Of a stretch of DNA of 64,000 nt, positions 1-64,000 are shown one piece after another. This stretch comes from Stigmatella aurantiaca (GTDB lineage: Bacteria > Myxococcota > Myxococcia > Myxococcales > Myxococcaceae). Both the position numbers and the translations under genes were made by a program. Under the pieces are notes generated by a model. The model searched no databases and was not told the origin of the DNA. It was given only the letters and a program-made list of their open reading frames with translations. Position 1 is the stretch's first letter. The number at the start of each line of letters is the position of its first letter. Location: positions 620,001 to 684,000 of the forward strand of contig NZ_FOAP01000001.1 of assembly GCF_900109545.1 (NCBI RefSeq). The letters are read 5' to 3'.

Positions 1-2
1 GG

Positions 3-806
3 CGCCGCCGCATGCGTGCCCAGGCCGAGCTCCTCGAGCGCCAACGCCTGGAGAAGCTCGCGGAGATGGAGGCACGGCGAACCCTGGATCAACTGGCCCA
101 CGTGAGCCGGGTGGCCGCCCTGGGCGAACTGGCCGCCTCACTGGCTCATGAGCTCAACCAGCCCCTGGCCGCCATTCTCAGCAACGCCCAGGCCGCACGC
201 CGCCTGCTGAACGCCACCCCCGCAGCGCTGGACGAGGTGCGCGAGGCCCTCGGGGACATCATCTCCGACGACAAGCGCGCGGGCGAAGTCATTCAGCGCA
301 TGCGCGCGCTGCTCAAGCGGGGGGAGCCTCGGCAGGAGCTCCACTCGCTCAATGACCTGGTGCGCGAGGTGGCGCGCCTGCTGGCCAACGACATGCACCT
401 GCGCGGCGTGACCCTGCATCTGGCGCTGGACCCGTCGTTGCCCGCCGTCCAGGGGGATGGAATCCAACTCCAACAGGTGGTGCTCAACCTGCTCATCAAC
501 GCCATGGATGCCATGGCCGATGTCCCCGTGGGCCAGCGCCAACTGCAGGTCCGCACCGCCTCGCCAGGCCAGGGGCAGGTGGAGCTGAGCGTGCAGGACT
601 CGGGAGGAGGGATCGAGCCATCGCGGCTGGCCCTCATCTTCGAGCCCTTCTACTCCACCAAGGAGCACGGGCTGGGCATGGGGCTGTCCATCAGCCGCTC
701 CATCGTCGAGGCGCACGGCGGCCACTTGCAGGCCGAGAGCCTTCCCGGGCAGGGGGCTTTGCTACGGTGTGGGCTTCCTGCGGCGAACACGGAGCCCTCG
801 CCATGA
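3..806 (+). CDS. Sensor histidine kinase, C-terminal part (5' truncated by window edge)
   Basis: The reading frame is already open at the left edge, so the sensory N-terminus is missing and the Met at 12 is probably internal. The visible part is a complete kinase core. A HisKA helix pair carries the phospho-acceptor His in HELNQPLAAI (residue 46 from that Met). An HATPase domain follows, with an N box (LNLLINAMDAM), a G1 box (DSGGGI) and a G2 box (GLGMGLS). The HELNQPL type resembles FixL/DctB-family kinases that often carry PAS domains. Its stop overlaps the start of the downstream response regulator (ATGA), so the two are almost certainly one operon and a cognate pair. The signal sensed cannot be seen. 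Confidence 0.93.
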   Translation, partial: RRRMRAQAELLERQRLEKLAEMEARRTLDQLAHVSRVAALGELAASLAHELNQPLAAILSNAQAARRLLNATPAALDEVREALGDIISDDKRAGEVIQRMRALLKRGEPRQELHSLNDLVREVARLLANDMHLRGVTLHLALDPSLPAVQGDGIQLQQVVLNLLINAMDAMADVPVGQRQLQVRTASPGQGQVELSVQDSGGGIEPSRLALIFEPFYSTKEHGLGMGLSISRSIVEAHGGHLQAESLPGQGALLRCGLPAANTEPSP

Positions 807-1417
807 CAGAAGCACCCGCCACCATCTTCCTCGTGGACGACGACGAGTCCGTGCTGCGGGGGCTGGGGCGGCTGCTGCGGGCCTCCGGCTATGCCACGAA
901 GCCCTTCGCCGCGCCCTCCGAGTTCCTCGCGCAGCTGTCCGGGGACACGCTGGGCTGCGCCGTGCTGGACCTGCGGATGCCGGGGCTGAACGGGCTGGAG
1001 CTGCAGCAGGTCATGGCGTCCAAGGGCTGCCACCTGCCTGTCATCTTCATCTCCGGCCACGGGGATGTGCCGGCCAGCGTCAGGGCCATGAGGGCCGGCG
1101 CCGTGGACTTCCTCCTGAAGCCCTTTGATGAGCAACAGCTGCTGGGAGCCATCTCCCAGGCCTTGCTCAAGGACGCGGCGGACCGCGCCTACCGCGCCGA
1201 GACAGCCGCGCTGCAGGCCCGTCATGCCGTCCTCACGCCCCGCGAGCGCGAGGTATGCGCGCTGGTGGCCCAGGGGCTGACCAACAAGGAGGTCGCCCAG
1301 CGGTTGGGCACCACCGAGAAGACCATCAAGGTGCACCGCGCCCGCGTCATCCAGAAGCTGGACGTGGACTCGGTGGCGGAGCTGGTGCGGTTCGTGGACC
1401 GGCTGGGCCAAGGCTGA
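803..1417 (+). CDS. FixJ/NarL-type response regulator
   Basis: This 204-residue protein has an N-terminal receiver domain and a C-terminal LuxR-type helix-turn-helix. The receiver keeps the acidic pocket (D12-D14), the phospho-acceptor D56 in AVLDLRMPG and the conserved K106 in LLKPFD. The DNA-binding half (about 135-200) begins LTPREREV and has the recognition region TNKEVAQRLGTTEKTIKVHR. I chose the ATG at 803 rather than an upstream in-frame start because it overlaps the kinase stop by 4 bp and places the receiver core normally. It should be phosphorylated by the adjacent kinase and act as a transcription activator. Target genes are unknown. Confidence 0.93.
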   Translation: MTEAPATIFLVDDDESVLRGLGRLLRASGYATKPFAAPSEFLAQLSGDTLGCAVLDLRMPGLNGLELQQVMASKGCHLPVIFISGHGDVPASVRAMRAGAVDFLLKPFDEQQLLGAISQALLKDAADRAYRAETAALQARHAVLTPREREVCALVAQGLTNKEVAQRLGTTEKTIKVHRARVIQKLDVDSVAELVRFVDRLGQG

Positions 1418-1744
1418 GCCCGCGCTGTCGATGTGGCCGTGCTGGCATGACCGGGGACCTCCGCTGGCTGCTGGCCGTCTGGGCTTTTGCCCACCATGCC
1501 CGCAGGGCCACTTCATCCGTGTCGTCCTCGCGGAGCCCCGAATCTCCGCGGGTATGCAGACCACCGCGAAGGCCCAGCGTGTCTATGACGACGGCCGCGT
1601 CGTCGACCTCGACGCCTCCACTTCACCGCAATGGACCTCATCCGCTGGCCACCCATGAGCGGGCCCTCTCTTGAAATTCTACTGATTTCGTAGAATTGCA
1701 GCTACTCTGTTTGCGCGGGAGTCGATGGCAAAACGGAGAGGGAC
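1418..1744. other. Intergenic region, no supported gene
   Basis: About 330 bp separate the response regulator from the kelch lipoprotein. A short open frame at 1431-1658 has no ribosome binding site and no recognisable domain, so I do not call it. The 3' end turns locally AT-richer and contains a perfect inverted repeat (1675-1697), described separately. The first 250 bp show nothing further that I can identify. Confidence 0.5.
1675..1697 (+). promoter_or_regulatory. Perfect 8-bp inverted repeat upstream of kelch lipoprotein gene
   Basis: AATTCTAC (1675-1682) and GTAGAATT (1690-1697) are exact complements separated by 7 nt, in a locally AT-rich patch 48 bp before the ATG at 1745. TTGAAA (1671) and TAGAAT (1691) resemble promoter hexamers, but the 14-bp spacing is too short for a good sigma-70 promoter. 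An operator for a dimeric regulator, such as the upstream response regulator, is the alternative. Confidence 0.4.
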
Positions 1745-4700
1745 ATGACTGAGCGGATGAGCGGCGCCGGACCGGCGGGCTCGCGGAGGCCTTTGGCCTG
1801 GGGCGTCCTGCCAGCCCTGCTGCTGGCACTTGGCACGGGTTGCTGGAGCGAGCTTGAGCAGGAGCCGGTGCTTCCGCTTGGGAGCGAACAAGACGCGCTG
1901 GTGGCGAGCACGAGCGGGATGATGAGCAGCCGCCGGTACCGGCACACGGCGACCAAGCTGCTCGATGGGCGGGTGCTGATTGCCGGCGGCACCTCGGGTG
2001 GGGCCATACTCGCCACCGCCGAGATTTATGATCCCGCGACGAAGTCGTTCACCGCGACGGGCTCGCTGGCGACGGCACGCCACCTCCACACCGCGGTCCT
2101 GCTCCCGGATGGCACCGTGCTCGTCGCAGGCGGCAGCAACGCCTCGCAGGTGCTCGCCACCGCGGAGCGCTTCCATCCCGCGAGCGGCACCTGGACGGCG
2201 GCGGGCACGATGGCGGAGGCCAGAACGTACCACGCGATGTCGCTCCTCCAGGACGGACGCGTGCTCGTCTCCGCGGGCCGTCATTGGAGTGCATCGCTGG
2301 CCACCGCGGAGCTCTTCAATCCCGCGACGAACACCTGGAGTGCGACGGGCCCTTTGTCGATGACGCGATATGACCACAGCGCGACCGTGCTGCCGAATGG
2401 CAAGGTCCTGGCCGCCGGGGGGTGGGGCCCGGCAAGCGCCACCGCGAGCGCGGAGCTGTACGACCCGGCCACAGGCACCTGGATGGCCACGGGCTCGATG
2501 CTCGACGCACGTGCGAGACACACCGCGACCCTGCTCCAGGACGGACGCGTCCTGGCCGTGGGCGACACGCGCCGGACGGAGCTCTACAATCCCGCGACGG
2601 GCTCGTGGACGGCGGCCGGCCTGCTGACAGACGGACGCTCGTCCCACGCCGCAGCGCGCCTGAGCGACGGAACGGTGCTGGTGGCGGGCGGTTGGAGCAA
2701 GATCCTGAGCGTCGAGCAGTTCTCTCCCGTGACAGGCACCTGGAGTGTCGTCGACTCCATCTGCACCCAGCGCCTCGAGCCCGCGTCCGTGGTGCTCGAC
2801 GACGGCAGCGTCCTCTTCGCGGGAGGCTTCTACTTCAACGGGGCGGGCAGCCAGGTCATGATGTCGACCGCCACGATCTGGAGCGGTGGCCCGCCGGCGG
2901 TGTGTCCGAACCTCCCGTCCATCACCGCGGCCTATGACCCCTCCCTGCGGGTGCCGCGGTGCAGCCAGACCGGCAGCGCCTGCGTTTCTGGAGGGCTGCT
3001 CAATGGTCATGCGAACGTGGGCCCTGAGCCGAACGCGCCGAACGCGATCTCCTCCTCGTGCTCGGACAGCCTCTCCGGGACGTACCACGTGACCCCGTCG
3101 ATCGACGCCATCCGCGTGTACACGGGGGATGGCTCCGCGCTCAGCGAGCGCCGTCCGGCCACCATCGAGGTGACGTACTGGGCTGCCGGGCCGTACGGCA
3201 AGATCGAGCTCTTCACCTCGGCCAGTGCCACCAGCCCGAACTGGGTCTGGCTCGGGACTTATTCACCGGAAGGCTCCGGGGCCCAGGTGCTCCGCAAGAC
3301 GGTCGACCTGCCCGTGGGGCCGCTCCAGGCCGTGCGCGCGAAGCTCTACCAGTCGCAGAGCGTGACGGTACCGCCCCCCGCATGCACCTGGGGCGCGGAC
3401 GATGTGGATGACCTGGTCTTCGCCGTGAGCGGAGATACGGAAGCGCTTCCGCCGGTGGTCTCGCTGAGTGGTCCTTCGTCCGGCTCGCGCCGGGGGGGAA
3501 CGGTGCGGCTCCGGGCGGAGGTGGCCGCGGACCGCACCGTCTCCCGGGTCGAGTTCTATCGCGGCACCGTGTTGCTCGGGAGCGACACCACGGCACCGTA
3601 TACCTTCGACTGGGATACGAAGACGGTGGCCAACGGGGCCCACAGCCTGACCGCGAAGGCCATCGACAACACCAACGCCTCGGGGACGAGCCAGACGGTC
3701 ACCCTCACCGTCGACAATGCCCTCGGCGCGGCGAGCTACAGTTCCGGCCTCCGCGCCCCCTGGTGCAGCGCGGCCGGCGGGGGCTGTGACTCCGGCGCCT
3801 TGCTCGAAGGCCGTGGAACGGTGGGCCCCGAGTCCAATCAGCCGAACACCATCAACGGGAGCTGTCCGGACGGCACCAGCGGAACCTATGGCGTCGAGGA
3901 GTCGAACGAGGCCGTCCGCGTCTACACCTCGGAGGGGGGGACCCTGCGGGAGGGCAAGTTGGCCACCGTCGAGGTGGATGTCCGGCCGAACAAGCTGCAG
4001 TCGAACGGCCAGCTTGACCTCTACTACGTCGCGAGCGCGGGCAGCTCGAACTGGCAGCTGCTGGCGACCTTGACGCCTTCGGGCACTCAGCCGCAAGTGC
4101 TCTCCGCGAGCTACGTGCTCCCTGTGGGGACGCTGCAGGCGGTACGCGCGCGCTTCCGGTATGGAGGCTTGGCCTCACCGTGCGGCAGCGGCAGCTACAT
4201 CGACCACGACGACCTGGTCTTCGCGGTCGCCTCGTCGGACACCCTCTCTCCGGTGGTGTCGCTCACCAGTCCCGCCCAGGGAGCGAGCCTGCAGGGCACG
4301 GCGGCGCTCACCGTCAACGCCTCCGACGAGCGAGGGGTCTCGCGTGTCGACTTCTATCGTGGGACGGCGCTCATCGGCAGCACCACCCTGGCGCCGTATT
4401 CGTATAGCTGGGATACACGGGCCGTGGCGAACGGCACGTACGGCTTGATCGCGCGCGCCTACGACGCGGCTGGCAACGTGGGCACCAGCGGGACGGTCAG
4501 CATCACCATCAACAATCCACCGTCCGTGGGGGCCACCTACGACGCGACGCTCCGCGCTCCGCGTTGCAGCGCCGTGGTGGCGCAGTGCTCGTCCGGGACC
4601 CTGCTCAACGGCCGTGCGAACCTCGGCCCCGAGCCAAACCAGCCGAACACGATCCATGGCTCGTGCCCGGACGTCTCGGGGGGAGGGTATCACTCCGACG

Positions 4701-5035
4701 AGTCACTGGATGCGCTCCGCGTCTACACGAACGACGGGACGCTCCTCTCCGCAGGAAAGACCGTGACGATCGAGGCCACCGTGTGGGCCTATTCCAGCTA
4801 CGCGTCGGACAAGCTCGACCTGTATTACGCGGCGGATGCAAGTGCTCCGTCGTGGAACTACATCACGACGCTCACTCCTACCAAGGGGGGAGCGAATACG
4901 CTGACGGCCAGCTATGTGTTGCCCGCAGGTCCCCTGCAGGCGATCCGCGGGCACTTCCGCTACGGTGGGGTCGCGAGTATCTGCGGCACCAGCGGCTTGG
5001 ATGATCACGATGACCTGATCTTCGCCGTCCAGTGA
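1745..5035 (+). CDS. Kelch-repeat lipoprotein with alternating Ig-like and triplicated Cys-containing modules
   Basis: This 1096-residue protein begins with a signal peptide ending in a lipobox (LGTGC, Cys33), so it should be an exported lipoprotein. Residues about 55-390 contain seven kelch-type motifs (for example VLVAGG followed by NPATNTWS), matching a seven-bladed beta-propeller. The rest alternates modules. A roughly 165-residue module recurs three times (about 397-563, 662-830 and 931-1096). Each copy starts Y-x3-LR-x-P-x-C and ends with D-D-L-V/I-F-A-V. Two bacterial Ig-like domains (about 568-657 and 835-923) lie between the copies. GGAGAGGG-like sequence precedes the ATG. The PPC-like lipoprotein gene follows with overlap. 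The role is probably cell-surface or matrix binding; no catalytic motif is visible. Confidence 0.9.
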   Translation: MTERMSGAGPAGSRRPLAWGVLPALLLALGTGCWSELEQEPVLPLGSEQDALVASTSGMMSSRRYRHTATKLLDGRVLIAGGTSGGAILATAEIYDPATKSFTATGSLATARHLHTAVLLPDGTVLVAGGSNASQVLATAERFHPASGTWTAAGTMAEARTYHAMSLLQDGRVLVSAGRHWSASLATAELFNPATNTWSATGPLSMTRYDHSATVLPNGKVLAAGGWGPASATASAELYDPATGTWMATGSMLDARARHTATLLQDGRVLAVGDTRRTELYNPATGSWTAAGLLTDGRSSHAAARLSDGTVLVAGGWSKILSVEQFSPVTGTWSVVDSICTQRLEPASVVLDDGSVLFAGGFYFNGAGSQVMMSTATIWSGGPPAVCPNLPSITAAYDPSLRVPRCSQTGSACVSGGLLNGHANVGPEPNAPNAISSSCSDSLSGTYHVTPSIDAIRVYTGDGSALSERRPATIEVTYWAAGPYGKIELFTSASATSPNWVWLGTYSPEGSGAQVLRKTVDLPVGPLQAVRAKLYQSQSVTVPPPACTWGADDVDDLVFAVSGDTEALPPVVSLSGPSSGSRRGGTVRLRAEVAADRTVSRVEFYRGTVLLGSDTTAPYTFDWDTKTVANGAHSLTAKAIDNTNASGTSQTVTLTVDNALGAASYSSGLRAPWCSAAGGGCDSGALLEGRGTVGPESNQPNTINGSCPDGTSGTYGVEESNEAVRVYTSEGGTLREGKLATVEVDVRPNKLQSNGQLDLYYVASAGSSNWQLLATLTPSGTQPQVLSASYVLPVGTLQAVRARFRYGGLASPCGSGSYIDHDDLVFAVASSDTLSPVVSLTSPAQGASLQGTAALTVNASDERGVSRVDFYRGTALIGSTTLAPYSYSWDTRAVANGTYGLIARAYDAAGNVGTSGTVSITINNPPSVGATYDATLRAPRCSAVVAQCSSGTLLNGRANLGPEPNQPNTIHGSCPDVSGGGYHSDESLDALRVYTNDGTLLSAGKTVTIEATVWAYSSYASDKLDLYYAADASAPSWNYITTLTPTKGGANTLTASYVLPAGPLQAIRGHFRYGGVASICGTSGLDDHDDLIFAVQ

Positions 5036-5037
5036 GC

Positions 5038-5619
5038 ATGGCCATGAAACGTACAGGCCTTGCGCTGATGCTGGTGACGTTGGGTGGGGCCGGGGCATGC
5101 CGTGCCCATCAGGAAGACGGCATCCCGGCCGCCATGGCCTGCGTGGATGATGCGTGGGAGGACGACGACACGCTGGAGCAGGCGAAGTCCACCCCCCCGC
5201 TCTCCCATATCTACAACCATGGGCCCTTGGTGCTGGAGGGAAGGGTGGCGTGCCCCGGCGATGCGGACTGGATTCAGGCCTGGGTGGACTGCTGTCACCC
5301 AGCGGGTGCCGTCGTGCGCTGGGATGCTTCACGGGGCCCCCTGGAGGTGGAGCTCCTGGATTCCAGTGGCCATCCCATCCCGCTGAGCGGCCCCGGAGAC
5401 ACCGTCCAACGCCAACCGGGGGAGATCCGCCTGCTTCGGGCCGAGCTTCAAAGCGGCTTCTTCGTCCGGGTTCGTGCCGGGGGCGCGGCAGCGGTGCCGT
5501 ACACCGTCAGCCTGACCGCGCCCGTGTTCGTCCATCGGATGCCTGAGGACCTCGTCGAGCCCTCGGCAGCCCGCGCTCTGGCTCAAGGGCGCAGAGGGGG
5601 CCCCATCGGGTGCCTGTGA
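5038..5619 (+). CDS. Small lipoprotein with a PPC-like beta-sandwich domain
   Basis: The protein is about 193 residues. A lipoprotein signal peptide ends in GAGAC (Cys21). The mature part has the layout of bacterial pre-peptidase C-terminal (PPC) domains: an acidic opening (DDAWEDDDTLEQA), then CPGDADW and a run of predicted beta strands. GTG (5032), ATG (5038) and ATG (5044) are all possible starts within the kelch gene's stop region, and I chose 5038. None has a strong ribosome binding site, so translation is probably coupled to the upstream gene. The pair likely makes two envelope proteins that work at the same surface. No enzymatic residue set is seen. Confidence 0.75.
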   Translation: MAMKRTGLALMLVTLGGAGACRAHQEDGIPAAMACVDDAWEDDDTLEQAKSTPPLSHIYNHGPLVLEGRVACPGDADWIQAWVDCCHPAGAVVRWDASRGPLEVELLDSSGHPIPLSGPGDTVQRQPGEIRLLRAELQSGFFVRVRAGGAAAVPYTVSLTAPVFVHRMPEDLVEPSAARALAQGRRGGPIGCL

Positions 5620-5701
5620 GCCCTTGCGAGCGGCCCGCTGTGCAGGGGAGGGGAGCGTCATCAAGGTAGGTATGAGGGCCCGTCCTCGAGAGGTGGGTGT
5701 C

Positions 5702-6352
5702 ATGTCGAATCCCCGGCTGCCTTCTCCCCGTACCATCGCGGACGCGCTGCTTGCCGGAGACAACGCGGCCGTTTTCGATGCCGCGAGCCGCTACATGAGC
5801 TTCGGAGGTGCCCCGTTCCTCGTGGACGCGCTTGCCTGTCCCGTCATGGAGGAGGTGGGGGCGCGCTGGCATGCTGGCACTGCATCCGTGGCGGACGAAC
5901 ACGCCGCCTCGGAGCTGTTGCGTGAGCTTTTCTCAACCCTGCTGCCTGGCCTGGCGTGGCATCAGGGGGGCCCCAAGGCTGTCGTTACCTGCGCTCCTGG
6001 CGAGCAGCACCTGCTGGGGGCCAAGCTCATTTCCCAGGTCTTGGCGCTCGACGGCTGGCACGTGCGGTTTCTCGGCGCGAACACCCCCGCCAAGGACCTC
6101 GCCCTGTTCGTCGCCCGCGAGCACCCGGTCCTCGTGGGGCTCTCGGTCACCATGGCCGACCACGTTCACGCCGCGCACACCGCGCTCGAGTTGATACACC
6201 GCAGGGCACCCGATGTCCGTCTCGTGGCGGGCGGGAGCGCGGCATGGGCGCTGAAGCCTGCCGGGCGAGAGGCGTGGACCGTGCTCTCCTCCACCCAGGA
6301 ACTCTTATGGCTGACGCGCGGCGGCACTGGCGGACACATCGGCCTCCGCTAA
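5702..6352 (+). CDS. Stand-alone B12-binding (CarH-type photosensor-like) domain protein
   Basis: This 216-residue protein consists only of a cobalamin-binding module. Residues about 10-85 form the helical cap. It carries W56 followed by nine residues and then E66-H67, the W-x9-EH motif of CarH/LitR-type sensors; H57 directly follows the Trp. The Rossmann-like half carries E101-x-H103-xx-G106, the E/D-x-H-xx-G signature whose His is the lower cobalt ligand. There is no MerR DNA-binding domain and no methyltransferase partner domain. I chose the ATG at 5702, which has GAGAGGTGGG upstream, over longer starts. It runs tail to tail, 8 bp apart, with a GAF histidine kinase. Light or B12 sensing by protein-protein contact is inferred, not shown. 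Confidence 0.85.
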   Translation: MSNPRLPSPRTIADALLAGDNAAVFDAASRYMSFGGAPFLVDALACPVMEEVGARWHAGTASVADEHAASELLRELFSTLLPGLAWHQGGPKAVVTCAPGEQHLLGAKLISQVLALDGWHVRFLGANTPAKDLALFVAREHPVLVGLSVTMADHVHAAHTALELIHRRAPDVRLVAGGSAAWALKPAGREAWTVLSSTQELLWLTRGGTGGHIGLR

Positions 6353-6360
6353 CCGGAGGC

Positions 6361-7644
6361 TCATCCCCCGGAGGGGAGGTGCGACGCCTCTCCCAGGGAG
6401 GGCCGCTGCGGCTGGGAATCCATCGGCAGGACGACGATGAAGGTCGAGCCCTTCCCTGGCTGACTGCGCACGACGATGGTCCCCCCGTGGGCCTCGACGA
6501 TCTGCCGCGCGACATACAACCCAAGCCCCATTCCCCCGTAGCGCTTGGGAGAGACCGCCCGCTCGAAGCGCTCGAAGATGCGGCTTGTGTCCGCGGGCAC
6601 CAGGCCGATCCCCTGGTCCTGGACGAACAGGCGCGCGACCCCCTGCTTTTCTTCCACGGACACGTCGATGGGGTGCCCGGCCCCGTACTTGATTGCATTC
6701 GAGATGAGACTGGAGAGCACCTGCTCCAGCCTCAGCCGGTCCCACACGCCTCGAACCTGTCCAGGGATATGGGCTTCCAGCTGGCACCCCGCTCCCTCCG
6801 CCTCTTCCTGGAAGCGGTCCGTCACCTCGGTGGCCAGTGCGGACAGATCCATGTCCTCCAGCAACAGGCCCAGCCGTCCGGTCGCGATGCGCGACACATC
6901 CAGCAGGCGGTCCACGAGCTGGATCAGGCGCTGCACCTGGGCCGTGGACCGTTCGAGGTGCCGCATCACCCGGGGGTCGTCGAGCCCGGCCGCCACCACG
7001 CTGCGGCGGAGCGTCTCCAGCTGTAGCTTCAGGGGGGTCAGGGGCGTGCGAAGCTCGTGGGCGGCAATGGAGAGAAATTCGTCCCGTGATTTGACTCCCT
7101 CCCGCTCCTTCTGGAGCAGCGGCTCGAGCTCGCGTGCGGCCTGGAGCTCCACCTGGGCCATCACACAGGCGGCGAGATCCTCGAGGATGCTCGCCTCGCG
7201 GTCCGTCCAGCGGCGCGGGACTGTATCCAGAACGCAGAGTGTCCCCACGGCATGGCCGCCGGAGCCGATGAGCGGAGCGCCTGCATAGGCAATCGCTCCC
7301 AAGGTCTCCAGGGCCAGGCACTCGCGGAGCAGGGGGTGCTGACGGGTATCCTCAACGAGCAAGAGCGCTCCCTTGGCCATCGTGTGTTGACACACCGAGT
7401 GCGACAGCGGCATCGCGCGTTGTCGCAGCCACGGCTCGGGCAGGCCAAGACAGCTCTTACAGAAGAGGCGCTCTTCAGCCAGAAAGTTCACCATCCCCAT
7501 GGGGGCGTGGAGACAGTGACACGCCAGCCGGGTGAGGCGGTCGAACGCCTCCTCCGCTGGGTTGTCCACGAGCCTCGTCTGGCGAGGATCCTCCAGGCGT
7601 TCCTGCGAGCGAAAGAGGCTCTGCACGTCGGCGCTCTCACCCAT
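6361..7644 (-). CDS. GAF-domain sensor histidine kinase
   Basis: This soluble kinase of 427 residues has no signal peptide or membrane segment. An N-terminal GAF domain (about 28-165) contains several cysteines (C42, C44, C62, C65, C85) and phytochrome-like spacing (SHSVCQHT, VGTLCVLD). It is followed by HisKA with H196 in AAHELRTPL and an HATPase domain (about 310-415) with N box LISNAIKYG and GMGLGLYVARQI. The GAF type matches the family found before HisKA in many orphan myxobacterial kinases. No response regulator is adjacent, so it is an orphan kinase. It converges on the B12-sensor gene with an 8-bp gap. Functional coupling between the two is only a possibility. Confidence 0.92.
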   Translation of the reverse strand: MGESADVQSLFRSQERLEDPRQTRLVDNPAEEAFDRLTRLACHCLHAPMGMVNFLAEERLFCKSCLGLPEPWLRQRAMPLSHSVCQHTMAKGALLLVEDTRQHPLLRECLALETLGAIAYAGAPLIGSGGHAVGTLCVLDTVPRRWTDREASILEDLAACVMAQVELQAARELEPLLQKEREGVKSRDEFLSIAAHELRTPLTPLKLQLETLRRSVVAAGLDDPRVMRHLERSTAQVQRLIQLVDRLLDVSRIATGRLGLLLEDMDLSALATEVTDRFQEEAEGAGCQLEAHIPGQVRGVWDRLRLEQVLSSLISNAIKYGAGHPIDVSVEEKQGVARLFVQDQGIGLVPADTSRIFERFERAVSPKRYGGMGLGLYVARQIVEAHGGTIVVRSQPGKGSTFIVVLPMDSQPQRPSLGEASHLPSGG

Positions 7645-7743
7645 GGCCAGTCCTCTGGCTGCACACCCTCACACCGCTTGACTGGAGGAGGTGTGCCACC
7701 GTTGATGTAGACATGCGCAGACACTGGCGCGCAGGCGAGGAGC

Positions 7744-7767
7744 AGGCAGCCACGGGCTTCGCTGCCT
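7744..7767 (-). terminator. Weak hairpin downstream of the CBM35/beta-helix gene
   Basis: AGGCAGC (7744-7750) and GCTGCCT (7761-7767) pair perfectly over a 10-nt loop, 20 bp past the stop at 7788 in the minus direction. No T-run follows, so intrinsic termination is doubtful. It may only protect the mRNA 3' end. Confidence 0.3.
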
Positions 7768-7787
7768 CTCCGTGAATAGGCGCGAAA

Positions 7788-9824
7788 CTACCGGTCGCCC
7801 GTCCAGTTGTTGCCGCCGCCGTCCTTGAACGAGAACGTCCCGGTGGAGACCTCGTCCTTCAAGAACAGGTTTCCAGAATTTGCCCGGGCGCCGCCGATGC
7901 TCGAGTTCTTGAGGATAATCGAACCCGTGGTGGGCATCCTCCCGCTGAGCGGGCTGGGCGGGGCCTTGTGCGAGTCATTGGCCACCATGCCAACATCGCC
8001 GGACTGCTCCAGGGTGATGTGGACGCCGTCAAACTCGGTGTCCTCGATCCGCTGCCCTTGCGTGGTCTGAACCAGGACCCCGTAGTGAACCGGGTCGATG
8101 ATGTCGACGTCCTTCAACCGGATGCCCTGGAAGCGGATCGGCGAGTACGGCTCGGCCGGGGAGTAGGGGTTGGCGGCGAACAGCCACACCGCGCCCCACT
8201 TCAGCCGCTTCGCCTCGTCTCCATGCACGCCGTCGTCGTCCCACCACATGCGGCCTCCGCAGCGCTCCACCGTCATGTTCTCCACGGTGGTGAGCCCGGC
8301 GAACTCGTGCTGGGGCGCGAACTCGTTGTCCACGGTGATGCCCGGGTAGCGCAGGGTGTCGTAGACCACCGAGTCCTTGATGACGTTGTCGTGGCCGCCG
8401 TAGACCGCGAAGCCGGCGGCCCGCCAGATGAGGCCCGCCGTGCAGCGCTCGATGACGTTGCCCTGGTTGGGGCCCTCGGGCTGCTTGACCCAGGGCGTGC
8501 TGCCAATGGGCGCCTTGTCCCAGGTGATGGCGGACCACATGGCGAAGGCGTCATCGCCGGTGTTTCGCGCCGTGGAGTTCACGATGCGCGAGTTGGTGGT
8601 GCCGTTGCAGAGGTTGATGCCGTCCGCAAGGGTGTTGCGGAACCGGCAGTCCTCCCACAGCAGGTTGTTGCCGCCCTCGACCCAGCCGCCCACGATCATC
8701 CGCTCGATCCAGAGCCGCTTGAAGGACGCGTTGTTGTGCATGTAGCGGTCGAAGGCGCGGCCGATCCCGTCGTAGCTGTCCCACGGCCAGTTGCCGATGG
8801 CCGCCGCCTCCTTGTTGTAGCGGGCCGCCCGGTTGCGCCAGCTTCCGAAGATGGCGAAGTCCTGGAAGGTGATGTTGTCGCCGCTCAGGCGGAACCCGAA
8901 CTCGTAGTTGTAGCCCACCTGCTCGGGAGGAGGCGGCACGAAGCGCGTGTGCCACATGCCGGCGCCCTGAACGGTCAGGCCGGCGGGAACGTAGACCTTG
9001 GGGCGCGCCGGATCCTCGTGCGACATCACGTAATCGCCCGGCGGGAGGAAGATGCCAGGCTTGCCGCCGTTCACGGCGTCCTGAAGGGCCTGCACCACCG
9101 CGGCTTCGGTGCGCTGGCTCACGACGACGTAATCCGCGGGGGTGGGGAGGGGCGTCGGCACGAGCTCCAGGTCCATGAAGTCGAGGGTGACGGGGAGGGT
9201 CGCGGAAGCATCTGGCGAGACGAGCTTCACCACATCGCCCTTGCGGATGGTGGCCTGGCCGTCGGCCGCCAGCAGCACGTGCGCCTCGTCGTAGATGTGG
9301 TGCGCGGAGCTCCAGGGCAGCTGCAGGCCAAAACCCACGTCGTTGGGGCTCGGGGTCTGGGGGAGCTCGTCCACCTGCTGGCGCGGCAGGGCGTTGTGCG
9401 TCTCGGTGTTGTTCGGACCGGTATAGAGCCAGGCGAAGTCCGAGTTCACCGTGAGCGTGGCCACCTTCGCGTCATTCACGTAGACATCCAGGTGGGCCTC
9501 CTTCTCGTCCGGCACGCTGTAGCGCACCACGACGGCGTTGGCCTCCACGCGGCTCGTCCACGTGACGGCGGCGGTGGGTCCATGCAGGGTCACCGCCTTG
9601 CGGCCCGAGGCTTCGCCGGAGAGCGTTCCTTCCAGCCACGGGCCGCTGGTGGTCTGCTCGAGGGTGGCGCCACCGGAGTAATCGCCCGCCTCGGCTTCGT
9701 ACGCGTCCCAGGGGACGGTGGCGCCGCGGGGGACGGGGGAGCCGCTGGGGGGGGCGCTGGGGTCATCGCTGCAAGCCGCGAGCAGAAGGCACACGCAGGC
9801 CGATACGAGGATCGGACGAATCAT
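7788..9824 (-). CDS. Secreted lipoprotein with CBM35-like domain and beta-helix, GH87-like (alpha-1,3-glucanase candidate)
   Basis: This 678-residue protein starts at the ATG at 9824 with a lipoprotein signal (LLAAC, Cys18). Residues about 38-225 look like a CBM35/CBM6-type carbohydrate-binding domain (opening with YEAEAGDYSGGA). Residues about 235-678 form a right-handed beta-helix: an IFLPPGDY start followed by many short strand-turn repeats. The acidic clusters LADGINL (D401) and NTGDDAFAMWS (D424-D425) recall the catalytic Asp residues of GH87 mycodextranase/alpha-1,3-glucanase. That family call is from memory, not a search. The ribosome binding site (AGGAG) is buried in the 3' arm of a perfect 14-bp hairpin. 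The upstream neighbour on the same strand is another beta-helix protein. A role in degrading fungal or bacterial glucan by a predator is inferred. Confidence 0.8.
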   Translation of the reverse strand: MIRPILVSACVCLLLAACSDDPSAPPSGSPVPRGATVPWDAYEAEAGDYSGGATLEQTTSGPWLEGTLSGEASGRKAVTLHGPTAAVTWTSRVEANAVVVRYSVPDEKEAHLDVYVNDAKVATLTVNSDFAWLYTGPNNTETHNALPRQQVDELPQTPSPNDVGFGLQLPWSSAHHIYDEAHVLLAADGQATIRKGDVVKLVSPDASATLPVTLDFMDLELVPTPLPTPADYVVVSQRTEAAVVQALQDAVNGGKPGIFLPPGDYVMSHEDPARPKVYVPAGLTVQGAGMWHTRFVPPPPEQVGYNYEFGFRLSGDNITFQDFAIFGSWRNRAARYNKEAAAIGNWPWDSYDGIGRAFDRYMHNNASFKRLWIERMIVGGWVEGGNNLLWEDCRFRNTLADGINLCNGTTNSRIVNSTARNTGDDAFAMWSAITWDKAPIGSTPWVKQPEGPNQGNVIERCTAGLIWRAAGFAVYGGHDNVIKDSVVYDTLRYPGITVDNEFAPQHEFAGLTTVENMTVERCGGRMWWDDDGVHGDEAKRLKWGAVWLFAANPYSPAEPYSPIRFQGIRLKDVDIIDPVHYGVLVQTTQGQRIEDTEFDGVHITLEQSGDVGMVANDSHKAPPSPLSGRMPTTGSIILKNSSIGGARANSGNLFLKDEVSTGTFSFKDGGGNNWTGDR

Positions 9825-9834
9825 CGTTTGCTGG

Positions 9835-9873
9835 CTCCTATACTTCGAAACAGGAAGTCTCGAAGTATAGGAG
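9835..9873 (-). promoter_or_regulatory. Perfect 14-bp hairpin sequestering the ribosome binding site
   Basis: CTCCTATACTTCGA (9835-9848) and TCGAAGTATAGGAG (9860-9873) are exact complements with an 11-nt loop. The repeat sits in the 59-bp gap between two same-strand genes. In the minus-strand transcript the 3' arm ends in TAGGAG, the likely Shine-Dalgarno sequence, 10 nt before the ATG at 9824. The stem would therefore hide the ribosome binding site of the downstream gene. It has no U-tract, so it is not a standard terminator. Translational control or mRNA processing fits better. Confidence 0.7.
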
Positions 9874-9883
9874 GAGTGCGAAC

Positions 9884-11404
9884 TCAGGAGCAGTCGGATT
9901 CGCGCGCGCCGATGTCCGGCCCCCGGCCACAGTAGGTAGCGCCCACGGCCTGGCCCGCGTCCCGTGCCGGAGACGTGGTGGAGAGCCAGAAGTCCTCGGG
10001 GGCTCCGCTCAGGAACGCGGGGTTCTTGTCCAGGGAGTGCGCGTCCCAGCCGGTGGCCGAGCGCCAGGCGGTGAGGTTCAGGTAGCTGCCGTCCTTGCGC
10101 AACACGGCCGCGCCCTTGAGCGAGGCGTACAGGTTGCCATCGAAGGAGGTGTCCTGGAGGGTGGTGCCCAGCCGCACCGCCGCGCCCGAGCACGCGCCGA
10201 GGATGTTGTTTCGCACCCGCACGCCCTGGCTGGGCCCGCTCACGCCGTTGCCCACGATGAGGCCGTAGGCGGGCATGTTCCACACGGTGTTGTGGTCCAC
10301 CTTCACGTCGATGGCCGTGTCCACGCGGATGCCCGAGCCGTCGTTGCCGTCCGCGTTGTAGCCGTCGAACACGCGGTTGCGCCGCAGCACGATGCGGGTG
10401 GGGGGCGCGCCCTCGCGGATGCCGCCGATCTGGATGCCCCGGCCGTTGCCGCGCACCTCGTTGTCCTCGAGCGTGACGTCGAGCGCGGACAGGTGCACCA
10501 CCACGCCCTCTCCCGCCGACGAGGGGGTGCGGAGGTGGCCCCAGATGCGGTTGCCCCGGAGCGTCACGCGGGTGCACGTCTTGATGTCCACGCCGTTCTC
10601 CCGGTTCTCGTGCAAGTCATTGTCCTCGACGAGCAGGTTGTCGAAGGGCGTGCCCGGCTCGGTGGAGCCGCCCTCGGGCCCCAGGCACTGCACCCCGTCC
10701 CCGGAGTTGTGGTGGATGTCGTTGGCGCGGACGATGACGTTCTTGGAGTTGGTCTGCACACAGACGCCGTGGCTGTCATCATCGCCCGCGCGCCGGAAGT
10801 TGCTGATGCTGTTGCCCTCGATGAGCACGTCATGGGCCTGCTGGGCGACGTAAGCGCCCGCGCCATCGGTGCCGTTCTTGAGCGTGCTGGCGCGCAGGAT
10901 GCCGTGGTGCGCGCCCACGCCGCGCCAGATGGCCGCGAAGGCCTTGTCTCCCGCCGCGTCGAGGGTGAGCCCCTCGACGTGCCAGTACGCCCCGCGCACG
11001 TCCAGCAGGGCCGTGCGGCTGCCCGTGCCGCCCTTGAAGATGGGGCTGGCGCCCGGCGCGGCCTTGAGCGTGAGGGGGGCGCTGGCCGAGCCGCCCTTCT
11101 CCTCGAGCCGCAGCCGCTCGGAGTAGGTGCCGGACTTGAGGAAGATGGCCTCACCCGGCTTCACCTGCGACAGCGCCTTGGCCACGGTCCGGAATGGGGC
11201 CACCTCCGTGCCCGCGGCGGTGTCCTGGCCCGAAGGGGAGACCCAGAGGATGCGGGAGAATGTCGGCGTGGCCGCGACGGCGGACCAGGCGTGTTCCGGG
11301 GCGAAGTGCTGCTCATCGGCGGCAGCAAGAACACCGGCCGAGGAAACCAAGACACCCACCAGGGCCATGGGCGAAATGGCCTTCAGCAAAGGACTCCGAC
11401 GCAT
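9884..11404 (-). CDS. Secreted right-handed beta-helix protein (pectate-lyase-like fold)
   Basis: This exported protein of 506 residues has a Sec signal peptide (hydrophobic run to about residue 28, ending LAAAD). After a short linker it enters a DUF1565-like opening (LWVSPSGQDTAAGT...PFRTVAKAL, GEAIFLKSGTY). About ten parallel beta-helix coils follow, rich in G-N-x-I/V and N-x-I-H turns. It ends in a Cys-containing tail (YCGRGPDIGARESDC) common to polysaccharide-lyase-like proteins of the PL9 type. A catalytic residue cannot be assigned by eye, so it may be a lyase, an epimerase or a glycan-binding protein. I chose the ATG at 11404 over a GTG at 11410 because AAGGAG then has normal spacing. 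It lies upstream of the GH87-like gene in the same direction. Confidence 0.85.
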   Translation of the reverse strand: MRRSPLLKAISPMALVGVLVSSAGVLAAADEQHFAPEHAWSAVAATPTFSRILWVSPSGQDTAAGTEVAPFRTVAKALSQVKPGEAIFLKSGTYSERLRLEEKGGSASAPLTLKAAPGASPIFKGGTGSRTALLDVRGAYWHVEGLTLDAAGDKAFAAIWRGVGAHHGILRASTLKNGTDGAGAYVAQQAHDVLIEGNSISNFRRAGDDDSHGVCVQTNSKNVIVRANDIHHNSGDGVQCLGPEGGSTEPGTPFDNLLVEDNDLHENRENGVDIKTCTRVTLRGNRIWGHLRTPSSAGEGVVVHLSALDVTLEDNEVRGNGRGIQIGGIREGAPPTRIVLRRNRVFDGYNADGNDGSGIRVDTAIDVKVDHNTVWNMPAYGLIVGNGVSGPSQGVRVRNNILGACSGAAVRLGTTLQDTSFDGNLYASLKGAAVLRKDGSYLNLTAWRSATGWDAHSLDKNPAFLSGAPEDFWLSTTSPARDAGQAVGATYCGRGPDIGARESDCS

Positions 11405-11405
11405 C

Positions 11406-11420
11406 CACACTCCTTGTGTG
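11406..11420 (-). promoter_or_regulatory. Small stem with the ribosome binding site in its loop
   Basis: CACAC (11406-11410) and GTGTG (11416-11420) pair perfectly. On the minus strand the 5-nt loop is AAGGA, the Shine-Dalgarno core of the gene starting at 11404. The stem is short and may be chance, but the position is precise. Confidence 0.3.
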
Positions 11421-11580
11421 AGCCCCGCTTGGGGCGGGGGACAGGGGATGGGGCGCCGGACAGTTGGTTGGCGGAGATCATTCCTCCTGCCCGCCGCTTC
11501 GGCCGCCTGGCCGTTCGCAACAGGAGCGAGCAGGACATATGATTTCAGAGGCTTGGCGGAAGCTTGCGGCTCTGCACAGA

Positions 11581-11616
11581 CGGCAGCAGGGAGGGGCCTT
11601 GGCCCCTCGGCCGCCG
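11581..11616 (-). terminator. Hairpin downstream of the Cys-rich lipoprotein gene
   Basis: The core GAGGGGCC-TT-GGCCCCTC (11591-11608) is an exact palindrome. Outer arms CGGC...GCCG extend the stem to 11581-11616 with a few mismatches. It lies 14 bp past the stop of the minus-strand gene ending at 11630. No clear T-run follows in the minus direction, so it is a probable but imperfect terminator. Confidence 0.4.
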
Positions 11617-11629
11617 TCCAGAAGGCGCT

Positions 11630-12193
11630 TTACGGGCAGTACTCCATGTCCGAGCGGCACACCCCGTCGCCGCAGCGGCACGATCTGCCGCCGGGGCAGT
11701 TGTTACAGGGATCGTACGGGTCCGGGTCCGGCGGGGGGCACGCCCAGTACACGTACTTGCCGACCGTCCTGCTGGGGGTGGACCCGCAGGTGGTCCGGTT
11801 GCCATTGCTGTCGATGACCATGGGCCACGCATTCACCTGGAAGTAATGCGTGCCGCAGGGGATCCCCATGGTGCTGAAATACCAGGCGCCCGCGTTGCCG
11901 GGGCGCTCGTCGAAGGCGTACCGGATGCCATCGACGTAGTAGTCCAACCGCACCGCGTTGGAGAACTGGGACACCGCCCAGTAGCCCACGCCCGAGACCT
12001 CGTTCACGTACATGGTGGCGTCCGAGAGGGTCAGACTGCTGACGCTCAGGCCCGCGCACAGGGACGATTCTTGAGTGCCCAGGGACTCCTCGGCCGAAGC
12101 CGCGTCTGCTTCGAGGTGAGTGCCACCACAGGCCATGAGCAGCGCTCCGGACATCAATGCCCAGAGCGAAGTGCAGATCGATTTTCGAAGCAT
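11630..12193 (-). CDS. Cys-rich secreted lipoprotein of unknown function
   Basis: This protein of 187 residues has a lipoprotein signal ending MSGALLMAC (Cys22). The middle part (about 45-150) looks like one compact beta domain with motifs such as VNEVSGVGYWAVSQF and LDYYVDGIRYAFDE. The C-terminus carries a small Pro/Cys-rich tail with six cysteines between CNNC and the final YCP, as seen in many myxobacterial surface lipoproteins. It has a strong sigma-70-like promoter (12225-12252) and an AAAGGAA ribosome binding site. That fits a well-expressed single-gene unit. It lies between the beta-helix genes and a divergent methyltransferase. I do not recognise the domain. Confidence 0.85.
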   Translation of the reverse strand: MLRKSICTSLWALMSGALLMACGGTHLEADAASAEESLGTQESSLCAGLSVSSLTLSDATMYVNEVSGVGYWAVSQFSNAVRLDYYVDGIRYAFDERPGNAGAWYFSTMGIPCGTHYFQVNAWPMVIDSNGNRTTCGSTPSRTVGKYVYWACPPPDPDPYDPCNNCPGGRSCRCGDGVCRSDMEYCP

Positions 12194-12224
12194 TTCAGTT
12201 CCTTTGCGAGTTCAGCGGAGAACA

Positions 12225-12252
12225 ATTATAGACTGTTTTTCCGGTATTTCAA
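12225..12252 (-). promoter_or_regulatory. Sigma-70-like promoter for the Cys-rich lipoprotein gene
   Basis: On the minus strand, TTGAAA (complement of 12247-12252) is followed after exactly 16 bp by a perfect TATAAT (complement of 12225-12230). The start codon lies 31 bp downstream of the -10 box, giving a leader of about 25 nt. The AT-rich stretch stands out against the GC-rich surroundings. It is the best consensus promoter I found in the window. Confidence 0.75.
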
Positions 12253-12300
12253 GATTGGCATTTGGCCTGCGTATGCCGGATTTCTGGATAGGGTGAGGGC

Positions 12301-13299
12301 ATGCCGCGCCCCCCCGTGTCCGCTGAACGCCCGCGCCGTTTCCATGCTGAGCCGCTGGTCCACATCCTGCGCTACCTGGAGACGGCGCTGGGTTCGGGCC
12401 CCGTGTCCATCGAGGTGCCGGACCCGGACCTGGGGCCGGGGCGCTACGCCGGAGAGCGGGTGGGGCCCGAGGGCGGTTGGGTTCACCGGCCGCTGCGGAA
12501 TTGGTGTGATTTGGCCGAAGGGTTGTCCTGCCGTCTGCGCACACCCCGCGCGGCCGGGGACACGCACGTGGTGCTCACCTTCGAGCCCCTGGGGGCCGAG
12601 GCGCCGTGGCACGCGGGCAGCGGGGAGGCCGCGCGCTCGGGGCCTCCCGAGGAACGGTATGGCGCCGCATCCGCCTTCGCCCGGGTGCGGAAGTTCGAGG
12701 ACGCGGGCTTCCTGCTGCCGTGGCGGGAGGCGGCGGGCCGGCTGAGATTGCCTCCGGGGGCGCGGGTGCTGGACCTGGGGGTCAACCGGGGGGATGAGCT
12801 GGCCGCGTTCGAGTGGGCGACGGGGGCACAAGCGGTCCGCTTCGTTGGCGTGGACCACAGTGCCAGCGCGCTTGCCGAGGCCCGGGGGGCCTTTCCGGAC
12901 GCGCGCCATTCGTTCGTGCAGGCGGACTTGAATGCGCTCCCGGCGGGGTTGGGCCGCTTCGATGCGGTGGTGTCCGTGGGCACACTGCAAAGCCCGGGCG
13001 TGGACGACCGGGCCCTGTTGCGAAGGCTCGTGCAGGAGCACCTGGAACCCCGGGCCGCGATGGTGCTGGGCTTTCCCAACTCCCGCTTCCGGGATGGAGA
13101 GGCCCTGTATGGCGCGCGCGTGCGCAACCTGACCGAGCCGGACCTGTCGCTGCTGGTGAAGGATCTGTCCTTCTACCGCCGCTACCTGCACCAGCACGGC
13201 TTCCGCACGTTCCTGGGCGGAAAGTACGACCTGCTCCTCACGGCGGTCCGCGGACAGCCGTCAGATGCCCGGGACGAGGCGGAGCCGCCCCAGGACTGA
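12301..13299 (+). CDS. Class I SAM-dependent methyltransferase
   Basis: The protein has 332 residues. The N-terminal third (about 1-120) has no recognised motif. From about 145 it is a Rossmann methyltransferase: motif I VLDLGVNRGDE (156-166), an acidic residue ending the second strand in FVGVDHS, then FDAVVSVGTLQS. It resembles methyltransferases that modify small molecules or lipids, but the substrate cannot be read. It is transcribed divergently from the Cys-rich lipoprotein, sharing a roughly 107-bp AT-richer intergenic region. The start at ATG 12301 is preceded by GGGTGAGGG. The C-terminal 15 residues are acidic and probably disordered. Confidence 0.85.
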   Translation: MPRPPVSAERPRRFHAEPLVHILRYLETALGSGPVSIEVPDPDLGPGRYAGERVGPEGGWVHRPLRNWCDLAEGLSCRLRTPRAAGDTHVVLTFEPLGAEAPWHAGSGEAARSGPPEERYGAASAFARVRKFEDAGFLLPWREAAGRLRLPPGARVLDLGVNRGDELAAFEWATGAQAVRFVGVDHSASALAEARGAFPDARHSFVQADLNALPAGLGRFDAVVSVGTLQSPGVDDRALLRRLVQEHLEPRAAMVLGFPNSRFRDGEALYGARVRNLTEPDLSLLVKDLSFYRRYLHQHGFRTFLGGKYDLLLTAVRGQPSDARDEAEPPQD

Positions 13300-13303
13300 G
13301 GGT

Positions 13304-13660
13304 TCACGCACGGGGCTCGTCTTCGAAGCGCATCGTGCCGTCCGGCGCCACGGAACAGGCCCGGACGGCGGTCACGGCGGAGATGGCCAGGGGCGCATAG
13401 AGGTGCGGGAACAGATCGCCGCCGCGAGATGGCTCCCAGCGCAGGGCGTCGCCCAGGCCTTCGAGCGGGACCGTCAGCAGGAGAAGGTTGCCGCGGCCGG
13501 CGTAGTGGCGCCGAGCGGTCTCGGCCAGTTGAAGGGCGGTCGACATGTGGATGTAGCCATCGGCCCGGTCCACCGCCGAGCCGGTGTAGACGCCCTGGGC
13601 CCGGGCGGCCTCCCATTCGCTGGCGTCAACGAGTTTGAAGGCTTCGGTGGGCCGGGTCAT
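13304..13660 (-). CDS. DUF952 family protein
   Basis: This protein of 118 residues matches the small DUF952 family along its full length. It opens FKLVDASEWEAA, has the typical GYIHMSTALQL segment and an LLLLTVPLEGL strand, and closes with FPHLYAPL. The family is widespread and sometimes linked to glutathione-related or detoxification genes, but its biochemical role is not established. I chose the ATG at 13660 because the conserved domain starts a few residues later. An ATG at 13690 would add an unconserved leader. It converges on the methyltransferase with a 4-bp gap. Confidence 0.8.
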   Translation of the reverse strand: MTRPTEAFKLVDASEWEAARAQGVYTGSAVDRADGYIHMSTALQLAETARRHYAGRGNLLLLTVPLEGLGDALRWEPSRGGDLFPHLYAPLAISAVTAVRACSVAPDGTMRFEDEPRA

Positions 13661-13852
13661 GTGCCGGCCCTCCGTGCGGGGAAGAGGCATTCGTGCATCC
13701 GGTCACCCTACTGGACAAGGTGGTTCATTGGACTTGGGTCCAGGGTGCCGGCATGTCTGGCGGCACGCCGCACAGGCGGATTCTCCGGCCGTCTGTGCAT
13801 TGAGTGTCCGATACCTACCATGAGGGAGTTCCAACCATCGGGAGAACACGTG

Positions 13853-14494
13853 ATGAGAGACTTCAAGGCGGCGGTCGTTGGCTCGTTGGCGGCGGCACTT
13901 CTCTGGGCTCCGGTTTCCCTGGCCCAGTCCACGTCATCTACCTCGACCGCAACGGGGGGCACGGACACGGCTCAATCCGGGAGCGTGACGGGCACTTCCG
14001 GGCAGGGCGGCTCAGGCTCCGCGGGGGATTTCGGGAGCTCGGGAACGGATGTGGGGGCCAGCGACTCGGGCGTGATGGGAACGGGCGGTTCGGGCAGTGC
14101 CGGGAGCGTGGACGGCCAGGACAGCACGGGGACCGGGAATAACAGCGTGGGCACCGGCGGCAGCAGCACGGGCACGGGAGGGAGCGACCTGGGGAGCACC
14201 GGCACGGGTGGCACTGGAACGGGCAGCGACCTGGGCAACACCGGCACGGGTGGGGCTGGAACGGGCACCGGCCTGGACAGCACGGGCAGCGACCTGGGCA
14301 ACACCGGCACGGGAGATGACCTGGGCGGCACCGGCGGGGCCGGCACGACTGGCACGGGCACCGGCGGCGATCTGGGGAGCACCGGCACGGAGGGCGACCT
14401 GAGCGGCACCGGGACGGGCTCGAACACCGCCACGGATCCTGGCACGGGAAGCGGGACCAGCACGGGGAACCTGGGCGGCAGCACGGGCCGCTAG
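13853..14494 (+). CDS. Exported Gly/Thr/Ser low-complexity repeat protein
   Basis: The protein is 213 residues. It starts at the ATG at 13853 (GGGAGAAC upstream) with a Sec signal peptide (MRDFKAAVVGSLAAALLWA, cleavage near SLA-Q). All the rest is low complexity: Gly, Thr, Ser and Asp, with recurring units such as DLG-x-TGTG, GTGTG and GGTGTG. There is no Cys, hardly any aromatic residue and no predicted globular domain. The underlying DNA is itself repetitive (ggcacgggtgg-type units), so unequal recombination could change its length. Similar myxobacterial proteins are usually hypothetical. A structural or matrix role is plausible, but nothing proves it. It stands alone between convergent or unrelated genes. 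Confidence 0.75.
   Translation: MRDFKAAVVGSLAAALLWAPVSLAQSTSSTSTATGGTDTAQSGSVTGTSGQGGSGSAGDFGSSGTDVGASDSGVMGTGGSGSAGSVDGQDSTGTGNNSVGTGGSSTGTGGSDLGSTGTGGTGTGSDLGNTGTGGAGTGTGLDSTGSDLGNTGTGDDLGGTGGAGTTGTGTGGDLGSTGTEGDLSGTGTGSNTATDPGTGSGTSTGNLGGSTGR
13970..14490 (+). repeat. Low-complexity GGC/ACC-rich repeat tract inside the Gly/Thr-rich protein gene
   Basis: Short imperfect units around ggcacgggtgg and gacctgggcagcaccggcacg recur through about 500 bp. All six frames appear open because of the composition, including an antisense frame reading Pro-Val repeats. The frame supported by a signal peptide and start site is the plus-strand one. Confidence 0.7.
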
Positions 14495-14513
14495 GGTTGA
14501 AGCATGCGCCCAC

Positions 14514-14532
14514 CCCGGGCCGCTGACCCGGG
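14514..14532. terminator. Hairpin between convergent genes
   Basis: CCCGGG (14514-14519) pairs with CCCGGG (14527-14532) over a 7-nt loop. It lies in the 44-bp gap where the repeat-protein gene and the metallophosphoesterase gene converge. No T-runs are present, so its termination strength is uncertain in either direction. Confidence 0.35.
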
Positions 14533-14538
14533 CGCGGC

Positions 14539-15627
14539 TCAGGCCCGGCGCAACGTGATGACCGCGAGCTCCGCCGGCGCGCCCAGCCGCGCCGGGGGGC
14601 CCGTGGTTCCAGCCCCCCGGTTCACATAGAGCCAGGAGCGGCCTTGCCGGTACAACCCCGCCGTCCACCGGGAGACGAACCGCGCCAGCGAGAGGCGGCG
14701 GACACCCGGCACCCCAAGCTGTCCTCCGTGCGTATGGCCCGAGAGCGTCAGCTCCACCGCGCGGGCCTGCGCCTGGGGAAAGAGGTTGGGATCGTGCGCG
14801 AGCAGCACGGCGGGGACGCCCTCGGGCCGGTTCGCGAGCGCGCGCGCCACGTCGTCGCGCGAGGTCCATGTATCGTCGACACCCGCGACATACAGGCGGG
14901 CACCCTCCCGGTTTACCACCACCCCCCGATTGCGGAGGACAGACACGCCCCGCTTCTCAAGCTCCCGGACGAGGTGCTCGCCGTCGGTGAAATAGTCATG
15001 GTTGCCCATGCAGGCAAAGGCGCCATCCTTCGCACGCAGACCGCCCAGGGCCCGCGCGACTGCCTCGACATGGGAGGCGCCTTGGGTAATCAGGTCGCCG
15101 GTGACGGTGACCAGATCCAAATCCAGTGCATTGAGACGTGCGACCCAGGAAGAGACCCGGGCCTCGGGCGCGTGGGGGCCACAATGCACGTCTGAGATTT
15201 GACCAATGCGATAGCCTTCCAGCTCGGGCGCTAATCCCTCAATGCGAACCACGTGCTTGCGAAGCCTGGGCGCCCCGAGGACCGTGTCAACGCCCAAGGC
15301 CAGGGAGAGGGCTCCAGCGAGCCCCCAGGCCACGCCCCAGGAGACCCCCAGGTGGACCGCCAGGGCGGCGGGACCCATGAGCACGTCGAACACCAGGCAG
15401 GCGGCCCACCAGCCGAGCGCCAGGTAGGTGGACAGGGCAGGGGCCGTGGTGTGCCAGGGGCTCCGCAGCTGGCGCAGGTAGGGCCGCGAGATCAACAGCG
15501 CGGCCACCGCGGGCAAGGGCGTGCGTGTGAGCCAACAGAGCCAGAGCACCGTGGGAAGCTGGACGACGGTGGCCAGGAGGGCCGCCAGCAGCTGAAAGCG
15601 GTTTCGGAGGCGGGTTCGGCCGGACAT
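14539..15627 (-). CDS. Membrane-anchored metallophosphoesterase (YkuE/YaeI family)
   Basis: This protein of 362 residues has about four hydrophobic segments in its first 125 residues. A calcineurin-like phosphoesterase domain facing one side of the membrane follows. All five metal motifs are present: ISDVHCG, VTGDLI, GNHDYF, LLAHDPN and LSGHTHGGQ. The family includes YkuE- and YaeI-type phosphodiesterases linked to membrane lipid or UDP-linked substrates. The exact substrate is not readable. The ATG at 15627 is the first in frame and precedes the first membrane segment. The gene stands alone, with an AT-richer gap upstream. Confidence 0.92.
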   Translation of the reverse strand: MSGRTRLRNRFQLLAALLATVVQLPTVLWLCWLTRTPLPAVAALLISRPYLRQLRSPWHTTAPALSTYLALGWWAACLVFDVLMGPAALAVHLGVSWGVAWGLAGALSLALGVDTVLGAPRLRKHVVRIEGLAPELEGYRIGQISDVHCGPHAPEARVSSWVARLNALDLDLVTVTGDLITQGASHVEAVARALGGLRAKDGAFACMGNHDYFTDGEHLVRELEKRGVSVLRNRGVVVNREGARLYVAGVDDTWTSRDDVARALANRPEGVPAVLLAHDPNLFPQAQARAVELTLSGHTHGGQLGVPGVRRLSLARFVSRWTAGLYRQGRSWLYVNRGAGTTGPPARLGAPAELAVITLRRA

Positions 15628-15675
15628 GGAGTCCGTTATTTAACCGGCTTGGGCCCCGCCCGCTGGGGCCTGGGC

Positions 15676-16707
15676 TCAGAATGAGCCCATCCCGACCAGG
15701 CCGAAGGTCCTCCTCAGGTTGTCCTGGGTGCCCAGGAAGAGCCCGGACAGCACGGGGCCCGTGCGCAGCGTGGACGTGGCCATGAAGCGGTAGCGCGCGG
15801 TCTTCCACTGCTGGCTGAGCACGGTGCGCACGCTGAAGCGATCCCGCTGTACGCCGGTTTCGAGCACCGTCCAGAGGTTGGGGTCGGCGGAGTTGGAGTG
15901 GACGCCCAGGCTCAGCTCCAGCCAGGACAGCCGGCCCCGCAGGTTCGCCCACCGCGTGTCGAGCAGAACCCCCTCGGGCGTCCGCGCGGCCGCGCCGCCC
16001 ACCTCGAGTTGTTCGAGGCGCAGGCTGGCCAGCGCCAGCTGGGGCAGGTTCACGCGCAGCGCCATGTCCGCGCGGGCATTCCGGAACCGGGGCTCGGATT
16101 GCAGCCGGATGGACGCGTTCATGCGGCCACCCAGCAGGCGGCCCCGTACCGAGGAGGGCAGGCCGAGGCTCCTCGCCTTCGCGGTCCCCAACTGGTGAAG
16201 GATTCCCAGCGCCAGCACGCCCGCGGACACCACCGCTGCCGGCTTGGGAACGTGGAGGAAATCGAGCGCCTCGTTGAACTCGCGATTGAGGGCGCTGTCG
16301 GACCGGCCGAGCCGGGGGCCCAGATCCCGCACCCGCACCTGCCCGCCATCGGGGCCCAGCTCCAGGAACGAGGCGAGGTGCCGTCCCGCCGGAAGCTCCG
16401 ACAAGGTGACATCCCGTGCCGGCTGCGAGAGGGCCTTCAAGGCATCCCGCTGCTGGTGATCCTGAGTGGGCAGGAACGCCCACGCCCTTGCGCGGATGCC
16501 CAGGGTCAGCGAGGGGGCGACGAAGCCGCCCTCCAGGGCGCGGTCTGGATCCGCGAAGGAGAAGAGCAGCTCCTCGAAGACGCCGCGATCCGGCATGTCC
16601 ATGAGGGGCTGGGCCGACTGGTGCAACTCCAGGACTTGCGCCCAGGACGGGAGCGCCCCGAGCGTCACGGTGAGCATCACCGTCCATGCTGAGGTGCGCC
16701 ATCTCAT
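15676..16707 (-). CDS. Exported protein, possible outer-membrane beta-barrel
   Basis: This protein of 343 residues has a clear signal peptide (MRWRTSAWTVMLTVTLGALPSWA, cleaved before QVLEL). The C-terminal half (about 190-343) alternates polar and hydrophobic residues in strand-like runs with Arg/Asn turns. The last residue is Phe, the usual end of outer-membrane barrels. I recognise no family. Starts farther upstream are in frame, but they would bury the signal peptide, so I chose the ATG at 16707. It is monocistronic and divergent from the large beta-helix gene across a 462-bp gap. Confidence 0.65.
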   Translation of the reverse strand: MRWRTSAWTVMLTVTLGALPSWAQVLELHQSAQPLMDMPDRGVFEELLFSFADPDRALEGGFVAPSLTLGIRARAWAFLPTQDHQQRDALKALSQPARDVTLSELPAGRHLASFLELGPDGGQVRVRDLGPRLGRSDSALNREFNEALDFLHVPKPAAVVSAGVLALGILHQLGTAKARSLGLPSSVRGRLLGGRMNASIRLQSEPRFRNARADMALRVNLPQLALASLRLEQLEVGGAAARTPEGVLLDTRWANLRGRLSWLELSLGVHSNSADPNLWTVLETGVQRDRFSVRTVLSQQWKTARYRFMATSTLRTGPVLSGLFLGTQDNLRRTFGLVGMGSF

Positions 16708-17060
16708 TGAATCCAAGGTGGGGAGACCTCTCCTCTCGGGCAAGCAGGGGAGGGAATCAGGCGGGGCCGGGACGTTGACCGGCCAACCGCGGTCCTGGAT
16801 CGGCCCCTGTTGCCCGAGCGTCACCCCGCTCTCTTGCCTGGCCAGCAGGCGTGTGGTGCGGGCGGCTCCCGGCAGCCGGTACACCCCCTTCAGACATGGG
16901 TGTCTGGCCTTGAACAATCATTGACAACGTTATCGACGCGTTGCGTCATTGCGCTGATGGCGCATGAAACAAGAGCCCGCCCTCCGAGGGAAGTCTTGCT
17001 TCTCCTCAATGCGTGGCAAACTGGTGCAGTGCGTCAAATTGGAAGATAGATTTTTCTCAG

Positions 17061-17083
17061 CTTCTCCTGGAAAAGTGGAGAAG
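17061..17083 (+). promoter_or_regulatory. Leader hairpin 1 before the large beta-helix gene
   Basis: CTTCTCC (17061-17067) and GGAGAAG (17077-17083) pair perfectly over a 9-nt A-rich loop, 87 bp before the start codon. There is no T-run downstream. Together with the second hairpin it suggests a folded 5' leader. Confidence 0.5.
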
Positions 17084-17134
17084 GGCGGCTGTATCATGCG
17101 CGGCTCATTCCCCCCATGAGTTGTAGAGACACCG

Positions 17135-17158
17135 CCATCCTGTGGCAATCCAGGATGG
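17135..17158 (+). promoter_or_regulatory. Leader hairpin 2 touching the ribosome binding site
   Basis: CCATCCTG (17135-17142) and CAGGATGG (17151-17158) are exact complements with an 8-nt loop. The 3' arm runs directly into the Shine-Dalgarno sequence (GGGAGG, 17157-17162), 7 nt before the ATG at 17170. Folding would limit ribosome access. Confidence 0.55.
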
Positions 17159-17169
17159 GAGGAAATTCA

Positions 17170-19644
17170 ATGATCAAAAGCATTGCATCGAGTTTGTCCG
17201 TGGCTGCCACGGTCGCGAGCCTGTGCGCGCTGTCTCCCAGCGTTGCCCAGGCGGCGGCGATTGGAGAGGCCAATACAACCATCTTTGGTCCCAAGGTCTA
17301 TGTCTTTGACCCGACCATGCCCGCGGCGGACATCACCGGCGTCGCCAACTCCATCTACGCCGGGCTGGAGTCCAACGAGTTCAGCAGCGACCGGTACGCG
17401 CTGCTCTTCAAGCCGGGCTCGTACAACGTCACGTTCAACGTGGGTTTCTATACCCACGTGGCCGGTCTGGGGCAGAACCCTGACAACGTCACCATCAACG
17501 GTGGCGTGAACGTGAACGCCGACTGGGACAACGGCAACGCCACGCGCAACTTCTGGCGCGCCCTGGAGAACTTCGCGGTCGCCCCCACGAACGGCCAGAC
17601 GCAGATCGCCGTGTCCCAGGCGGCCCCCCTGCGCCGCCTGCACATCAAGGGCGAGCTGCACCTGTTCGACTTCGACAACAACTGGAACGCCGGCTGGGCC
17701 AGCGGCGGCTTCCTGGCCGACTCCCTGGTGGATGGCCTCGTGGTGCCGGCCTCCCAGCAGCAGTGGTTCTCCCGTAACAGCAAGTGGAGCGCCTGGAACA
17801 ACGCGGTGTGGAACATGGTGTTCGTGGGCAGCAACAACACGCCGGCCGCCACGTTCCCCGAGCCGCCCTACACGGTCATCGAGCGCACGCCGATCATCCG
17901 GGAGAAGCCCTACCTCTACATCACCAACGCCGGGCAGTACGCCGTGTTCGTCCCGGCGCTGCAGACGAACACCCAGGGCGTCAGCTGGGCCAATGGCTCC
18001 ACGCCGGGCCAGTCGCTCTCCATCGACCAGTTCCACATCGCCCGTCCGGAGACGGCCACCGCCGCCTCCCTCAACACGGCGCTGAGCCAGGGCAAGCACC
18101 TGCTGTTCACCCCCGGCATCTACCACCTGAGCGATACGATCCGGGTCAACAACCCCAACACCGTCGTGCTGGGCATCGGTCTGGCCACCCTCATCCCGGA
18201 CACGGGCAAGGCGGCCATGGCCATCGCCGACGTGGCGGGCGTGAAGGTCGCCGGGCTGACGTTCGACGCGGGGCCGGTCAACTCGCCCACCATCCTGGAG
18301 GTGGGGCCCACGGGCGCTTCCGCCAACAACTCCGCCAACCCCATCTCGCTCCATGACATCACCGTGCGGACCGGTGGCGCCTCGGTGGGCCGGTATGACG
18401 TCGGCGTGAAGATCAACAGCAACTACGTCATCGGCGACCACTTCTGGCTGTGGCGCGCGGACCACGGTGCGGGCGCGGCGTGGACCACCAACGTCTCCAA
18501 GAACGGCCTGGTCGTCAACGGCGCCAACGTCACCCTGTATGGCGTGTTCAACGAGCACCACAACGAATACCAGACGATCTGGAACGGCAACGGCGGCCGT
18601 CTGTACTTCTACCAGTCCGAGATTCCCTACGATGTGCCCAACCAGCCGGTGTGGATGAGCAAGAATGGCACCGTGAACGGCTGGGCCTCGTACAAGGTCG
18701 CCGACTCGGTGACGAGCCACGAGGCCTGGGGCCTGGGCGTGTACTCCTACTTCCGGGACGCGCCCGTGAAGCTCCACAGCGCCATCGAGGTTCCCAACGT
18801 CGCGGGCGTCAAGCTGCACAGCATGACGACCATCTGGCTGAACGGAGTGGCCGGCAGTGAAATCACCCACGTCGTCAACAACCTCGGGGGCCGGGTGTAT
18901 GGAAACACCCCCGCTGGGGCCATGCGCCAGACGGTCACCGAGTTCTCGGGAACCGGTGCGGGCGACACCCAGGCGCCGACGGCTCCGGCGAGCCTGCGGG
19001 CCACGGCGGTGTCCAGCAGCCAGATCAACCTGGCCTGGACCGCCTCGACCGACAACGTGGGCGTCAGCGGCTATGACATCTACCGCGGCGGGGCGCTGGT
19101 GGGCTCCTCCGCCACGGCGTCTTACAGCGACACGGGGCTGACGGGCTCGACGGTGTACAGCTACACGGTGCGGGCGAAGGACGCGGCCGGCAACGTGTCT
19201 GCGGTCAGCAACACCGCCAGCGCCACCACGCAGCCCGGTGGCTCCACGGGCGCGGCGCTGGTGCGCACCGGTTGGACCGCCACCTCGTCGCCCACGAGCG
19301 GCGAGCCCGCCAGCGCCCTGCTGGATGGCAACATGGGCTCGCGCTGGACCACGGGCGCGCCGATGGCGCCTGGCCAGTCGATCACCGTGGACATGAAGGC
19401 GGCCAAGAGCTTCAACAAGATCGTCCTGGATTCCACCGGAAGCGATCTGGACTATGCCCGCGGCTACGAGGTGCACGTGTCCAACGACGGGACGAGCTGG
19501 GGCTCGGCGATCGCCACGGGCACCGGCACCGGGCCCGTGCTCACGGTCACCTTCACCGCGCGCTCCGCCCGCTACATCCGGGTGACGCAGACCGGGACGA
19601 ACTCGAGCTGGTGGTCCGCCCGCGAGTTCAACGTCTACTACTAA
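17170..19644 (+). CDS. Large secreted beta-helix protein with FN3 and F5/8 type C (CBM32) domains
   Basis: The protein has 824 residues. It starts at ATG 17170 (GGGAGG 7 nt upstream) with a Sec signal peptide ending near VAQA-A. Residues about 35-590 are a long beta-helix, or tandem beta-helix, of a type seen in actinobacterial and myxobacterial secreted proteins. It has a characteristic FGPKVYVFDP opening, then ALLFKPGSYNV and FYTHVAGLGQ. Databases have labelled relatives 'adenylyl cyclase', which the sequence gives no reason to accept. The architecture resembles GH55-like tandem-helix glucanases. An FN3 domain (about 598-695) and an F5/8C/CBM32 domain (about 696-824) follow, both typical of carbohydrate-active enzymes. 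Substrate and catalytic residues are unassigned. A strong hairpin terminator follows the gene. Confidence 0.88.
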   Translation: MIKSIASSLSVAATVASLCALSPSVAQAAAIGEANTTIFGPKVYVFDPTMPAADITGVANSIYAGLESNEFSSDRYALLFKPGSYNVTFNVGFYTHVAGLGQNPDNVTINGGVNVNADWDNGNATRNFWRALENFAVAPTNGQTQIAVSQAAPLRRLHIKGELHLFDFDNNWNAGWASGGFLADSLVDGLVVPASQQQWFSRNSKWSAWNNAVWNMVFVGSNNTPAATFPEPPYTVIERTPIIREKPYLYITNAGQYAVFVPALQTNTQGVSWANGSTPGQSLSIDQFHIARPETATAASLNTALSQGKHLLFTPGIYHLSDTIRVNNPNTVVLGIGLATLIPDTGKAAMAIADVAGVKVAGLTFDAGPVNSPTILEVGPTGASANNSANPISLHDITVRTGGASVGRYDVGVKINSNYVIGDHFWLWRADHGAGAAWTTNVSKNGLVVNGANVTLYGVFNEHHNEYQTIWNGNGGRLYFYQSEIPYDVPNQPVWMSKNGTVNGWASYKVADSVTSHEAWGLGVYSYFRDAPVKLHSAIEVPNVAGVKLHSMTTIWLNGVAGSEITHVVNNLGGRVYGNTPAGAMRQTVTEFSGTGAGDTQAPTAPASLRATAVSSSQINLAWTASTDNVGVSGYDIYRGGALVGSSATASYSDTGLTGSTVYSYTVRAKDAAGNVSAVSNTASATTQPGGSTGAALVRTGWTATSSPTSGEPASALLDGNMGSRWTTGAPMAPGQSITVDMKAAKSFNKIVLDSTGSDLDYARGYEVHVSNDGTSWGSAIATGTGTGPVLTVTFTARSARYIRVTQTGTNSSWWSAREFNVYY

Positions 19645-19669
19645 GACGTCACGGCTCCGCTTGAAGTGA

Positions 19670-19707
19670 AACGGCCTTGCTTCGGCTCACGCTGGAGCAA
19701 GGCCGTT
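19670..19707 (+). terminator. Strong hairpin terminator after the large beta-helix gene
   Basis: AACGGCCTTGCT (19670-19681) and AGCAAGGCCGTT (19696-19707) are perfect 12-bp complements with a 14-nt loop, beginning 26 bp past the stop codon. The following sequence (GTGCGTTCTT) is only moderately T-rich. The position and stem length support a real terminator for a monocistronic transcript. Confidence 0.7.
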
Positions 19708-19853
19708 GTGCGTTCTTGGCTGGGCGCCGGCCAGGCGAGCCCGGCGGAGCGTCACGCCAGGCCTCGCAGGGGGCTTCTTGTCCCTTCCGGCACCTGGTCA
19801 GGAGCCCGCGTGGCGCTTATCCCTATGCGCAGGATGGCAACGCGAGGTGGCGG

Positions 19854-20153
19854 ATGTCTTCGGAATGGGCGGAAGAAGCGGAGCGGCAGGCGAAGGCGAT
19901 GACGCGGGACCTCATCGAGGTGGGCCGGGTCAAGGGCTTCCGGGTGACGTACCAGAAGCGGGAGGCGCGGTTCTCGCTCCGGGCGGGCACCGTGACGGCC
20001 TACTTCTCCGCCCATGAATACCAGGGACCCCGGGGCATGGACTGGCTCCGGCTCCGCATCGACGTGCTCACGCGCGTGAGACAGGGCTCGCAGTCCGTGG
20101 AGCAGGGCCCGGAGGCCGTGGAGGAGGGCGAGTCCTCACCGGCTCCCCATTGA
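19854..20153 (+). CDS. Small protein of unknown function
   Basis: This protein of about 99 residues starts at the ATG at 19854, preceded by GAGGTGG. It has an amphipathic N-terminal helix (SSEWAEEAERQAKAMTRDLIE) and then a short beta-rich stretch (RVTYQKREARFSLRAGTVTAYFSA) that could be one small alpha/beta domain. The tail is acidic. The frame continues upstream, but without a better start. The last 18 bp overlap the convergent lipoprotein gene. I do not recognise a family. Confidence 0.55.
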   Translation: MSSEWAEEAERQAKAMTRDLIEVGRVKGFRVTYQKREARFSLRAGTVTAYFSAHEYQGPRGMDWLRLRIDVLTRVRQGSQSVEQGPEAVEEGESSPAPH

Positions 20154-21221
20154 GCGGCCTGCTTCGGCCTGGACCCACGCGCGCCAAGCCGCGGCATCGG
20201 GGCCCAGGTCCCGTCCGGCGAGCGCCCGGAGCGCCTGGAGCGCGGCCTCCCGGTCGATGCGCTGCCGCTGACCGGCCATTTCCAGCAGCACGTCCCCGGC
20301 GTCGCGCAGGACGCGCCCCCGGAGGGAGGGGTCCTTCTCCACGAGCGCCTTGAGCAGGGCCCCGGCCTTGTTCCGGTCGCTGATCATCGGTCCGTGGAGG
20401 GCCCGTAGCACCGGCTCCACGGGCAGGAGCACCCGGTCCGCGCCCTGCTGGGCCTGCCAGAGCACCCGCATCGCCGCGTTGCGGGGCGCCTCGCCCGCGT
20501 CATTCATGGAGGGCAGCAGAGCCTGGACGGTCTCCTCGCGCGAGCGGCCATAGGCCAGCAGGTACGCGGCCGTGGCCCGCTTCTCCTGGGACTTGTCGGT
20601 GCGCAGGACCTGGACCAGCTCCGCGAAGTGCAGGGGCACCTGCTCGACGAAGCGGTCCTCCAGCGGCATGAGCCTTGGGTCCGTGGCGCCATAGAAGCAG
20701 TGGAAGGCGCGGGGGCAGGCGGTGTCCTGCGTGGAGAGCGCTCCCGCGTTGACGAGCTCCCACATCCTCGTCTGGTACGCGCTCCACGCCGCCAGGAGGC
20801 CCGCGGGGTCCTCGACGGAGCCGGTGGGCTCCGGGGCATACGCCAGCCGCCACTCGTCGCCCTTGTCCACCAGGTCCACCGTCACGGCCAGCGTCTTGCC
20901 TTCCGCGTAGGTGGTCACCGAGGTGCGCACGAACGCCGGCGCGAAGCGCTCCTGGAGCCGCGCCTTGCCCGCCTGCAGGGCCTGGATGAACTCGCCCTTC
21001 GCCATGTCCACGTCCGTGCCCACGGGGGGCAGTCCCGTGAAGCACTCCAGGATCTGCGCCTTGGGCTGGCGGGTGCCGAAGACCTCGATGCCCTCGTAGC
21101 GGTAGACGTACGAGGGCGCTGGGGCGGGGGCTGCCGCCGAGGGGGCAGGAGGGGCCACGGGCCGGGGGGCCGCACACGCCGAGGAGAGCGCCAGGAGGGC
21201 CGCGCAGAGGGTCCGGTTCAT
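20136..21221 (-). CDS. Lipoprotein of unknown function with HEAT-like helical C-terminus
   Basis: This protein of 361 residues has a lipobox (LSSAC, Cys16) followed by a Pro/Ala-rich linker. Residues about 45-150 form a mixed domain with PKAQILECFTGLPPVGTDVD. This pattern occurs in myxobacterial proteins annotated as hypothetical. The second half is helical with repeated leucine spacing (YLLAYGRSREETVQALLPSM, AALQALRALAG), suggesting HEAT-type repeats. It is probably the last gene of a minus-strand run with the hydrolase (57 bp gap) and the cyclic-nucleotide-binding protein. I chose the ATG at 21221 because it places the lipobox normally; a GTG lies 9 bp upstream. Confidence 0.75.
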   Translation of the reverse strand: MNRTLCAALLALSSACAAPRPVAPPAPSAAAPAPAPSYVYRYEGIEVFGTRQPKAQILECFTGLPPVGTDVDMAKGEFIQALQAGKARLQERFAPAFVRTSVTTYAEGKTLAVTVDLVDKGDEWRLAYAPEPTGSVEDPAGLLAAWSAYQTRMWELVNAGALSTQDTACPRAFHCFYGATDPRLMPLEDRFVEQVPLHFAELVQVLRTDKSQEKRATAAYLLAYGRSREETVQALLPSMNDAGEAPRNAAMRVLWQAQQGADRVLLPVEPVLRALHGPMISDRNKAGALLKALVEKDPSLRGRVLRDAGDVLLEMAGQRQRIDREAALQALRALAGRDLGPDAAAWRAWVQAEAGRSMGSR

Positions 21222-21278
21222 GCGGGGCACGTCACCACACGTGCTTCCCCGGCAACAAGCGCCAGCGCACCCCTGGGC

Positions 21279-22061
21279 TCACAGCAGGGCGCGGAGGGCC
21301 TCCACCACCTGCTCCCATTCCGGGGCGAGGGGGTTGATGACCTCGAAGTGCGCGGCCTGGGGCAGGGGGATGAGCTGGACGTCATCTCCCAGGGCGGCGG
21401 CGTGCGCCTGGTATCGCTCGCTGAGCGCCAACGGAATGATGTCGTCCAGGGCCCCATGGAGGAGGATCTGGCGCACGCCGAGCGGCGCGAGCGCGAAGGG
21501 GGAGCCGAGCCGGTAGTGCCCGGGGACCTGCGCGGGGGTGCCCCCGAAGAAGGTCTCGACGATGCCATCGCCCAGGCCCAGCTCCTGGACGCGCACCACG
21601 TCCGAGACCGCCGCGAGCGGCACGACGCCCCGCAGGGGGGGAAGGCCGGTGTCCCCGTGGCGCGCGGCGAGACACAGGACGAGGTGGCCGCCCGCCGAGT
21701 GGCCCAGCCCCACCACCCGGTTCAGGTCCAGGGGCCACGTGCTCGCCAGGGTGCACAGGTGGGCGGCCCCCTGGACGACATCCTCCAGCGTGCCGGGCCA
21801 GCCGCCTCCCGGGTGGCCCACGCGCCGGTACTCCAGGCTCCAGGTCGCGAAGCCCCGCCGGGCCAGGTCCGCGCACAGGTGGCCCACGTGCTCCAGGCCG
21901 TACCGGGCGCGCCAGAAGCCCCCATGCACCACCAGCACGGTGGGGTGGGGGCCCGGGCCCGGGGGCAGGCGCAGCTCGCCGAAGTGGTGTTCGCCGCTGC
22001 CATAGGCCAGCCGCGCGTCCGCCGCCGGGGGCGGCGCCTCGAGCATCCAGAGAGGGTCCAT
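21279..22061 (-). CDS. Alpha/beta hydrolase (BD-FAE/esterase-like)
   Basis: This cytoplasmic hydrolase of 260 residues has the oxyanion segment VVHGGFW (45-50). The nucleophile is S122 in GLGHSAGGH, the acid is D206 or D207 in HGALDDIIP, and the catalytic histidine is H238 in QAAHFEV. The HGGxW feature and size fit the small esterase/arylformamidase-like group of the family. The substrate is not predictable. It is preceded by the cyclic-nucleotide-binding gene with a 9-bp gap and followed by a lipoprotein on the same strand, so the three are likely co-transcribed. Confidence 0.9.
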   Translation of the reverse strand: MDPLWMLEAPPPAADARLAYGSGEHHFGELRLPPGPGPHPTVLVVHGGFWRARYGLEHVGHLCADLARRGFATWSLEYRRVGHPGGGWPGTLEDVVQGAAHLCTLASTWPLDLNRVVGLGHSAGGHLVLCLAARHGDTGLPPLRGVVPLAAVSDVVRVQELGLGDGIVETFFGGTPAQVPGHYRLGSPFALAPLGVRQILLHGALDDIIPLALSERYQAHAAALGDDVQLIPLPQAAHFEVINPLAPEWEQVVEALRALL

Positions 22062-22070
22062 GGCCGTGTC

Positions 22071-22529
22071 CTAGAAGCGGGAGGTGGCGAAGAAGAGCTT
22101 CAGCCGGTCGTTGCTCTCCCGGAGCCGGTCCGACAGCGTGCGGACGAAGGTCCAGAGCAGCACGTAGGCCAGCTCCTTGTCGGTGAACATCAGCTGGTCC
22201 AGCAAGTCCCGCTGGATGACCCACACCGCGCACTCCGTGTGGGCGATGGCATCCGCCGAGCGCGGGTTATCCGTGATGACGGACATTTCCCCGAAATACT
22301 GGCCTTCTTCCAGGATGCCGAGGGCTTCCTCGCCAATGCCGGGCACGTTCTTGGAGATGCGCACCTTGCCGCCGGTGACGATGAACATCTCCCGGCCGGT
22401 CTCGCCCTCCCGGAACAAAAAAGCCCCCCGGGGGTAGGTGCGTGGATGGGCGATGGAGGCCACCTTGGCAAGCTGGCCCTGGGTCAAGCCCTCGAAGAGC
22501 GCAACCTTTTTAAGGGCTGTGGCATCCAT
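22071..22529 (-). CDS. Stand-alone cyclic-nucleotide-binding domain protein (CRP-like)
   Basis: The protein is about 152 residues and is essentially one cNMP-binding domain. It has the strand pattern around FLFREGETGREMFIVTGGKV and the phosphate-binding cassette FGEMSVITDNPRSADA. The C-terminal helix (TLSDRLRESNDRLKLFF) has the dimer-helix look, but there is no helix-turn-helix after it. It therefore cannot bind DNA like CRP, and may instead sense cAMP or c-di-GMP and contact another protein. I chose the ATG at 22529; longer in-frame starts would run into the trxB ribosome binding site. It is divergent from trxB. Confidence 0.85.
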   Translation of the reverse strand: MDATALKKVALFEGLTQGQLAKVASIAHPRTYPRGAFLFREGETGREMFIVTGGKVRISKNVPGIGEEALGILEEGQYFGEMSVITDNPRSADAIAHTECAVWVIQRDLLDQLMFTDKELAYVLLWTFVRTLSDRLRESNDRLKLFFATSRF

Positions 22530-22600
22530 GAGGTCAGCTTCGTACCACGCGCCCAAGACGCTCTGGTACTTTCCGGCCCCTTTCTGAAGGAGCAATCACC

Positions 22601-23563
22601 GTGGCGGACGAGAAGATCAACAAGGTCACCATCATTGGCTCGGGGCCCGCGGGCTACACCGCGGCCGTCTACGCGGCCCGGGCCAATCTGGAGCCGGTGA
22701 TATTCGCGGGTGGCCCCACCATGGAGGACCCGCAGCGGGTGCCCGGCGGCCAGCTCATGGTCACCACGGAGGTGGAGAACTACCCAGGCTTCCCCGAGGG
22801 CATCACCGGGCCGGAGCTGATGGAGCGCTTCCAGAAGCAGGCCGAGCGCTTTGGCACCCAGATTCACATGGAGAACGTCGTCAAGGTGGACTTCTCGTCG
22901 CGGCCCTTCCTCATCCAGGGCGAGAGCGCGAGCTACCGCTCGGAGTCGGTCATCATCGCCACGGGCGCCTCCGCCAAGTGGCTGAACGTCAAGGGCGAGG
23001 ACCTCTACAAGAACCGGGGCGTGTCCGCGTGCGCCACGTGTGACGGGGCCTTCTTCAAGAAGCAGGACGTGCTGGTGGTGGGCGGCGGCGACACGGCCAT
23101 GGAGGAGGCCACCTACCTGGCGAAGATCGTCAACCACGTCACCCTGCTGCACCGCCGGGACACGCTGCGCGCCTCGAAGATCATGCAGGAGCGCGTGCTG
23201 AAGAACCCGAAGATCTCCGTCATGTGGAACAGCGCCGTGGACGAGGTGGTGGGCAACGAGAAGGGGATGACGGGCGCGGTGGTGCGCAACCTGAAGACGA
23301 ACGACACCCAGCTGCTCAACGCCACGGGCCTGTTCGTCGCCATCGGGCACACGCCCAACACGCACCTCTTCCAGGGCGTGCTGGAGACGCACCCGAACGG
23401 CTACCTGAAGACGCACCCGGGCTCGGCGCGCACCAACGTGGAGGGCGTCTTCGCCTGCGGCGATGTGCAGGACAGCGTCTACCGGCAGGCCATCACCGCG
23501 GCGGGCACCGGCTGCATGGCGGCCATCGAGGCGGAGCGCTGGCTCATCGAGCAGGGCAAGTGA
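22601..23563 (+). CDS. trxB: Thioredoxin reductase
   Basis: This protein of 320 residues is full length for the low-Mr thioredoxin reductases. It has the FAD-binding start IIGSGPAGYTAA (11-22), the redox-active C144-A-T-C147 followed by DG, and the NADPH-binding VVGGGDTAMEEA. It closes with the conserved second FAD motif GVFACGDV and QAITAAGTGCMAA. It transfers electrons from NADPH to thioredoxin in the cytoplasm. Translation starts at GTG 22601 with GAAGGAG 8 nt upstream. The PLP enzyme begins 28 bp after its stop, so the genes may share a transcript. Confidence 0.97.
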   Translation: MADEKINKVTIIGSGPAGYTAAVYAARANLEPVIFAGGPTMEDPQRVPGGQLMVTTEVENYPGFPEGITGPELMERFQKQAERFGTQIHMENVVKVDFSSRPFLIQGESASYRSESVIIATGASAKWLNVKGEDLYKNRGVSACATCDGAFFKKQDVLVVGGGDTAMEEATYLAKIVNHVTLLHRRDTLRASKIMQERVLKNPKISVMWNSAVDEVVGNEKGMTGAVVRNLKTNDTQLLNATGLFVAIGHTPNTHLFQGVLETHPNGYLKTHPGSARTNVEGVFACGDVQDSVYRQAITAAGTGCMAAIEAERWLIEQGK

Positions 23564-23591
23564 CGGCGGCGCCCTCCGGGAACGACAGCAC

Positions 23592-24782
23592 ATGAGCTCG
23601 AAGCGGATGAAGACGGTGGCGGTGCACGCGGGCAGCCGGCTGGCGGACAGCAAGTCCCAGCCGCTGGTGCCCGCCATCCACATGTCCACCGTGGGCTGGT
23701 TCGACAGCAGCGAGGACCTGGACGGGGCGCTGGACGGCAAGGACTACGTCTACTCGCGCATCAGCGCCCAGAACACCGCGCTCCTGGAGGAGGCGGTGGC
23801 GGCGCTGGAGGGCGCGGAAGGCTGCGTCTCCTACGCCAGCGGCATGGCGGCCCTGCGCGCGGTGTTCGAGGCGCAGAACCTCCAGCGGGGGGACCGGGTA
23901 CTCATGCCCGGGGATGGGTATGGCGTCACGCGCGCGCTCTACAAGGCCCTGTGCGCCCGCCAGGGCGTGGAGCTCCATGCGCTGTCCCTGTCCGAGGCGA
24001 GCGCCCCCGCGCGCATCGCCGAGCTGCGGCCGAAGCTCGTGCTCGCCGAGAGCATCACCAACCCGCTCTTGTCCGTGCCGGACATCCGCGCCCTGGCGCG
24101 GGCCTGTGAGCAGGTGGGCGCCGCGCTCGCGGTGGATGCCACCTTCCCGTCTCCGTATGGGCAGCGAGCCCTCTCGCTCGGGGCGCACTACGCCGTCCAG
24201 TCCGCGACGAAGTGGCTCAACGGGCACAGCGATGCGCTGGTGGGCACGGTGAGCGCCTCGCGCGAGCGGCTCGCCCCCCTGCGGTCCATGCGCCTGCTGG
24301 CCGGGGATGTGCTGGGGCCGTTCGAGGCCTGGCTCACCCTGCGCGGCCTGCGCACGTTGCCGGTGCGCATGAAGGCCCACTGCGAGCACGCGGCGCACGT
24401 GGCCCGGCGCCTGGCGGAGTCCCCGCTGCTGGAGCGGGTCTATTACCCCGGGTTGCCTTCCCATCCGGACCACGCCGTGGCCCAGGCGGTGCTGGAGGGC
24501 GGGTTCGGGCCCATGGTGGCCTTTGAAATCAAGGGTGCGAACCGGGCTGCCTCCTTCCGCGTCCTGGAGGCGCTGCGGGTGGCGCGGCCGGGGCCTTCGC
24601 TGGGGGACGTGTGCACGCTGGTGATGCACGCGGCCAGCGCCAGCGCGCGCCGGATGACGCCCGAGGAGCGCGCGGCGGCCGGGATTCGCGAGAATCTCAT
24701 CCGCGTGTCCGTGGGGCTGGAGGACCCGGACGACATCGTGGAGGACCTGCTCGGCGCGGTGGAACGGAGGAATACGCCGTGA
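23592..24782 (+). CDS. Cys/Met metabolism PLP-dependent enzyme (cystathionine gamma-synthase/lyase family)
   Basis: This fold-type I PLP enzyme of 396 residues has the active-site Lys207 in SATKWLNGHSD. The phosphate-binding segment is YASGMAALRA (81-90). Y54-x-R56 lie in YVYSRIS, as in the gamma family. The strand usually reading D-N-T-F is D-A-T-F-PSP here (182-188). It could be a cystathionine gamma-synthase, a cystathionine beta/gamma-lyase or a methionine gamma-lyase; the residues that separate these activities cannot be judged by eye. It lies between trxB and moaC and overlaps the moaC start by 4 bp. That suggests a sulfur-handling operon. Confidence 0.9.
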   Translation: MSSKRMKTVAVHAGSRLADSKSQPLVPAIHMSTVGWFDSSEDLDGALDGKDYVYSRISAQNTALLEEAVAALEGAEGCVSYASGMAALRAVFEAQNLQRGDRVLMPGDGYGVTRALYKALCARQGVELHALSLSEASAPARIAELRPKLVLAESITNPLLSVPDIRALARACEQVGAALAVDATFPSPYGQRALSLGAHYAVQSATKWLNGHSDALVGTVSASRERLAPLRSMRLLAGDVLGPFEAWLTLRGLRTLPVRMKAHCEHAAHVARRLAESPLLERVYYPGLPSHPDHAVAQAVLEGGFGPMVAFEIKGANRAASFRVLEALRVARPGPSLGDVCTLVMHAASASARRMTPEERAAAGIRENLIRVSVGLEDPDDIVEDLLGAVERRNTP

Positions 24783-25249
24783 AGATGGTGGACGTGGGCG
24801 GAAAGAAGAAGACCGGGCGGGTGGCGGTGGCCGTCGCGCGCCTGCGCATGCTCGCCGCGACGCTCGAGCGCATCCAGCAGGGCAAGGTGGAGAAAGGGGA
24901 TGTGCTGGCCGCGGCGCGGCTCGCGGGCATCATGGCCGCCAAGCGCACCCCGGACGTGGTGCCGCTGTGCCACCCCATCGCGCTGTCGGGCGTGGAGGTG
25001 ACGCTGGCCCCGTTCGAGGCGGGGCTGGAGGTGCGCGTGGAGGTCCGCACCGTGGACCGCACGGGCGTGGAGATGGAGGCGCTCACGGCGGCGTGTGCCG
25101 CGGCCCTCACCGTCTACGACATGTGCAAGAGCGTGGACCGGGGCATGGTCATCGAGAACGTGCAGCTCGAGCACAAGTCCGGAGGCCGCTCCGGCACCTG
25201 GAACCGGACGGAGCCCAAGCCCCCGCGCCGGGCGGCCCGCAAGGGTTAG
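24779..25249 (+). CDS. moaC: Cyclic pyranopterin monophosphate synthase MoaC
   Basis: This protein of 156 residues matches MoaC throughout. It has GRVAVAVARLRM near the N-terminus, TPDVVPLCHPI with H65, EALTAACAA, and the catalytic pair D114 and K117 in VYDMCKSVDR. MoaC converts the 3',8-cH2GTP made by MoaA into cyclic pyranopterin monophosphate, the second step of molybdenum cofactor synthesis. The start is GTG 24779, overlapping the upstream stop and preceded by GGAGGAAT. No moaA is in the window. The 3' end overlaps the convergent Nudix gene by 4 bp. The Lys/Arg-rich C-terminal tail is unusual but short. Confidence 0.95.
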   Translation: MKMVDVGGKKKTGRVAVAVARLRMLAATLERIQQGKVEKGDVLAAARLAGIMAAKRTPDVVPLCHPIALSGVEVTLAPFEAGLEVRVEVRTVDRTGVEMEALTAACAAALTVYDMCKSVDRGMVIENVQLEHKSGGRSGTWNRTEPKPPRRAARKG

Positions 25250-25803
25250 CGCGCGGCGTCCGCGTGCAGCCGCGCCAGGTGGAAGGCGGCCACGATGATG
25301 GCGTGGGTGATGTGGCCCTCGCGGATGAGGCGCGGCACGTCCGCGTAGGGGTGCAGCTCCACGACGAGGTCCTCCCCCTCGTCCGGGCGGCCCCCGTGCT
25401 TCTGCACGCAGTCGCGCGCGAGGAAGGAGTAGCAGGTGTTGCCCTGGAGGGCGGGGTTGGGCCTCACGCTCCCCAGCGCCTCCACCCGGCCCGGCACGTA
25501 GCCCGTCTCCTCTTCCAGCTCCCGGGCCGCGGCCACCGCCGGGTCTTCCCCCGCCTCCACGAGGCCCCCCGGAATCTCCAGGGTGCTGTCGCACGTGCCG
25601 AAGCGGAACTGCCGCACCAGGACAATGCGCTCATCGGGCGTCAGGGCGATGATGTTCACCCAGTCCGGCGTGTCGATGAGCAGGCGCGGGTGCTCATGGC
25701 CCGTGCGCGGGTCGGCGAAGATGTCGCTGCGGACCTTGGCGATGCGGTAGTCGTGCTCGAGGCCACGGCGCAGGCGCTGCCAGGGACGGGGAAGGGGGGA
25801 CAC
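25246..25803 (-). CDS. Nudix hydrolase, ADP-ribose pyrophosphatase-like
   Basis: The protein has 185 residues. The full Nudix box is present: G-G-L-V-E-A-G-E-D, seven residues later R-E-L-E-E-E-T-G (about 99-121). An upstream strand reads ALTPDERIVLVRQFRFG and a conserved Pro-rich turn SVRPNPALQGN follows, as in ADP-ribose/NADH pyrophosphatases of the NudF type. The start is GTG 25803. It is likely last in a minus-strand operon after the SirB1-like gene (14-bp gap). Its role is housecleaning of nucleoside diphosphate compounds; the exact substrate is uncertain. Confidence 0.9.
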   Translation of the reverse strand: MSPLPRPWQRLRRGLEHDYRIAKVRSDIFADPRTGHEHPRLLIDTPDWVNIIALTPDERIVLVRQFRFGTCDSTLEIPGGLVEAGEDPAVAAARELEEETGYVPGRVEALGSVRPNPALQGNTCYSFLARDCVQKHGGRPDEGEDLVVELHPYADVPRLIREGHITHAIIVAAFHLARLHADAAR

Positions 25804-25817
25804 GGGGGCTCCAGACG

Positions 25818-26672
25818 TCAGTTGAGCTGCTCCAACCGCTCGCGCAGCTCCTTGGACAGCAGCTCCAGGCGGTCGCGGTCTGGCGCGTCCGGGGACAGCT
25901 CCAGGCAGCGGTCCACATCCTTGAGGGAGGCGCGGAACGCCCCCACCTTCATCAGCAGCAGGGCGCGCGTGCGCAGCTCCCCCGGGTGGTCCGGGGCCAG
26001 CAGCAGCAGCAGGTCCACCACGGTGAGCCCTCGCTCGGCGTCGTCCCGCTCCAGGTACACGCGCTTCAAGTTGGAGAGCATCCGGTAGGTGATGAGCTCC
26101 ACGGGCGCGGGGGCCAGCTTGGCGCTGTCGAAGCGCAGCTGCGGCGCCACGCGCTTGAGCAGCTCCTCGCAGCCGTGCTCGGTGAGGATGTCGCCGTTGT
26201 GGAACGGATCAATGACCAGCTTGTGGTCCCCGGCGTTGCACGCCACCAGGAAGTGGCCCGGGAACGCCACGCCGTACAGGGGGATGCCTGCCCGCCGGGC
26301 AACTTCCAGGTACACCACGGACAGGGTGATGGGCAGCCCCACCTTGTGGGCCAGCACATGGTCCAGGAAGCTGTTGTTGGGCGAGAAGTAGTCCTTCTCG
26401 TTGCCGCGGAAGCCCTCGATGTCCGCCAGGACGTGGCGCAGGGCCCGCAGCCGGGACAGGGACTCGCCTTGCTCGAACTGGCGCTCGACTTCCACCGACA
26501 CCCGGGCAGCCAGCATGTCCAGCGTGTGCAAACACGCGGCGGTGTCCAGCGTGGGGTTGGCGAGGGTGGCGATGGCCAGGGCCGCCAGATCCAGGCGGGG
26601 CGGATCCGCAGCCAGGGCGGAGACCAGGCGCTCCCGGGCCAGCGGAGAACCGAATCCGGAGGAGAAGTTCAC
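25818..26672 (-). CDS. SirB1-like transglutaminase/TPR protein
   Basis: This protein of about 284 residues matches the SirB1 family. It has a transglutaminase-like N-terminal half with DYFSPNNSFLDHVLAHKVGLP-type spacing, LSVVYLEVARRAGIP, and GVAFPGHFLVAC with the conserved His. A TPR-like C-terminal part runs RMLSNLKRVYL...ALLLMKVGAFRASLKDVDRCL. The family is cytoplasmic and its biochemical activity is unknown. The frame continues to a TTG at 26708. I prefer GTG 26672, but neither has a strong ribosome binding site. The gene sits in a minus-strand run between the small 92-residue gene and the Nudix gene. Confidence 0.85.
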   Translation of the reverse strand: MNFSSGFGSPLARERLVSALAADPPRLDLAALAIATLANPTLDTAACLHTLDMLAARVSVEVERQFEQGESLSRLRALRHVLADIEGFRGNEKDYFSPNNSFLDHVLAHKVGLPITLSVVYLEVARRAGIPLYGVAFPGHFLVACNAGDHKLVIDPFHNGDILTEHGCEELLKRVAPQLRFDSAKLAPAPVELITYRMLSNLKRVYLERDDAERGLTVVDLLLLLAPDHPGELRTRALLLMKVGAFRASLKDVDRCLELSPDAPDRDRLELLSKELRERLEQLN

Positions 26673-26725
26673 ACAGCAAGGACTAACCCACCTGAGGCCG
26701 AACGGCAAAGGCAGGGAAGCGCTCG

Positions 26726-27004
26726 TTAGAACGTGGGAGGAGGGCGTGCGGGCAGCCGGCCCTTGACCTCGGCCCGCAAGGCGATCTGCGCCGAGATGAG
26801 CCCGGCGAGCAGGCCGTCCTCGTACTCGAACGTCGGATGTTCCTTGAGTTCCGGGAAGTCATGCGCGTTGCGCAGGTCCTCCGGGCCGATGTTGGGCACC
26901 GCCTCGCGGGCCAACCGGAGCACCTTGGCCTGTTGCTGGGAAATCATCCGATCGAAGAGCTGATGGGAAAGCTCCAGCATCTCGTGCGCTACCGCTTCGG
27001 TCAT
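26726..27004 (-). CDS. Small conserved-looking helical protein
   Basis: This 92-residue protein starts at the ATG at 27004, preceded by AGGCAGGAC. It is helical, with repeated Leu/Met heptad-like spacing at the N-terminus (MLELSHQLFDRM). Near the end is a GLLAGLISAQIALRAEV helix. It has no signal peptide and no Cys. It follows the YiiX-like gene by 23 bp and precedes the SirB1-like gene on the same strand. I do not recognise it; the helical character would fit a small partner or regulatory protein. Confidence 0.65.
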   Translation of the reverse strand: MTEAVAHEMLELSHQLFDRMISQQQAKVLRLAREAVPNIGPEDLRNAHDFPELKEHPTFEYEDGLLAGLISAQIALRAEVKGRLPARPPPTF

Positions 27005-27027
27005 CGTCCTGCCTCGGGGTTCATGGG

Positions 27028-28611
27028 TCACTTCTGGGCGATGTCCCACTTCAGCCGCCGGTAGCTCTGGCGGAAGGAGAGGGCATCCCCCTCGATAGCG
27101 GCCTGCCCCTGCTCGCGTCCATCCAGAAAGGCGACGAAGTCGAGTTGTCGGCCGGGCAAGCCGTACTCCTGGTCGAACAGCTTGACGAGCGCGTTGGCGG
27201 GCAGGGTGCGCCGGCCCGCCACCTCCACCAGGCCGATGCGCAGGCCCGTCATGCCCTCGGAGGGCGCATAGGCCTTGTAGACGAGCTCCGTGCACACCAG
27301 CGTCGCGTCCGAGAAGAAGTCGAAGTCGAAGTCGTAGGGGCGGCCCTGGTAGGTGAACGCCCGCACGATGGCCTGCGCCTTCTCCCGGAGCGGCAGCCGG
27401 GGCCGCAGCACGCCTAGGTAGTCCACGCGCATGCCGTGCTCGGGGCCGGTGAAGGAGACGCCCTCGCTGATGGATTCGATGATGCGCAAGGCGTCCCCGT
27501 GCCCGTCCGTGCCCTGGTAGCGCGCCCACTTCTCCGGGAAGAGCCGGGCCAGGTGCTCGCCGAGCGTCCGGGGCTGGCCGGGCAAGGTGGCGAGCCACGC
27601 CGCCACGTCCGCGTCCCCGTCGAAGTGGGCGGAGAGCTGCTCCGGCGTGCCCACGTACAGCTCCGCATGGGGCCAGAAGCCCGGCAGGCCGATGTTGGAG
27701 AGGTACCAGTTCTGCCGCGCGACGAGGATGTCTCCCGGCTGCGTCCTCTCCAGCACCGACAGGACCTGCTCGCGGGAGATGAGGGGCTTGCCCTGGCGGG
27801 CCACGCGCGTGTCGCCCATCCACTCGGCCACGGAGCGCTGCACGGGGAAAATGGCCCGCGCCGCGTTGTCCTGGACGGCATCCTTGGCCGCCACGGTGAA
27901 GAAGGCGGGGCCCCGCTGGAGAAGCTTGCCCCGGGCCACCTCGGAGGCGGCCTTCATCTCCTGGAGGGCCCAGACTGTCAGGGGCAGCTTGTGCGCCCCG
28001 GCCTTCTTCAGGAGGCCGCGGGCCTGCTCCCGGTAGCGATCGCCCGTGTAGAGCTGGGCCGCGGTGGAGATGTGGATGACCTTCTGCTTGAACTGCGTGA
28101 AGGCGCGGGCAGGCAGGCCGTATTCCGCGGAGGGCTCATCCAGGAGCACCTCCAACTGCTTCCGGCCATTCGTCAGCTCCGCGTAGGTGAGCCCGTGGGC
28201 CAGCTCCGTGGTGAGCGCCGTGTGGGTGAGCAGGTAGCCCCAGCCGTGCTTCGCGGGCTGGGTCAGCGAGGGCACCGTCACGAAGTTCCAGTAGCGCTGG
28301 CGGATGATCTCCGTGGAGACGAAGTAGTCGAAGAAGGCCGCCCAGGTGGTGAGCAGCGTGTGCTTCTGCCCGGGGGTGTAGGGGATGGACTGATCCTGCA
28401 GGTAGAGGGCGCGCTGGGCGAGGAGCTGCTCCTGCAGGGCCCGGAGCCCGGCCGCGTGGCGCTGGAGGGCCTGGAGATCCTGCTGGGCCAGGAACGCGAA
28501 GGAGCCCGGGTCCAGCTCATAGACGCCGAGGGGCTGAGCCGGGGCGGGCGGAGGGGCCGGGGGGGCACCGGAGAGCGTGAGGAGGGCCAACAGCAGGGGG
28601 GCGGAGGGCAT
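27028..28611 (-). CDS. Exported protein with YiiX/YebB-like (permuted NlpC/P60) domain
   Basis: The protein is about 527 residues, with a short N-terminal hydrophobic signal (PLLLALLTLSG). Residues about 25-275 are helical and of unknown function. The C-terminal part has the permuted papain-like features of the YiiX/YebB group. It has ERTQPGDILVARQNW, a His in WPHAELYVG (about residue 315), and much later a Cys in LVCTELVYKAY (about 440). Such enzymes hydrolyse peptide, amide or ester bonds in cell wall or lipid substrates. The long N-terminal domain makes it much larger than typical YiiX (about 200 residues). It is first in the minus-strand run leading to the Nudix gene. Confidence 0.85.
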   Translation of the reverse strand: MPSAPLLLALLTLSGAPPAPPPAPAQPLGVYELDPGSFAFLAQQDLQALQRHAAGLRALQEQLLAQRALYLQDQSIPYTPGQKHTLLTTWAAFFDYFVSTEIIRQRYWNFVTVPSLTQPAKHGWGYLLTHTALTTELAHGLTYAELTNGRKQLEVLLDEPSAEYGLPARAFTQFKQKVIHISTAAQLYTGDRYREQARGLLKKAGAHKLPLTVWALQEMKAASEVARGKLLQRGPAFFTVAAKDAVQDNAARAIFPVQRSVAEWMGDTRVARQGKPLISREQVLSVLERTQPGDILVARQNWYLSNIGLPGFWPHAELYVGTPEQLSAHFDGDADVAAWLATLPGQPRTLGEHLARLFPEKWARYQGTDGHGDALRIIESISEGVSFTGPEHGMRVDYLGVLRPRLPLREKAQAIVRAFTYQGRPYDFDFDFFSDATLVCTELVYKAYAPSEGMTGLRIGLVEVAGRRTLPANALVKLFDQEYGLPGRQLDFVAFLDGREQGQAAIEGDALSFRQSYRRLKWDIAQK

Positions 28612-28754
28612 GGCGGGGGCGGGTCCAGCAGGAGACCCCGCCAATCTACCCTGGAGAGGCCCAGGACGGCTGCCTGCCCGGCCTGTGGGCGGTGCGGGCG
28701 GTGGCGTCCGGGGTAGCCCGGCGTGGGAAGCATCCCCAGCTTTCAGGAATGCAA

Positions 28755-28773
28755 CCCAGCCCCTGAGGCTGGG
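28755..28773 (+). promoter_or_regulatory. Hairpin in the leader of the DUF2795 gene
   Basis: CCCAGCC (28755-28761) and GGCTGGG (28767-28773) pair perfectly over a 5-nt loop, 19 bp before the ATG at 28793. With the AAAGG ribosome binding site just beyond it, the hairpin could influence translation or mRNA stability. It may also be a terminator for readthrough from the left. Confidence 0.35.
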
Positions 28774-28792
28774 CAGAAAGGCGGTTTATTCG

Positions 28793-29110
28793 ATGGCTTA
28801 CGGACAGGCGGAGAACCCGGCGCTCTCGATCCCCACCCACTTGGACGCGGTGGAGTATCCGGTGTGGCGTGAGCAGCTTGCCAAGGCGGCTGCGGACAAC
28901 GGTGCCTCCATTGATGTCATCAACGTCCTCAAGTGTTTGCCTCGCTCGCAGTACGAGTCGAAGGAGCAGGTGCAGCGCGACCTGGCCGAGGCGGCGCGGC
29001 GGTTCGCCACTGGCAACCATGACGAGGACGATGGGGTGGCGCGTGACCGGCGCAACATCGGCAGGGACTTGGTGGAGAACGCTCCTCCGGGGAACTCGCG
29101 TCATCCTTGA
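28793..29110 (+). CDS. DUF2795 family protein
   Basis: This 105-residue protein has the DUF2795 core: YPVWREQLAKAAADNGAS, VINVLKCLPRSQYESKEQV and DLAEAARRFA (about 20-75). An acidic, probably disordered tail follows. The family is small, soluble and of unknown function. It often occurs in actinobacteria and myxobacteria, sometimes near stress genes. The start at ATG 28793 is supported by AAAGG nearby. It is divergent from the YiiX-like gene and stands alone, with 58 bp to the next lipoprotein gene. Confidence 0.8.
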   Translation: MAYGQAENPALSIPTHLDAVEYPVWREQLAKAAADNGASIDVINVLKCLPRSQYESKEQVQRDLAEAARRFATGNHDEDDGVARDRRNIGRDLVENAPPGNSRHP

Positions 29111-29168
29111 GCGGGGACGTGGAAGAGGCTCGCGGGCGCTGGCGCTTTCTGCCAGCGTCCGGGGCCGT

Positions 29169-30062
29169 ATGGGCTTTCGACGACTTTCGTGGCTGTGCTG
29201 TGCCTGGCTGATGGCTTCCTGCACGAAGCCTCCCCCGCCGCTCGTGCCGGAGGCGGGGGTGCCGCCCGTGCGGCTCGAGTTCCGGCCTCCCGTGGACCGT
29301 GCCATGACGGAGCGGACGCAGAGCACGCGAGTGGTGGAGCGCGGCGGCCAGCGGAGGACGGAGTCGGTGGAGATGACCACCGTGACGCGCTTCACGGCCG
29401 CCGAGAATGGCTGGGAGCTGACCCAGACGGTTCCCCGGGCGCAATTGTCCCGGGAGGGCACGCCGGTGAGCTCCCCGGTGGATGGGCTGCTCACCCGGTT
29501 TCCCCTGAGCGTTCGGGTGGCCTCGGACGGGGCCTTCGTGAAGGTGAACAACGCCGGTGAGGCGCTGAAGGCGCTGCGGGCCATGGTGCCCGCGGGGCAG
29601 AGCCTGGAGGCGCTGGAGGCCTTTTGGTCCCCGGAGTCCGTGGAGGCGCGCGCCCGCCAGGAGTGGGAGGCGAAGTACGGCGGGTTGTTCCAGCGGAACC
29701 TGGCGGTGGGACAGCACACCTGGGCGGTGGACCGCTTTCCCTTGCCCGAGGGGGAGGCTGTGTACCTGCTGGAGCGCACGGTCACCGGCACGCGGTTGAC
29801 GGACCAGGGCGAGGCGCTGGTGCTGAGCCTGCGCTGTCTGGCGTCCCTGCCCGAGGAGGCGCCCGCGGAGCTTCAAGAGGTGATGCAGGCGGCGGGCTCG
29901 CCGCCGCTGACCCCGGGCGTGAGCTGTGAGGGGGAACAGGTGGTGGCGCGAGGGCTCTTCGTTCCAGTGAGCCGGACCTTGACGGTGCGTGCCCAGGGGG
30001 CGGAGGCACTCTGGACGCTGACGGCGCAAACGAAGCTGGAGCTGCTGGAGGAGGCACGATGA
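29169..30062 (+). CDS. Lipoprotein of unknown function
   Basis: This protein of 297 residues has a lipobox LMASC (Cys18) and a short Pro-rich linker. The mature part looks like one beta-rich globular domain. It has regularly spaced strands (TESVEMTTVTRFTAAENGWELTQTVPR, VRVASDGAFVKVNNAGEAL) and an amphipathic helix (QSLEALEAFWSPESVEARARQEWEAKYG). No family is recognised; related hypothetical lipoproteins are plausible in myxobacteria. Its stop overlaps the ATG of the CoA-binding gene by 4 bp, so the two are translated together. Confidence 0.8.
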   Translation: MGFRRLSWLCCAWLMASCTKPPPPLVPEAGVPPVRLEFRPPVDRAMTERTQSTRVVERGGQRRTESVEMTTVTRFTAAENGWELTQTVPRAQLSREGTPVSSPVDGLLTRFPLSVRVASDGAFVKVNNAGEALKALRAMVPAGQSLEALEAFWSPESVEARARQEWEAKYGGLFQRNLAVGQHTWAVDRFPLPEGEAVYLLERTVTGTRLTDQGEALVLSLRCLASLPEEAPAELQEVMQAAGSPPLTPGVSCEGEQVVARGLFVPVSRTLTVRAQGAEALWTLTAQTKLELLEEAR

Positions 30063-30502
30063 ACTTCCGGGACAACCTCATCGAGAGCGAGGCGGGCATC
30101 GAGCGCGTGGTGAAGGCCTCGAAGCGCGTGGCGGTGCTGGGCATCAAGACGGAGCAGCAGGCGGGGCAGCCCGCGCTCTATGTTCCGGAGTACCTGGTCC
30201 GGGCGGGGGTGGAGGTGGTGCCGGTCCCCGTGTACTACCCGGATGTGACGCACATCCTGGGCAAGCCCGTGTTCCGGCGGCTCGTGGACATTCCGGGCGA
30301 GGTGGACCTGGTGGACGTGTTCCGGCGCCCCCAGGACATCGATGCGCACGTGGACGACATCATCGCCAAGAAGCCGAAGGCGGTGTGGTTCCAGTCCGGC
30401 ATCCGCAATGCCGCCGCGGCCGAGAAGCTGGCCCAGGCGGGCATCCAGGTGGTCCAGGACCGGTGCCTGATGGTGGACCACCGGCGCTACGGCTCCCGCT
30501 GA
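30059..30502 (+). CDS. CoA-binding (CoA_binding_2) domain protein
   Basis: This 147-residue protein is a single Rossmann CoA-binding domain. VAVLGIKT is the first strand, then VPEYLVRAGVEVVPVPV, IPGEVDLVDVFRRPQDI and AVWFQSGIRNAAAAEKLAQAGIQVVQDRCLMV. This is the stand-alone form related to succinyl-CoA synthetase alpha subunits and YccU-like proteins. It may bind CoA or acyl-CoA; no catalytic His is evident. Its start overlaps the upstream lipoprotein gene (ATGA). It converges on the patatin gene. Confidence 0.9.
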   Translation: MNFRDNLIESEAGIERVVKASKRVAVLGIKTEQQAGQPALYVPEYLVRAGVEVVPVPVYYPDVTHILGKPVFRRLVDIPGEVDLVDVFRRPQDIDAHVDDIIAKKPKAVWFQSGIRNAAAAEKLAQAGIQVVQDRCLMVDHRRYGSR

Positions 30503-30511
30503 CGTCTCAGC

Positions 30512-31381
30512 TCATGACGCTTCGAACTTCTGGGGCGGCCGGGCCAGGGCCCGCTCCGCGGACAGCCGCGCCTGGTCCAGGGCGCCGAAGCCCCGCTCCA
30601 GCGTCGTCGGGGTCACGGGCGGCAGGTTGGACGTGACGACGTACACCGGCACCTTCCGGGTCTCCAGCAAGCTCAGCTGGAGCCGGAAGTGGTCGTGCCG
30701 CAGGGCCGCCGAGGCCGTCGCCAACCCCTGGGCGTACACCAGCGGGCCTCCGACGACCTTCCGCGTCTTGCTCGGCAGGTAGTGCACGAGCAGCACGTCC
30801 AGGTCCTTGCCGATGGCGTTCTCGCTCAGTGCCAGCGCGGGCGCCTTGTCCACCAGGCCTCCGTCCCAGTAGTGGGACTGCCCGATGGGCACCGAGCGGA
30901 ACAGGCCCGGGTAAGCACACGTGGCGTGGATGGCCGGGGCCAACTCACCCCGGGTGAACACGTCGTGCGTGCCCTGGGTGAGGTTCGCGGCCACCAGGAG
31001 CAGTGGGTGCGGCAGCTCCTCGAAGGTGCGCACCGGGAGGTTGTCCTCCAGCAGCGTCCGGAAGCGCTTCCCCTTGAGCAGGCCCGTGAAGCCATGCCCC
31101 TTGCGCACGTCCATCACCGCGCCAATGGGGTCCGGATCCCAGAAGTTCTCCTTCGTCTGCTTCAGCAGCAGCTCCTCCATCTCGGAGATCGGCATGCCCG
31201 CGGCCCCGAGCGCCGCCACCATGCCCCCCGCCGAGGTGCCCGCGTAGGCCGCGGGCTGGATGCCCGCGCTCGCCAGCCCCTTCAGGAAGCCGGCGTGGCC
31301 GTAGAAGCCGAAGTAACCCGCGGAGAGGACGAGTCCGATGCGTTTGCCGTCGAGGAGCTGGTGCAAGGTGGGAGTGGCCAT
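30512..31381 (-). CDS. Patatin-like phospholipase
   Basis: This 289-residue protein has the patatin Ser-Asp dyad: S50 in YAGTSAGGM and D173 in YWDGGLVDKAP. The oxyanion region is LSAGYFGFYGHAG rather than the common DGGGxRG, a variant seen in bacterial patatins. It has no signal peptide and is likely cytoplasmic or translocated. It hydrolyses acyl ester bonds of lipids. The ATG at 31381 gives the usual distance to the first strand. The gene is divergent from the ArsR-methyltransferase regulator across 97 bp that contain a palindrome next to the latter's start codon. Confidence 0.92.
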   Translation of the reverse strand: MATPTLHQLLDGKRIGLVLSAGYFGFYGHAGFLKGLASAGIQPAAYAGTSAGGMVAALGAAGMPISEMEELLLKQTKENFWDPDPIGAVMDVRKGHGFTGLLKGKRFRTLLEDNLPVRTFEELPHPLLLVAANLTQGTHDVFTRGELAPAIHATCAYPGLFRSVPIGQSHYWDGGLVDKAPALALSENAIGKDLDVLLVHYLPSKTRKVVGGPLVYAQGLATASAALRHDHFRLQLSLLETRKVPVYVVTSNLPPVTPTTLERGFGALDQARLSAERALARPPQKFEAS

Positions 31382-31454
31382 GACGCCCACATAGACGAGG
31401 GCTTCTCCGGGGGCAACGCATCGCGTCGCGCAACCCTGTGGTATCCGGCCGCGA

Positions 31455-31478
31455 ATCGATGTATGTTGATGCACCGAT
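31455..31478 (+). promoter_or_regulatory. Imperfect palindrome abutting the start codon of the ArsR-methyltransferase gene (candidate operator)
   Basis: ATCGATGTAT (31455-31464) and ATGCACCGAT (31469-31478) match as an inverted repeat at 8 of 10 positions around a 4-nt centre. It occupies bases -24 to -1 before the ATG at 31479, where a Shine-Dalgarno sequence would normally sit, and none is visible. An autoregulatory operator, possibly with a leaderless transcript, is the likeliest reading. It may also influence the divergent patatin gene. Confidence 0.5.
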
Positions 31479-32375
31479 ATGGATGTCCTCTCCCAGTCCT
31501 TTCGCGTCCTTGGCGATGCGACACGGCTGCGGATCCTGCGCCTCGTGGCCCAAGCTCCGCTGAACGTGACGGAATTGGTGTCCCTGGTGGGCGTGGCGCA
31601 ATCCTCCGTCTCCCACCACCTGGGCAAGCTCAAGGGGCTGGGGCTCATCCGCGAGGAGCGCCAGGCTGGCTACAGCTACTACTCCCTGGCCCTGGAGCAG
31701 GCAGACAGCCGCTGGCCGCTCATCCGCCTGGCCCAGGAGGCCGAGGACGACACCGGCGACTCCGCCCGGCTGAAGGACCTGCTCCGCGCGCGCGAGGACC
31801 GGCAGGCGCTCAACGAGCGGCTCCTCGAGCCCGGCCAGTCCTGGTCCTTGTGGGCGGGCGCGCTCGCCTCGCTGCTGCCCCCCCTGGACGTGGCGGACTT
31901 TGGCTGTGGCACCGGCACGCTCTCGGTGGCCATCGCCCGCTGGGCCCACCGCGTCTGGGCCATTGATCAAAACCCCGAGGCGCTCACCCAGGCCAAGGAG
32001 CGCGCCGCGCGCGAGGGCCGCTCCAACATCCAGTTCCTGTGCGAGAACCTGCACCGGCTGTCCCTGCCCGCGGGCGAGCGGGATCTCGTCGTCATCTCCC
32101 AGAGCCTGCACCACGTGGAGTCCCCGGAGGCGGTGCTGGCCGAGGCCTCCCGGCTGCTCAAGCCCGGGGGCAAGCTGGTGGTGCTGGAGCTGATGACGCA
32201 CGAGGAGCGCTGGGTTCTCGACCGGCTGGGCCACAAGCACCTGGGCTTCTCGCCCGAATTTCTCGAGGCCGCGTTGCGTGAGACCGGCTTCCAATCTCTC
32301 AACCGTGAGGTCCACGCGCGCGACGGGGCCAGTCCGTTTCGCGTGTTCCTCCTGACCGGAGTCAAAGCCGCATGA
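31479..32375 (+). CDS. ArsR-type regulator fused to a SAM-methyltransferase-like domain (SahR-like)
   Basis: The protein is 298 residues. Residues 1-85 are an ArsR winged helix (FRVLGDATRLRILRLV, QSSVSHHLGKLKGLGLI, GYSYYSL). Residues about 125-298 are a class I methyltransferase fold: motif I VADFGCGTGTLSVA, IDQNPEAL, and post-motif LLKPGGKLVVLEL. The same fusion is known for SahR, which senses S-adenosylhomocysteine and controls methionine-cycle genes in proteobacteria. Here its stop overlaps the metH start by 4 bp, which strongly supports control of methionine synthesis. Whether the C-terminal domain still methylates or only binds ligand is not known. Confidence 0.9.
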   Translation: MDVLSQSFRVLGDATRLRILRLVAQAPLNVTELVSLVGVAQSSVSHHLGKLKGLGLIREERQAGYSYYSLALEQADSRWPLIRLAQEAEDDTGDSARLKDLLRAREDRQALNERLLEPGQSWSLWAGALASLLPPLDVADFGCGTGTLSVAIARWAHRVWAIDQNPEALTQAKERAAREGRSNIQFLCENLHRLSLPAGERDLVVISQSLHHVESPEAVLAEASRLLKPGGKLVVLELMTHEERWVLDRLGHKHLGFSPEFLEAALRETGFQSLNREVHARDGASPFRVFLLTGVKAA

Positions 32376-35300
32376 GCCACCTGCCCGCCCCCCTGCCGCT
32401 GCCCCCTGGTGAGAATGGCCGCCGCGTCGAGGCTCTGCGCGCCGCGATGCGCGAGCGCGTCCTGGTGCTCGACGGGGCCATGGGCACGCTCATCCAGGCC
32501 CAGAACCTCAAGATGAACGACTTCGGCGGGGCCGAGTACGAGGGCTGCAACGAGCACCTCGTCCTCACCCGGCCCGACGTCATCCAGGGCATCCACGCGG
32601 AGTACTTCGCCGCGGGCGCGGACGTGACGGAGACGGACTCCTTTGGCGGCACGCCCCTGGTGCTCGCCGAGTTCGGCCTGGGCCACAAGGCGCTGGAGAT
32701 CAACATCGCGGCCTCGCGGCTGGCCCGCCAGGCCGCCGCCGACGCCGAGGCGAAGGACGGCCGGATGCGCTGGGTGGCCGGCTCCATCGGCCCCACCACC
32801 AAGGCCATCTCCGTGACGGGCGGCATCACCTTCGACGAGCTGGTGGACCAGTTCGCGGCGCAGACCGAGGGCCTGGCCATCGGTGGCTCGGACTACCTGC
32901 TGGTGGAGACGTGCCAGGACACCCGCAACGTGAAGGCGGCGCTCCTGGGCATCGAGCGGGCCTTCCGCAAGCTCGGCTACGCGCTGCCCGTGGCGGTGTC
33001 CGGCACCATCGAGCCCATGGGGACGATGCTGGCGGGCCAGTCCGTGGAGAGCCTCGCCGCGTCGCTGGAGCACGTGGAGCTGCTCTACCTGGGGCTCAAC
33101 TGCGCCACCGGCCCGGAGTTCATGACGGACCACCTGCGCTCCCTGTCCGGCATGAGCCCCTTCGCCGTCTCGTGCGTGCCCAACGCGGGCCTGCCGGACG
33201 AGAACGGCAACTACCTGGAGTCGCCGGAGATGCTCGCCCGCTCGCTGCGGCGCTTCTGTGAACATGGCTGGCTCAACGTGGTGGGGGGCTGTTGTGGCAC
33301 GCGCCCCAGCCACATCCGCGCCATCGCCGAGGCGGTGAAGGGGCTGCGGCCCCGGATGTCCACGGCCAAGCCGCGCTCCACGCTGTCCGGCGTGGACTTC
33401 CTGGAGGTGACGGACGACCTGCGCCCCATCATCGTGGGCGAGCGCACCAACGTCATCGGCAGCAAGAAGTTCAAGGAGCTCGTCGCCGCCGGGCAGTACG
33501 AGGACGCCTCGGAGGTGGCCCGCGCCCAGGTGAAGCGGGGCGCCCAGGTCATCGACATCTGCCTGGCGAACCCCGACCGGGACGAGCTGGAGGACATGAC
33601 GCGCTTCCTGGACGTGGTCGTCAAGAAGGTGCGGGTGCCCTTGATGATCGACTCCACGGACGAGAAGGTCATCGAGCGGGCGCTCACGTACTGCCAGGGC
33701 AAGGCCATCATCAACTCGGTCAACCTGGAGGACGGCGAGGAGCGCTTCGAGAAGGTGGTGCCCCTGGCGCGCCAGTACGGCGCGGCGCTGGTGGTGGGCT
33801 GCATCGACGAGGTGGGCATGGCCGTCACGCGCCAGCGCAAGCTGGAGGTGGCGAAGCGCTCCGTGGAGCTGCTCACCGGCAAGTACGGGATGAAGGCGGA
33901 GGACCTGTACTTCGATCCGCTGGTGTTCCCGTGTGCCTCGGGCGATGCGCAGTACACGGGCAGCGCGGTGGAGACCATCGAGGGCGTGCGGCTCATCAAG
34001 CAGCACTTCCCCCAGTGCAAGACGGTGCTGGGCATCTCCAACGTGTCCTTCGGCCTGCCCACCGCGGGCCGCGAGGTGCTCAACTCCGTGTTCCTCTACC
34101 ACTGTGTCCAGGCGGGCCTGGACATGGCGCTCGTGAACTCGGAGAAGCTGGAGCGCTACCCGTCGCTGCCCCAGGAGGAGCGCACGCTGTCGGAGGACCT
34201 GCTCTACAACCGGGGCGGAGACCCCGTGACGCCCTTCGCCGCGCACTTCCGCGAGCGCAAGCCGCAGAAGGCCGCCACCAGCTCCCTGCCGCTGGAGGAG
34301 CGGCTGCAGCGCTACATCATCGAGGGCTCGCGCGATGGCCTCTTCGCGGACCTGGACCTGGCGATGGAGAAGTACGGGCCGCTGGAGATCATCAACGGCC
34401 CGTTGATGAAGGGCATGGACGAGGTGGGCCGGCTCTTCGGCGCCAACGAGCTCATCGTCGCCGAGGTGCTCCAGAGCGCCGAGTCCATGAAGGCCGCCGT
34501 GGGCCACCTGGAGCCGCGCATGAGCCAGACGCAGACGGCCACGCGCGGAAAAATCGTCCTCGCCACGGTGAAGGGGGACGTGCACGACATCGGCAAGAAC
34601 CTGGTGGAGATCATCCTCGCCAACAACGGCTTCCAGGTGGTGAACCTGGGCATCAAGGTCCCGCCCGAGCAGCTCGTGCAGGCCGTGCGCGAGCACCGGC
34701 CGGACATGCTCGGCCTGTCGGGCCTGCTGGTGAAGAGCGCGCACCAGATGGTGGCCACCGCGGAGGACCTCAAGCGCGCGGGCGTGGAGGTGCCCATCCT
34801 CGTGGGCGGCGCGGCGCTCAGCCGCAACTTCGTCGACAAGAACATCGCCCCGGCCTACTCGGGCACGGTGGCCTACGCGCAGGACGCCATGAGCGGCCTG
34901 GACCTGGCCAAGCAAATCGTTGATCCCCAGGGGCACGACAAGCTCCGGCAGGAGCTCGCCGAGCGCCGGACGAAGCTCGCCCAGGAGGTGAAGGACCGGC
35001 CCAAGGTGAGCGCCCCCGTCATCCCCGCCACGCGCAGCAAGTCGGTGAAGGTGCTGGAGAAGGTGCCCCCGGTGCCGGACTACGAGCGGCACGTGCTGAC
35101 GAACACGCCGCTCGACCACATCTGGAAGTTCATCAACCCGGTGATGCTCTACGGGCGGCACCTGGGCCTGCGCACCTCCTCACGCGTGCTGGGCACGCCG
35201 GCCGAGGCGGAGCTGAGCAAGACGGAGGAGGGGCGCAAGGCGCTGGCGCTGAAGGATGCGGTGGAGGAGCTGAAGGCCTTCCTGCGCGGCGGGGTGATGC

Positions 35301-35884
35301 ACGCGCGCGCCGTCTTCCAGTTCTTCAAGGCGGGCAGCGACGGCAACCGCGTGCTGCTCTTCGACGGGCTCACGGGCGAGCAGAAGGCCGTCTTCGACTT
35401 CCCCCGCCAGGAGAAGGAGGACGGGGTGTGTCTGGCCGACTACGTGCTGCCGCTGGAGGGTGGGGTGCCGCGCGACAACCTGGGCATGTTCGTCACCACC
35501 GCGGGCGGCGGCATCCGCGAGCTCTCCGAGGGCTTCAAGGCCAAGGGCGAGTTCCTCAAGATGCACGCGGTGCAGGCGCTGGCGCTGGAGACGGCCGAGG
35601 GCTACGCGGAGCTGCTCCACACCCAGCTGCGCAGCATGTGGGGTTTCCCCGACAAGCCGGACATGACCATGCTGGAGCGCTTCCGGGCGGAGTATGAGGG
35701 CAAGCGCTACTCGTTCGGCTACCCGGCGTGCCCCCGGCTGGAGGACCAGGCGGGGCTGTTCGCCGCACTGCGTCCAGAGGAGATCGGCGTGCAGCTGACC
35801 GACGGCTTCATGATGGAGCCGGAAGCGTCCGTGTCCGCCGTCGTCTTCCATCATCCTCAGGCGCACTACTTCTCGGTGACATAG
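32372..35884 (+). CDS. metH: B12-dependent methionine synthase MetH
   Basis: This protein of 1170 residues is close to full length (E. coli MetH is about 1227). In order come a homocysteine methyltransferase domain (about 25-330; zinc Cys in NCATGP and GGCCGTRP), a pterin/methyl-THF domain (about 345-610; IVGERTNVIGSKKFKEL) and a cap. The B12 domain follows with D736-x-H738-xx-G741 in KGDVHDIGKN. A C-terminal AdoMet-binding reactivation domain is marked by RYSFGYPACP. It transfers the methyl group of methyl-THF through cobalamin to homocysteine. It is translationally coupled to the ArsR-methyltransferase gene. No B12 riboswitch is seen, because the regulator gene occupies the upstream region. 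Confidence 0.98.
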   Translation: MSHLPAPLPLPPGENGRRVEALRAAMRERVLVLDGAMGTLIQAQNLKMNDFGGAEYEGCNEHLVLTRPDVIQGIHAEYFAAGADVTETDSFGGTPLVLAEFGLGHKALEINIAASRLARQAAADAEAKDGRMRWVAGSIGPTTKAISVTGGITFDELVDQFAAQTEGLAIGGSDYLLVETCQDTRNVKAALLGIERAFRKLGYALPVAVSGTIEPMGTMLAGQSVESLAASLEHVELLYLGLNCATGPEFMTDHLRSLSGMSPFAVSCVPNAGLPDENGNYLESPEMLARSLRRFCEHGWLNVVGGCCGTRPSHIRAIAEAVKGLRPRMSTAKPRSTLSGVDFLEVTDDLRPIIVGERTNVIGSKKFKELVAAGQYEDASEVARAQVKRGAQVIDICLANPDRDELEDMTRFLDVVVKKVRVPLMIDSTDEKVIERALTYCQGKAIINSVNLEDGEERFEKVVPLARQYGAALVVGCIDEVGMAVTRQRKLEVAKRSVELLTGKYGMKAEDLYFDPLVFPCASGDAQYTGSAVETIEGVRLIKQHFPQCKTVLGISNVSFGLPTAGREVLNSVFLYHCVQAGLDMALVNSEKLERYPSLPQEERTLSEDLLYNRGGDPVTPFAAHFRERKPQKAATSSLPLEERLQRYIIEGSRDGLFADLDLAMEKYGPLEIINGPLMKGMDEVGRLFGANELIVAEVLQSAESMKAAVGHLEPRMSQTQTATRGKIVLATVKGDVHDIGKNLVEIILANNGFQVVNLGIKVPPEQLVQAVREHRPDMLGLSGLLVKSAHQMVATAEDLKRAGVEVPILVGGAALSRNFVDKNIAPAYSGTVAYAQDAMSGLDLAKQIVDPQGHDKLRQELAERRTKLAQEVKDRPKVSAPVIPATRSKSVKVLEKVPPVPDYERHVLTNTPLDHIWKFINPVMLYGRHLGLRTSSRVLGTPAEAELSKTEEGRKALALKDAVEELKAFLRGGVMHARAVFQFFKAGSDGNRVLLFDGLTGEQKAVFDFPRQEKEDGVCLADYVLPLEGGVPRDNLGMFVTTAGGGIRELSEGFKAKGEFLKMHAVQALALETAEGYAELLHTQLRSMWGFPDKPDMTMLERFRAEYEGKRYSFGYPACPRLEDQAGLFAALRPEEIGVQLTDGFMMEPEASVSAVVFHHPQAHYFSVT

Positions 35885-35893
35885 ACTTCCCCC

Positions 35894-36979
35894 ATGAGCG
35901 CGCCCGACATCCGCCGTGCCGTCCAGTTGCTGCCCACCTGTGCCACCACCGGCGTGGGCAGCCTGCCCCACACGCAGGTGGAGCTGGGGCTCCAGGCCGC
36001 GCTGGCGCTGGAGATTCCCTTCTTGCCCCAGCTGCCGAGAAGGGATCCCGCCGAGTACATGATTCCCGCGGCCCTCGAAGGGTTGCCCGGCCTGCGCTTC
36101 GACGAGGACGGCATGTGCACCGTGAACCTCGCCGAGTGGGAGGCGGGGCGCACGGCGTTCGAGGCCAAGCTGGACGAGGCGCTGACCTCCGGACAGCTCG
36201 AGGACTTCGAGCCCACCACGGAGAGCTGCCATGCGTGGCGGCCCTTCCTCTGGGAGGTGGAGCACCGGAAGCTCGCCCTGGTGAAGGCGCAGATCGCCGG
36301 CCCCTTCACGGTGCGCGCGGTGGCGCTCACGAGCGAGGGCGGGGCGCCGCTGGACGTGCCGGGGCTGGACATCGCCATGTACCGGCTGGTGATGGCGCGC
36401 GCGCTGGCGATGGTGAAGGCGCTGCGGCGCGCGAACGCCACGCCGCTCTTCTTCCTGGATGAGCCCGGGCTCTATGCCTTCCAGCGCACGCAGCCCCGCC
36501 ACCTGCTGGCGTTGCAGGAGCTGCGGTTGATGGTGCTGGCGCTGCGCCGGGAGGGCGCCCTGGTGGGCATCCACTGCTGCGGCAACACGGACTGGGCCGC
36601 GCTGTTGAACATCCAGCCGGATGTGCTCTCGCTGGATGTGCGCCTGTCGCTGGACGCGGTGCTGGAGGAGGCCGAGGCGCTGGCGCGCTTTCTCGACTCG
36701 GGGGCCACGCTGAGCCTGGGCATCATCCCCACGGACCTGGCGTCCACCTACAACGTGCAGGAGCTGACCGAGTCGGTGGAGGCCTCGCTGAAGGCGTCGC
36801 TGCCCAAGGGGCGGCGCTTCACCCAGGTGCTCTCCCACGTGCTGCTGACGCCCGCCTGCGGGCTGGCGATGCGCTCGGTGCCGGACATGGAGCGCATCAT
36901 CGGAGAACTGAGGGCCGCTCAGCGCAGCCTGCATGAGACGCTGGACGCTGAGCGAGGCCCGGAGTTCTACGTCATCTGA
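35894..36979 (+). CDS. Short MetE-like/UROD-fold methyltransferase
   Basis: This 361-residue protein matches only the catalytic half of cobalamin-independent methionine synthase. It has TTGVGSLPHT near the N-terminus, LDEPGL, H227-x-C229 in IHCCGNTDW, LSLDVR where MetE has its zinc Glu, and C322 in TPACGLAMR. His, Cys and Cys of the MetE zinc site are thus kept and the acidic ligand may be Asp. It resembles 'core MetE' or Mes-type methionine synthases and uroporphyrinogen decarboxylase-like methyltransferases that use corrinoid donors. It starts 9 bp after metH, so it is co-transcribed. Its true methyl donor is unknown. Confidence 0.85.
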   Translation: MSAPDIRRAVQLLPTCATTGVGSLPHTQVELGLQAALALEIPFLPQLPRRDPAEYMIPAALEGLPGLRFDEDGMCTVNLAEWEAGRTAFEAKLDEALTSGQLEDFEPTTESCHAWRPFLWEVEHRKLALVKAQIAGPFTVRAVALTSEGGAPLDVPGLDIAMYRLVMARALAMVKALRRANATPLFFLDEPGLYAFQRTQPRHLLALQELRLMVLALRREGALVGIHCCGNTDWAALLNIQPDVLSLDVRLSLDAVLEEAEALARFLDSGATLSLGIIPTDLASTYNVQELTESVEASLKASLPKGRRFTQVLSHVLLTPACGLAMRSVPDMERIIGELRAAQRSLHETLDAERGPEFYVI

Positions 36980-36985
36980 AGGTGG

Positions 36986-37237
36986 TTACTGGCGGCCGAG
37001 CTTCAGCTCGCGCTCGGCCTGGTACCAGTCCTGCTCGTTGCTGCCGTGCTCGCCGCCCCGGGCCTGGTAGATTTCATAGGCGCGGCGGGCGATCTGCTCC
37101 TCGGTCGGAGCGCTGCGGACGGGCTCGGGCGCCGGCGTGGCCGCAGCCTTCGGAGCCTCCTTCAGTGCCTCCTTGGGCGCTGCCTTCTGGGGCTCTTTGC
37201 TGGGCGAATTCGACGCTTTGGCGTTTTGCCGGGCCAC
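36986..37237 (-). CDS. DUF2934 family small protein
   Basis: This protein of about 83 residues has a Lys/Ala/Pro-rich disordered N-terminal half. A C-terminal DUF2934 helix pair reads EEQIARRAYEIYQARGGEHGSNEQDWYQAEREL. I chose GTG 37237 because AGGAG lies 6 nt upstream; longer starts lack this. DUF2934 proteins are small and of unknown function, widespread in alpha- and deltaproteobacteria. It converges on the MetE-like gene with a 6-bp gap. Confidence 0.8.
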   Translation of the reverse strand: MARQNAKASNSPSKEPQKAAPKEALKEAPKAAATPAPEPVRSAPTEEQIARRAYEIYQARGGEHGSNEQDWYQAERELKLGRQ

Positions 37238-37348
37238 GGAACACTCCTGGTAGAGGGGTAAACGGCGCCACCATACGCTGCCGGGTCCGGGCTGGATCTG
37301 CCCTTTGGGACTTGGGTTATGGGGTGAACAGCGCCATCCCCCCAATGT

Positions 37349-38464
37349 TCATCGAGCGACATCGGGGAGCACGCCCTTCGCGAGCGCGGCGTCGAGCGCC
37401 CGCTGCATGGCGGTGCTCATGCCCAGCTCCGAGGCCTGGGCGGGCGTGCACCAGCGCAGCTCGTGGAATGCCGCGGCCCGCGACGGCCGCTGGGGACCGG
37501 TGACACGCAGCAGGTGCAGCGTGAGCGCGCGGTGGGTGAGCTGGCGCTTCACCGTGCCGAGCACGCCCTGGGCGGTGAGGGGGACTTCCAGGGCCTCCGA
37601 GAGGCGCGTGGCGGCCTCGGCCTCGGGTGCGCCGGGCGCCACCTCCACGGCGGGCAGCTCCCACAGCCCTCCGAAGAGCCCCTTCTCCGCGCGCCGGGCG
37701 AACAGGAGCGTGTCCCCATGGGGCCACACCGCGAGCGCGAGCGTCAGCAGCTTGGGGGTGGCGCGAACCTTGGCGGGGGGCAGCTCGGCGGTGCGGCCCG
37801 TCTGGTAGGCGAGGCAGGCCTCGCGCACGGGGCACAGCAGGCACAGGGGGCGTTCGGGGCGGCACACCGTCGCTCCGTGCTCCATGAGGGCCTGGTTGAA
37901 GTCCCCGGGCCGCTCGCCCTTCACCAGCGCACCGGCCAGGGCCCACAGGCGGGCCTCTCGCGCCCGGTCCCCAGGCAGGCCTTCCACCACGAAGAGGCGC
38001 GAGAGCACGCGCGCCACGTTGCCATCCACCAGGGGGGCCTCTTCCCCGAAGGCGATGGAGGCCACGGCCCCCGCCGTGTAGCGGCCAAAGCCGGGCAGGG
38101 TGAGCAGGGCCTTGGCGGTGGAGGGGAAGCGTCCGCCGAACTGGGCGGTGACTTCCTGGGCGGCGCGGTGGAGGTTGCGCGCCCGCGAGTAGTAGCCCAG
38201 GCCCTTCCACGCGGCGAGCACGTCCTCCAGCGGCGCCGCCGCCAGGGCCTGCACCGAGGGAAAGCGCGCGAGGAACCGCTCCCAGTAGGGGATGACGGTG
38301 GACACCTGCGTCTGCTGGAGCATGACCTCGCTGAGCCAGATGGCGTATGGCTCTTTCGTGCGGCGCCAGGGGAGATCCCTCTTCTGCCGGTCATACCAGG
38401 CCAGCAGGGGGGCCCGGATGGCGGCGAGCCGTCCGGCATCCAGCGCGGGGACATCCAGGGTCAT
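37349..38464 (-). CDS. mutY: A/G-specific adenine DNA glycosylase MutY
   Basis: The protein is about 371 residues. It has a helix-hairpin-helix glycosylase domain with catalytic E46 in LSEVMLQQTQV, D147 in LVDGNVARV and the hairpin LPGFGRYTAGA. The 4Fe-4S loop has C201-x6-C208-x2-C211-x5-C217. A C-terminal Nudix-like domain for 8-oxo-G recognition (about 235-350) follows. It removes adenine mispaired with 8-oxoguanine. I chose the ATG at 38464; a GTG 12 bp upstream is also possible. The AAA-ATPase gene lies upstream on the same strand, 80 bp away. Confidence 0.97.
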   Translation of the reverse strand: MTLDVPALDAGRLAAIRAPLLAWYDRQKRDLPWRRTKEPYAIWLSEVMLQQTQVSTVIPYWERFLARFPSVQALAAAPLEDVLAAWKGLGYYSRARNLHRAAQEVTAQFGGRFPSTAKALLTLPGFGRYTAGAVASIAFGEEAPLVDGNVARVLSRLFVVEGLPGDRAREARLWALAGALVKGERPGDFNQALMEHGATVCRPERPLCLLCPVREACLAYQTGRTAELPPAKVRATPKLLTLALAVWPHGDTLLFARRAEKGLFGGLWELPAVEVAPGAPEAEAATRLSEALEVPLTAQGVLGTVKRQLTHRALTLHLLRVTGPQRPSRAAAFHELRWCTPAQASELGMSTAMQRALDAALAKGVLPDVAR

Positions 38465-38544
38465 GGCGGCGCGCACCTTACCTGGTTGGTTGTCCGTGGC
38501 GAAGGTTTCTCACCATGTCGGGTGGGCCCTCAAGGCCGCGGGCT

Positions 38545-39795
38545 TCACCACAGCCCGTGCGCTCGCAGCAGCTCTCCCACCGGGCGTGTGCCCTGCTGAT
38601 ACGCGGCGAAGAGCCGCCCGGCCAGCTCCCGGGGCGGGTTCTCCCAGCGGAGCCCCGGCCGGCAGGCCACGAGCGAGGTGTGGACGTCCTCGGCGGAGCG
38701 GAAGGAGACGTGCTCGGGCAGCAGCGGGTTCTGGCTGGTCAGGAAGGACTGCCGCGGGCCCAGCTCCCGGAGGCACGCCTCGGCCCAGCGGGGGTGCAGG
38801 CCACTGGGAAGCTCGTCGGCGATGACGAAGTCCTCGTGCACATCCAGGTAGTAGAGGAAGGACAGCAGCCGCTTCTGCCCGTACCCCAGTGCCTCCTGGG
38901 AGAGGGACGTGCCGTCCGGCCGGGTGAAGAGGAAGGTGAACTGGCCAAAGCCCACCCGTCCTCCGTTCTCGTACGTGCGCTTGTCCAGCACTTCCACCCG
39001 GAGCAGCCCCGAGGTGAAGCCCGCCAGGGCCACGAACTTCGCCAGGAAGCTCTGGGCAAGCTCGTCGTGGCGGAACTCGAGCGCATCGGCCAGGGGCCCC
39101 CGCTCCACGTGGTGGCGCAGCCAGCCGGGCATCCACGTGGGCAGGGCCATCAGCCCCAGGGGAAACACCTCGTCGTTGCGCATCTCCAGGGCGAAGCGGC
39201 TGTCGCCAATCCGGGTGAAGGTCCCCAGCGATTCATCGAACCGCCAGGGGGCCAGCAGGAAGGTGCGGCGCAGGAACTCCTTGAGCCGGTCCTTCAGCTC
39301 CCGCTCCAGGTACTGGGCCGTCATGAACAGCAGCGTCCACACGGAGCGGTCCAGCGGGGACCAGTCCATGGTCCGCGCGTACGCGGACTGGCCATCCACC
39401 TCGCAGAAGAGCCCCGAGGCGGTGGCGCGCATCCGAAGCGAGCAGGCAGGCGCGTCGAGCCGCAGCGTCGCCTCCAGCAGGGGCTCCAGGGCGCGCGAGG
39501 CCCGGGGGGCCTGGCGCAGCACCAGGGCCGCCGGATCCGCAGGGGCGCCGCCCGCCGCGTTCCGGGCCACGATGTCCAGCGCCAGGCCCGGCATCGTCAG
39601 CCCGTATTCCAGGGAAAACTCTTCGTGCAGGAGCGCCGAGAAGTCGGAGATGAGGACGGCGGAGATCAGCTCCAGCAGCGCCGTCCGGCCGGTGCCGTTC
39701 TGTCCCACGAAGAGGTTGAGCGACGGGCCGAAGACGAGCTCGGTGCCCGGGGGCACGGCCCGGTACTGGTGGACCTTGAGGCGCGTGAGCTTCAT
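38545..39795 (-). CDS. RecF/SMC-like AAA ATPase with altered Walker A
   Basis: This 416-residue protein opens with MKLTRLKVHQYRA, the typical start of RecF/OLD-like ATPases. A Walker A-like loop GQNGTGRTA follows (31-39), in which the invariant Lys is Arg37. A signature-like SLSQEALGYGQKRLLSF and Walker B DFVIADELPSGLHP lie in the last third. The middle (about 90-280) is an insertion of unknown function. Arg in place of Lys usually weakens or abolishes ATP hydrolysis, so it may bind nucleotide without turnover. It is divergent from a PD-(D/E)XK nuclease (101 bp apart) and upstream of mutY. That suggests DNA repair or nucleic-acid surveillance. Confidence 0.85.
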   Translation of the reverse strand: MKLTRLKVHQYRAVPPGTELVFGPSLNLFVGQNGTGRTALLELISAVLISDFSALLHEEFSLEYGLTMPGLALDIVARNAAGGAPADPAALVLRQAPRASRALEPLLEATLRLDAPACSLRMRATASGLFCEVDGQSAYARTMDWSPLDRSVWTLLFMTAQYLERELKDRLKEFLRRTFLLAPWRFDESLGTFTRIGDSRFALEMRNDEVFPLGLMALPTWMPGWLRHHVERGPLADALEFRHDELAQSFLAKFVALAGFTSGLLRVEVLDKRTYENGGRVGFGQFTFLFTRPDGTSLSQEALGYGQKRLLSFLYYLDVHEDFVIADELPSGLHPRWAEACLRELGPRQSFLTSQNPLLPEHVSFRSAEDVHTSLVACRPGLRWENPPRELAGRLFAAYQQGTRPVGELLRAHGLW

Positions 39796-39896
39796 GGCGT
39801 CTCACGGAGAGTACCGGTTTGCCTGGCCACATTCGCTTGATTCCTCGCCCGCCCCATTTCTTGCCGGCCGGCCGGGCGCTTAGGATGCTGCCGCGA

Positions 39897-40859
39897 ATGC
39901 GGCGCCCCCCCCTCAGCAACGACTTCTCCTGGTCCAAGAGCCGCCACGAGAAGTTCAACGAATGCCTGCGCTTGTACTACTTCCACTACTACCGCTCCTG
40001 GGGCGGGTGGGAGGCGGACGCGCCCCAGGACATCCGCGAGCTGTACGTGCTCAAGAAGCTGAGCAACCGCTACACGTGGGCGGGCAGCGTGGTGCACGAG
40101 TCCCTCAAGGATGCGCTGCTGGACTGGCGCGCCGGGCGGCCGGTGGAGCCTCAGGCGGTGGAGGCCCGGACGCACCGGCTGATGCAGGACGACTTCCGCC
40201 ACTCCAGCAAGAAGGCCTACTGGACGCAGAAGTACCGCAAGCCCTTCACCGGCCTGGTGGAGCACGAGTACGCGGAGGCCATCCCCAGCGAGACGTGGAA
40301 GCAGAACTGGGAGACGGTGCGCGCGGCGCTGGCCTGGTTCTTCGCCTCCCGGTGGCCCATCCTGGCGCGCGCGCTCAAGCCGGCGCAGTGGCTGGAGGTG
40401 GACGCGGGCGCTGACTTCTCCAGCTTCTCCCTGGAGGGGGTGAAGGTGTTCGCCATCCCCGACTTCGCCTACGTGGACGAGGACGGCCGGCCCGTGGTGG
40501 TGGACTGGAAGACGGGCAAGGTGCGCGAGGGGTATGACGACCAGGTGCTGGGCTATGCGCTCTACCTCTCCCAGCGCTACAAGTTCCCCGTGGAGAAGGT
40601 GCGCGCCTCGCTGGTGTACCTGAACGAGGGGCTGGAGCAGGAAGTCCAGGTGGACCCGTCGGCCGTCGACGCCTTCAAGGAGCGCTTCCTCCAGAGCGTC
40701 GCGGGCATGCGGGCCCTGCTGAAGGAGCCCGCGCACAACACGCCCCGGGAGGCCGAGGCGTTCCCGATGACGGAGAACCTGGCGGTGTGCGTGCGCTGTG
40801 CCTTCCGGCGGGCCTGCCAGCGCGAGGACCTGGCGGCGGCGCCGCCCCGGGTGGCCTGA
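39897..40859 (+). CDS. PD-(D/E)XK nuclease, RecB/Cas4-like with four cysteines
   Basis: This 320-residue protein is a PDDEXK_1-type nuclease. D189 is in AIPDFAYV and D203-W-K205 in VVVDWKTGK, followed by the conserved Y-x2-Q-x3-YALYL region. Cys23 (NECLRLYYFH) pairs with a C-terminal cluster C298-x2-C301-x5-C307. This is the arrangement that binds an Fe-S cluster in AddB and Cas4. It has no helicase domain. I chose the ATG at 39897; an in-frame ATG lies 12 bp upstream. It is divergent from the AAA ATPase and converges on tcdA. Confidence 0.88.
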   Translation: MRRPPLSNDFSWSKSRHEKFNECLRLYYFHYYRSWGGWEADAPQDIRELYVLKKLSNRYTWAGSVVHESLKDALLDWRAGRPVEPQAVEARTHRLMQDDFRHSSKKAYWTQKYRKPFTGLVEHEYAEAIPSETWKQNWETVRAALAWFFASRWPILARALKPAQWLEVDAGADFSSFSLEGVKVFAIPDFAYVDEDGRPVVVDWKTGKVREGYDDQVLGYALYLSQRYKFPVEKVRASLVYLNEGLEQEVQVDPSAVDAFKERFLQSVAGMRALLKEPAHNTPREAEAFPMTENLAVCVRCAFRRACQREDLAAAPPRVA

Positions 40860-40870
40860 GCGCGGGGCGC

Positions 40871-41752
40871 TTAGCGGGCGGAGGCCAGCCGGCGCACCAC
40901 CACTCCCGCGGCATTCATGCCGAAGGCGGAGGTGACGAAGACGGCGCTGCCGTCAATCTGGGTCCGGTGGTCGCAGGTGTGGAAGTCGTTGTCCTGCGGG
41001 CAGACGCACAGGAAGCCATCGGTGGCGTCGTCATACCGGAGGGCCACCGGCTGGCGGCGCACCTCGATGGAGTAGACGGCGGTGATGCCCGTGTGCCGGT
41101 CCGTCTCCACCCCGTGCTTGCGCTTGAGGAGCTTGCGGATGTCCTTGGCGAACGGGTCCATGTGGGTCTCGCACAGGTCCTCCACGCGGATGGCCGTGGG
41201 GTCCAACCGGCCTGCGGCGCCCATGGAGCTGACCACGGGGATGCCCAGGGTGACGCAGCGGTGGAGCAGGTGCAGCTTGGCCTTCACGTTGTCGATGGCG
41301 TCCACCACGAAGTCGTAGCGCCCCGGGGGCAGCATCTGCTCGGCGGTCTCCGCGCGGTAGAAGTCGCGCACCGCCTCCACCTGGACGTCCGGGTTGATGT
41401 CCCGGCAGCGCTGCACCATCAGCTCCGCCTTGGACTTGCCCACGCCCTTCACCGTCGCGTGGAGCTGGCGGTTGGTGTTGGTGACGCACACGTCGTCATG
41501 GTCCACCAGCGTGAGGTGGCCGATGCCGCTGCGCACCAGCCCCTCCACCGCGTAGCTGCCCACGCCGCCCACCCCTAAGACGACCACCCGTGCCGCGGCC
41601 AGCCGCTCCATCGCCGGGTCGCCCAGCAGGCGTCCCGTCCGGTCGAACCGGCGGGAGAGCTTGAAGGGGCGGGCCAGGGGGGACGCGGGCGCCTCCGAGG
41701 GCAGGGCCGGAGACGGGGCAGGGGCGGGGGTGACGGTGGGCTGCGTGCTCAT
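40871..41752 (-). CDS. tcdA: tRNA threonylcarbamoyladenosine dehydratase TcdA (CsdL)
   Basis: This ThiF/E1-like protein of 293 residues has an ATP-binding glycine loop VVLGVGGVGSYAVEGLVRSG, then GHLTLVDHDDVCVTNTNRQ and VVDAIDNVKAKLHL. This matches TcdA, which cyclises t6A to ct6A in tRNAs for ANN codons. The N-terminal 30 residues are Pro/Ala-rich and longer than in E. coli TcdA. The C-terminus has AFGMNAAGVVVRRL, a typical last helix. It follows tatD by 28 bp on the same strand. Confidence 0.93.
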   Translation of the reverse strand: MSTQPTVTPAPAPSPALPSEAPASPLARPFKLSRRFDRTGRLLGDPAMERLAAARVVVLGVGGVGSYAVEGLVRSGIGHLTLVDHDDVCVTNTNRQLHATVKGVGKSKAELMVQRCRDINPDVQVEAVRDFYRAETAEQMLPPGRYDFVVDAIDNVKAKLHLLHRCVTLGIPVVSSMGAAGRLDPTAIRVEDLCETHMDPFAKDIRKLLKRKHGVETDRHTGITAVYSIEVRRQPVALRYDDATDGFLCVCPQDNDFHTCDHRTQIDGSAVFVTSAFGMNAAGVVVRRLASAR

Positions 41753-41780
41753 GGAACTCCTCTATAGCGCGACCGCCCGC

Positions 41781-42578
41781 CTACCGCGAAGCCGGGGGAA
41801 ATGCTTCCCGGAAGAGCTTGCGGGCATTGAGGGCCGTCCGCTCGGCGAGCACTTCGGCGGGCTCTCCCAGCACGCGGGCCATCCCCTCGATGATGCGGGG
41901 CAGGTAGCCCGGCTCCGAGCGCTGCCCCCGGTGCGGGGTGGGGGCCTGGTCCGGCGAGTCCGTCTCCGCGACGAGCCGCTCCGGGGGGATGACGCGCAGG
42001 GCATCCAGCGGCTTTCGCGCCTCGGCCCAGGTGACGGGGCCCGCGAAGGAGAAGTGGCATCCCTTCTGGATGTAGAAGCGCGCCAGCTCCGCGCCCCCGC
42101 TGTAGCTGTGCATGAGCACCCCGGCCTCGGGGAAGGGCTCCTCCTTGAGGAAGGCGATGAGGGCCGGGTGCGCCCGGTGGCAGTGCATCAGCACGGGCAG
42201 CCCATGCTTGCGCGCCAGGGCCATGTGCCCGCGCAGCACCGCGAGCTGCCGCTCCATTGGCGCGCCCGGAAGGGACGGGCCGTCGAGCCCGCACTCTCCC
42301 ACGGCCACGGCGCCGCCCCGGGCGAGCAAGGCATCCAGGCGCTCCAGGTGCTCCGCGTCCTGGTGGGCGGGCAACTCCGGGAGCAGCTGCGGGTGGATGC
42401 CCAGCCCCACCTGGATGCGCGGCTCCTGGCGGGGCAGCTCCAGCAGGGGCTCCCACGTGTCCGGGCCCACCGCGGGAATCACGATGCCCTGGAGGCCCGC
42501 GGCCCAGGCGCGCGTGAGGACCTCGGAGCGGTCGGGCTCGAACCGCGAGGCGTCGAGATGGCAGTGGGTGTCGATCAT
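41781..42578 (-). CDS. tatD: TatD family metal-dependent hydrolase
   Basis: This 265-residue protein is a TatD amidohydrolase-fold nuclease. It has MIDTHCHLD at the N-terminus, GLGIHPQ, VAVGECGLD, LMHCHRAHPAL, LMHSYSGGAELA and VAETDSPDQAP, giving all the metal-binding His, Glu and Asp residues. TatD enzymes degrade DNA 3' to 5' and participate in DNA repair and quality control. It is the first gene of a two-gene minus-strand unit with tcdA. The ATG at 42578 puts the first metal motif at residues 2-8, normal for the family. Confidence 0.94.
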   Translation of the reverse strand: MIDTHCHLDASRFEPDRSEVLTRAWAAGLQGIVIPAVGPDTWEPLLELPRQEPRIQVGLGIHPQLLPELPAHQDAEHLERLDALLARGGAVAVGECGLDGPSLPGAPMERQLAVLRGHMALARKHGLPVLMHCHRAHPALIAFLKEEPFPEAGVLMHSYSGGAELARFYIQKGCHFSFAGPVTWAEARKPLDALRVIPPERLVAETDSPDQAPTPHRGQRSEPGYLPRIIEGMARVLGEPAEVLAERTALNARKLFREAFPPASR

Positions 42579-42706
42579 CGGAAACGAGGCACGGGGGGCC
42601 GTTCAATGAGGAACAGGGAAGACGTTGGGAACGCATCAGCGCGCGGTCAACGTCCCCGCGCCCGGAAACCCCCACGCTATACGCCCCCTTTGGTTTCAGG
42701 AGGGTC

Positions 42707-44194
42707 ATGATGAAACGCGCGCGGATGAGTTTGCTGTGCAGTGCACTTCTGGTGGCACTGACGGGGTGTGGGGACGAGTGCAAGGAGCCATCCGACTGCA
42801 CCGACGACAAGGGCAGTCCTGCGGAGGGCAAGCGCTGGGTCTGCGAGAGCAACGAGTGCGTCGAGCGGGATGAGACCGGGCCGGCGCCCGGACCGGGCGA
42901 CGGCGGCACGGACGGAGGCCCCACGGATGGAGGCCCCACGGATGGCGGGGACCCCACGGATGGTGGCGACCCCGGTCCCGGGGATGGAGGCACCCCGGAT
43001 GGCGGCGGCATGACGGTCGGCAAGGGTGGGGCGTGCACCACGTCCATGGAGTGCATGGCGGGCCTTCGCTGCGAGGGCACCGCGGGTGCCCAGACGTGCC
43101 AGGCCCTGCACGTGGCGGTGACCAGCGCGGGCACGGCGGTCACCACCCAGGTGACGGCGGTGCGCCATGACGACACCACCACGGCGCCCGCCGTGCTGAG
43201 CGAGGCCGCGGCGGAGCCCAGCCGGTACCCCCGATGGAATGCGAACGGCTCGGCCGTCGCGTTCGTGGAAGGGGCCGAGGGCGTGGGCACCTCGCGCCTC
43301 GTGTCCCGCGCGCTTCCGCTCACCGCGGGGCAGACCACCGTGCTGACGGAGGGCACGGCGGTGGGGACCGAGGACTTCCCGCAGCTGGAGTGGTGGCCGT
43401 CCACCAGCCTCGTGTGGACGAAGCGGGCCGGGGCGAGCTCCTCGGGCCTCTGGACGGTTCCGGGCGCGGGCGGCACCGCCACGGAGCTGACGGGCAACGG
43501 CGTGTTCCCGTCCTGGGCGCGCAATGGCACGAGCCTCGCGTACAGCACGCGCGCGGATGGGTTGTTGACGCTGGCGGCGGCGGGACAGCTCGGGGTGCAG
43601 ATTACCGGGGGCGCGGGCGGCGAGCAGCCGCTCTACAACCAGGCCAATGACTGGGTGCTCTACTCCAAGGAGAACGGCATGGACGCCGCGCTCGGCCCCC
43701 TCTACGAAATCTTTACGATCTCTCCCACGGGCGGCACCATCCACCCCATCGCCAACAAGACCTCGGAGCCGACCAGCGGTGGCTCGGTGGACTCGTTCAT
43801 CGCCAACCCCACCTGGGCGCCGGATGGCACCTGGGTGGCGTACGTGCGCACCTACTTCTCCAAGCCTTCGGATGGCAGCGCCTCCGCCCTGTGTGGCTCG
43901 GCGGCCGCCACGCAGTGCCCGGGCCGGGATGCGAACGTCGTCTTCCTGCAGAAGATCAACCCGGAGACGGGCGCGGCGGACGGCACCGCGGTGCAGCTCG
44001 TGACCGGTGGCACGCTCCCCTCGTTCTCGCCGGACGGCCGGTTCATCGCCTACGTCCGGGCCAGGCGCCTGCAGATCCAGCAGCTCAACCCCGCGGACGG
44101 TACCGCCGTGGGCGCCGTCGTCTCGCACACGCTGGGCACGGACGTGCAGACCAACCGCGGTGACGACAACCGCCCGCGCTGGCAGCCGCGCTAG
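42707..44194 (+). CDS. TolB-like beta-propeller lipoprotein
   Basis: This protein of 495 residues has a lipobox LTGC (Cys21), a Cys-containing head (CKEPSDC), and a disordered Asp/Gly/Pro-rich linker (about 58-100; repeated DGG-PTDGG units). A second small Cys motif (CTTSMECMAGLRC) follows. Residues about 135-495 carry repeated propeller motifs such as YPRWNANGSAVAF, FPSWARNGTSLAY, NPTWAPDGTWVAY and PSFSPDGRFIAY, as in TolB/WD40-like PD40 repeats. It should bind partners at the outer membrane. CAGGAGGG precedes the ATG. A strong terminator follows. Confidence 0.9.
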   Translation: MMKRARMSLLCSALLVALTGCGDECKEPSDCTDDKGSPAEGKRWVCESNECVERDETGPAPGPGDGGTDGGPTDGGPTDGGDPTDGGDPGPGDGGTPDGGGMTVGKGGACTTSMECMAGLRCEGTAGAQTCQALHVAVTSAGTAVTTQVTAVRHDDTTTAPAVLSEAAAEPSRYPRWNANGSAVAFVEGAEGVGTSRLVSRALPLTAGQTTVLTEGTAVGTEDFPQLEWWPSTSLVWTKRAGASSSGLWTVPGAGGTATELTGNGVFPSWARNGTSLAYSTRADGLLTLAAAGQLGVQITGGAGGEQPLYNQANDWVLYSKENGMDAALGPLYEIFTISPTGGTIHPIANKTSEPTSGGSVDSFIANPTWAPDGTWVAYVRTYFSKPSDGSASALCGSAAATQCPGRDANVVFLQKINPETGAADGTAVQLVTGGTLPSFSPDGRFIAYVRARRLQIQQLNPADGTAVGAVVSHTLGTDVQTNRGDDNRPRWQPR

Positions 44195-44225
44195 GCCCAC
44201 GTCCCGGCGCTGAAGGAAGCACCTT

Positions 44226-44260
44226 GGGCCCGCGTTCCCTTCATCGGGGGACGCGGGCCC
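44226..44260 (+). terminator. Intrinsic terminator-like hairpin
   Basis: GGGCCCGCGTTCCC (44226-44239) pairs with GGGGACGCGGGCCC (44247-44260) over a 7-nt loop with one G-T wobble, followed by TCTTGT. It sits 32 bp past the stop of the TolB-like gene. The stem is long and GC-rich although the T-run is weak. Confidence 0.7.
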
Positions 44261-44364
44261 TCTTGTGCCTACCTCCCCCAGGGCCGGGGCTTGTCAGGCG
44301 ATCCGGATCCGCGTAGGAGGGCGCCCGCTGCGGCTTGGAGCCGCGCGCCTCCCGGAGGACACGG

Positions 44365-44613
44365 ATGAAGCTTCTGCCCTCGCTCTGCTTGCTGGCTTTC
44401 GTGGGGTGTGCCACCGCCCCGGCGCCGAAGACCCTGCGGCTCTCGGAGAACGGTGGGGCACACGCGCACGGCCCCGGACAGGACGTGGAGCCGGTGCGTG
44501 TGGAGACGCGTGCGGGGACCTTTCTGGTCAACCCGTTGCACGCGGAAGACTTCGCGAAGGCGCTGGCCGGGGAGCCGACCCCGACGCGCTTCTACGCGGG
44601 TACGGACCTGTAA
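44365..44613 (+). CDS. Small lipoprotein
   Basis: This 82-residue protein starts at the ATG at 44365, with GGAGGA upstream. It has a short lipoprotein signal ending AFVGC (Cys15). The mature part is about 67 residues with a VRVETRAGTFLVNPLHAEDF strand-helix stretch and no Cys. No family is recognised. It is too small for an enzyme and may be an outer-membrane accessory. It lies between the terminator at 44226-44260 and a convergent small basic protein gene. Confidence 0.7.
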   Translation: MKLLPSLCLLAFVGCATAPAPKTLRLSENGGAHAHGPGQDVEPVRVETRAGTFLVNPLHAEDFAKALAGEPTPTRFYAGTDL

Positions 44614-44628
44614 CGCCTGCTCAGGGTG

Positions 44629-44877
44629 CTACGGCACCACGACGATGCGGCGGCCCAGGGCCTTGGAGAGCTGGGGCGAGGTGACGACCTTCAGCACCTC
44701 GGCCATCTCACCGCCGGCCGTATCGAACGCCGCCGCGATCAGCTCCCCGAGCGTCAGCGGGGCCGCCTTCTTCTGGGACGGCTTCATCCGCTGGACGGAC
44801 CGCCGCAATGCCGGCATCACCCGCCGGCCCTGTCGCCTGACCGAACCACCCATCTTCGCTGTCGTCGTCTTGGCCAT
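44629..44877 (-). CDS. Small basic protein of unknown function
   Basis: This protein of about 82 residues starts at the ATG at 44877, directly after GGAGGAGCACC. The N-terminal half is rich in Lys, Arg and Gln (AKTTTAKMGGSVRRQGRRV). The C-terminal half has LTLGELIAAAFD and LSKALGRRIVVV, suggesting a small helical domain. The charge would suit nucleic-acid binding, but no motif shows this. It is monocistronic and converges on the small lipoprotein gene with a 15-bp gap. Confidence 0.6.
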   Translation of the reverse strand: MAKTTTAKMGGSVRRQGRRVMPALRRSVQRMKPSQKKAAPLTLGELIAAAFDTAGGEMAEVLKVVTSPQLSKALGRRIVVVP

Positions 44878-45163
44878 GGTGCTCCTCCCCACCCGCTGGG
44901 TGTGGTTGCTCACCGAGTGATGGCCATTTTATAAGCAAGCGGTGAGCCAAGCGCTCGTCTCAATCGCGTGAACAGGATTTCGCGGGGTTAGCGGAGGGCT
45001 TGGGGGCTGCCACCGTGGAAATTTTGCCCCAGGGGCCCTCAACCGCGTCAGGGGTGCCTCATTTGGTTCCATTTTTCGTACATCCATCACCCCGGAGTTC
45101 AACGTTCCGTTCAATGGTGGGCCGGGCGGACACGGGGCGCTTGGGGGAAAGGCGGCAGCAGCC

Positions 45164-46120
45164 ATGAACGTTCAGGTTCTCTTTCACGACCACTGTTTCG
45201 ATGGGGCCGCGAGCGCGGCGGTGTTCACCCGCTTCTACCGGGAGAAGGTGCGCGCGGATGCCACCTTCACGTACCAAGGGCTGGCGCACAAACCGGGGGC
45301 GGAGGGCATCGACCCGGCGGTCTTCACGGGGGCGGAGAACGTCATCGTCGACTTCCGCTACAGCCAGGACGCGCGGCTGACGTGGTGGTTCGACCACCAT
45401 GTCTCCGCCTTCCAGCAGCCCGGGGACGAGGCGCACTTCCAGGCGGACACGAGCGGCCGCAAGTTCCACGACGCCCACCGCAAGAGCTGCACGAAGTACC
45501 TGGCGGACGTGGCTCGGGAGCGCTTCGGCTGGGATGCCTCGCCGCTGGCGGACCTCATCCACTGGGCGGAGCTCATCGACGGGGCGCAGTTTCCGAGCCC
45601 GCAGATGGCGGTGGCGCTCGAGGAGCCCGCGCTGCGCATCATGACGGTGCTGGAGTCCGCCAAGTCCCCGGACCTGATTCCGGAGGTCATCCGGCGCATG
45701 CAGCACGAGTCCCTGGCGGACATCGCCGCCTCGCCGCTCATCGCCGAGCCGCTGGCGCCGCTGCTGGAGCGGCACATGCTGAACATGGAGCAGGTGCGGG
45801 CCAAGGCGCGCTACGAGCAGGGCGTGGTGTTCTTCGACCTGGCGGACGAGGGCGTGGACAGCCTGAACAAGTTCATCGCCTACGCGCTCTACCCCGAGGC
45901 CCGCTACACCCTGTGGGTGGGCCAGGGCCCCAAGCGGGCCAAGGTGTCGCTGGGCTCGAACCCGTGGAAGCCCGAGCTGCGGCGGCATGACCTGGCGGCC
46001 ATCGCCTCGCGCTACGGCGGGGGCGGCCACCCGGTGGTGGCCGCGGTGAGCTTCAAGCCGGGCGAGCTGGACAAGGCGCGCAGCGCCTACCGGGAGATCC
46101 TCGCCGAGCTCTCCGCCTGA
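45164..46120 (+). CDS. DHH-family phosphoesterase
   Basis: This 318-residue protein has the DHH metal motifs H8-D9-H10 with D13 (HDHCFDGAASA), a later Asp in VIVDFRYS, and D77-H78-H79 in WWFDHHVSAF. The C-terminal DHHA1-type domain closes with YGGGGHP. The family includes oligoribonuclease NrnA-type and other phosphoesterases that hydrolyse small RNAs or cyclic-dinucleotide breakdown products. The exact substrate is not known. The ATG at 45164 follows a roughly 286-bp upstream gap in which I saw no other gene. It converges on maf. Confidence 0.9.
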   Translation: MNVQVLFHDHCFDGAASAAVFTRFYREKVRADATFTYQGLAHKPGAEGIDPAVFTGAENVIVDFRYSQDARLTWWFDHHVSAFQQPGDEAHFQADTSGRKFHDAHRKSCTKYLADVARERFGWDASPLADLIHWAELIDGAQFPSPQMAVALEEPALRIMTVLESAKSPDLIPEVIRRMQHESLADIAASPLIAEPLAPLLERHMLNMEQVRAKARYEQGVVFFDLADEGVDSLNKFIAYALYPEARYTLWVGQGPKRAKVSLGSNPWKPELRRHDLAAIASRYGGGGHPVVAAVSFKPGELDKARSAYREILAELSA

Positions 46121-46126
46121 GCGCCT

Positions 46127-46711
46127 TCAGCGCGCCGTCTCGAAGAACGTGAAGCCCGCGGTGCGCAGCATCCGCACCACGGTGAGCATGGGCAGCCCCT
46201 GCACGTTGGTCCGGTCCCCGTCGAGGTGGGACAGCAGGGCCTGCCCGGCCCCCTCGATGCGGTAGCTGCCCGCGCAGCCCTGCCACTCGCCGAGCCCCAG
46301 GTAGCGCTCCAGCTCCTCGGGGGTGGCGGGATAGAAGGTGAGCCGGGACACCTCCAGGTTCTGGGCGAGGTGGCCCCCAGGGCCCAACAGACACACCCCG
46401 GTGCAGATGTCGTGGGTCCGCCCGAGCAGCTTGCCGAGTTGCTTGCGCGCGGCACCCACGTCCGGCGGCTTGGAGAGAACCTCTCCCTCCACCTCCACGA
46501 GCTGGTCGGCGCCCAGGATCCAGGCCTCGGGATGACGCGCCTGGACGGCGCGGGCCTTGCGCGCGGCGAGCTCCTGGACGGCTTCGCGGGCCGAGAGGGT
46601 GGGGGCCACGTCCTCGTCCACGCCCGGGGCTTCGGCCACGTAGGGCAGGCCCAGCCCATCCATCAGGGCCCGGCGCGCGCTGGACGTCGAGGCAAGAATC
46701 AGAGGTCTCAT
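46127..46711 (-). CDS. maf: Maf family nucleotide pyrophosphatase
   Basis: This protein of 194 residues has the Maf family start [21 protein letters not shown]. The catalytic Asp region is [12 protein letters not shown], and later [14 protein letters not shown] and [11 protein letters not shown] appear. Maf proteins hydrolyse non-canonical or modified nucleoside triphosphates. The frame runs open for a very long way upstream because of composition. The true start is the ATG at 46711, right before the first conserved strand. It converges on the DHH gene with a 6-bp gap. Confidence 0.93.
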
Positions 46712-46819
46712 GCGACGCACCCTAGACCAGGAGATGCATGCCTGCTGCGCCCTGCGGCCAGGCAGGCGGGCGGGACGTTTCTTTCCGGGCATGGGGGGGA
46801 TGCCGTAGCCTGAGGGTCC

Positions 46820-48070
46820 ATGTCGCGGCGTGGTCTGCTCGCCTTCTTCCTTCTGCTGGGTTCCTGTCAGCGCAGCTCCTCGGAGCCTGTGCTGGCTGCG
46901 CCCGTTCCCTGTACCGCCCAGGCCTCCGCTCCCGAGGCCCCGGCGGTGGCCGAGCCGTCCCCGCCCGTGGCCCCTCCGCCGCTCGCGGCGGGCCCGGAGG
47001 AGGACAGCCGCGCGCCGGTGGCCCCGCTCGCGGTCTGCCGCGCCGAGGGCATCTCCCCGCTGGAGGCCGCGCGGCGCTCCTATGACGAGGGCCACTTCGA
47101 GGCGGCCCTGTCCTGTGCGGCCCAGGCGGCCGCGCTGGAGCCCGACCTGGCCGAGGCCCATGCCGAGCGGGGGCTGGCGCTGTCCGAGCTGGGCCGCATC
47201 CCCGAGGCCCAGATGGCGTTCGCGCGCGCCCTGGCGCTCGAGCCCGGCTCGCGCGAGGCCCTGCTGGGGGCCGCGCACCTCTTCACGGTGCAGCTGCCCT
47301 CCACCCGGGAGCGGGACGAGCTGGGGCTGCTCTACTCCGAGCGGGGCCTGTCCCAGCCGGGCACGCCCCCGGACGTGGTGATCCAATTCGCGCTCCTGTC
47401 GGCCATGGCCTTCAATGACCTGGGACACGCGGGGGATGCGCTGGAGCGCGCGGCCATCGTGCTCGCGCGGGAGCCCGGCAACCACGAGGCCCTGTTCGAG
47501 CGGGCGCTGGCCCTCTTCGAGCTGTGCCGCTTCGCCGAGGCGAAGGCCGCCTTCACCGCGCTCCTGAAGTTCCCCGGCCGGGAGGCCCACGCGCACCAGC
47601 GCCTCGGGCTGCTGCTGGAGCGCGAGGGCAAGTGGGCCCAGGCGCAGGCCCACTTCGACAAGGCCCGGGCGCTGGCCCCCGAGGACTTCCCCCCGCCGCC
47701 CTTGCCCACCCCCGAGGAGTTCCGCGCGGCGGTGGCCCGGGCCGTGGAGGCGCTCCCCGAGGACATGCGCAAGGACCTGGAGGGCATCCCCGTCACGGCG
47801 GAGGAGATCCCCGTGGATGCGGACCTGATGTCCGGCGAGCCGCCGCTGTCGCCCTCGATTCTGGGGCTCTTCCGGGGCCCACCGCTCGGCGAGCCGTGCG
47901 ATGGCTCGGAGAGCCCGTGCCGCTCGGTGGCGCTCTACCGCCGCAACCTCGCGCGCGTGGCGTCCAGCCATGCGGAGCTGCTGGAACAGATCCAGGTGAC
48001 GTTGCTGCACGAGGTAGGGCATCTTCGCGGCGAGGATGACGAAGAGCTGGCCGCCCGCGGCCTGGAGTGA
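46820..48070 (+). CDS. TPR lipoprotein with C-terminal zincin-like metallopeptidase motif
   Basis: This 416-residue protein has a lipobox LLGSC (Cys16). Residues about 70-290 contain four to six TPR-like repeats ([46 protein letters not shown]). The C-terminus (about 295-416) resembles the Zincin_1 family, with the zinc motif H-E-V-G-H in [19 protein letters not shown] plus zincin in one lipoprotein suggests a protease or scaffold acting at the outer membrane. Its stop at 48068-48070 directly precedes the RlmI-like gene start, so the two are co-translated. Confidence 0.85.
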
Positions 48071-48073
48071 GTG

Positions 48074-49258
48074 ATGGCCGCGCGAAACCTTCCCGTTGCA
48101 CGAGTGAGCCTCAAGGGCGCCAAGAGCCTGCGCCGGGGCACCCCCTGGCTCTACCGCACCGAGCTGGTCGAACCGCCCGAAGGCGAGGGGCGGGGGCGGG
48201 TGGTGGCCGTGGTGGACCCCCAGGGCAACCCCATTGGCCAGGCCTTCTACGCGCAGCGCTCGCCGCTGGCCTTGCGGCTGCTCACGCGCCGCCCCGCCAC
48301 GGAGGAGCCCACGGACGAGGCCTTCTTCCGCCGCCGCTTGGAGGCGGCCCTGGCCCGCCGCGCGTCCCTGAAGCACCGGGATGGCCTGCGGCTGGTGCAT
48401 GGCGAGGCAGACCTGCTGCCGGGCCTCTTCGTGGACCGCTACGGCGCGGGCCTGACGCTCCAGACGCTCTCCGAGGGCATGGACGCCCGGAAGGAGTGGA
48501 TCGCCCGGGTGCTGGTGGAGCTGACCGGGGCCACCCACGTGGTGTGCCGGGACGATGCCTCGGGCCGTGACTTCGAGGGGCTCGCGCGCCAGGTGGTGCT
48601 GCTGCAAGGCACGGGCGAGGCGCGCTTCACCTACCACGAGGGCGAGAACCGCTTCGAGGTGGACCTCCTGGGGGACATGAAGACCGGGGCCTTCCTGGAC
48701 CAGGTGGACAACCACCTGCGCGCGGGGGAGCTCGCCCGGGGCGAGGCGTTGGATCTCTTCAGCTACCACGGGGGCTTCGCGCTCGCGCTGAGCCGCACGT
48801 GTGACTCGGTGCTCGCGGTGGAGCAGGACCCGAAGGCCTCGGAGCGCATCCAGGCCAACGCCGCGCGCAATGGCCGCAAGAACGTCACGGTGGAGAACGC
48901 CAACGCCTTCGACGTGCTGCGGCGCTTCGCGGAGACGGGCCGCCGCTTCGACACGGTGGTGTTGGATCCGCCGGGCCTGGCCAAGCGCCGCGAGGGGCTG
49001 GCCACCGCGCTGCGCGCCTACCACGAGCTGAACCTGCGCGCCCTCAAGTGCCTGAAGCCCGAGGGGGTGCTCGTCACCTGCTCGTGCTCGGGGAAGCTGG
49101 ACCGCGAGGGCTTCGAGCGGATGGTCTTCTCGGCCGCCGAGGATGCCCGGCGGCCGGTGCAGATCCTCGAGCGGCGCGGGGCGGGGTTGGACCATCCGGT
49201 GCTCGCCAACCTGCCGGAGACCGAGTACCTCAAGGCGCTCTACGTCCGGGCCCTGTAA
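48074..49258 (+). CDS. rlmI: RlmI-like 23S rRNA (cytosine) methyltransferase
   Basis: This 394-residue protein has an N-terminal PUA-like domain ([14 protein letters not shown], about 15-85). A SAM methyltransferase domain follows: [42 protein letters not shown] and a TCSCSGKL motif. The layout matches RlmI, which makes m5C1962 in 23S rRNA. It starts right after the TPR-zincin stop; ATG 48074 is preferred over GTG 48071. It converges on the MFS gene with a 3-bp gap. The pairing with an envelope lipoprotein is unusual and may only reflect gene packing. Confidence 0.9.
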
Positions 49259-49261
49259 GCC

Positions 49262-50437
49262 CTAGGTCTGGGTCCTCAGCACGCGCGAGCCACTGGCCGC
49301 CACGAGGGCCAGGAAGGCCACGAGGAGCCCCAGCGCGGCGGGCAGTCCCAGGGGCTCCGCCACGAGGCCAATCAGCGGCGGGCCCACGAGGAAGCCGCCA
49401 TAGCCCAGGGTGGACACCGCCGCGATGCCCACGCCGGAGGGAATGCCCGGGACGCGGCCCGCGGCGCTGAACAGCACCGGAATGAGGTTGGACAGCCCAA
49501 GCCCCACGCAGCCAAAGCCGATGAGGGCCGCCACCGGGTGGTGCAGCACCAGGGCCGCGCCCAGGCCACCGGCCGCCAGGAGGCCGCCCACGTGCAGCAG
49601 CCGCCGCGGACCGAAGGTGCTGACCATCCGGTCTCCCGTGAACCGGCCCGTGGTCATCGCCAGCGAGAACACCGCGTAGCCCGCGCCGGCCAGGCCCGCT
49701 TCGGTTCCGAGGGACTGGCGCAGGTAGACGGCGCTCCAGTCCGCCATGGCCCCCTCCACCATCAGCACCAGGAAGGTGAGCAGCCCCATGAACAGCAGGG
49801 GGCCGCGGGGGAACGCGAAGGCATGCGCGTGGCCCCCCTCATCGGCGGAGGCTGGCAGCAGGAAGCGGGAGGCCGCGAGGACGACGGCCAGGCCCAGCAC
49901 CGACACGCCCAGCATGTGGGAGGCGGGCGTGAGCCCCCAGGACAGCAACAGGATGGAGCTGCCCGCCCCGGCCAATCCCCCCAGGCTGTACAGGGCATGG
50001 AACGAGGACATGACGGTCTTGCCCAGCTTGCGTTCCACCGTCACCGCGTGGGCATTCATCGCCACGTCCATGGCGCCATAGGCGGCGCCAAAGCTGATCA
50101 GTGCCACCATGAGCAGCGGGAGGCTGGGGGCCCGCACGGGCAGCGCCACCAGCGGACAGAAGAGCAGCGAGCTGACGATCGTGACGGCCCGGCTGCCCCA
50201 GCGGGCCACCAGCATGCCGGTGAGGGGCATGGCCACCAGGGCGCCCAGGGCCACCCCCAGCAGCGCCAGGCCCAGCAGCGAGGTGCTCAGCCCGAGCCGG
50301 GCCTGGACCGTGGGGATGTGAGGCACCCAGCTCGCGAAGGACAGGCCATTGACGAAGAAGACGGCGGAGATGGCGAGCCGCGCGTGGTGAGGGGCCAACG
50401 CGAGGGGCGCCGGGAGGGCAGGGGTCGACACGGTCAT
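49262..50437 (-). CDS. MFS transporter
   Basis: This protein of 391 residues has about 12 predicted membrane helices, each 18-23 residues of Ala/Leu/Gly/Val. A typical MFS loop 2 motif GMLVARWGSRAVT follows helix 2. It resembles YbjJ/fucose-permease-like transporters of unknown substrate. Its start codon overlaps the stop of the DeoR-type regulator (ATGA), which strongly implies that the regulator controls this transporter. Carbohydrate or related uptake or export is plausible because DeoR regulators often sense sugar phosphates. The substrate is not seen. Confidence 0.92.
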   Translation of the reverse strand: MTVSTPALPAPLALAPHHARLAISAVFFVNGLSFASWVPHIPTVQARLGLSTSLLGLALLGVALGALVAMPLTGMLVARWGSRAVTIVSSLLFCPLVALPVRAPSLPLLMVALISFGAAYGAMDVAMNAHAVTVERKLGKTVMSSFHALYSLGGLAGAGSSILLLSWGLTPASHMLGVSVLGLAVVLAASRFLLPASADEGGHAHAFAFPRGPLLFMGLLTFLVLMVEGAMADWSAVYLRQSLGTEAGLAGAGYAVFSLAMTTGRFTGDRMVSTFGPRRLLHVGGLLAAGGLGAALVLHHPVAALIGFGCVGLGLSNLIPVLFSAAGRVPGIPSGVGIAAVSTLGYGGFLVGPPLIGLVAEPLGLPAALGLLVAFLALVAASGSRVLRTQT

Positions 50438-51210
50438 GCGGTCACCACACGGAGCTTGAGTTTGTGAAAGGGGGCGAGCACGGCCTCGGGAACCGTGGCC
50501 TCGGTGACGAGGGTGGCCAGCCGCTCCGTGGGGGCCACCACGAAGGAGGAGACGGTCCCGAGCTTGTCGGCGGTCGCCACCGCCAAGGTCTCGGCGGAGC
50601 CCTGGATCATCGCGCGCTTGATGGCGACCTCCTCGGCATGGGGGGTGGTGATGCCCGCCTCGCCGTGGAGGCTGCACACGCCCAGCAGGCACAGGTCCGC
50701 GCGCACCTGGCGGACCGCCTCCACGGTCTCGGCACCCACCGTCGTCATCGCCTCCCGGTGGATCCGTCCTCCCAGGAGGTGCACCTCGATGCCGGTGTGC
50801 TCGATCAGGGCCAGGGCCACCGGGGGGCTGACGGTCACGACGGTGGCGCGCAGCTCGCGGGGAAGGCTGCGGGCAATCTCCAACGTCGTGGTGCCCCCAT
50901 CGATGAAGAGCACCTGGCCCGGGCGCACCATGTCCGCGGCGACCTTCGCCAGCGCCTGCTTGGCGGGCTGCTGCACCTGGGTGCGCGCGGCGTAGGCCAG
51001 CGTCGTCTGGGCCCGGGGGAGGGCGCCGCCATGGACTCTTCTCAACAGTCCGGCCTCATCCAGGTCGCGCAAGTCCCTGCGGATGGTGTCCTCGGAAACG
51101 CGCAGATTCCGGCACAAGTCGGCAGCGGAGACGCGGCCTTCCGTGGAGAGCTGCTCCAGGATGGCCCGCTTGCGCTCCTCGGGAAGCAGGGTAGAGGGGG
51201 GTTCGGTCAT
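50434..51210 (-). CDS. DeoR family transcriptional regulator
   Basis: The protein is about 258 residues. It has an N-terminal DeoR helix-turn-helix: LPEERKRAILEQLSTEGRVSAADL, VSEDTIRRDLRDLDEAGLLRRVHGGA (about 10-65). A sugar-phosphate sensing domain follows, with VLFIDGGTTTLEIARSLP and VTVSPPVALAL. ATGs at 51210, 51225 and 51249 are possible. I prefer 51210 because it gives the usual length, but none has a good ribosome binding site. It is divergent from the S9 peptidase gene and overlaps the MFS gene, so it probably controls the transporter. Confidence 0.88.
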   Translation of the reverse strand: MTEPPSTLLPEERKRAILEQLSTEGRVSAADLCRNLRVSEDTIRRDLRDLDEAGLLRRVHGGALPRAQTTLAYAARTQVQQPAKQALAKVAADMVRPGQVLFIDGGTTTLEIARSLPRELRATVVTVSPPVALALIEHTGIEVHLLGGRIHREAMTTVGAETVEAVRQVRADLCLLGVCSLHGEAGITTPHAEEVAIKRAMIQGSAETLAVATADKLGTVSSFVVAPTERLATLVTEATVPEAVLAPFHKLKLRVVTA

Positions 51211-51329
51211 GGTCGTCCGGGTCATGCGGTGGGGTGCGGTTTTGTGCATGATGTTGCGTGAATCTGCCGGAGTCAAGCTCCCGGGCGTCGCATGGAGAAG
51301 CCCCAGCAGGCGAGGTAGCGTCGCTGCCC

Positions 51330-53342
51330 ATGCGCACCTTCCCTTACGTGGTCGTCTCGGCAGCCCTGCTCGCCGCGTGTGCGAGCTCCCGTCCCCCGCC
51401 TCCTCCGGAGGCCGGGCCCCCGCCCCCGCCTCCTCCCGCGGCGGAGGAGGGGGCTCAGACGCCGGTGGCGCCTGACGTGCCCGCGGGGGCGGAGGCCGCG
51501 CGCATCGCGGAGTTCTCACGCCTGGCGACGCCGTTCGTGGACGCGTTCGTCAACTCCGAGGCCCTCTTCACGCGCGATGGGAAGCAGGTGCTCTTCGTCT
51601 CCTCGCGCGACGGCCTCCCCCAGGTCTACCGGGCGGATGCGGCGAGCCCCACCTCGCAGGCCACCCGCCTCTTCGAATCCAAGGAGCGGGTGACGCTGAT
51701 CGACACCACCCCGGATGGCCGGTCCCTGCTGGTCTTCTCGGACAAGGGCGCCGACGAGAACTGGTCGGTCTGGAAGGTGGGCCTCGATGGCTCGGCCCCC
51801 GTGGAGCTCACGCCCGGGGAGACCCTGAGCCGGGATACCGCGTTCCTGCCGGACCTGGCGCCGGATACCCTCTATATCGGCGCCCGGCGCATGGACGAAG
51901 TCGCCTCCGCCGCGTACGCCGTCCCCGCCGCGGGGGGGCCCTCCCGCGTCATCTACCGGGATGACAAGCCGGGCTTCCTCGTCCACGTGAGCCGCGACGG
52001 CAAGCAGGGGCTGTTCGCGCGCTACCTCTCCGCGTCGGAGAACTACCTGCTGCACCTCGATCTGGCGTCGGGCAAGACGCGGCCGCTGTATCCGGCCCAG
52101 GGCACCCAGGTCAGCCTCTTCGCCGCGCAGTTCTCGCCGGATGGCCGGACCGTCTATGTCTCGACCGATGGAGGCGGGGAGCAGGCGCTGGTGCTCGCCC
52201 TGGACAGCGCGAGCGGCAAGGAGCTCGCCCGGTACGTCGAGAAGGACCCCGCCAAGGCCACCATTCAGACCCTCCTGGTGGCCAAGACCGGGGACACGCT
52301 CGCCCTGGGCCTCAGCGCGGGCAACCGCAGCGAGGTCCGGCTGCTCGATGCGCGCACCCTGAAGCCGCGGGCCCGGGTGGAGCTGCCGCTCGGCCAGGGA
52401 AGCCCCCAGGCCTTCTCGGAGGACGGCCGGCGGCTCACGGCCATCTGGTCCACCCCCGCCTCCATCACCGATGCGTGGGTCATCGACGTGAAGACGGGCA
52501 AGGCCTCCCCCCTGCGCCAGGAGCCACGCCCGGCCCTGAAGCAGCTGCCCGCCCTCGAGACGAGCATCGTGGACATCCGCGCGCACGACGGGCTGGCGCT
52601 GCCCACCAACGTGTACCTGCCGAAGCAGCGCTCCGGGAAGCTGCCCGTCATCGTCAGCTACCATGGCGGCCCCGCGGGCAACTCGAAGATCAAATGGTCC
52701 GCGGCCACCGCCTTCTTCGTGTCCCAGGGCTACGCCTGGGTGGAGCCCAACGTCCGGGGCTCCTCGGGCTTCGGCCGCGCCTTCGAGGAGGCGGACAACG
52801 GGGCAGGGCGGCTGGAGGCCTTCAAGGACATCGAGGCGGTGGGCCGCTGGGCGGCCTCTCAGCCCTGGGCGGATCCGGACCGGGTCATCATCTATGGCGG
52901 CAGCTACGGCGGCTACACGGTGCTCATCGGGCTGACGCGGATGCCGGACCTGTGGCGCGCGGGGGTGGACGTGTTCGGCGTGGCGAACATGAAGACCTTC
53001 ATGGCCACCACGAGCGGCTTCATCCGGGAGGTGTTCCTGCTGGAGTTCGGAGACCCGGACAAGGACGCGGCCTTCCTGGAGTCCATCTCACCGCTCAAGG
53101 ACGTGGCCCGCATCGCGGATCCGCTGTTCGTCTACGCGGGGGCCAATGATCCCCGGGTGCCGCGCGGGGAGTCGGACCAGATCGTCCGCGCGCTGCGCGA
53201 GCGCCAGGTCCCCGTCGAGTACATGGTGGCCGGGAACGAGGGGCACTCCATGGCCCGGCGCGAGAACCAGATTGAGTTCATGGCGCGCACGGCCCGCTTC
53301 CTCGAAGCCCACGCCGGCCCCCGCACGGCGGCCGCGCCCTGA
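51330..53342 (+). CDS. S9 family prolyl oligopeptidase-like lipoprotein
   Basis: The protein is 670 residues with a lipobox LLAAC (Cys17) and a Pro-rich linker. Residues about 60-420 are a beta-propeller with repeated strands (LFTRDGKQVLFVSSRDGLPQVY, FSPDGRTVYVSTDGGGEQ). The C-terminal alpha/beta hydrolase has S525 in YGGSYGGYTV, D607 in GANDPRVPRGES and H639 in EGHSMARREN, the S9 catalytic triad. It should cleave short peptides, probably at the outer membrane. The ATG at 51330 fits the signal peptide. It converges on the Cys-triplet gene with a 7-bp gap. Confidence 0.94.
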   Translation: MRTFPYVVVSAALLAACASSRPPPPPEAGPPPPPPPAAEEGAQTPVAPDVPAGAEAARIAEFSRLATPFVDAFVNSEALFTRDGKQVLFVSSRDGLPQVYRADAASPTSQATRLFESKERVTLIDTTPDGRSLLVFSDKGADENWSVWKVGLDGSAPVELTPGETLSRDTAFLPDLAPDTLYIGARRMDEVASAAYAVPAAGGPSRVIYRDDKPGFLVHVSRDGKQGLFARYLSASENYLLHLDLASGKTRPLYPAQGTQVSLFAAQFSPDGRTVYVSTDGGGEQALVLALDSASGKELARYVEKDPAKATIQTLLVAKTGDTLALGLSAGNRSEVRLLDARTLKPRARVELPLGQGSPQAFSEDGRRLTAIWSTPASITDAWVIDVKTGKASPLRQEPRPALKQLPALETSIVDIRAHDGLALPTNVYLPKQRSGKLPVIVSYHGGPAGNSKIKWSAATAFFVSQGYAWVEPNVRGSSGFGRAFEEADNGAGRLEAFKDIEAVGRWAASQPWADPDRVIIYGGSYGGYTVLIGLTRMPDLWRAGVDVFGVANMKTFMATTSGFIREVFLLEFGDPDKDAAFLESISPLKDVARIADPLFVYAGANDPRVPRGESDQIVRALRERQVPVEYMVAGNEGHSMARRENQIEFMARTARFLEAHAGPRTAAAP

Positions 53343-53349
53343 GCGGGGC

Positions 53350-53844
53350 TCAGGGGATGCCCAGCTCCTTGCGCAGCCGGTTCACCACCTTGAAGTACTC
53401 GGTGCGGGAGAAGGGCACGTTGAGGATGTAGAAGTCCTTCTTGGAGAGCCCCACGCAGCCGAAGCAGTAGTTGCAGTCCGAGAGGTTCCGGCAGAGCACC
53501 AGGTAGGCGCTGCCGGTGCAGTTCTCGCACTGCACGCAGTAGGCGCAGGCATGGCAGCTCTTCGAGTCCACGCAGTGCGAGCAGTTGTTGCACAGCTCGC
53601 ACCGCGTGCAGTGGGTGCACTGGTAGCAGTTGCTGCAGTCCTTGCAGAACATGCAGTTGGCGCAGCGCTGGCAGCCCTCGCACGCGTAGGAGCCCGGGTT
53701 GCCCGGATCCGAGGCGAACGTCTTCGTCAGCCGCTGGAACTGCTCCAGGAACTCCCGCTTGCCCACGGTGGCCAGGGCCTGCCGCGCGGCCTGCTCCTCC
53801 TCATGTGACTCCGGGGTGGGGGCCCGCGTTCCTTTGTCCTTCAC
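53350..53844 (-). CDS. Protein with 22 cysteines in strict three-residue register
   Basis: This 164-residue protein starts at GTG 53844 with GGAG upstream. It has no signal peptide. The charged, helical N-terminus (about 1-50) precedes a Cys array at positions 55 to 91 with one Cys every three residues (13 in a row). The array continues at 97, 100, 103, 106, 109, 118, 124, 127 and 130. All 22 fall in the same modulo-3 phase. A short tail reads RTEYFKVVNRLRKEL. Databases have called similar proteins 'caib/baif', a label the sequence does not support. A metal-cluster, zinc-ribbon-like or disulfide solenoid structure is possible. Confidence 0.85.
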   Translation of the reverse strand: MKDKGTRAPTPESHEEEQAARQALATVGKREFLEQFQRLTKTFASDPGNPGSYACEGCQRCANCMFCKDCSNCYQCTHCTRCELCNNCSHCVDSKSCHACAYCVQCENCTGSAYLVLCRNLSDCNYCFGCVGLSKKDFYILNVPFSRTEYFKVVNRLRKELGIP

Positions 53845-53874
53845 TTGGGGGAACTCCTTCCTTTCGTTCCTGAC

Positions 53875-54438
53875 TTAGCGCAACCGGGCCAGTCCTTCGA
53901 GGTCGATGCCCCGGGCAATCCGCCGCACCTCCACGGTGCCGGGAAAGCCACGGCTCGTCACGGCCACCACGAAGCGGTCGCCCACCAGGAGGTTGGCCTC
54001 CGCGGTCGTCTCCTCCGCGTCGTAGCGCACGAACCCCACCGCCGCATCCCAGAAAATGGGCGCGGAAGGGTCGCTCGCAGGCCGGCCCTTCGCCCCCTCG
54101 GCGGCCTCGCGGATGGCCTTGGCGATCTTCCAACCCAGCGTGGTGTCGACGATGCGGACCTTCACCTCGCGCTCCTCGCCCAAGGTGAAGGTGCGCTCGG
54201 CCTCGCTCACGGAGATCTCGCCATACTTGCCCGTGGAGCCCTCGGTCGTGGCGTGGGTGAAGCCCTCCAGCGAGTCTGGCAAGAAGGGGGCCAGTTGCCG
54301 GAAGTACACGCAGGGTGCGGCAGGGGCCTCGCCCAAAGCGGAGGCCCCCTCGGCGCCCGTGCGCTCTTCCAGACAGCCAGTGCCCAGGGCCAACCCGAGC
54401 ACCCCCAGCAGGCGCACCAAGGATTTGATTTCGGTCAC
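53875..54438 (-). CDS. Lipoprotein of unknown function
   Basis: This protein of about 187 residues starts at GTG 54438 with a lipobox LGTGC (Cys22). The mature part is a single mixed domain with a helix-strand pattern (FRQLAPFLPDSLEGF, YGEISVSEAERTFTL, VKVRIVDTTLGWKIAKAIREAAEG, ANLLVGDRFVVAVTSRG). No family is recognised; the pattern is close to other hypothetical myxobacterial lipoproteins. It is divergent from the helicase gene, whose ATG lies 34 bp away, so the two promoters must overlap. Confidence 0.75.
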   Translation of the reverse strand: MTEIKSLVRLLGVLGLALGTGCLEERTGAEGASALGEAPAAPCVYFRQLAPFLPDSLEGFTHATTEGSTGKYGEISVSEAERTFTLGEEREVKVRIVDTTLGWKIAKAIREAAEGAKGRPASDPSAPIFWDAAVGFVRYDAEETTAEANLLVGDRFVVAVTSRGFPGTVEVRRIARGIDLEGLARLR

Positions 54439-54472
54439 GGGGCGATCAAAAGGTATCCCCGCTCTCCGCGCA

Positions 54473-56539
54473 ATGGACCTCTCCAAGCTCAACCCCCCTC
54501 AGCGCGAGGCCGTCGTCACGACGGAAGGCCCCCTCCTGGTGCTCGCCGGCGCAGGCAGCGGAAAAACCCGCGTCATCACCCACCGCATCGTTCACATCCT
54601 GAACACGCGGCCGGGGGGGGTCCTGGCCCGCAACATCCTCGCCGTCACCTTCACCAACAAGGCCGCCACCGAGATGAAGGAGCGGCTGGTGAAGATGGCG
54701 GGCCCCCGCGCACAAGGCGTGCTGGTGTGTACCTTCCACGCCTTCGGCGCGGAGATGCTCCGCGAGGACATCCACCGGCTGGGCTGGCCGCGGAAGTTCG
54801 CCATCGCGGACATGGGGGACCAGCTGGCGCTCATCCGCCGGGCCATGCGCGACCATAAAATCGACGACCGGTCGTTCGATGCGCGCAAGGTCCTCAACCT
54901 CATCTCCAAGGCGAAGAACTCGGGGCACGAGCCCAGCCCCAAGCCCGAGGGCCTGGGGGACGACTACGATCTCATCACCCACCTAGTCTACCCGAGCTAC
55001 CAGCTGGGCCTGAAGGCCCAGGGCTCGGTGGACTTCGATGACCTGCTGCTCCTGCCCGCCCGCCTGCTGCGAGAGCACGAGGACCTGAACGAGAAGTACA
55101 CCCGGCGCTTCCGGTACCTGCTGGTGGACGAGTTCCAGGACACGAACCTGGCGCAGATGAACCTGCTGCGGCTGCTGGCGGGCAGCGTGCGCAACGTGTG
55201 CGCGGTGGGGGACGACGACCAGGCCATCTACAGCTGGCGCGGCGCGGAGGTGCGCAACATCCTCGAGTTCGACAGCCACTTCCCGGGCAGCCGCGAGGTG
55301 CGGCTGGAGCAGAACTACCGCTCCATGCAGGTGGTGCTGGACGCGGCCAACGCCGTCATCGCCAAGAACCCCGAGCGCAAGGCCAAGCGCATGTGGACCG
55401 ACCGCCTCGGGGGCGAGCGCATCAAGGTGGTGACGTGCCCCAACGAGGAGGAGGAGGCGCGCTTCGTCGCGCATGAAATCCAGAAGCAGATCGCCCTGGG
55501 CGTCCCCGCCGACGACATCGCGGTGCTCTACCGCACCAACGGCCAGTCCCGCCCCATCGAGGAGATGCTGCGCGAGAAGGGTGTCGCCTACGAGGTGGTG
55601 GGCGGCAGCGAGTTCTTCGACCGGCGCGAGGTGAAGGACGTCATCGCCTACTTCAAGGTGATCGCCAATCCGCGGGACGAGGTGAGCCTGCTGCGCATCG
55701 TCAACGTGCCGGCGCGCGGCATTGGCGACGTGACGATGGAGCGGCTGCACGCGCACGCCCGGGCGGACGGCGTCTCCCTGTGGGCGGCCATGGGCCGCAG
55801 CCAGGGCTACGAGGACCTGCCCGCGGGCGCGGCCGAGAAGGTGGGCGAGTTCCTCCAGCTCATCGAGAAGTACCGGGGCCTCTTCGAGGAGGGGAAGCTC
55901 GCCCAGGTGACGCGCCAGCTCCTGGAGGAGATCGGCTTCCGCGAGGCGACGCGCGCCCTGGCCACCTCCATCACCGCCGCGGACAAGAAGCTGAAGTCCG
56001 TGGACCACGTCCTCAACTCCCTGGAGTCCTTCGAGAAGCGCGAGGGGCCCAAGGCGAGCCTGCTCACCTACCTGAACCGGCTGAGCCTGGACACCCGGCA
56101 GGAAGAGGAGGAGGTGCCCGGGGGCCACCGGCGCGTCACCCTGATGACCGTGCATGCCTCCAAGGGGCTGGAGTACCGGCTCGTTTTCTTCATCGGCATG
56201 GAAGAGGACCTGATGCCCCACAAGGGCATGCAGGGCGAGCCCCAGAACCTCGAGGAGGAGCGGCGGCTCTGCTACGTCGGGATTACCCGGGCCAAGGAGC
56301 TGCTCTACCTCACCCGGGCGGCCGTGCGGGTGAAGCGGGGCAAGGACGTGCCCTGCACCCCCTCCCGGTTCCTGGAGGATCTGCCCCCCGAGGTGGTGGA
56401 GAAGGTGGACCTGGCAGCCCCCCGGACGGGTGCACCCACGGATCAGGAACGCAATTTCTTTGCCAACCTGAAGGACCGCTTCAAACCCAAAGGAGTAGGC
56501 GGGGGAGCAGGGCCTACACCGGCTGATCGCAAGCTTTGA
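54473..56539 (+). CDS. uvrD: UvrD/PcrA/Rep family ATP-dependent DNA helicase
   Basis: This protein of 688 residues is a superfamily 1A helicase. Its Q-motif region is LNPPQREAV, Walker A is AGAGSGKT (25-32), motif Ia NILAVTFTNKAATEM and Walker B LLVDEFQDTN. Motif III is AVGDDDQAIYSWRGA, motif IV EQNYRS, motif V VTLMTVHASKGLEY and motif VI YVGITRAKELLYL. It unwinds DNA 3' to 5' in repair and replication. The ATG at 54473 places motif I normally; longer in-frame starts are artefacts. The C-terminal tail is Gly-rich. rplM follows 167 bp downstream. Confidence 0.96.
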   Translation: MDLSKLNPPQREAVVTTEGPLLVLAGAGSGKTRVITHRIVHILNTRPGGVLARNILAVTFTNKAATEMKERLVKMAGPRAQGVLVCTFHAFGAEMLREDIHRLGWPRKFAIADMGDQLALIRRAMRDHKIDDRSFDARKVLNLISKAKNSGHEPSPKPEGLGDDYDLITHLVYPSYQLGLKAQGSVDFDDLLLLPARLLREHEDLNEKYTRRFRYLLVDEFQDTNLAQMNLLRLLAGSVRNVCAVGDDDQAIYSWRGAEVRNILEFDSHFPGSREVRLEQNYRSMQVVLDAANAVIAKNPERKAKRMWTDRLGGERIKVVTCPNEEEEARFVAHEIQKQIALGVPADDIAVLYRTNGQSRPIEEMLREKGVAYEVVGGSEFFDRREVKDVIAYFKVIANPRDEVSLLRIVNVPARGIGDVTMERLHAHARADGVSLWAAMGRSQGYEDLPAGAAEKVGEFLQLIEKYRGLFEEGKLAQVTRQLLEEIGFREATRALATSITAADKKLKSVDHVLNSLESFEKREGPKASLLTYLNRLSLDTRQEEEEVPGGHRRVTLMTVHASKGLEYRLVFFIGMEEDLMPHKGMQGEPQNLEEERRLCYVGITRAKELLYLTRAAVRVKRGKDVPCTPSRFLEDLPPEVVEKVDLAAPRTGAPTDQERNFFANLKDRFKPKGVGGGAGPTPADRKL

Positions 56540-56560
56540 GCCCCCGGGCGCGGTGCGGCC

Positions 56561-56590
56561 TTGACTTACCTCTTGGCTCCTCCTAAGAGG
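56561..56590 (+). promoter_or_regulatory. Possible rplM promoter with internal inverted repeat
   Basis: TTGACT (56561-56566) is a good -35 box, but the hexamer 17 bp downstream (TAAGAG) matches the -10 box at only three positions. CCTCTT (56569-56574) and AAGAGG (56585-56590) form a perfect 6-bp inverted repeat inside the spacer. It could be an operator or simple coincidence. It lies in the 167-bp gap before rplM. Confidence 0.3.
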
Positions 56591-56706
56591 GTCGGCCTTT
56601 CCGGGCATCGTCCCAGCAGTGGAGTTTTGGGACAGGACCCGTGGTTGGTTCGACTATGTCAGGCGGCCATCGCAGGAGGCCGCTGCCGAGTTTTGGAGCG
56701 CATACA

Positions 56707-57153
56707 ATGTCGCAGAGGACCTACAGCGCGAAGGCGTCGGATATCAAGCGCGAGTGGCACGTGGTGGACGTCTCGGACAAGGTGCTGGGCCGTGCCGCCA
56801 GCCAGATCGCCACGCTGCTCAAGGGCAAGCACAAGGCCATCTACACCCCGTCCATCGACACGGGCGACCACGTGGTCGTCATCAACGCCGAGAAGGTGAA
56901 GGTGACGGGCACCAAGGAGCAGGCGAAGATGTACTACCGCCATCCTCGGGCCGGTTTCCCGGGCGCCCTGAAGATCACCAACCTCGCGAAGCTGCGTCAG
57001 CGGCACCCCGAGGACGTCATCCTCAACGCCGTGCGCCGCATGCTTCCGCGCAATGCGTTGGGCCGCCAGATGATGACCAAGCTCAAGGTTTATGCGGGTG
57101 ACACTCACCCCCACGCCGCGCAGAAGCCCACCGCGCGCGAGGTCGAGGCGTAA
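56707..57153 (+). CDS. rplM: 50S ribosomal protein L13
   Basis: This 148-residue protein has the L13 landmarks: WHVVDVSDKVLGRAASQIATLLKGKHK, TGDHVVVINAEKVKVTG, YYRHPRAGFPG and AVRRMLPRNALGRQMMTKLKVYAG. It binds 23S rRNA early in large-subunit assembly. GGAG lies 8 nt before the ATG. rpsI follows 36 bp later, the usual L13-S9 operon of bacteria. Confidence 0.99.
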   Translation: MSQRTYSAKASDIKREWHVVDVSDKVLGRAASQIATLLKGKHKAIYTPSIDTGDHVVVINAEKVKVTGTKEQAKMYYRHPRAGFPGALKITNLAKLRQRHPEDVILNAVRRMLPRNALGRQMMTKLKVYAGDTHPHAAQKPTAREVEA

Positions 57154-57189
57154 CCTTCTCCCCCCTTTGAATGACGAGAGCAGAACCCC

Positions 57190-57591
57190 ATGCCTATCAA
57201 CCCTGAGAATGGTTTTTACGCCACGGGCCGCCGCAAGGAGGCCACCGCCCGCGTGTGGCTCAAGCCCGGCACCGGCATCGTGACGATCAACGGCCGCGAG
57301 CTGAATCACTACTTCGGCCGTGAGACCTCCAAGATGGTGATGTACCAGCCGCTGGAGATCATCGAGCAGAAGGGCAAGGTCGACCTGACCGTGAACGTGC
57401 GCGGCGGTGGCCTGTCCGGCCAGGCCGGCGCGATCCGCCACGGCATCGCCCGCGCGCTGTGCGCCTTCAACCCGGAGTTCCGCCCGGCGCTCAAGAAGGC
57501 CGGTTTCCTGACCCGCGATGCCCGCGCGGTCGAGCGCAAGAAGTACGGTCAGCCGGGCGCGCGCCGCCGGTTCCAGTTCTCCAAGCGCTAG
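57190..57591 (+). CDS. rpsI: 30S ribosomal protein S9
   Basis: This 133-residue protein has the S9 core: [35 protein letters not shown], then [19 protein letters not shown], and the Arg/Lys-rich C-terminus EVRPALKK-like, ending RRRFQFSKR that reaches the P-site tRNA. It is co-transcribed with rplM. A clear intrinsic terminator begins 30 bp after its stop. Confidence 0.99.
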
Positions 57592-57620
57592 TCTGTTTGC
57601 TCCTCACGGAGCTGCTTGCA

Positions 57621-57659
57621 CGGCGGGGGTCCTTTCGGGCCTCCGCCGTTGTGTTTTTG
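57621..57659 (+). terminator. Intrinsic terminator of the rplM-rpsI operon
   Basis: CGGCGGGGGTCC (57621-57632) pairs with GGGCCTCCGCCG (57637-57648) through two G-T wobbles over a TTTC loop. TTGTGTTTTTG follows. This is a standard GC-rich stem plus T-run and the clearest intrinsic terminator in the window. Confidence 0.85.
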
Positions 57660-57713
57660 CCCCGTGGGTCCTCTTCGCCCAACTGGAGGGCGGTGTTACC
57701 ATCCGCGCCGACC

Positions 57714-59075
57714 ATGGAACTCAACGAGATTCTGCAGATCGCGCTTCGGGGGGGTGCCTCCGATATCCACCTGAAAGCCGGACTCCCTCCCATGTTCCGA
57801 GTGGATGGTTCGCTCGTGCCCCTCAAGGACGGCAAGCGTCTGCCGCCGGAGGAGGTCGCGCGCATGGCCTTCGGCATCATGAACGAGTTCCAGAAGGAGA
57901 AGTTCAAGGCGAGCAACGAGGTGGACCTGGCTTACGGAGTGCCGGGCCTCGGGCGCTTCCGCGTGAACATCTTCCAGCAGCGCGGCACCATCGGCTCGGT
58001 GCTGCGCGTCATCCCCTTCAAGGTGATGACCATCAAGGACCTGCTGCTGCCGCCCATCCTCGAGAAGATCTGCGGCGAGGAGCGCGGGCTCGTGCTCGTC
58101 ACGGGCACCACCGGCTCGGGCAAGTCCACCACGCTCGCGGCGATGATCGATCACATCAACGCCAACGAGACCAACCACATCATGACGGTCGAGGACCCCA
58201 TCGAGTTCCTCATCCGTGACAAGCGCTCCATCATCAACCAGCGCGAGGTGGGCGTGGACACCATGTCCTTCTCGCAGGCGCTCAAGAGCGCGCTGCGGCA
58301 GGACCCGGACGTCATCCTCGTGGGCGAAATGCGCGACTACGAGACCATCGAGACGGCGCTCCACGCGGCGGAGACGGGCCACTTGGTGATGTCCACGCTG
58401 CACACGCTGGACGCCACGGAGACCATCAACCGCATCGTGTCCGCCTTCCCGCCGCACCAGCAGAAGCAGGTGCGCTTGCAGCTCGCCGCGGTGCTCAAGG
58501 CCGTCGTCAGCCAGCGCCTCGTTCCGCGCGCGGACGGCAAGGGCCGCGTGGCCGCGGTGGAAATCCTCCGCGTCACCACGCGCGTGCGTGAGCTCATCGA
58601 GGACAAGGACCGCACGAAGGAGATCCACGACGCCATCGCCCAGGGCTTCGACTCGTACGGGATGCAGACCTTCGACCAGTCGCTGATGGGGCTGGTGCGC
58701 AATGGCCTCGTCTCCTACGAGGAGGCCCACCGGCAGGCGACGAACCCGGACGACTTCGCGCTGCGCTTCTCCGGCATCAGCGGGACGGCCGACTCCAAGT
58801 GGGACAACTTCGATGGCAAGACGGGCGAGGCCAAGCCCGTGCCGGGCACCGCGCAGTTCGCCCAGAAGGGGGCTCCGGGGGGCGCCGTGCCTCCGCCCGC
58901 TCCCGGGGCCGCGCGTGCCGGTGCGCCGCCGCCGCCTCCGCCTGCCGCCGCCCGTGCCGCGGCGACGCCACCGCCGCCTCCAGGCGCCCGTCCCGCCGCG
59001 GGTGGGCCTGCCCGGCCGCCGCCGCCTCCGGCCGCTGCCGGGGGAGACGACGACTTCAGCATCGAGCGCTTCTGA
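57714..59075 (+). CDS. pilT: PilT-family twitching motility ATPase with long Pro/Ala-rich tail
   Basis: This 453-residue protein has a PilT body in about 1-355: MELNEILQIALRGGASDIHLKAG, Walker A GTTGSGKST, the Asp box TVEDPIEFL, Walker B DPDVILVGEMRD and the His box STLHTLDATETINR. Type IV pilus retraction ATPases are usually about 340-380 residues. Here a roughly 95-residue tail follows that is Pro/Ala/Gly-rich (about 375-440) and closes DDDFSIERF. Myxobacteria carry several PilT paralogues, so this need not be the main retraction motor. It lies away from any visible pilus cluster. A ribosome binding site is not obvious, and the rpsI terminator separates it from that operon. Confidence 0.93.
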   Translation: MELNEILQIALRGGASDIHLKAGLPPMFRVDGSLVPLKDGKRLPPEEVARMAFGIMNEFQKEKFKASNEVDLAYGVPGLGRFRVNIFQQRGTIGSVLRVIPFKVMTIKDLLLPPILEKICGEERGLVLVTGTTGSGKSTTLAAMIDHINANETNHIMTVEDPIEFLIRDKRSIINQREVGVDTMSFSQALKSALRQDPDVILVGEMRDYETIETALHAAETGHLVMSTLHTLDATETINRIVSAFPPHQQKQVRLQLAAVLKAVVSQRLVPRADGKGRVAAVEILRVTTRVRELIEDKDRTKEIHDAIAQGFDSYGMQTFDQSLMGLVRNGLVSYEEAHRQATNPDDFALRFSGISGTADSKWDNFDGKTGEAKPVPGTAQFAQKGAPGGAVPPPAPGAARAGAPPPPPPAAARAAATPPPPPGARPAAGGPARPPPPPAAAGGDDDFSIERF

Positions 59076-59090
59076 GCCGGGTCCCGGCAC

Positions 59091-59117
59091 GGCCCATCCT
59101 CGGAACGAGGGTGGGCC
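59091..59117. terminator. Bidirectional hairpin between convergent pilT and hypothetical gene
   Basis: GGCCCATCCTCG (59091-59102) pairs with CGAGGGTGGGCC (59106-59117) through one G-T wobble over a 3-nt loop. It is centred in the 60-bp gap between the pilT stop and the stop of the minus-strand gene. No T-run follows on either side. Confidence 0.6.
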
Positions 59118-59135
59118 CAAGGCCGTGAGGGCTGC

Positions 59136-59873
59136 TCAGGCGTCGTCGTCGCCGAGCTGGGCGCGCAGGCGGGACAGGCGCATGGGGCCGATGAGCTTCT
59201 CCCGGGAGAGCACCTGCAGCAGCTCCACCGTGGCCCGCAGCCGCGCCTCCTGGAGTTCCTCGGGCTGCCCGGAGATTTCCCCTTCCATCAGCGTCTCCAG
59301 GTGCTCGGGGTTGATGGGGGCGGGGCCTTCGGACCAGGCGATGTCGAACAGGGCCTTGGCGATCTGCGTCCGGGCTTCGCGCTCCGCCTCCGAGGCCCCC
59401 GTCTGGGAGAACTTCAGCAGCAGGGCATCCACGCCCTCCCGGGTGAGGGCCGCGAGCGCGGGCACCTCGCCGAGCGCCTCCGCCACCCAGTCGGCGTCGA
59501 AGTCATCCACCTCGTCCTCGTAGCCGAAGGCCTCTTCCAGAAGGATGGAGGCGATGAAGGATTCGGTCTCCTCCTCGCTGGCGCCTTCGCCCAGGAGGGC
59601 CTCCCGGGCCTGGGCGGTGGCGGTGGCGAGCTTCGGCTCCTGGGCCAGGGAGCGCACGGCGGTGTGAGCGGCCAGCAGCACCAGCGTCGCCTGGACATCG
59701 GAGGCCAGCTTGCGGCCAGAGACGCCGAGGAGCTCGGCGCGCTGCTGGGGGTGGGCGGCCGCGGTGGCGGCGAAGAGCTGCTCCTCGGAGGAGAGGGGCT
59801 CACCCGACTTCTCCTTCTGGAGCGTTTCCCGGGCGGCATCGAGGTTGAGAAAGTGGGCAATGAGCGGGTGCAT
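59136..59873 (-). CDS. Helical protein of unknown function
   Basis: This protein of about 245 residues is Ala/Leu/Glu-rich, with no signal peptide, membrane segment or Cys. It looks almost entirely helical, with tandem amphipathic helices (QATLVLLAAHTAVRSLAQEP, EARTQIAKALFDIAWSEGP) and an acidic loop YEDEVDDFDADW. The ATG at 59873 is the first plausible start. It is divergent from recX with 34 bp between the starts. I recognise no family; a scaffold or regulatory role is possible. Confidence 0.65.
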   Translation of the reverse strand: MHPLIAHFLNLDAARETLQKEKSGEPLSSEEQLFAATAAAHPQQRAELLGVSGRKLASDVQATLVLLAAHTAVRSLAQEPKLATATAQAREALLGEGASEEETESFIASILLEEAFGYEDEVDDFDADWVAEALGEVPALAALTREGVDALLLKFSQTGASEAEREARTQIAKALFDIAWSEGPAPINPEHLETLMEGEISGQPEELQEARLRATVELLQVLSREKLIGPMRLSRLRAQLGDDDA

Positions 59874-59907
59874 GTCCGGCCTGTTACCACATGCTAGAGA
59901 GCGGGCG

Positions 59908-60414
59908 ATGACCACCGAAGCGGACGGGCCAGGGGACGTGCAGCGGGCGACGGATGCTTGCTTGCGGTTGCTGGCCCTGCGCGCCCGGAGCCGCCACGAG
60001 CTGCAAGCGGCCCTGCGGCGCAAGGGCTTCTCCGAGGAAGTGCAGGCCCAGGCCCTGGAGAAGCTCCAGGGCTTCGGCTACCTCGACGACGCGCGCTTCG
60101 CCCAGGACCGGGCCGCCGCGCTGCTGGGCAAGGGACGGCTGGGGCCCGAGGCGGTGCTCCAGCGGCTCCAGGCCCACGGGCTGGAAGGGGAGGTGGCCCG
60201 CGAGGCGGTGTCCGCCGCGGCCGGCGCGGTGGGGTTCGATGCCCTGGCCACCGCCCGCCAGGTGCTGGAGCGCCGGGGCCTGCTCGGGCGGCCTCTGGCC
60301 CCCAAGGAGCGGGCCCGCGCCGCACGCCTCCTCGACAGCCGGGGCTTCGCTCCGGACGTCATCCATCGGCTCCTCGGTGATCCATCGCTGGACCCCTCGG
60401 GGCTGGACGACTAG
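59908..60414 (+). CDS. recX: RecX regulatory protein
   Basis: This 168-residue protein has the RecX helical repeats: LLALRARSRHELQAALRRKGFSEEV, ALEKLQGFGYLDDARFAQDRAAALLGKGRLGP and LERRGLLGRPLAPKERARAARLLDSRGF. RecX inhibits or modulates RecA filaments. recA is not in the window. The ATG at 59908 follows GAGAGCGGGCG. The bamD-like gene begins 15 bp after its stop, so the genes may be co-transcribed. Confidence 0.93.
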   Translation: MTTEADGPGDVQRATDACLRLLALRARSRHELQAALRRKGFSEEVQAQALEKLQGFGYLDDARFAQDRAAALLGKGRLGPEAVLQRLQAHGLEGEVAREAVSAAAGAVGFDALATARQVLERRGLLGRPLAPKERARAARLLDSRGFAPDVIHRLLGDPSLDPSGLDD

Positions 60415-60429
60415 CTTGCGTGGGTGCTC

Positions 60430-61206
60430 ATGCGCCTCACCGCTTCCTGTCTGACCGCTTTCCTGTTGCTGTCCACCGGCTGTGCCTCGCTCTCCGAGCG
60501 TCAGGCGGGGGACCCGGACTATGCCGCCCAGGCCGACGAGAACCTCCGTCTGGGGGCCGAGGCCCTGGAGGGCCGGGACTTCTTCAAGGCCGAGCGGTAC
60601 TTCGAGTTCGTGAAGACGAAGTTCCCCTACCTGGAGGCCTCCAAGACGGCGGAGCTGCGGCTGGCGGACGTGGACTTCGCGCAGGACCGGTTCCCCGAGG
60701 CGCGCGAGAAGTACAACGCCTTCATCAAGGCCTTCCCCACCCACCCCCAGGTGGACTACGCGGCCTACCGCATCGCGCTCTCCCACGTGGAGGACATGCC
60801 CTCGGACTTCTTCCTGCTGCCGCCCTCCGAGGAGAAGGACCAGACGGAAGTGCAGTCCGCCATGCGCGCGCTGAACGACTTCCTGCGCCAGTATCCGGAG
60901 TCGCAGTACGTGCCGCAGGCCCGGGTCCAGGCGGACGACGCGAAGCGGCGGCTGGCGGAGCACGAGCTGTACGTGGCCGCCTTCTACCGCAAGCGCGAGC
61001 GCTGGCGGGCGGTGGCCCAGCGGCTGGAGGGCATGCTCAAGCGCTACCCCGGAACGCAGTACGAGGAGTCCGCCCTCTTCTCGCTCCACGAGGCCTACGT
61101 GAAGCTCAAGGAGCCCACCCGCGCACAGGAGACGCTGCGCCAGGTCATCCAGCGGCTGCCGGGGACGCCCGCCGCGGAGCGGGCGCAGCGCATGCTCGGC
61201 TCGTGA
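60430..61206 (+). CDS. bamD: BamD-like outer-membrane assembly lipoprotein
   Basis: This protein of about 258 residues has a lipobox LLSTGC (Cys18). TPR-like repeats follow in the BamD arrangement: LGAEALEGRDFFKAERYFEFVKTKFPYLE, LRLADVDFAQDRFPEAREKYNAFIKAFPTHPQ, SDFFLLPPSEEKDQT, LNDFLRQYPESQYV and QRLEGMLKRYPGTQYEESALFSL. BamD is the essential partner of BamA in inserting outer-membrane barrels. An alternative GTG start lies 6 bp upstream. The next gene starts inside its stop codon (GTGA). Confidence 0.88.
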   Translation: MRLTASCLTAFLLLSTGCASLSERQAGDPDYAAQADENLRLGAEALEGRDFFKAERYFEFVKTKFPYLEASKTAELRLADVDFAQDRFPEAREKYNAFIKAFPTHPQVDYAAYRIALSHVEDMPSDFFLLPPSEEKDQTEVQSAMRALNDFLRQYPESQYVPQARVQADDAKRRLAEHELYVAAFYRKRERWRAVAQRLEGMLKRYPGTQYEESALFSLHEAYVKLKEPTRAQETLRQVIQRLPGTPAAERAQRMLGS

Positions 61207-61904
61207 GGTCCAGCGAGGAGTGGAGCCGGCTGGGCGGGGGCCTCATCGTGGTGCTCGCGCTCGGCACGGTGCTCGCGGTGATGGCCCCCCGGGTGCTGGG
61301 GCTCGCGGCGGGGCCCGAGGTGGAGATCATCACCGCCTTGAAGCGCACCGAGGCCGACGGCCTGTCCGTGGCGCTGCCGGGCGTCTCCACCCCGCTCACG
61401 GGGCGCACGCACCGCTTTGCCCGCATCACCGTGCGCCTGGAGCCCGGGGGCCAGCGCGCCGAGGCCCTGGCCACCTTGGACTTCGACGGCAAGCTGGGCA
61501 AGACGGAGATCAGCTCGCTGGGGGTGGAGCGGGTGCCGTTCGTCCTGAAGGACGGAAGCTGGGAGCCCGAGGGCTCCGCGGCGCCCCGCCTGGCGGCGGT
61601 GGTGGCGGCGCTGGAGTTCCGGCGGCGGGCGCTGGAGGCCGGGGACACCTCGGCGCTGAACCGGCTGGTGGGGCGGGACGCGGGCGTGGAGGCCACGCAG
61701 CTGGACGCGGTGCTGGCCCTGGGGCGGCGGCGCTACCAGTCCCAGGCCTGGTACATCCGCATGGAGCGGGACGAGGCGGTGGTGACCGAGCGCTGGCGCC
61801 TGGAGGGCGTCCTGCCCTCCCGCCCGGTGGATGAGCAAGGGGAGCGGAGCCTTTCGCTGCTTCGGGACGGCGACGAATTCTTTTTTTCGCCCACTCTCAT
61901 GTAG
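61203..61904 (+). CDS. Single-pass membrane protein of unknown function
   Basis: This protein of about 233 residues has one membrane segment (LGGGLIVVLALGTVLAVMAPRVLGLAA, about 8-33), so it is anchored with a large domain outside the cytoplasm. The soluble part has two beta-rich stretches (FARITVRLEPGGQRAEALATLDFDGKLGKTEISSLGVERVPFVLKDG) and ends with RWRLEGVLPSRP. No family is recognised. It starts at GTG 61203 within the stop of the BamD-like gene, so translation is coupled. It may support outer-membrane assembly. Confidence 0.8.
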   Translation: MRSSEEWSRLGGGLIVVLALGTVLAVMAPRVLGLAAGPEVEIITALKRTEADGLSVALPGVSTPLTGRTHRFARITVRLEPGGQRAEALATLDFDGKLGKTEISSLGVERVPFVLKDGSWEPEGSAAPRLAAVVAALEFRRRALEAGDTSALNRLVGRDAGVEATQLDAVLALGRRRYQSQAWYIRMERDEAVVTERWRLEGVLPSRPVDEQGERSLSLLRDGDEFFFSPTLM

Positions 61905-61943
61905 GCTAACGGCTTCGATCGCCGGACCTGGCAAGGTTGGGAC

Positions 61944-62669
61944 ATGGACGAGCCGCTCAAGCAGCTACTGACCCTCGGGCGGGGGTACTTCGACAAGAAG
62001 CAGTACGCGCAGGCCGAGCAGTACCTCGCGCAGGTCGTCGAGCAGAACCAGTCGTTCGCCGACGTCTACAACATGCTCGGCATCATCTACCACGACCAGG
62101 GCCAGTTCGCCCGGGCGCAGCGGGCGTTCGAAGCAGCGCTCCGCATCAACCCGTCCTACACCGAGGCGGCGCTCAACCTGGCGGTCATCTACAACGACAT
62201 GGGCAAGTACGCCGAGGCGAAGGAGGTCTACCAAGGCGCCCTCGCCCAGCAGAAGAACGGCCCGGGCGAGATGGACCCCTACGTGAAGGGGAAGATCGCC
62301 AACATGTACGCCGACATCGGCAACGTGTTCTCCTCCAACGGCGCCTGGACCCAGGCCATCGAGGAGTACCAGCGCGCCCTGGCGCTCTGCCCTCAATTCG
62401 TGGATATCCGCATCAAGCTGGGAGATTCCCTGCGGGATGCGGGCCGACACGCGGAGGCGCTGGCGCAGTTCGAGCAGGCCATCGCGCAGAACCCCGCCTT
62501 CATGCCCGGTCGCATCCATTACGGAATCGCGCTTTACTCCGCGGGCCGCCGGGCGGAGGCTGTTCAGGTGTGGGAGGACGTCCTGTCGCGCAGTCCAGGC
62601 AACAAGAGCGCGCAGATGTACCTCAATCTGGTGAAGGAACCGGGCGGGAAGGCTGAACAGGCGAGCTGA
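61944..62669 (+). CDS. TPR-repeat protein
   Basis: This 241-residue protein has five to six TPRs: LLTLGRGYFDKKQYAQAEQYLAQVVEQ, VYNMLGIIYHDQGQFARAQRAFEAALRINP, AALNLAVIYNDMGKYAEAKEVYQGAL, MYADIGNVFSSNGAWTQAIEEYQRALALCP and IRIKLGDSLRDAGRHAEALAQFEQAI. It has no signal peptide, so it is cytoplasmic and probably a scaffold. It begins 39 bp after the membrane protein gene, and the FHA gene follows 37 bp later. A functional unit of TPR scaffold plus FHA regulator is plausible. Confidence 0.9.
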   Translation: MDEPLKQLLTLGRGYFDKKQYAQAEQYLAQVVEQNQSFADVYNMLGIIYHDQGQFARAQRAFEAALRINPSYTEAALNLAVIYNDMGKYAEAKEVYQGALAQQKNGPGEMDPYVKGKIANMYADIGNVFSSNGAWTQAIEEYQRALALCPQFVDIRIKLGDSLRDAGRHAEALAQFEQAIAQNPAFMPGRIHYGIALYSAGRRAEAVQVWEDVLSRSPGNKSAQMYLNLVKEPGGKAEQAS

Positions 62670-62706
62670 TAGTCATGGAAACCCTCTTCATCGAGGTTTC
62701 GGTACC

Positions 62707-63654
62707 GTGAGCGCTTCGAGCGGGCTGGCGAAGTCCTTTGCCCTCAAGTTCATTTCGGGGAAGTACCAGGGCGGTGAGTTCCCGTTGACGGGGGACAAGC
62801 AGATCGTCATTGGGCGGTCGAGCGAACTGGACATGGTGCTCGTGGAGGACATGGTCTCGCGCAAGCACGCGAAGATCATGATCGCCAGCGGCGCCATCAC
62901 CATCGAGGACCTGGGTTCCACCAACGGCACCTTCGTCAACGGCGAGAAGGTGAAGCAGGCGCGCCTGAAGGAAGGCGACCGCATCCTCATTGGGACTTCC
63001 ATCCTCAAGCTCATCCACCAGGGCGCGGACTCCCCGGAGCTGGACGCCAAGGCGGCCAAGGCCCGGCTGGAGGAGGCCGCGGCGGCGCAGGCGGCGCGCT
63101 CCACGAAGACTTCCTCCATGACGGGGAAGATCGAGGAGATTCCCCTGCCGGACCTGCTGCAGCTGTTCCACACGTCCAAGAAGAACGGCGTGCTGGTCAT
63201 CAGCAGCCAGACGGAAGGACGCATCTACCTGCGCCAGGGCCGCGTGTACTACGCGGTCATCGGCGACAACCACAACCTGGGCCCCCAGAAGAGCTTCAAC
63301 CGCATCATCACCTGGGAGCACGGCGACTTCGAGCTGCGCCAGCCGGACAACCAGGAGTTCATGGTGGAGCTGGACTCGTCCACCGAGGCGCTGCTGATGG
63401 ACGCGCTTCGCCAGCTCGACGAGTTCAAGCGCATCCAGCCGCAGCTGCCGGAGCTGGTGACGCCCATGCGGCTCTCGCAGCCCCTGATGGCCCAGCTCAA
63501 GGAGCTGACGCCCGAGCTGCTGGACGTGCTCCAGCTGGTGCACAACCACAAGACGCTCAGCGGCGTGCTGGACCACGCGGACCAGGACGACGTGATGACG
63601 GCCGAGTCGGTGCTCCTGCTGCTCAAGCGCGAGTACATCCAAGCGGAGGGCTGA
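62707..63654 (+). CDS. FHA domain - DUF4388 protein
   Basis: This 315-residue protein has an FHA domain (about 14-102: [30 protein letters not shown]) that binds phosphothreonine peptides. A DUF4388 (PATAN-like) domain follows (about 138-240: [47 protein letters not shown]). A helical C-terminus contains [20 protein letters not shown]. The pairing is common in myxobacteria, where DUF4388 links Ser/Thr kinase signalling to motility and development. Translation starts at GTG 62707. selD begins 3 nt after its stop codon (63654), so they are one transcript. Confidence 0.93.
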
Positions 63655-63656
63655 CC

Positions 63657-64000
63657 ATGCCGGACGCGCCCAGCAAGCCCTTGCGCCTGACGGAGCGGAG
63701 CCACTGCGCGGGGTGCGCGGCCAAGCTGAAGGTGGGGGACCTGACGAAGGTCCTGCGCGGCCTGAAGACGGCGGCCGTGCCCCAGGCCCTGGTGGGCTTC
63801 TCCACTCACGACGACGCGGCCGTGTACCGGCTGTCGCCCGACATGGCTGTGGTGGAGACGGTCGACTTCTTCCCGCCGGTGGTGGACGACCCCTTCCAGT
63901 TCGGGGCCATCGCCGCGGCCAATGCGCTCTCGGACATCTACGCCATGGGCGCCCGGCCGCTGTTCGCGCTCAACCTGGTGTGCTTCCCCACGGACCTGCC
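63657..64000 (+). CDS. selD: Selenide, water dikinase SelD (3' truncated by window edge)
   Basis: The frame starts at ATG 63657 and is open to the window end, giving the first 114 codons. The N-terminal motif reads [15 protein letters not shown]20 aligns with catalytic Cys17 of E. coli SelD and K23 with Lys20, with an extra Cys at 17. ATP-binding residues follow: [28 protein letters not shown] and [28 protein letters not shown]. SelD makes selenophosphate for selenocysteine and selenouridine. It is coupled to the FHA gene by a 2-bp gap. Confidence 0.95.

Follow-up and report, generated by a model that had tools for sequence, protein, structure and literature searches.

A stand-alone B12 photosensor-like protein and a convergent GAF histidine kinase form a conserved, relocatable gene pair in Stigmatella aurantiaca and other Myxococcota

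The window (the whole stretch of 64,000 nucleotides of Stigmatella aurantiaca DNA that we analysed) contains, at 5702-6352 on the plus strand, an intact frame with an ATG start and 216 codons plus stop. Pfam assigned two domains to the encoded protein, B12-binding_2 at aa 11-80 (42.7 bits; cut-off 23) and B12-binding at aa 92-180 (56.9 bits; cut-off 32.1), and yielded no DNA-binding domain, MerR included. A bilin-binding globin domain is likewise absent from the protein, whose chain ends after the B12 domain. The frame can be extended upstream to a TTG at 5624, giving 242 aa; because only 26 residues are added, this extension cannot hold a MerR domain. A histidine kinase gene faces the B12 gene on the minus strand, with eight bases between the two stop codons. 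The first-pass annotation of this DNA had described a cap and a B12-binding domain only, tail to tail with a GAF histidine kinase, and had placed W56, H57, E66, H67, E101, H103 and G106 as listed here; all of this was borne out.

5702..6352, plus strand: stand-alone B12-binding photosensor-like protein, 216 aa (ORF list, Pfam, NCBIfam)
5732..5941, plus strand: helical cap, aa 11-80 (Pfam B12-binding_2; AlphaFold2 helices 9-17, 21-57 and 63-80)
5867..5902, plus strand: Wx9EH motif with upper-face W56, H57, E66 and H67 (pattern match; alignment to T. thermophilus CarH)
5975..6241, plus strand: Rossmann-type B12-binding domain, aa 92-180 (Pfam B12-binding)
6002..6019, plus strand: E101-x-H103-xx-G106, lower axial His motif (pattern match; H103 aligned to CarH H177)
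6353..6360: gap of 8 bases between the convergent stop codons
6361..7644, minus strand: partner kinase of 427 aa, running towards the B12 gene (Pfam GAF, HisKA and HATPase_c above cut-off)
6418..6741, minus strand: HATPase_c catalytic domain of the partner, aa 302-409 (Pfam, 98.5 bits)
6880..7086, minus strand: HisKA, dimerisation and phosphoacceptor domain of the partner, aa 187-255 (Pfam, 57.4 bits)
7162..7557, minus strand: GAF domain of the partner, aa 30-161 (Pfam, 51.5 bits)

The B12 protein was compared with published sequence patterns of light-responsive B12 domains. Besides Wx9EH, it contains the whole pattern [DE]xHxxG-x41-Sx[TV]-x22-27-GG (both from PMC9304148). The SignatureFinder signature of light-responsive B12 domains, which consists of GxxW, EH, GxxH and GxxxP (PMC11796333), is complete at G53-W56, E66-H67, G100-H103 and G125-P129, corresponding in the alignment to CarH positions 128-203. 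When aligned to the T. thermophilus HB8 CarH sequence from the plasmid record, W56, H57, E66, H67 and H103 match CarH W131, H132, E141, H142 and H177. At the sequence level, all the published motifs tested are kept in the 216-aa protein.

The best NCBIfam match is CarH (the TransRegCarH equivalog), with 82 bits against a cut-off of 400. CarH also provided the top PDB sequence matches (E 5.5e-21; ~31% identity over the B12 domain), and the match to R. capsulatus AerR (7te2) was weak (E 0.0056, 19.7 bits), so that the window protein is nearer in sequence to CarH than to AerR. An AlphaFold2 model, built from 22 aligned relatives, reached a mean pLDDT of 89.3 and a pTM of 0.84. The best solved match found by Foldseek was CarH 5c8d (E 9.8e-13). 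VIA-align 2 ranked photocobilin 8j2x first (Z 23.3, rmsd 2.7, 204 aligned), followed by CarH 5c8d (Z 20.2, rmsd 3.4, 198 aligned), MetH (Z 19.8, rmsd 3.2, 206 aligned), a methylamine corrinoid protein (Z 18.1, rmsd 3.4, 203 aligned) and AerR (Z 16.6, rmsd 4.5, 197 aligned). Since MetH and the methylamine corrinoid protein score nearly as high as the photoreceptors, the fold by itself is no proof of a photoreceptor, and we base that reading on the motif set and the sequence scores. The structure prediction and CarH alignment suggested in the first-pass annotation thus favour its view of the protein: best similarity to methyl-carrying corrinoid proteins, which it had named as a refutation, was not found, the best matches being photoreceptor B12 domains.

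Orthologues of the B12 protein (60% identity or more) were present in 11 of 190 Myxococcota genomes, and those of the same genus are 92, 84 and 83% identical. E66 and H67 are retained in all 11 orthologues and Trp56 in 10. The exception is the closest one (G001, 92%), whose motif reads YHEGTASVADEH, with Tyr in place of Trp56; accordingly, either Trp56 is not essential or the G001 copy is changing. The upper His, His57 in the window protein, is more variable (His in five orthologues, Cys in five and Ala in one). The H132A substitution in CarH is described as altering the light state and hindering tetramer dissociation (PMC10442372), and together with the variation at this site this means that a strict CarH mechanism cannot be common to all orthologues. 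Different photochemistry may also be at work in CtMerR and the photocobilins (PMC11796333). The earlier proposal that the protein carries the light-sensing features of CarH therefore stands for the motif set as a whole, and does not extend through the family for His57 or, in G001, for the Trp.

CarH residues at the dimer interface are conserved to differing degrees. Arg176 and Asp201 of CarH, which presumably form a dimer salt bridge, correspond to Gln102 and Asn127 in the window protein; Arg and Asp occupy these positions in 6/11 orthologues. The Gly160 position of CarH is Ala or Gly in all 11, and Gly192 is kept; on these grounds we do not argue from a lost CarH tetramer interface. The Arg-Asp pair of CarH is itself mentioned in PMC9304148. 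Pairwise dN/dS values for the B12 gene range from 0.28 to 0.54 in the eight pairs computed, which indicates purifying selection.

The kinase gene is adjacent to and convergent with the B12 gene at each of the 11 loci, which answers in the affirmative the co-occurrence check proposed for the gene pair. A scan of named genomes yielded only two loci, both from Pyxidicoccus, on the contigs already represented by G128 and G131, and each was entered in the tally a single time. The GAF domains nearest to that of the partner (E 1e-57 or better) come from the same 11 of 190 genomes. Among 59 related genomes, full-length kinase matches of 84-100% identity were confined to the window genome, G001, G004 and G005, each beside a B12 gene. 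The next tier of GAF kinases, 47-54% identical over the GAF domain, had no B12 neighbour in the eight loci opened. Since related unlinked kinases exist, this kinase type does not need a B12 neighbour, and a strict tie between the two was ruled out. In the kinase tree, the 11 linked kinases fall on one side of a branch with 100/100 support and the eight unlinked paralogues on the other. Three linked kinases of genus g23 measure ~600 aa, and the one that was scanned (G128) contains two GAF domains. Distances between B12 proteins and between kinases correlate with r 0.91 over 55 non-independent pairs. No natural fusion of a B12 domain and a kinase was present among 4722 ORFs of the fetched loci, and no response regulator gene stands directly beside the pair.

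The pair occupies three genomic contexts. In the window genome and in G001, glucanase, beta-helix and methyltransferase-like genes lie downstream of it. G004 and G005 carry the pair next to a block that, by resemblance, we take to encode glucose-6-phosphate dehydrogenase and 6-phosphogluconate dehydrogenase, and in the seven genomes of g23 it adjoins yet another gene set. Glucanase orthologues of G004 and G005 are found elsewhere in those genomes, without the other tested window genes around them. An empty site was identified in the window genome (G000) and in G001, where the G005 flanks stand side by side without the pair. In the window genome this block lies on another contig, and a lipoprotein-like gene is directly followed by a kinase-like gene of 435 aa that in G005 stands beyond the B12/kinase pair. 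The match between G005 and the empty site runs up to ~9566 of locus L044 and resumes from ~11728. Because the flanks match up to both ends, the extra stretch in G005 comprises just the two genes. Collectively, these data identify the B12 gene and its convergent GAF kinase as a conserved, relocatable two-gene module.

When L044 ~9566-11728 was compared with the empty site of G000 (L157), the matched flanks were seen to overlap there by ~38 bases. The overlap could be a target-site duplication or microhomology from the event that moved the pair.

We then considered B12 genes more broadly. The loci were picked by similarity to the window protein and not by neighbourhood, and wide flanks were available for part of the matches. 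A set of 48 B12-domain genes was reduced to 41 by removal of short duplicates (L063-L066), contig copies (L075, L076) and the MetH gene of the window. A histidine kinase lies within three genes of 24 of the 30 non-MerR genes as compared with none of the 11 MerR-type (CarH/CarA) genes, MerR being called by a WERR-type motif, so that another DNA-binding domain could escape in L048, L061, L097, L098 and L105. Those five and L046 are the six non-MerR genes without such a kinase. Of the 24 kinase-linked genes, 11 belong to the module and nine to a second family (described below), and the others are L047, L049, L054 and L056; many of the 24 are orthologues and they are therefore not 24 independent events. 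Sorted by layout, the genes with a linked kinase form about six groups and those lacking one form five. In L047 the kinase ORF overlaps the B12 gene downstream on the same strand, and in L049 it follows on the same strand after a gap of 1 base. Chance kinase neighbours are expected to be uncommon, though not rare, given that the 9.37 Mb window genome holds at least 150 HATPase_c domains (all 150 that were scored of 229 candidates).

The relative in L046 (genome G018, 48% identity; 10004-10672) has T-N in place of E-H, keeps the lower His and has no kinase neighbour, which makes it a natural light-blind candidate. That E-H is lost where the kinase neighbour is absent fits a link between the two, in this single case.

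Cobalamin-dependent genes also stand beside signalling genes outside this set. Azospirillum thermophilum L137 (3572-5866) contains a gene for a 353-aa cobalamin-dependent protein followed by a HAMP histidine kinase gene, and a B12-domain ORF and a kinase ORF are arranged in the same way in A. brasilense Sp 7 (L138, ~3497-5911). On three Streptomyces plasmids (L141, L144, L148), a phosphatase gene of PP2C or GAF-SpoIIE type is immediately followed by a cobalamin-dependent gene of 353-364 aa; a STAS gene comes next in two of the three, an order that resembles partner-switching neighbours.

The second family is exemplified in the window genome by L050 (9635-14590; contig C3 148134-153089), in which another stand-alone Wx9EH B12 gene, a gene for a 218-aa protein and two hybrid histidine kinase genes lie on one strand. 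The 218-aa protein has no Pfam match. The first match of its family profile was the bilin half of photocobilin SasPcob (E 0.26), and its model (pLDDT 91.4) resembled ApcE (Z 14.6, rmsd 2.7, 113 aligned) and photocobilin 8j2x (Z 13.1, rmsd 2.3, 109 aligned); Foldseek matched it to bilin-binding globins with E 0.05 and probability 0.99. It contains RGMC, a motif reported for biliverdin-binding BBAG-2 globins (PMC10151467). This bilin-globin-like protein occurs in 59 of the 190 Myxococcota genomes. The L050 arrangement resembles a photocobilin divided between two genes and connected to histidine kinases. PMC10151467 also notes an association between B12-binding proteins and the globins of various Myxococcales; in the available text, this is the closest statement in print, and it concerns the second family.

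Several known systems share features with the window protein. CarH, the B12-dependent photoreceptor and repressor of T. thermophilus and M. xanthus, has in common with it the cap and Rossmann B12 domain, Wx9EH and ExHxxG, but has a MerR DNA-binding domain and goes with carotenoid genes, whereas the window protein is paired with a kinase. AerR/PpaA is likewise an unfused B12 domain with a Trp at its upper face. Its upper His is His10 of an N-terminal extension (PMC9144470), in contrast to the candidate His57 beside the Trp in the window protein, and its partner is a transcription factor (CrtJ/PpsR) rather than a kinase. The photocobilins (SasPcob, AbDPcob), which include the best structural match, carry a bilin-binding globin domain that the window protein does not have, and the partner studied is a diguanylate cyclase. 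The window protein may itself be among the 1561 hits of the SignatureFinder survey, whose outputs are given as fused HTH, DGC, GAF and MEDS domains; the words histidine kinase, standalone and stand-alone are absent from the survey text as available (PMC11796333). Taken together, the window protein is not CarH, not AerR by sequence, not a photocobilin and not a corrinoid methyl carrier, and it would operate in the manner of the first three.

Light input to a HisKA/HATPase_c kinase, as proposed for the window pair, is familiar from LOV, phytochrome and PYP histidine kinases. In photoreceptor histidine kinases the sensor is, as a rule, within the kinase chain. The terms cobalamin, B12 and CarH do not occur in the available text of a 2019 review of these kinases (PMC6798134), and in the open-access literature searched we came across no report of a B12 photosensor paired with a histidine kinase. 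Action by contact is not new: stand-alone AerR acts in this way on CrtJ (PMC9144470), and stand-alone photocobilins can do so on a separate diguanylate cyclase (PMC10979010). The first-pass annotation therefore overstated its case in calling a diffusible, contact-acting B12 light sensor unusual; within the literature searched, the new part would be the histidine kinase partner.

We think it rather probable that the 216-aa protein senses light through adenosylcobalamin, as an unfused sensor, and that the convergent GAF histidine kinase is its output, reached through contact. In favour of this reading are the domain content, the motif set, the predicted fold, purifying selection, the constant association with a single kinase clade and the joint gain or lack of both genes. 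Binding and photolysis of B12 would be expected by analogy with the known families; direct contact with the kinase, its site and its sign are our proposal. In the dark, adenosylcobalamin would sit between the two domains: W56, E66 and H67 of the cap would cover the adenosyl group, and H103 of the Rossmann domain would lie below the cobalt. Light would break the cobalt-carbon bond, upon which the adenosyl group would leave and the cap would move. This movement would alter the contact with the kinase, likeliest at the GAF domain or the helical linker into HisKA, and thereby alter kinase activity, with the dark form inhibiting and light relieving the inhibition. In a model of AerR with CrtJ (PMC9144470), the fourth cap helix of AerR packs against the Q-linker helix of CrtJ, which makes the kinase helix between GAF and HisKA (~aa 162-186) our first guess for the contact. 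The proposed sign follows the photocobilin-cyclase pair, in which adenosylcobalamin lowers and light raises activity, also when the two are separate proteins (PMC10979010).

More generally, the pair may be a mobile two-gene B12 light-sensing two-component system, whose unfused adenosylcobalamin sensor would contact and thereby switch a soluble histidine kinase. It would then be one of several independent layouts by which Myxococcota link unfused B12 photosensors to histidine kinases (the convergent pair, an overlapping operon, and an operon that contains two hybrid kinases and a bilin-binding globin as a protein of its own). On this wider proposal we find the case evenly balanced. Several findings count against our preferred explanation: Tyr in place of Trp56 in G001, the variable upper His, the Gln and Asn at the dimer-contact positions, the E-H-less G018 relative that has no kinase neighbour, the GAF kinases that stand apart from any B12 gene, the absence of a natural fusion among the 4722 ORFs, the high structural scores of MetH and the methylamine corrinoid protein, and the six of 30 non-MerR genes with no kinase nearby. 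In addition, convergent genes are not co-transcribed.

The same lack of an operon favours a B12 photosensor with another target, such as a transcription factor or a distant enzyme, the two genes co-travelling as a cassette without their products touching. Stand-alone AerR, with its transcription factor target, sets a precedent for such an arrangement, and GAF kinases of the same type do occur without a B12 neighbour. We consider this explanation unlikely, because the pair is retained at 11/11 loci despite changing flanks, is present or absent as a unit, and because unrelated stand-alone B12 genes also adjoin histidine kinases, some of them translationally coupled.

Alternatively, the protein could bind cobalamin and report its form or supply, or oxygen and redox state, rather than light, to the kinase. 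The Tyr that replaces Trp56 in the 92% relative and the presence of the upper His in only 5/11 orthologues are in keeping with this possibility; the photoresponse of CarH integrates light and oxygen (PMC10442372), and an AerR relative in Rhodospirillum rubrum is described as responding to redox state (PMC10734443). Yet the adenosyl-contacting E66 and H67 are invariant and the Trp is nearly so, and CtMerR and the photocobilins are light-sensitive with the same signature, in part through different photochemistry (PMC11796333), which leaves a purely non-photic role distinctly improbable.

Erosion of the motif in single relatives (Trp to Tyr in G001, loss of E-H in G018) might suggest a degenerate, functionless remnant of CarH that has lost its DNA-binding domain. 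We rejected this very improbable origin on account of the dN/dS values and the conservation of an intact frame in 11 genomes; moreover, the window genome has its own carH and carA in a carotenoid cluster (L051), to whose products the window protein is only 30% identical. Finally, a corrinoid methyl carrier of an MtaC/MtbC-type methyltransferase system, which has the same two-domain layout, is scarcely credible and was rejected on family scores and neighbourhood: the NCBIfam scores (MtbC 28.2 bits, cut-off 350; pyl_corrinoid 26.4 bits, cut-off 215.3) are far under their cut-offs and under that of CarH, no cobalamin methyltransferase was recognised among the predicted window genes within ~10 kb, the SAM-type methyltransferase-like gene at 12301-13299 does not accompany the pair in G004 or G005, only the GAF kinase is common to the neighbourhood of all orthologues, and the upper-face W-E-H set belongs to photoreceptors.

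If a light sensor acting on its neighbouring kinase is the correct reading, green light sensed through B12 would feed a phosphorelay, beyond the repressors (CarH), CrtJ (AerR) and cyclic-di-GMP enzymes (photocobilins) served so far. Myxobacteria alter fruiting-body formation in light, a response for which Stigmatella aurantiaca is known, and the receptors discussed in the available text of PMC11832031 are phytochromes and PYP; a green-light channel would hence be a new candidate for the myxobacterial light response. Being small, unfused and provided with a natural kinase target, such a light sensor would also be a candidate optogenetic part.

Further observations concern the surroundings of these genes. 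Just behind the kinase, at 7788-11410, the window has two neighbouring genes: one encodes a beta-helix protein resembling glucanases (Pfam CatAgl_D1/D2), the other a secreted protein that is probably a beta-helix as well. Upstream of the B12 gene, at 1745-5035, lies a gene for a 1096-aa protein with kelch repeats and two Big_7 bacterial Ig domains, a position that is not retained in G001. A Gly/Thr/Ser-rich ORF at 13265-14494 contains many TGTGG-type near-repeats. Near the carotenoid genes with carA and carH on contig C23 (L051, 595-3898), three consecutive genes encode proteins in which a secretion-like start precedes tandem hexapeptide repeats of the SVNGLS type.

Follow-up and report, generated by a model that had tools for sequence, protein, structure and literature searches.

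The antifreeze protein of the beetle Tenebrio molitor (TmAFP; structures 1EZG and 1L1I; family PF02420) is a secreted, disulfide-bonded solenoid with two cysteines per coil and a TxT ice-binding face. Coils of beetle antifreeze proteins follow the pattern TCTxSxNCxxAx, in which residues 2, 5, 8 and 11 point inward and cysteine 2 is bonded to cysteine 8 (PMC8038014). A cysteine-lined core is also found in Csp3, a prefolded cytosolic four-helix bundle with demonstrated metal binding (PMC7558416), and small beta-solenoids occur among the pentapeptide-repeat and Knotted Solenoid proteins (PMC13123833). Here we describe a cysteine-rich protein encoded in a 64,000-nucleotide stretch of Stigmatella aurantiaca DNA (the window, to which all coordinates refer) and compare it with these systems.

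A single-copy family with a fixed cysteine register

The open reading frame runs on the minus strand from a GTG at 53844 to a stop at 53350, giving a product of 164 residues. The features of the locus are as follows.

53350 to 53844, minus strand: whole gene, GTG start, for a 164-residue protein of cytosolic type, predicted to be a cysteine-cored solenoid
53854 to 53859, minus strand: ribosome-binding site AAGGAG, 9 nt before the GTG, read from the sequence
53713 to 53814, minus strand: predicted N-terminal helices, residues 11-25 and 29-44 (AlphaFold2 model; F32 and L39 conserved in 98-100%)
53455 to 53682, minus strand: predicted solenoid, C55-C130, about 6.3 coils of 12 residues, 22 cysteines, every third position inward
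53467 to 53649, minus strand: outward ladder F66/H78/H90/Y102/Y114/Y126 at 12-residue spacing, kept in 96-100% of 100 sequences
53647-53649, 53611-53613 and 53575-53577, minus strand: ladder codons of F66, H78 and H90
53539-53541, 53503-53505 and 53467-53469, minus strand: ladder codons of Y102, Y114 and Y126
53353 to 53475, minus strand: C-terminal cap, C124-P164 (CNYCFGCVGLSKKDFYILN...RTEYF...L), common to larger proteins of another phylum
53875 to 54492, minus strand: upstream co-directional open reading frame, a probable lipoprotein with an LGTGC lipobox, 30 nt from the gene, no family match

A recount of the cysteines agreed with the original prediction that 22 of them, from C55 to C130, share one phase modulo 3, with 13 in an unbroken run. 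They stand at positions 55, 58, 61, 64, 67, 70, 73, 76, 79, 82, 85, 88 and 91 (13 consecutive steps of three) and then at 97, 100, 103, 106, 109, 118, 124, 127 and 130, all 22 being 1 modulo 3, and the phase is indeed kept across the gaps, as had been claimed for 97, 118 and 124. The probability that 22 cysteines in a 76-residue span share a single phase by chance is about 6e-15; among 200,000 random placements no more than 16 ever fell in one phase. Drift of the phase in orthologues, set beforehand as a refutation, was looked for in 100 distinct homologues and none was found: the cysteine stretch holds no indels, and 2042 cysteines lie in phase and 0 out of phase. The statement that the protein lacks a signal peptide also stood, the N terminus having no hydrophobic segment (best hydropathy over 15 residues, 0.05).

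Only eight residues (C, S, L, V, M, A, T and I) occupy the 2600 in-phase cells of these homologues; glycine, histidine and charged or aromatic residues never occur there, a pattern that marks a core both narrow and buried. Cysteine outnumbers serine at these sites by 2042 to 328, and the number of in-phase cysteines per homologue ranges from 13 to 23. The codon-position test was weak: the predominance of conserved TGC codons left 42% of differences at the third position. The case for a coding sequence is built instead on the indel-free conservation.

Twenty-five of 39 near relatives have a homologue, as do 31 named genome contigs, including those of Myxococcus, Corallococcus, Archangium, Pyxidicoccus and Hyalangium. 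Across the phylum Myxococcota there were matches in 127 of 195 genomes, always one per genome, and within Myxococcaceae in 93 of 96, the three misses being fragmented drafts; the family is thus single-copy and nearly universal in Myxococcaceae. Sampling beyond Myxococcota covered fewer than 250 genomes, and we therefore do not claim restriction to this phylum. Matches in genomes G321, G339, G010 and G160 were rejected as relatives, being low-complexity translations. One record titled Comamonas sp. KCTC 72670 (L032, BNCN01000011.1) carries a gene 80% identical to that of Stigmatella and like that of Myxococcus, and is probably mislabelled or contaminated.

Pfam and NCBIfam gave no match to the protein up to E 1, and neither has a model of the family. 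PADLOC had no match to the protein, PHROG 15341 matches it and carries no function, and viral contigs searched with two family profiles contained no relatives. No description of the family was found in the papers searched. A pcrA gene, the lipoprotein and an S9 peptidase recur beside the gene in Myxococcaceae only; the neighbours differ in other families, so that they offer no operon clue.

Coil length, predicted fold and C-terminal cap

Conservation of the outward positions autocorrelates at lags of 12 (0.76) and 24 (0.74) residues, with negative values at lags 6 and 18; 20,000 shuffles that preserved the phase never reached the autocorrelation at lags 12 and 24. The coil is therefore 12 residues long with four inward positions, and the cysteines are spaced by three because every third residue points into the core of a tightly wound ribbon. 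The original prediction of a helix or solenoid with three residues per turn was thus right about a solenoid and wrong about the turn, and the sulfurs that it placed along one face line the core instead. Since the register matches the inward rule of the beetle antifreeze protein, the modulo-3 rule is the rule of a known fold.

AlphaFold2 models built from 27 and then 50 aligned sequences were beta-solenoids both times, with overall pLDDT of 73 and 79. In the second model residues 61-110 scored 91-95 and the C-terminal cap only 53-61; strand detail differs between the two. The best solved match was TmAFP in each case, 1L1I for the first model (Z 8.1 over 84 residues) and 1EZG for the second (Z 10.2, rmsd 2.9, 81 of 82 residues, against 6.8 for the next unrelated entry), and a family profile compared with PDB sequences also ranked 1EZG first, at an E value of only 0.79. 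Foldseek alone found no significant match in the PDB (E at least 0.08), and TmAFP was absent among the 50 Foldseek matches listed for the second model; we do not count this absence against the fold because the second-look aligner placed TmAFP first. These lines of evidence are not fully independent, as the cysteine periodicity drives all of them.

Two other identities were considered. The earlier view that these are not ordinary CxxC zinc knuckles agrees with the lack of any match, up to E 1, to curated CxxC zinc-binding domains in Pfam or NCBIfam, although a protein outside these libraries may still bind zinc; knuckles as a full account were rejected on the continuous register and the replacement of cysteine by serine or leucine. 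A pentapeptide-repeat protein, with a five-residue repeat and four repeats per coil, was likewise rejected: the register is 3, the period is 12, and there is no 20-residue period.

Conservation in the family is highest over the C-terminal 40 residues (CFGCVGL..KDF.ILN....R.EYF....L). Proteins of about 556 residues encoded in a genome of another phylum carry the same cap; when 45 genomes of that phylum were searched, 13 had proteins of this type, and the richest genome gave 35 matches. Profile comparison of the family with these proteins (hhalign) gave 99.2% probability over 99 columns, a score that cysteine composition may inflate. Shared cap residues other than cysteine, in the pattern C.GC..L..K.(Y/F)...N....R.EY, nevertheless argue for a true relationship. 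Upstream of the cap in these larger proteins, 122 of 154 cysteines are in phase and 32 out, and serine, leucine and isoleucine fill much of the remainder. Given the shared cap and the mostly in-phase cysteines, the all-cysteine core looks like the extreme of a general solenoid-plus-cap family.

Pfam had no match for the single cap-sharing protein scanned. In unannotated proteins of 550-600 residues (L144-L163, from genomes G350, G389, G392, G393, G397 and G400), the same cap occurs together with CxxC knuckles and stretches of solenoid; G397 and G400 show an expansion of these proteins, with 25-35 matches in each genome.

Roles of the cysteines and the outer face

The best explanation of the observed family, register, 12-residue periodicity and conserved face, to which we give a probability of roughly 0.55, is that the thiols mainly fill the solenoid core and that the outer face binds a partner. 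In this model a small intracellular protein would have residues 54-133 wound into about six flat 12-residue coils, as the fold predictions suggest. Four residues per coil, three apart, would enter a very narrow core in which cysteine is used nearly throughout and serine or leucine is tolerated, and the N-terminal helices and conserved cap would seal the solenoid ends. The cysteines would in the first place be core-packing residues, presumably reduced, and the row F66-H78-H90-Y102-Y114-Y126, flanked by small residues, would bind either a partner or another molecule of the same protein. This explanation is tempered by the retention of eleven cysteines, each in 95% or more of members, a degree of conservation beyond what simple packing of a core would demand.

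The outer row stands out for its constancy. Its residues occur once per coil at exact 12-residue spacing and are identical in nearly every sequence compared, and conservation extends to the residue preceding each of them (M, T, S/T, A, A and N/T). A stacked aromatic ladder is the proposed dimer interface of a bacterial ice-nucleation protein, and a midge antifreeze protein binds ice through a row of seven stacked tyrosines (PMC9418140). Our best guess is that the F/H/H/Y/Y/Y ladder is a putative partner-binding or self-assembly surface, over which the N-terminal helices could lie. We favor such a face because the protein has no export signal and the conserved outward columns, F/H/H/Y/Y/Y and M/T/S/A/A/N, include no TxT column. 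The same observations, together with the failure of PF02420 to match and the mixture of Phe, His and Tyr in the ladder, make it very unlikely that this is an antifreeze protein whose stacked aromatic face orders water, even though the closest solved fold is that of the beetle antifreeze protein and the midge protein offers a precedent for a stacked row.

A different function for the thiols would be that of a prefolded cytosolic metal store or buffer, a beta-solenoid analogue of Csp3 with putative Cu(I) or Zn(II) in the thiol-lined core. In Csp proteins folding comes first, and Cu(I) is then bound within a core lined by cysteines (PMC7558416); the Stigmatella family offers many inward cysteines in a protein of cytosolic type, the highly conserved eleven including the stacked pairs C61/C64 and C73/C76. 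We regard such a store as possible but doubtful: cysteine number varies, serine and leucine repeatedly replace cysteine, no ligand swap to His, Asp or Glu was seen at any in-phase cysteine site in the 100 homologues, the neighboring genes are not conserved across families, and the beetle core of the same kind contains disulfides and no metal.

Those disulfides point to a further alternative, a redox switch or thiol reservoir in which oxidation would make putative i/i+6 bonds that stiffen or reshape the solenoid. The beetle protein bonds exactly its i/i+6 core cysteines (PMC8038014), and in the Stigmatella protein the same pairs would lie opposite one another, provided that the predicted fold is correct. 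Cysteine losses on the tree are nevertheless uncoupled at i/i+6, with 4 co-changes observed and 6.0 expected (a test of modest power, because only 92 changes exist); the protein has no export signal, and cysteines at the turn position, partnerless in the beetle protein, are equally abundant. A redox role is therefore unlikely in our estimation. An Fe-S wire, or an electron relay through sulfur, running along the solenoid would draw on the unbroken cysteine column of the Stigmatella protein, but serine and leucine interrupt the columns in relatives, where positions 112 and 115 are almost never cysteine and 106 and 121 are mostly other residues, and no Fe-S family was matched; of all the readings we give this one the least credence.

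The metal ladder, Fe-S wire or disulfide stack of the original prediction has accordingly found no support so far, in view of the varying cysteine count, the serine and leucine swaps and the missing i/i+6 pairing. A broader candidate class, a cytosolic metal- or redox-buffering protein built as an antifreeze-type beta-solenoid with a continuous thiol column as its core, is a tentative assignment that we hold at well under even odds. If it were true, the column could accommodate Cu(I) or Zn(II) in large number or close up as a ladder of disulfides, in a protein widespread in Myxococcota and linked through its cap to a large unannotated family elsewhere.

Comparison with known systems

The CxxCxx-repeat phage proteins (PHROG 15341; Vibrio phage 1.238 and Campylobacter phages CP220 and IBB35), one of which is annotated as an insect antifreeze protein, share the unbroken CxxC register and differ in having no ladder and no full cap; the cap searched against phage sequences gave no match. 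The likeness rests on the repeat itself and, judged from sequence, may be convergent. In Flavobacterium phage FL-1 (L129:3062-3406) the annotated frame is an (API/APV)n repeat, and another frame of this DNA reads REDKSLNGVS...GCWNCSRC together with CxxC repeats and closely resembles the protein of Vibrio phage 1.238; the frame as deposited is therefore probably wrong. The plasmid search gave one short unannotated match (Campylobacter fetus plasmid NZ_CP007000.1:3192-3557, 31% identity to the cysteine-rich query), which may be a relative of the CxxC-repeat proteins found in Campylobacter phages.

The larger cap-sharing proteins (G350, G397 and G400) have the same C-terminal cap behind a mostly modulo-3 Cys/Ser/Leu solenoid, but are much longer, with far fewer cysteines, CxxC knuckles at their ends and many matches per genome. 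Through the cap, the Stigmatella protein is linked to an unannotated family with as many as 35 matches in a genome. The pentapeptide-repeat and Knotted Solenoid proteins are a weak structural match (MfpA, Z 4.6) and have larger coils, another repeat length and only occasional cysteines. Csp3 shares the cytosolic location and cysteine-lined core; its helical bundle contrasts with the beta-solenoid that both models give for the Stigmatella cysteine region.

The closest likeness is to TmAFP, with its flat beta-solenoid coil of 12 residues, every third residue inward, and Cys/Ser core. As modeled, this likeness is one of fold, and the protein is not a member of the antifreeze family; PF02420 had no match above cut-off in the genome or the protein. 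The fold itself is known; an intracellular, capped, nearly all-thiol bacterial version with a conserved ladder was absent from the libraries and papers searched. Such a protein would allow a direct test of whether thiols alone can pack a solenoid or require metal, and its single-copy, nearly universal occurrence and strictly conserved surface make its function approachable by deletion and mutation in Myxococcus xanthus. The Stigmatella protein departs from TmAFP in having up to four cysteines per coil, predicted helical capping, a conserved C-terminal module, no TxT and no signal peptide; it would give the beetle antifreeze fold an intracellular equivalent in bacteria, with a nearly all-cysteine core in place of the beetle disulfides.
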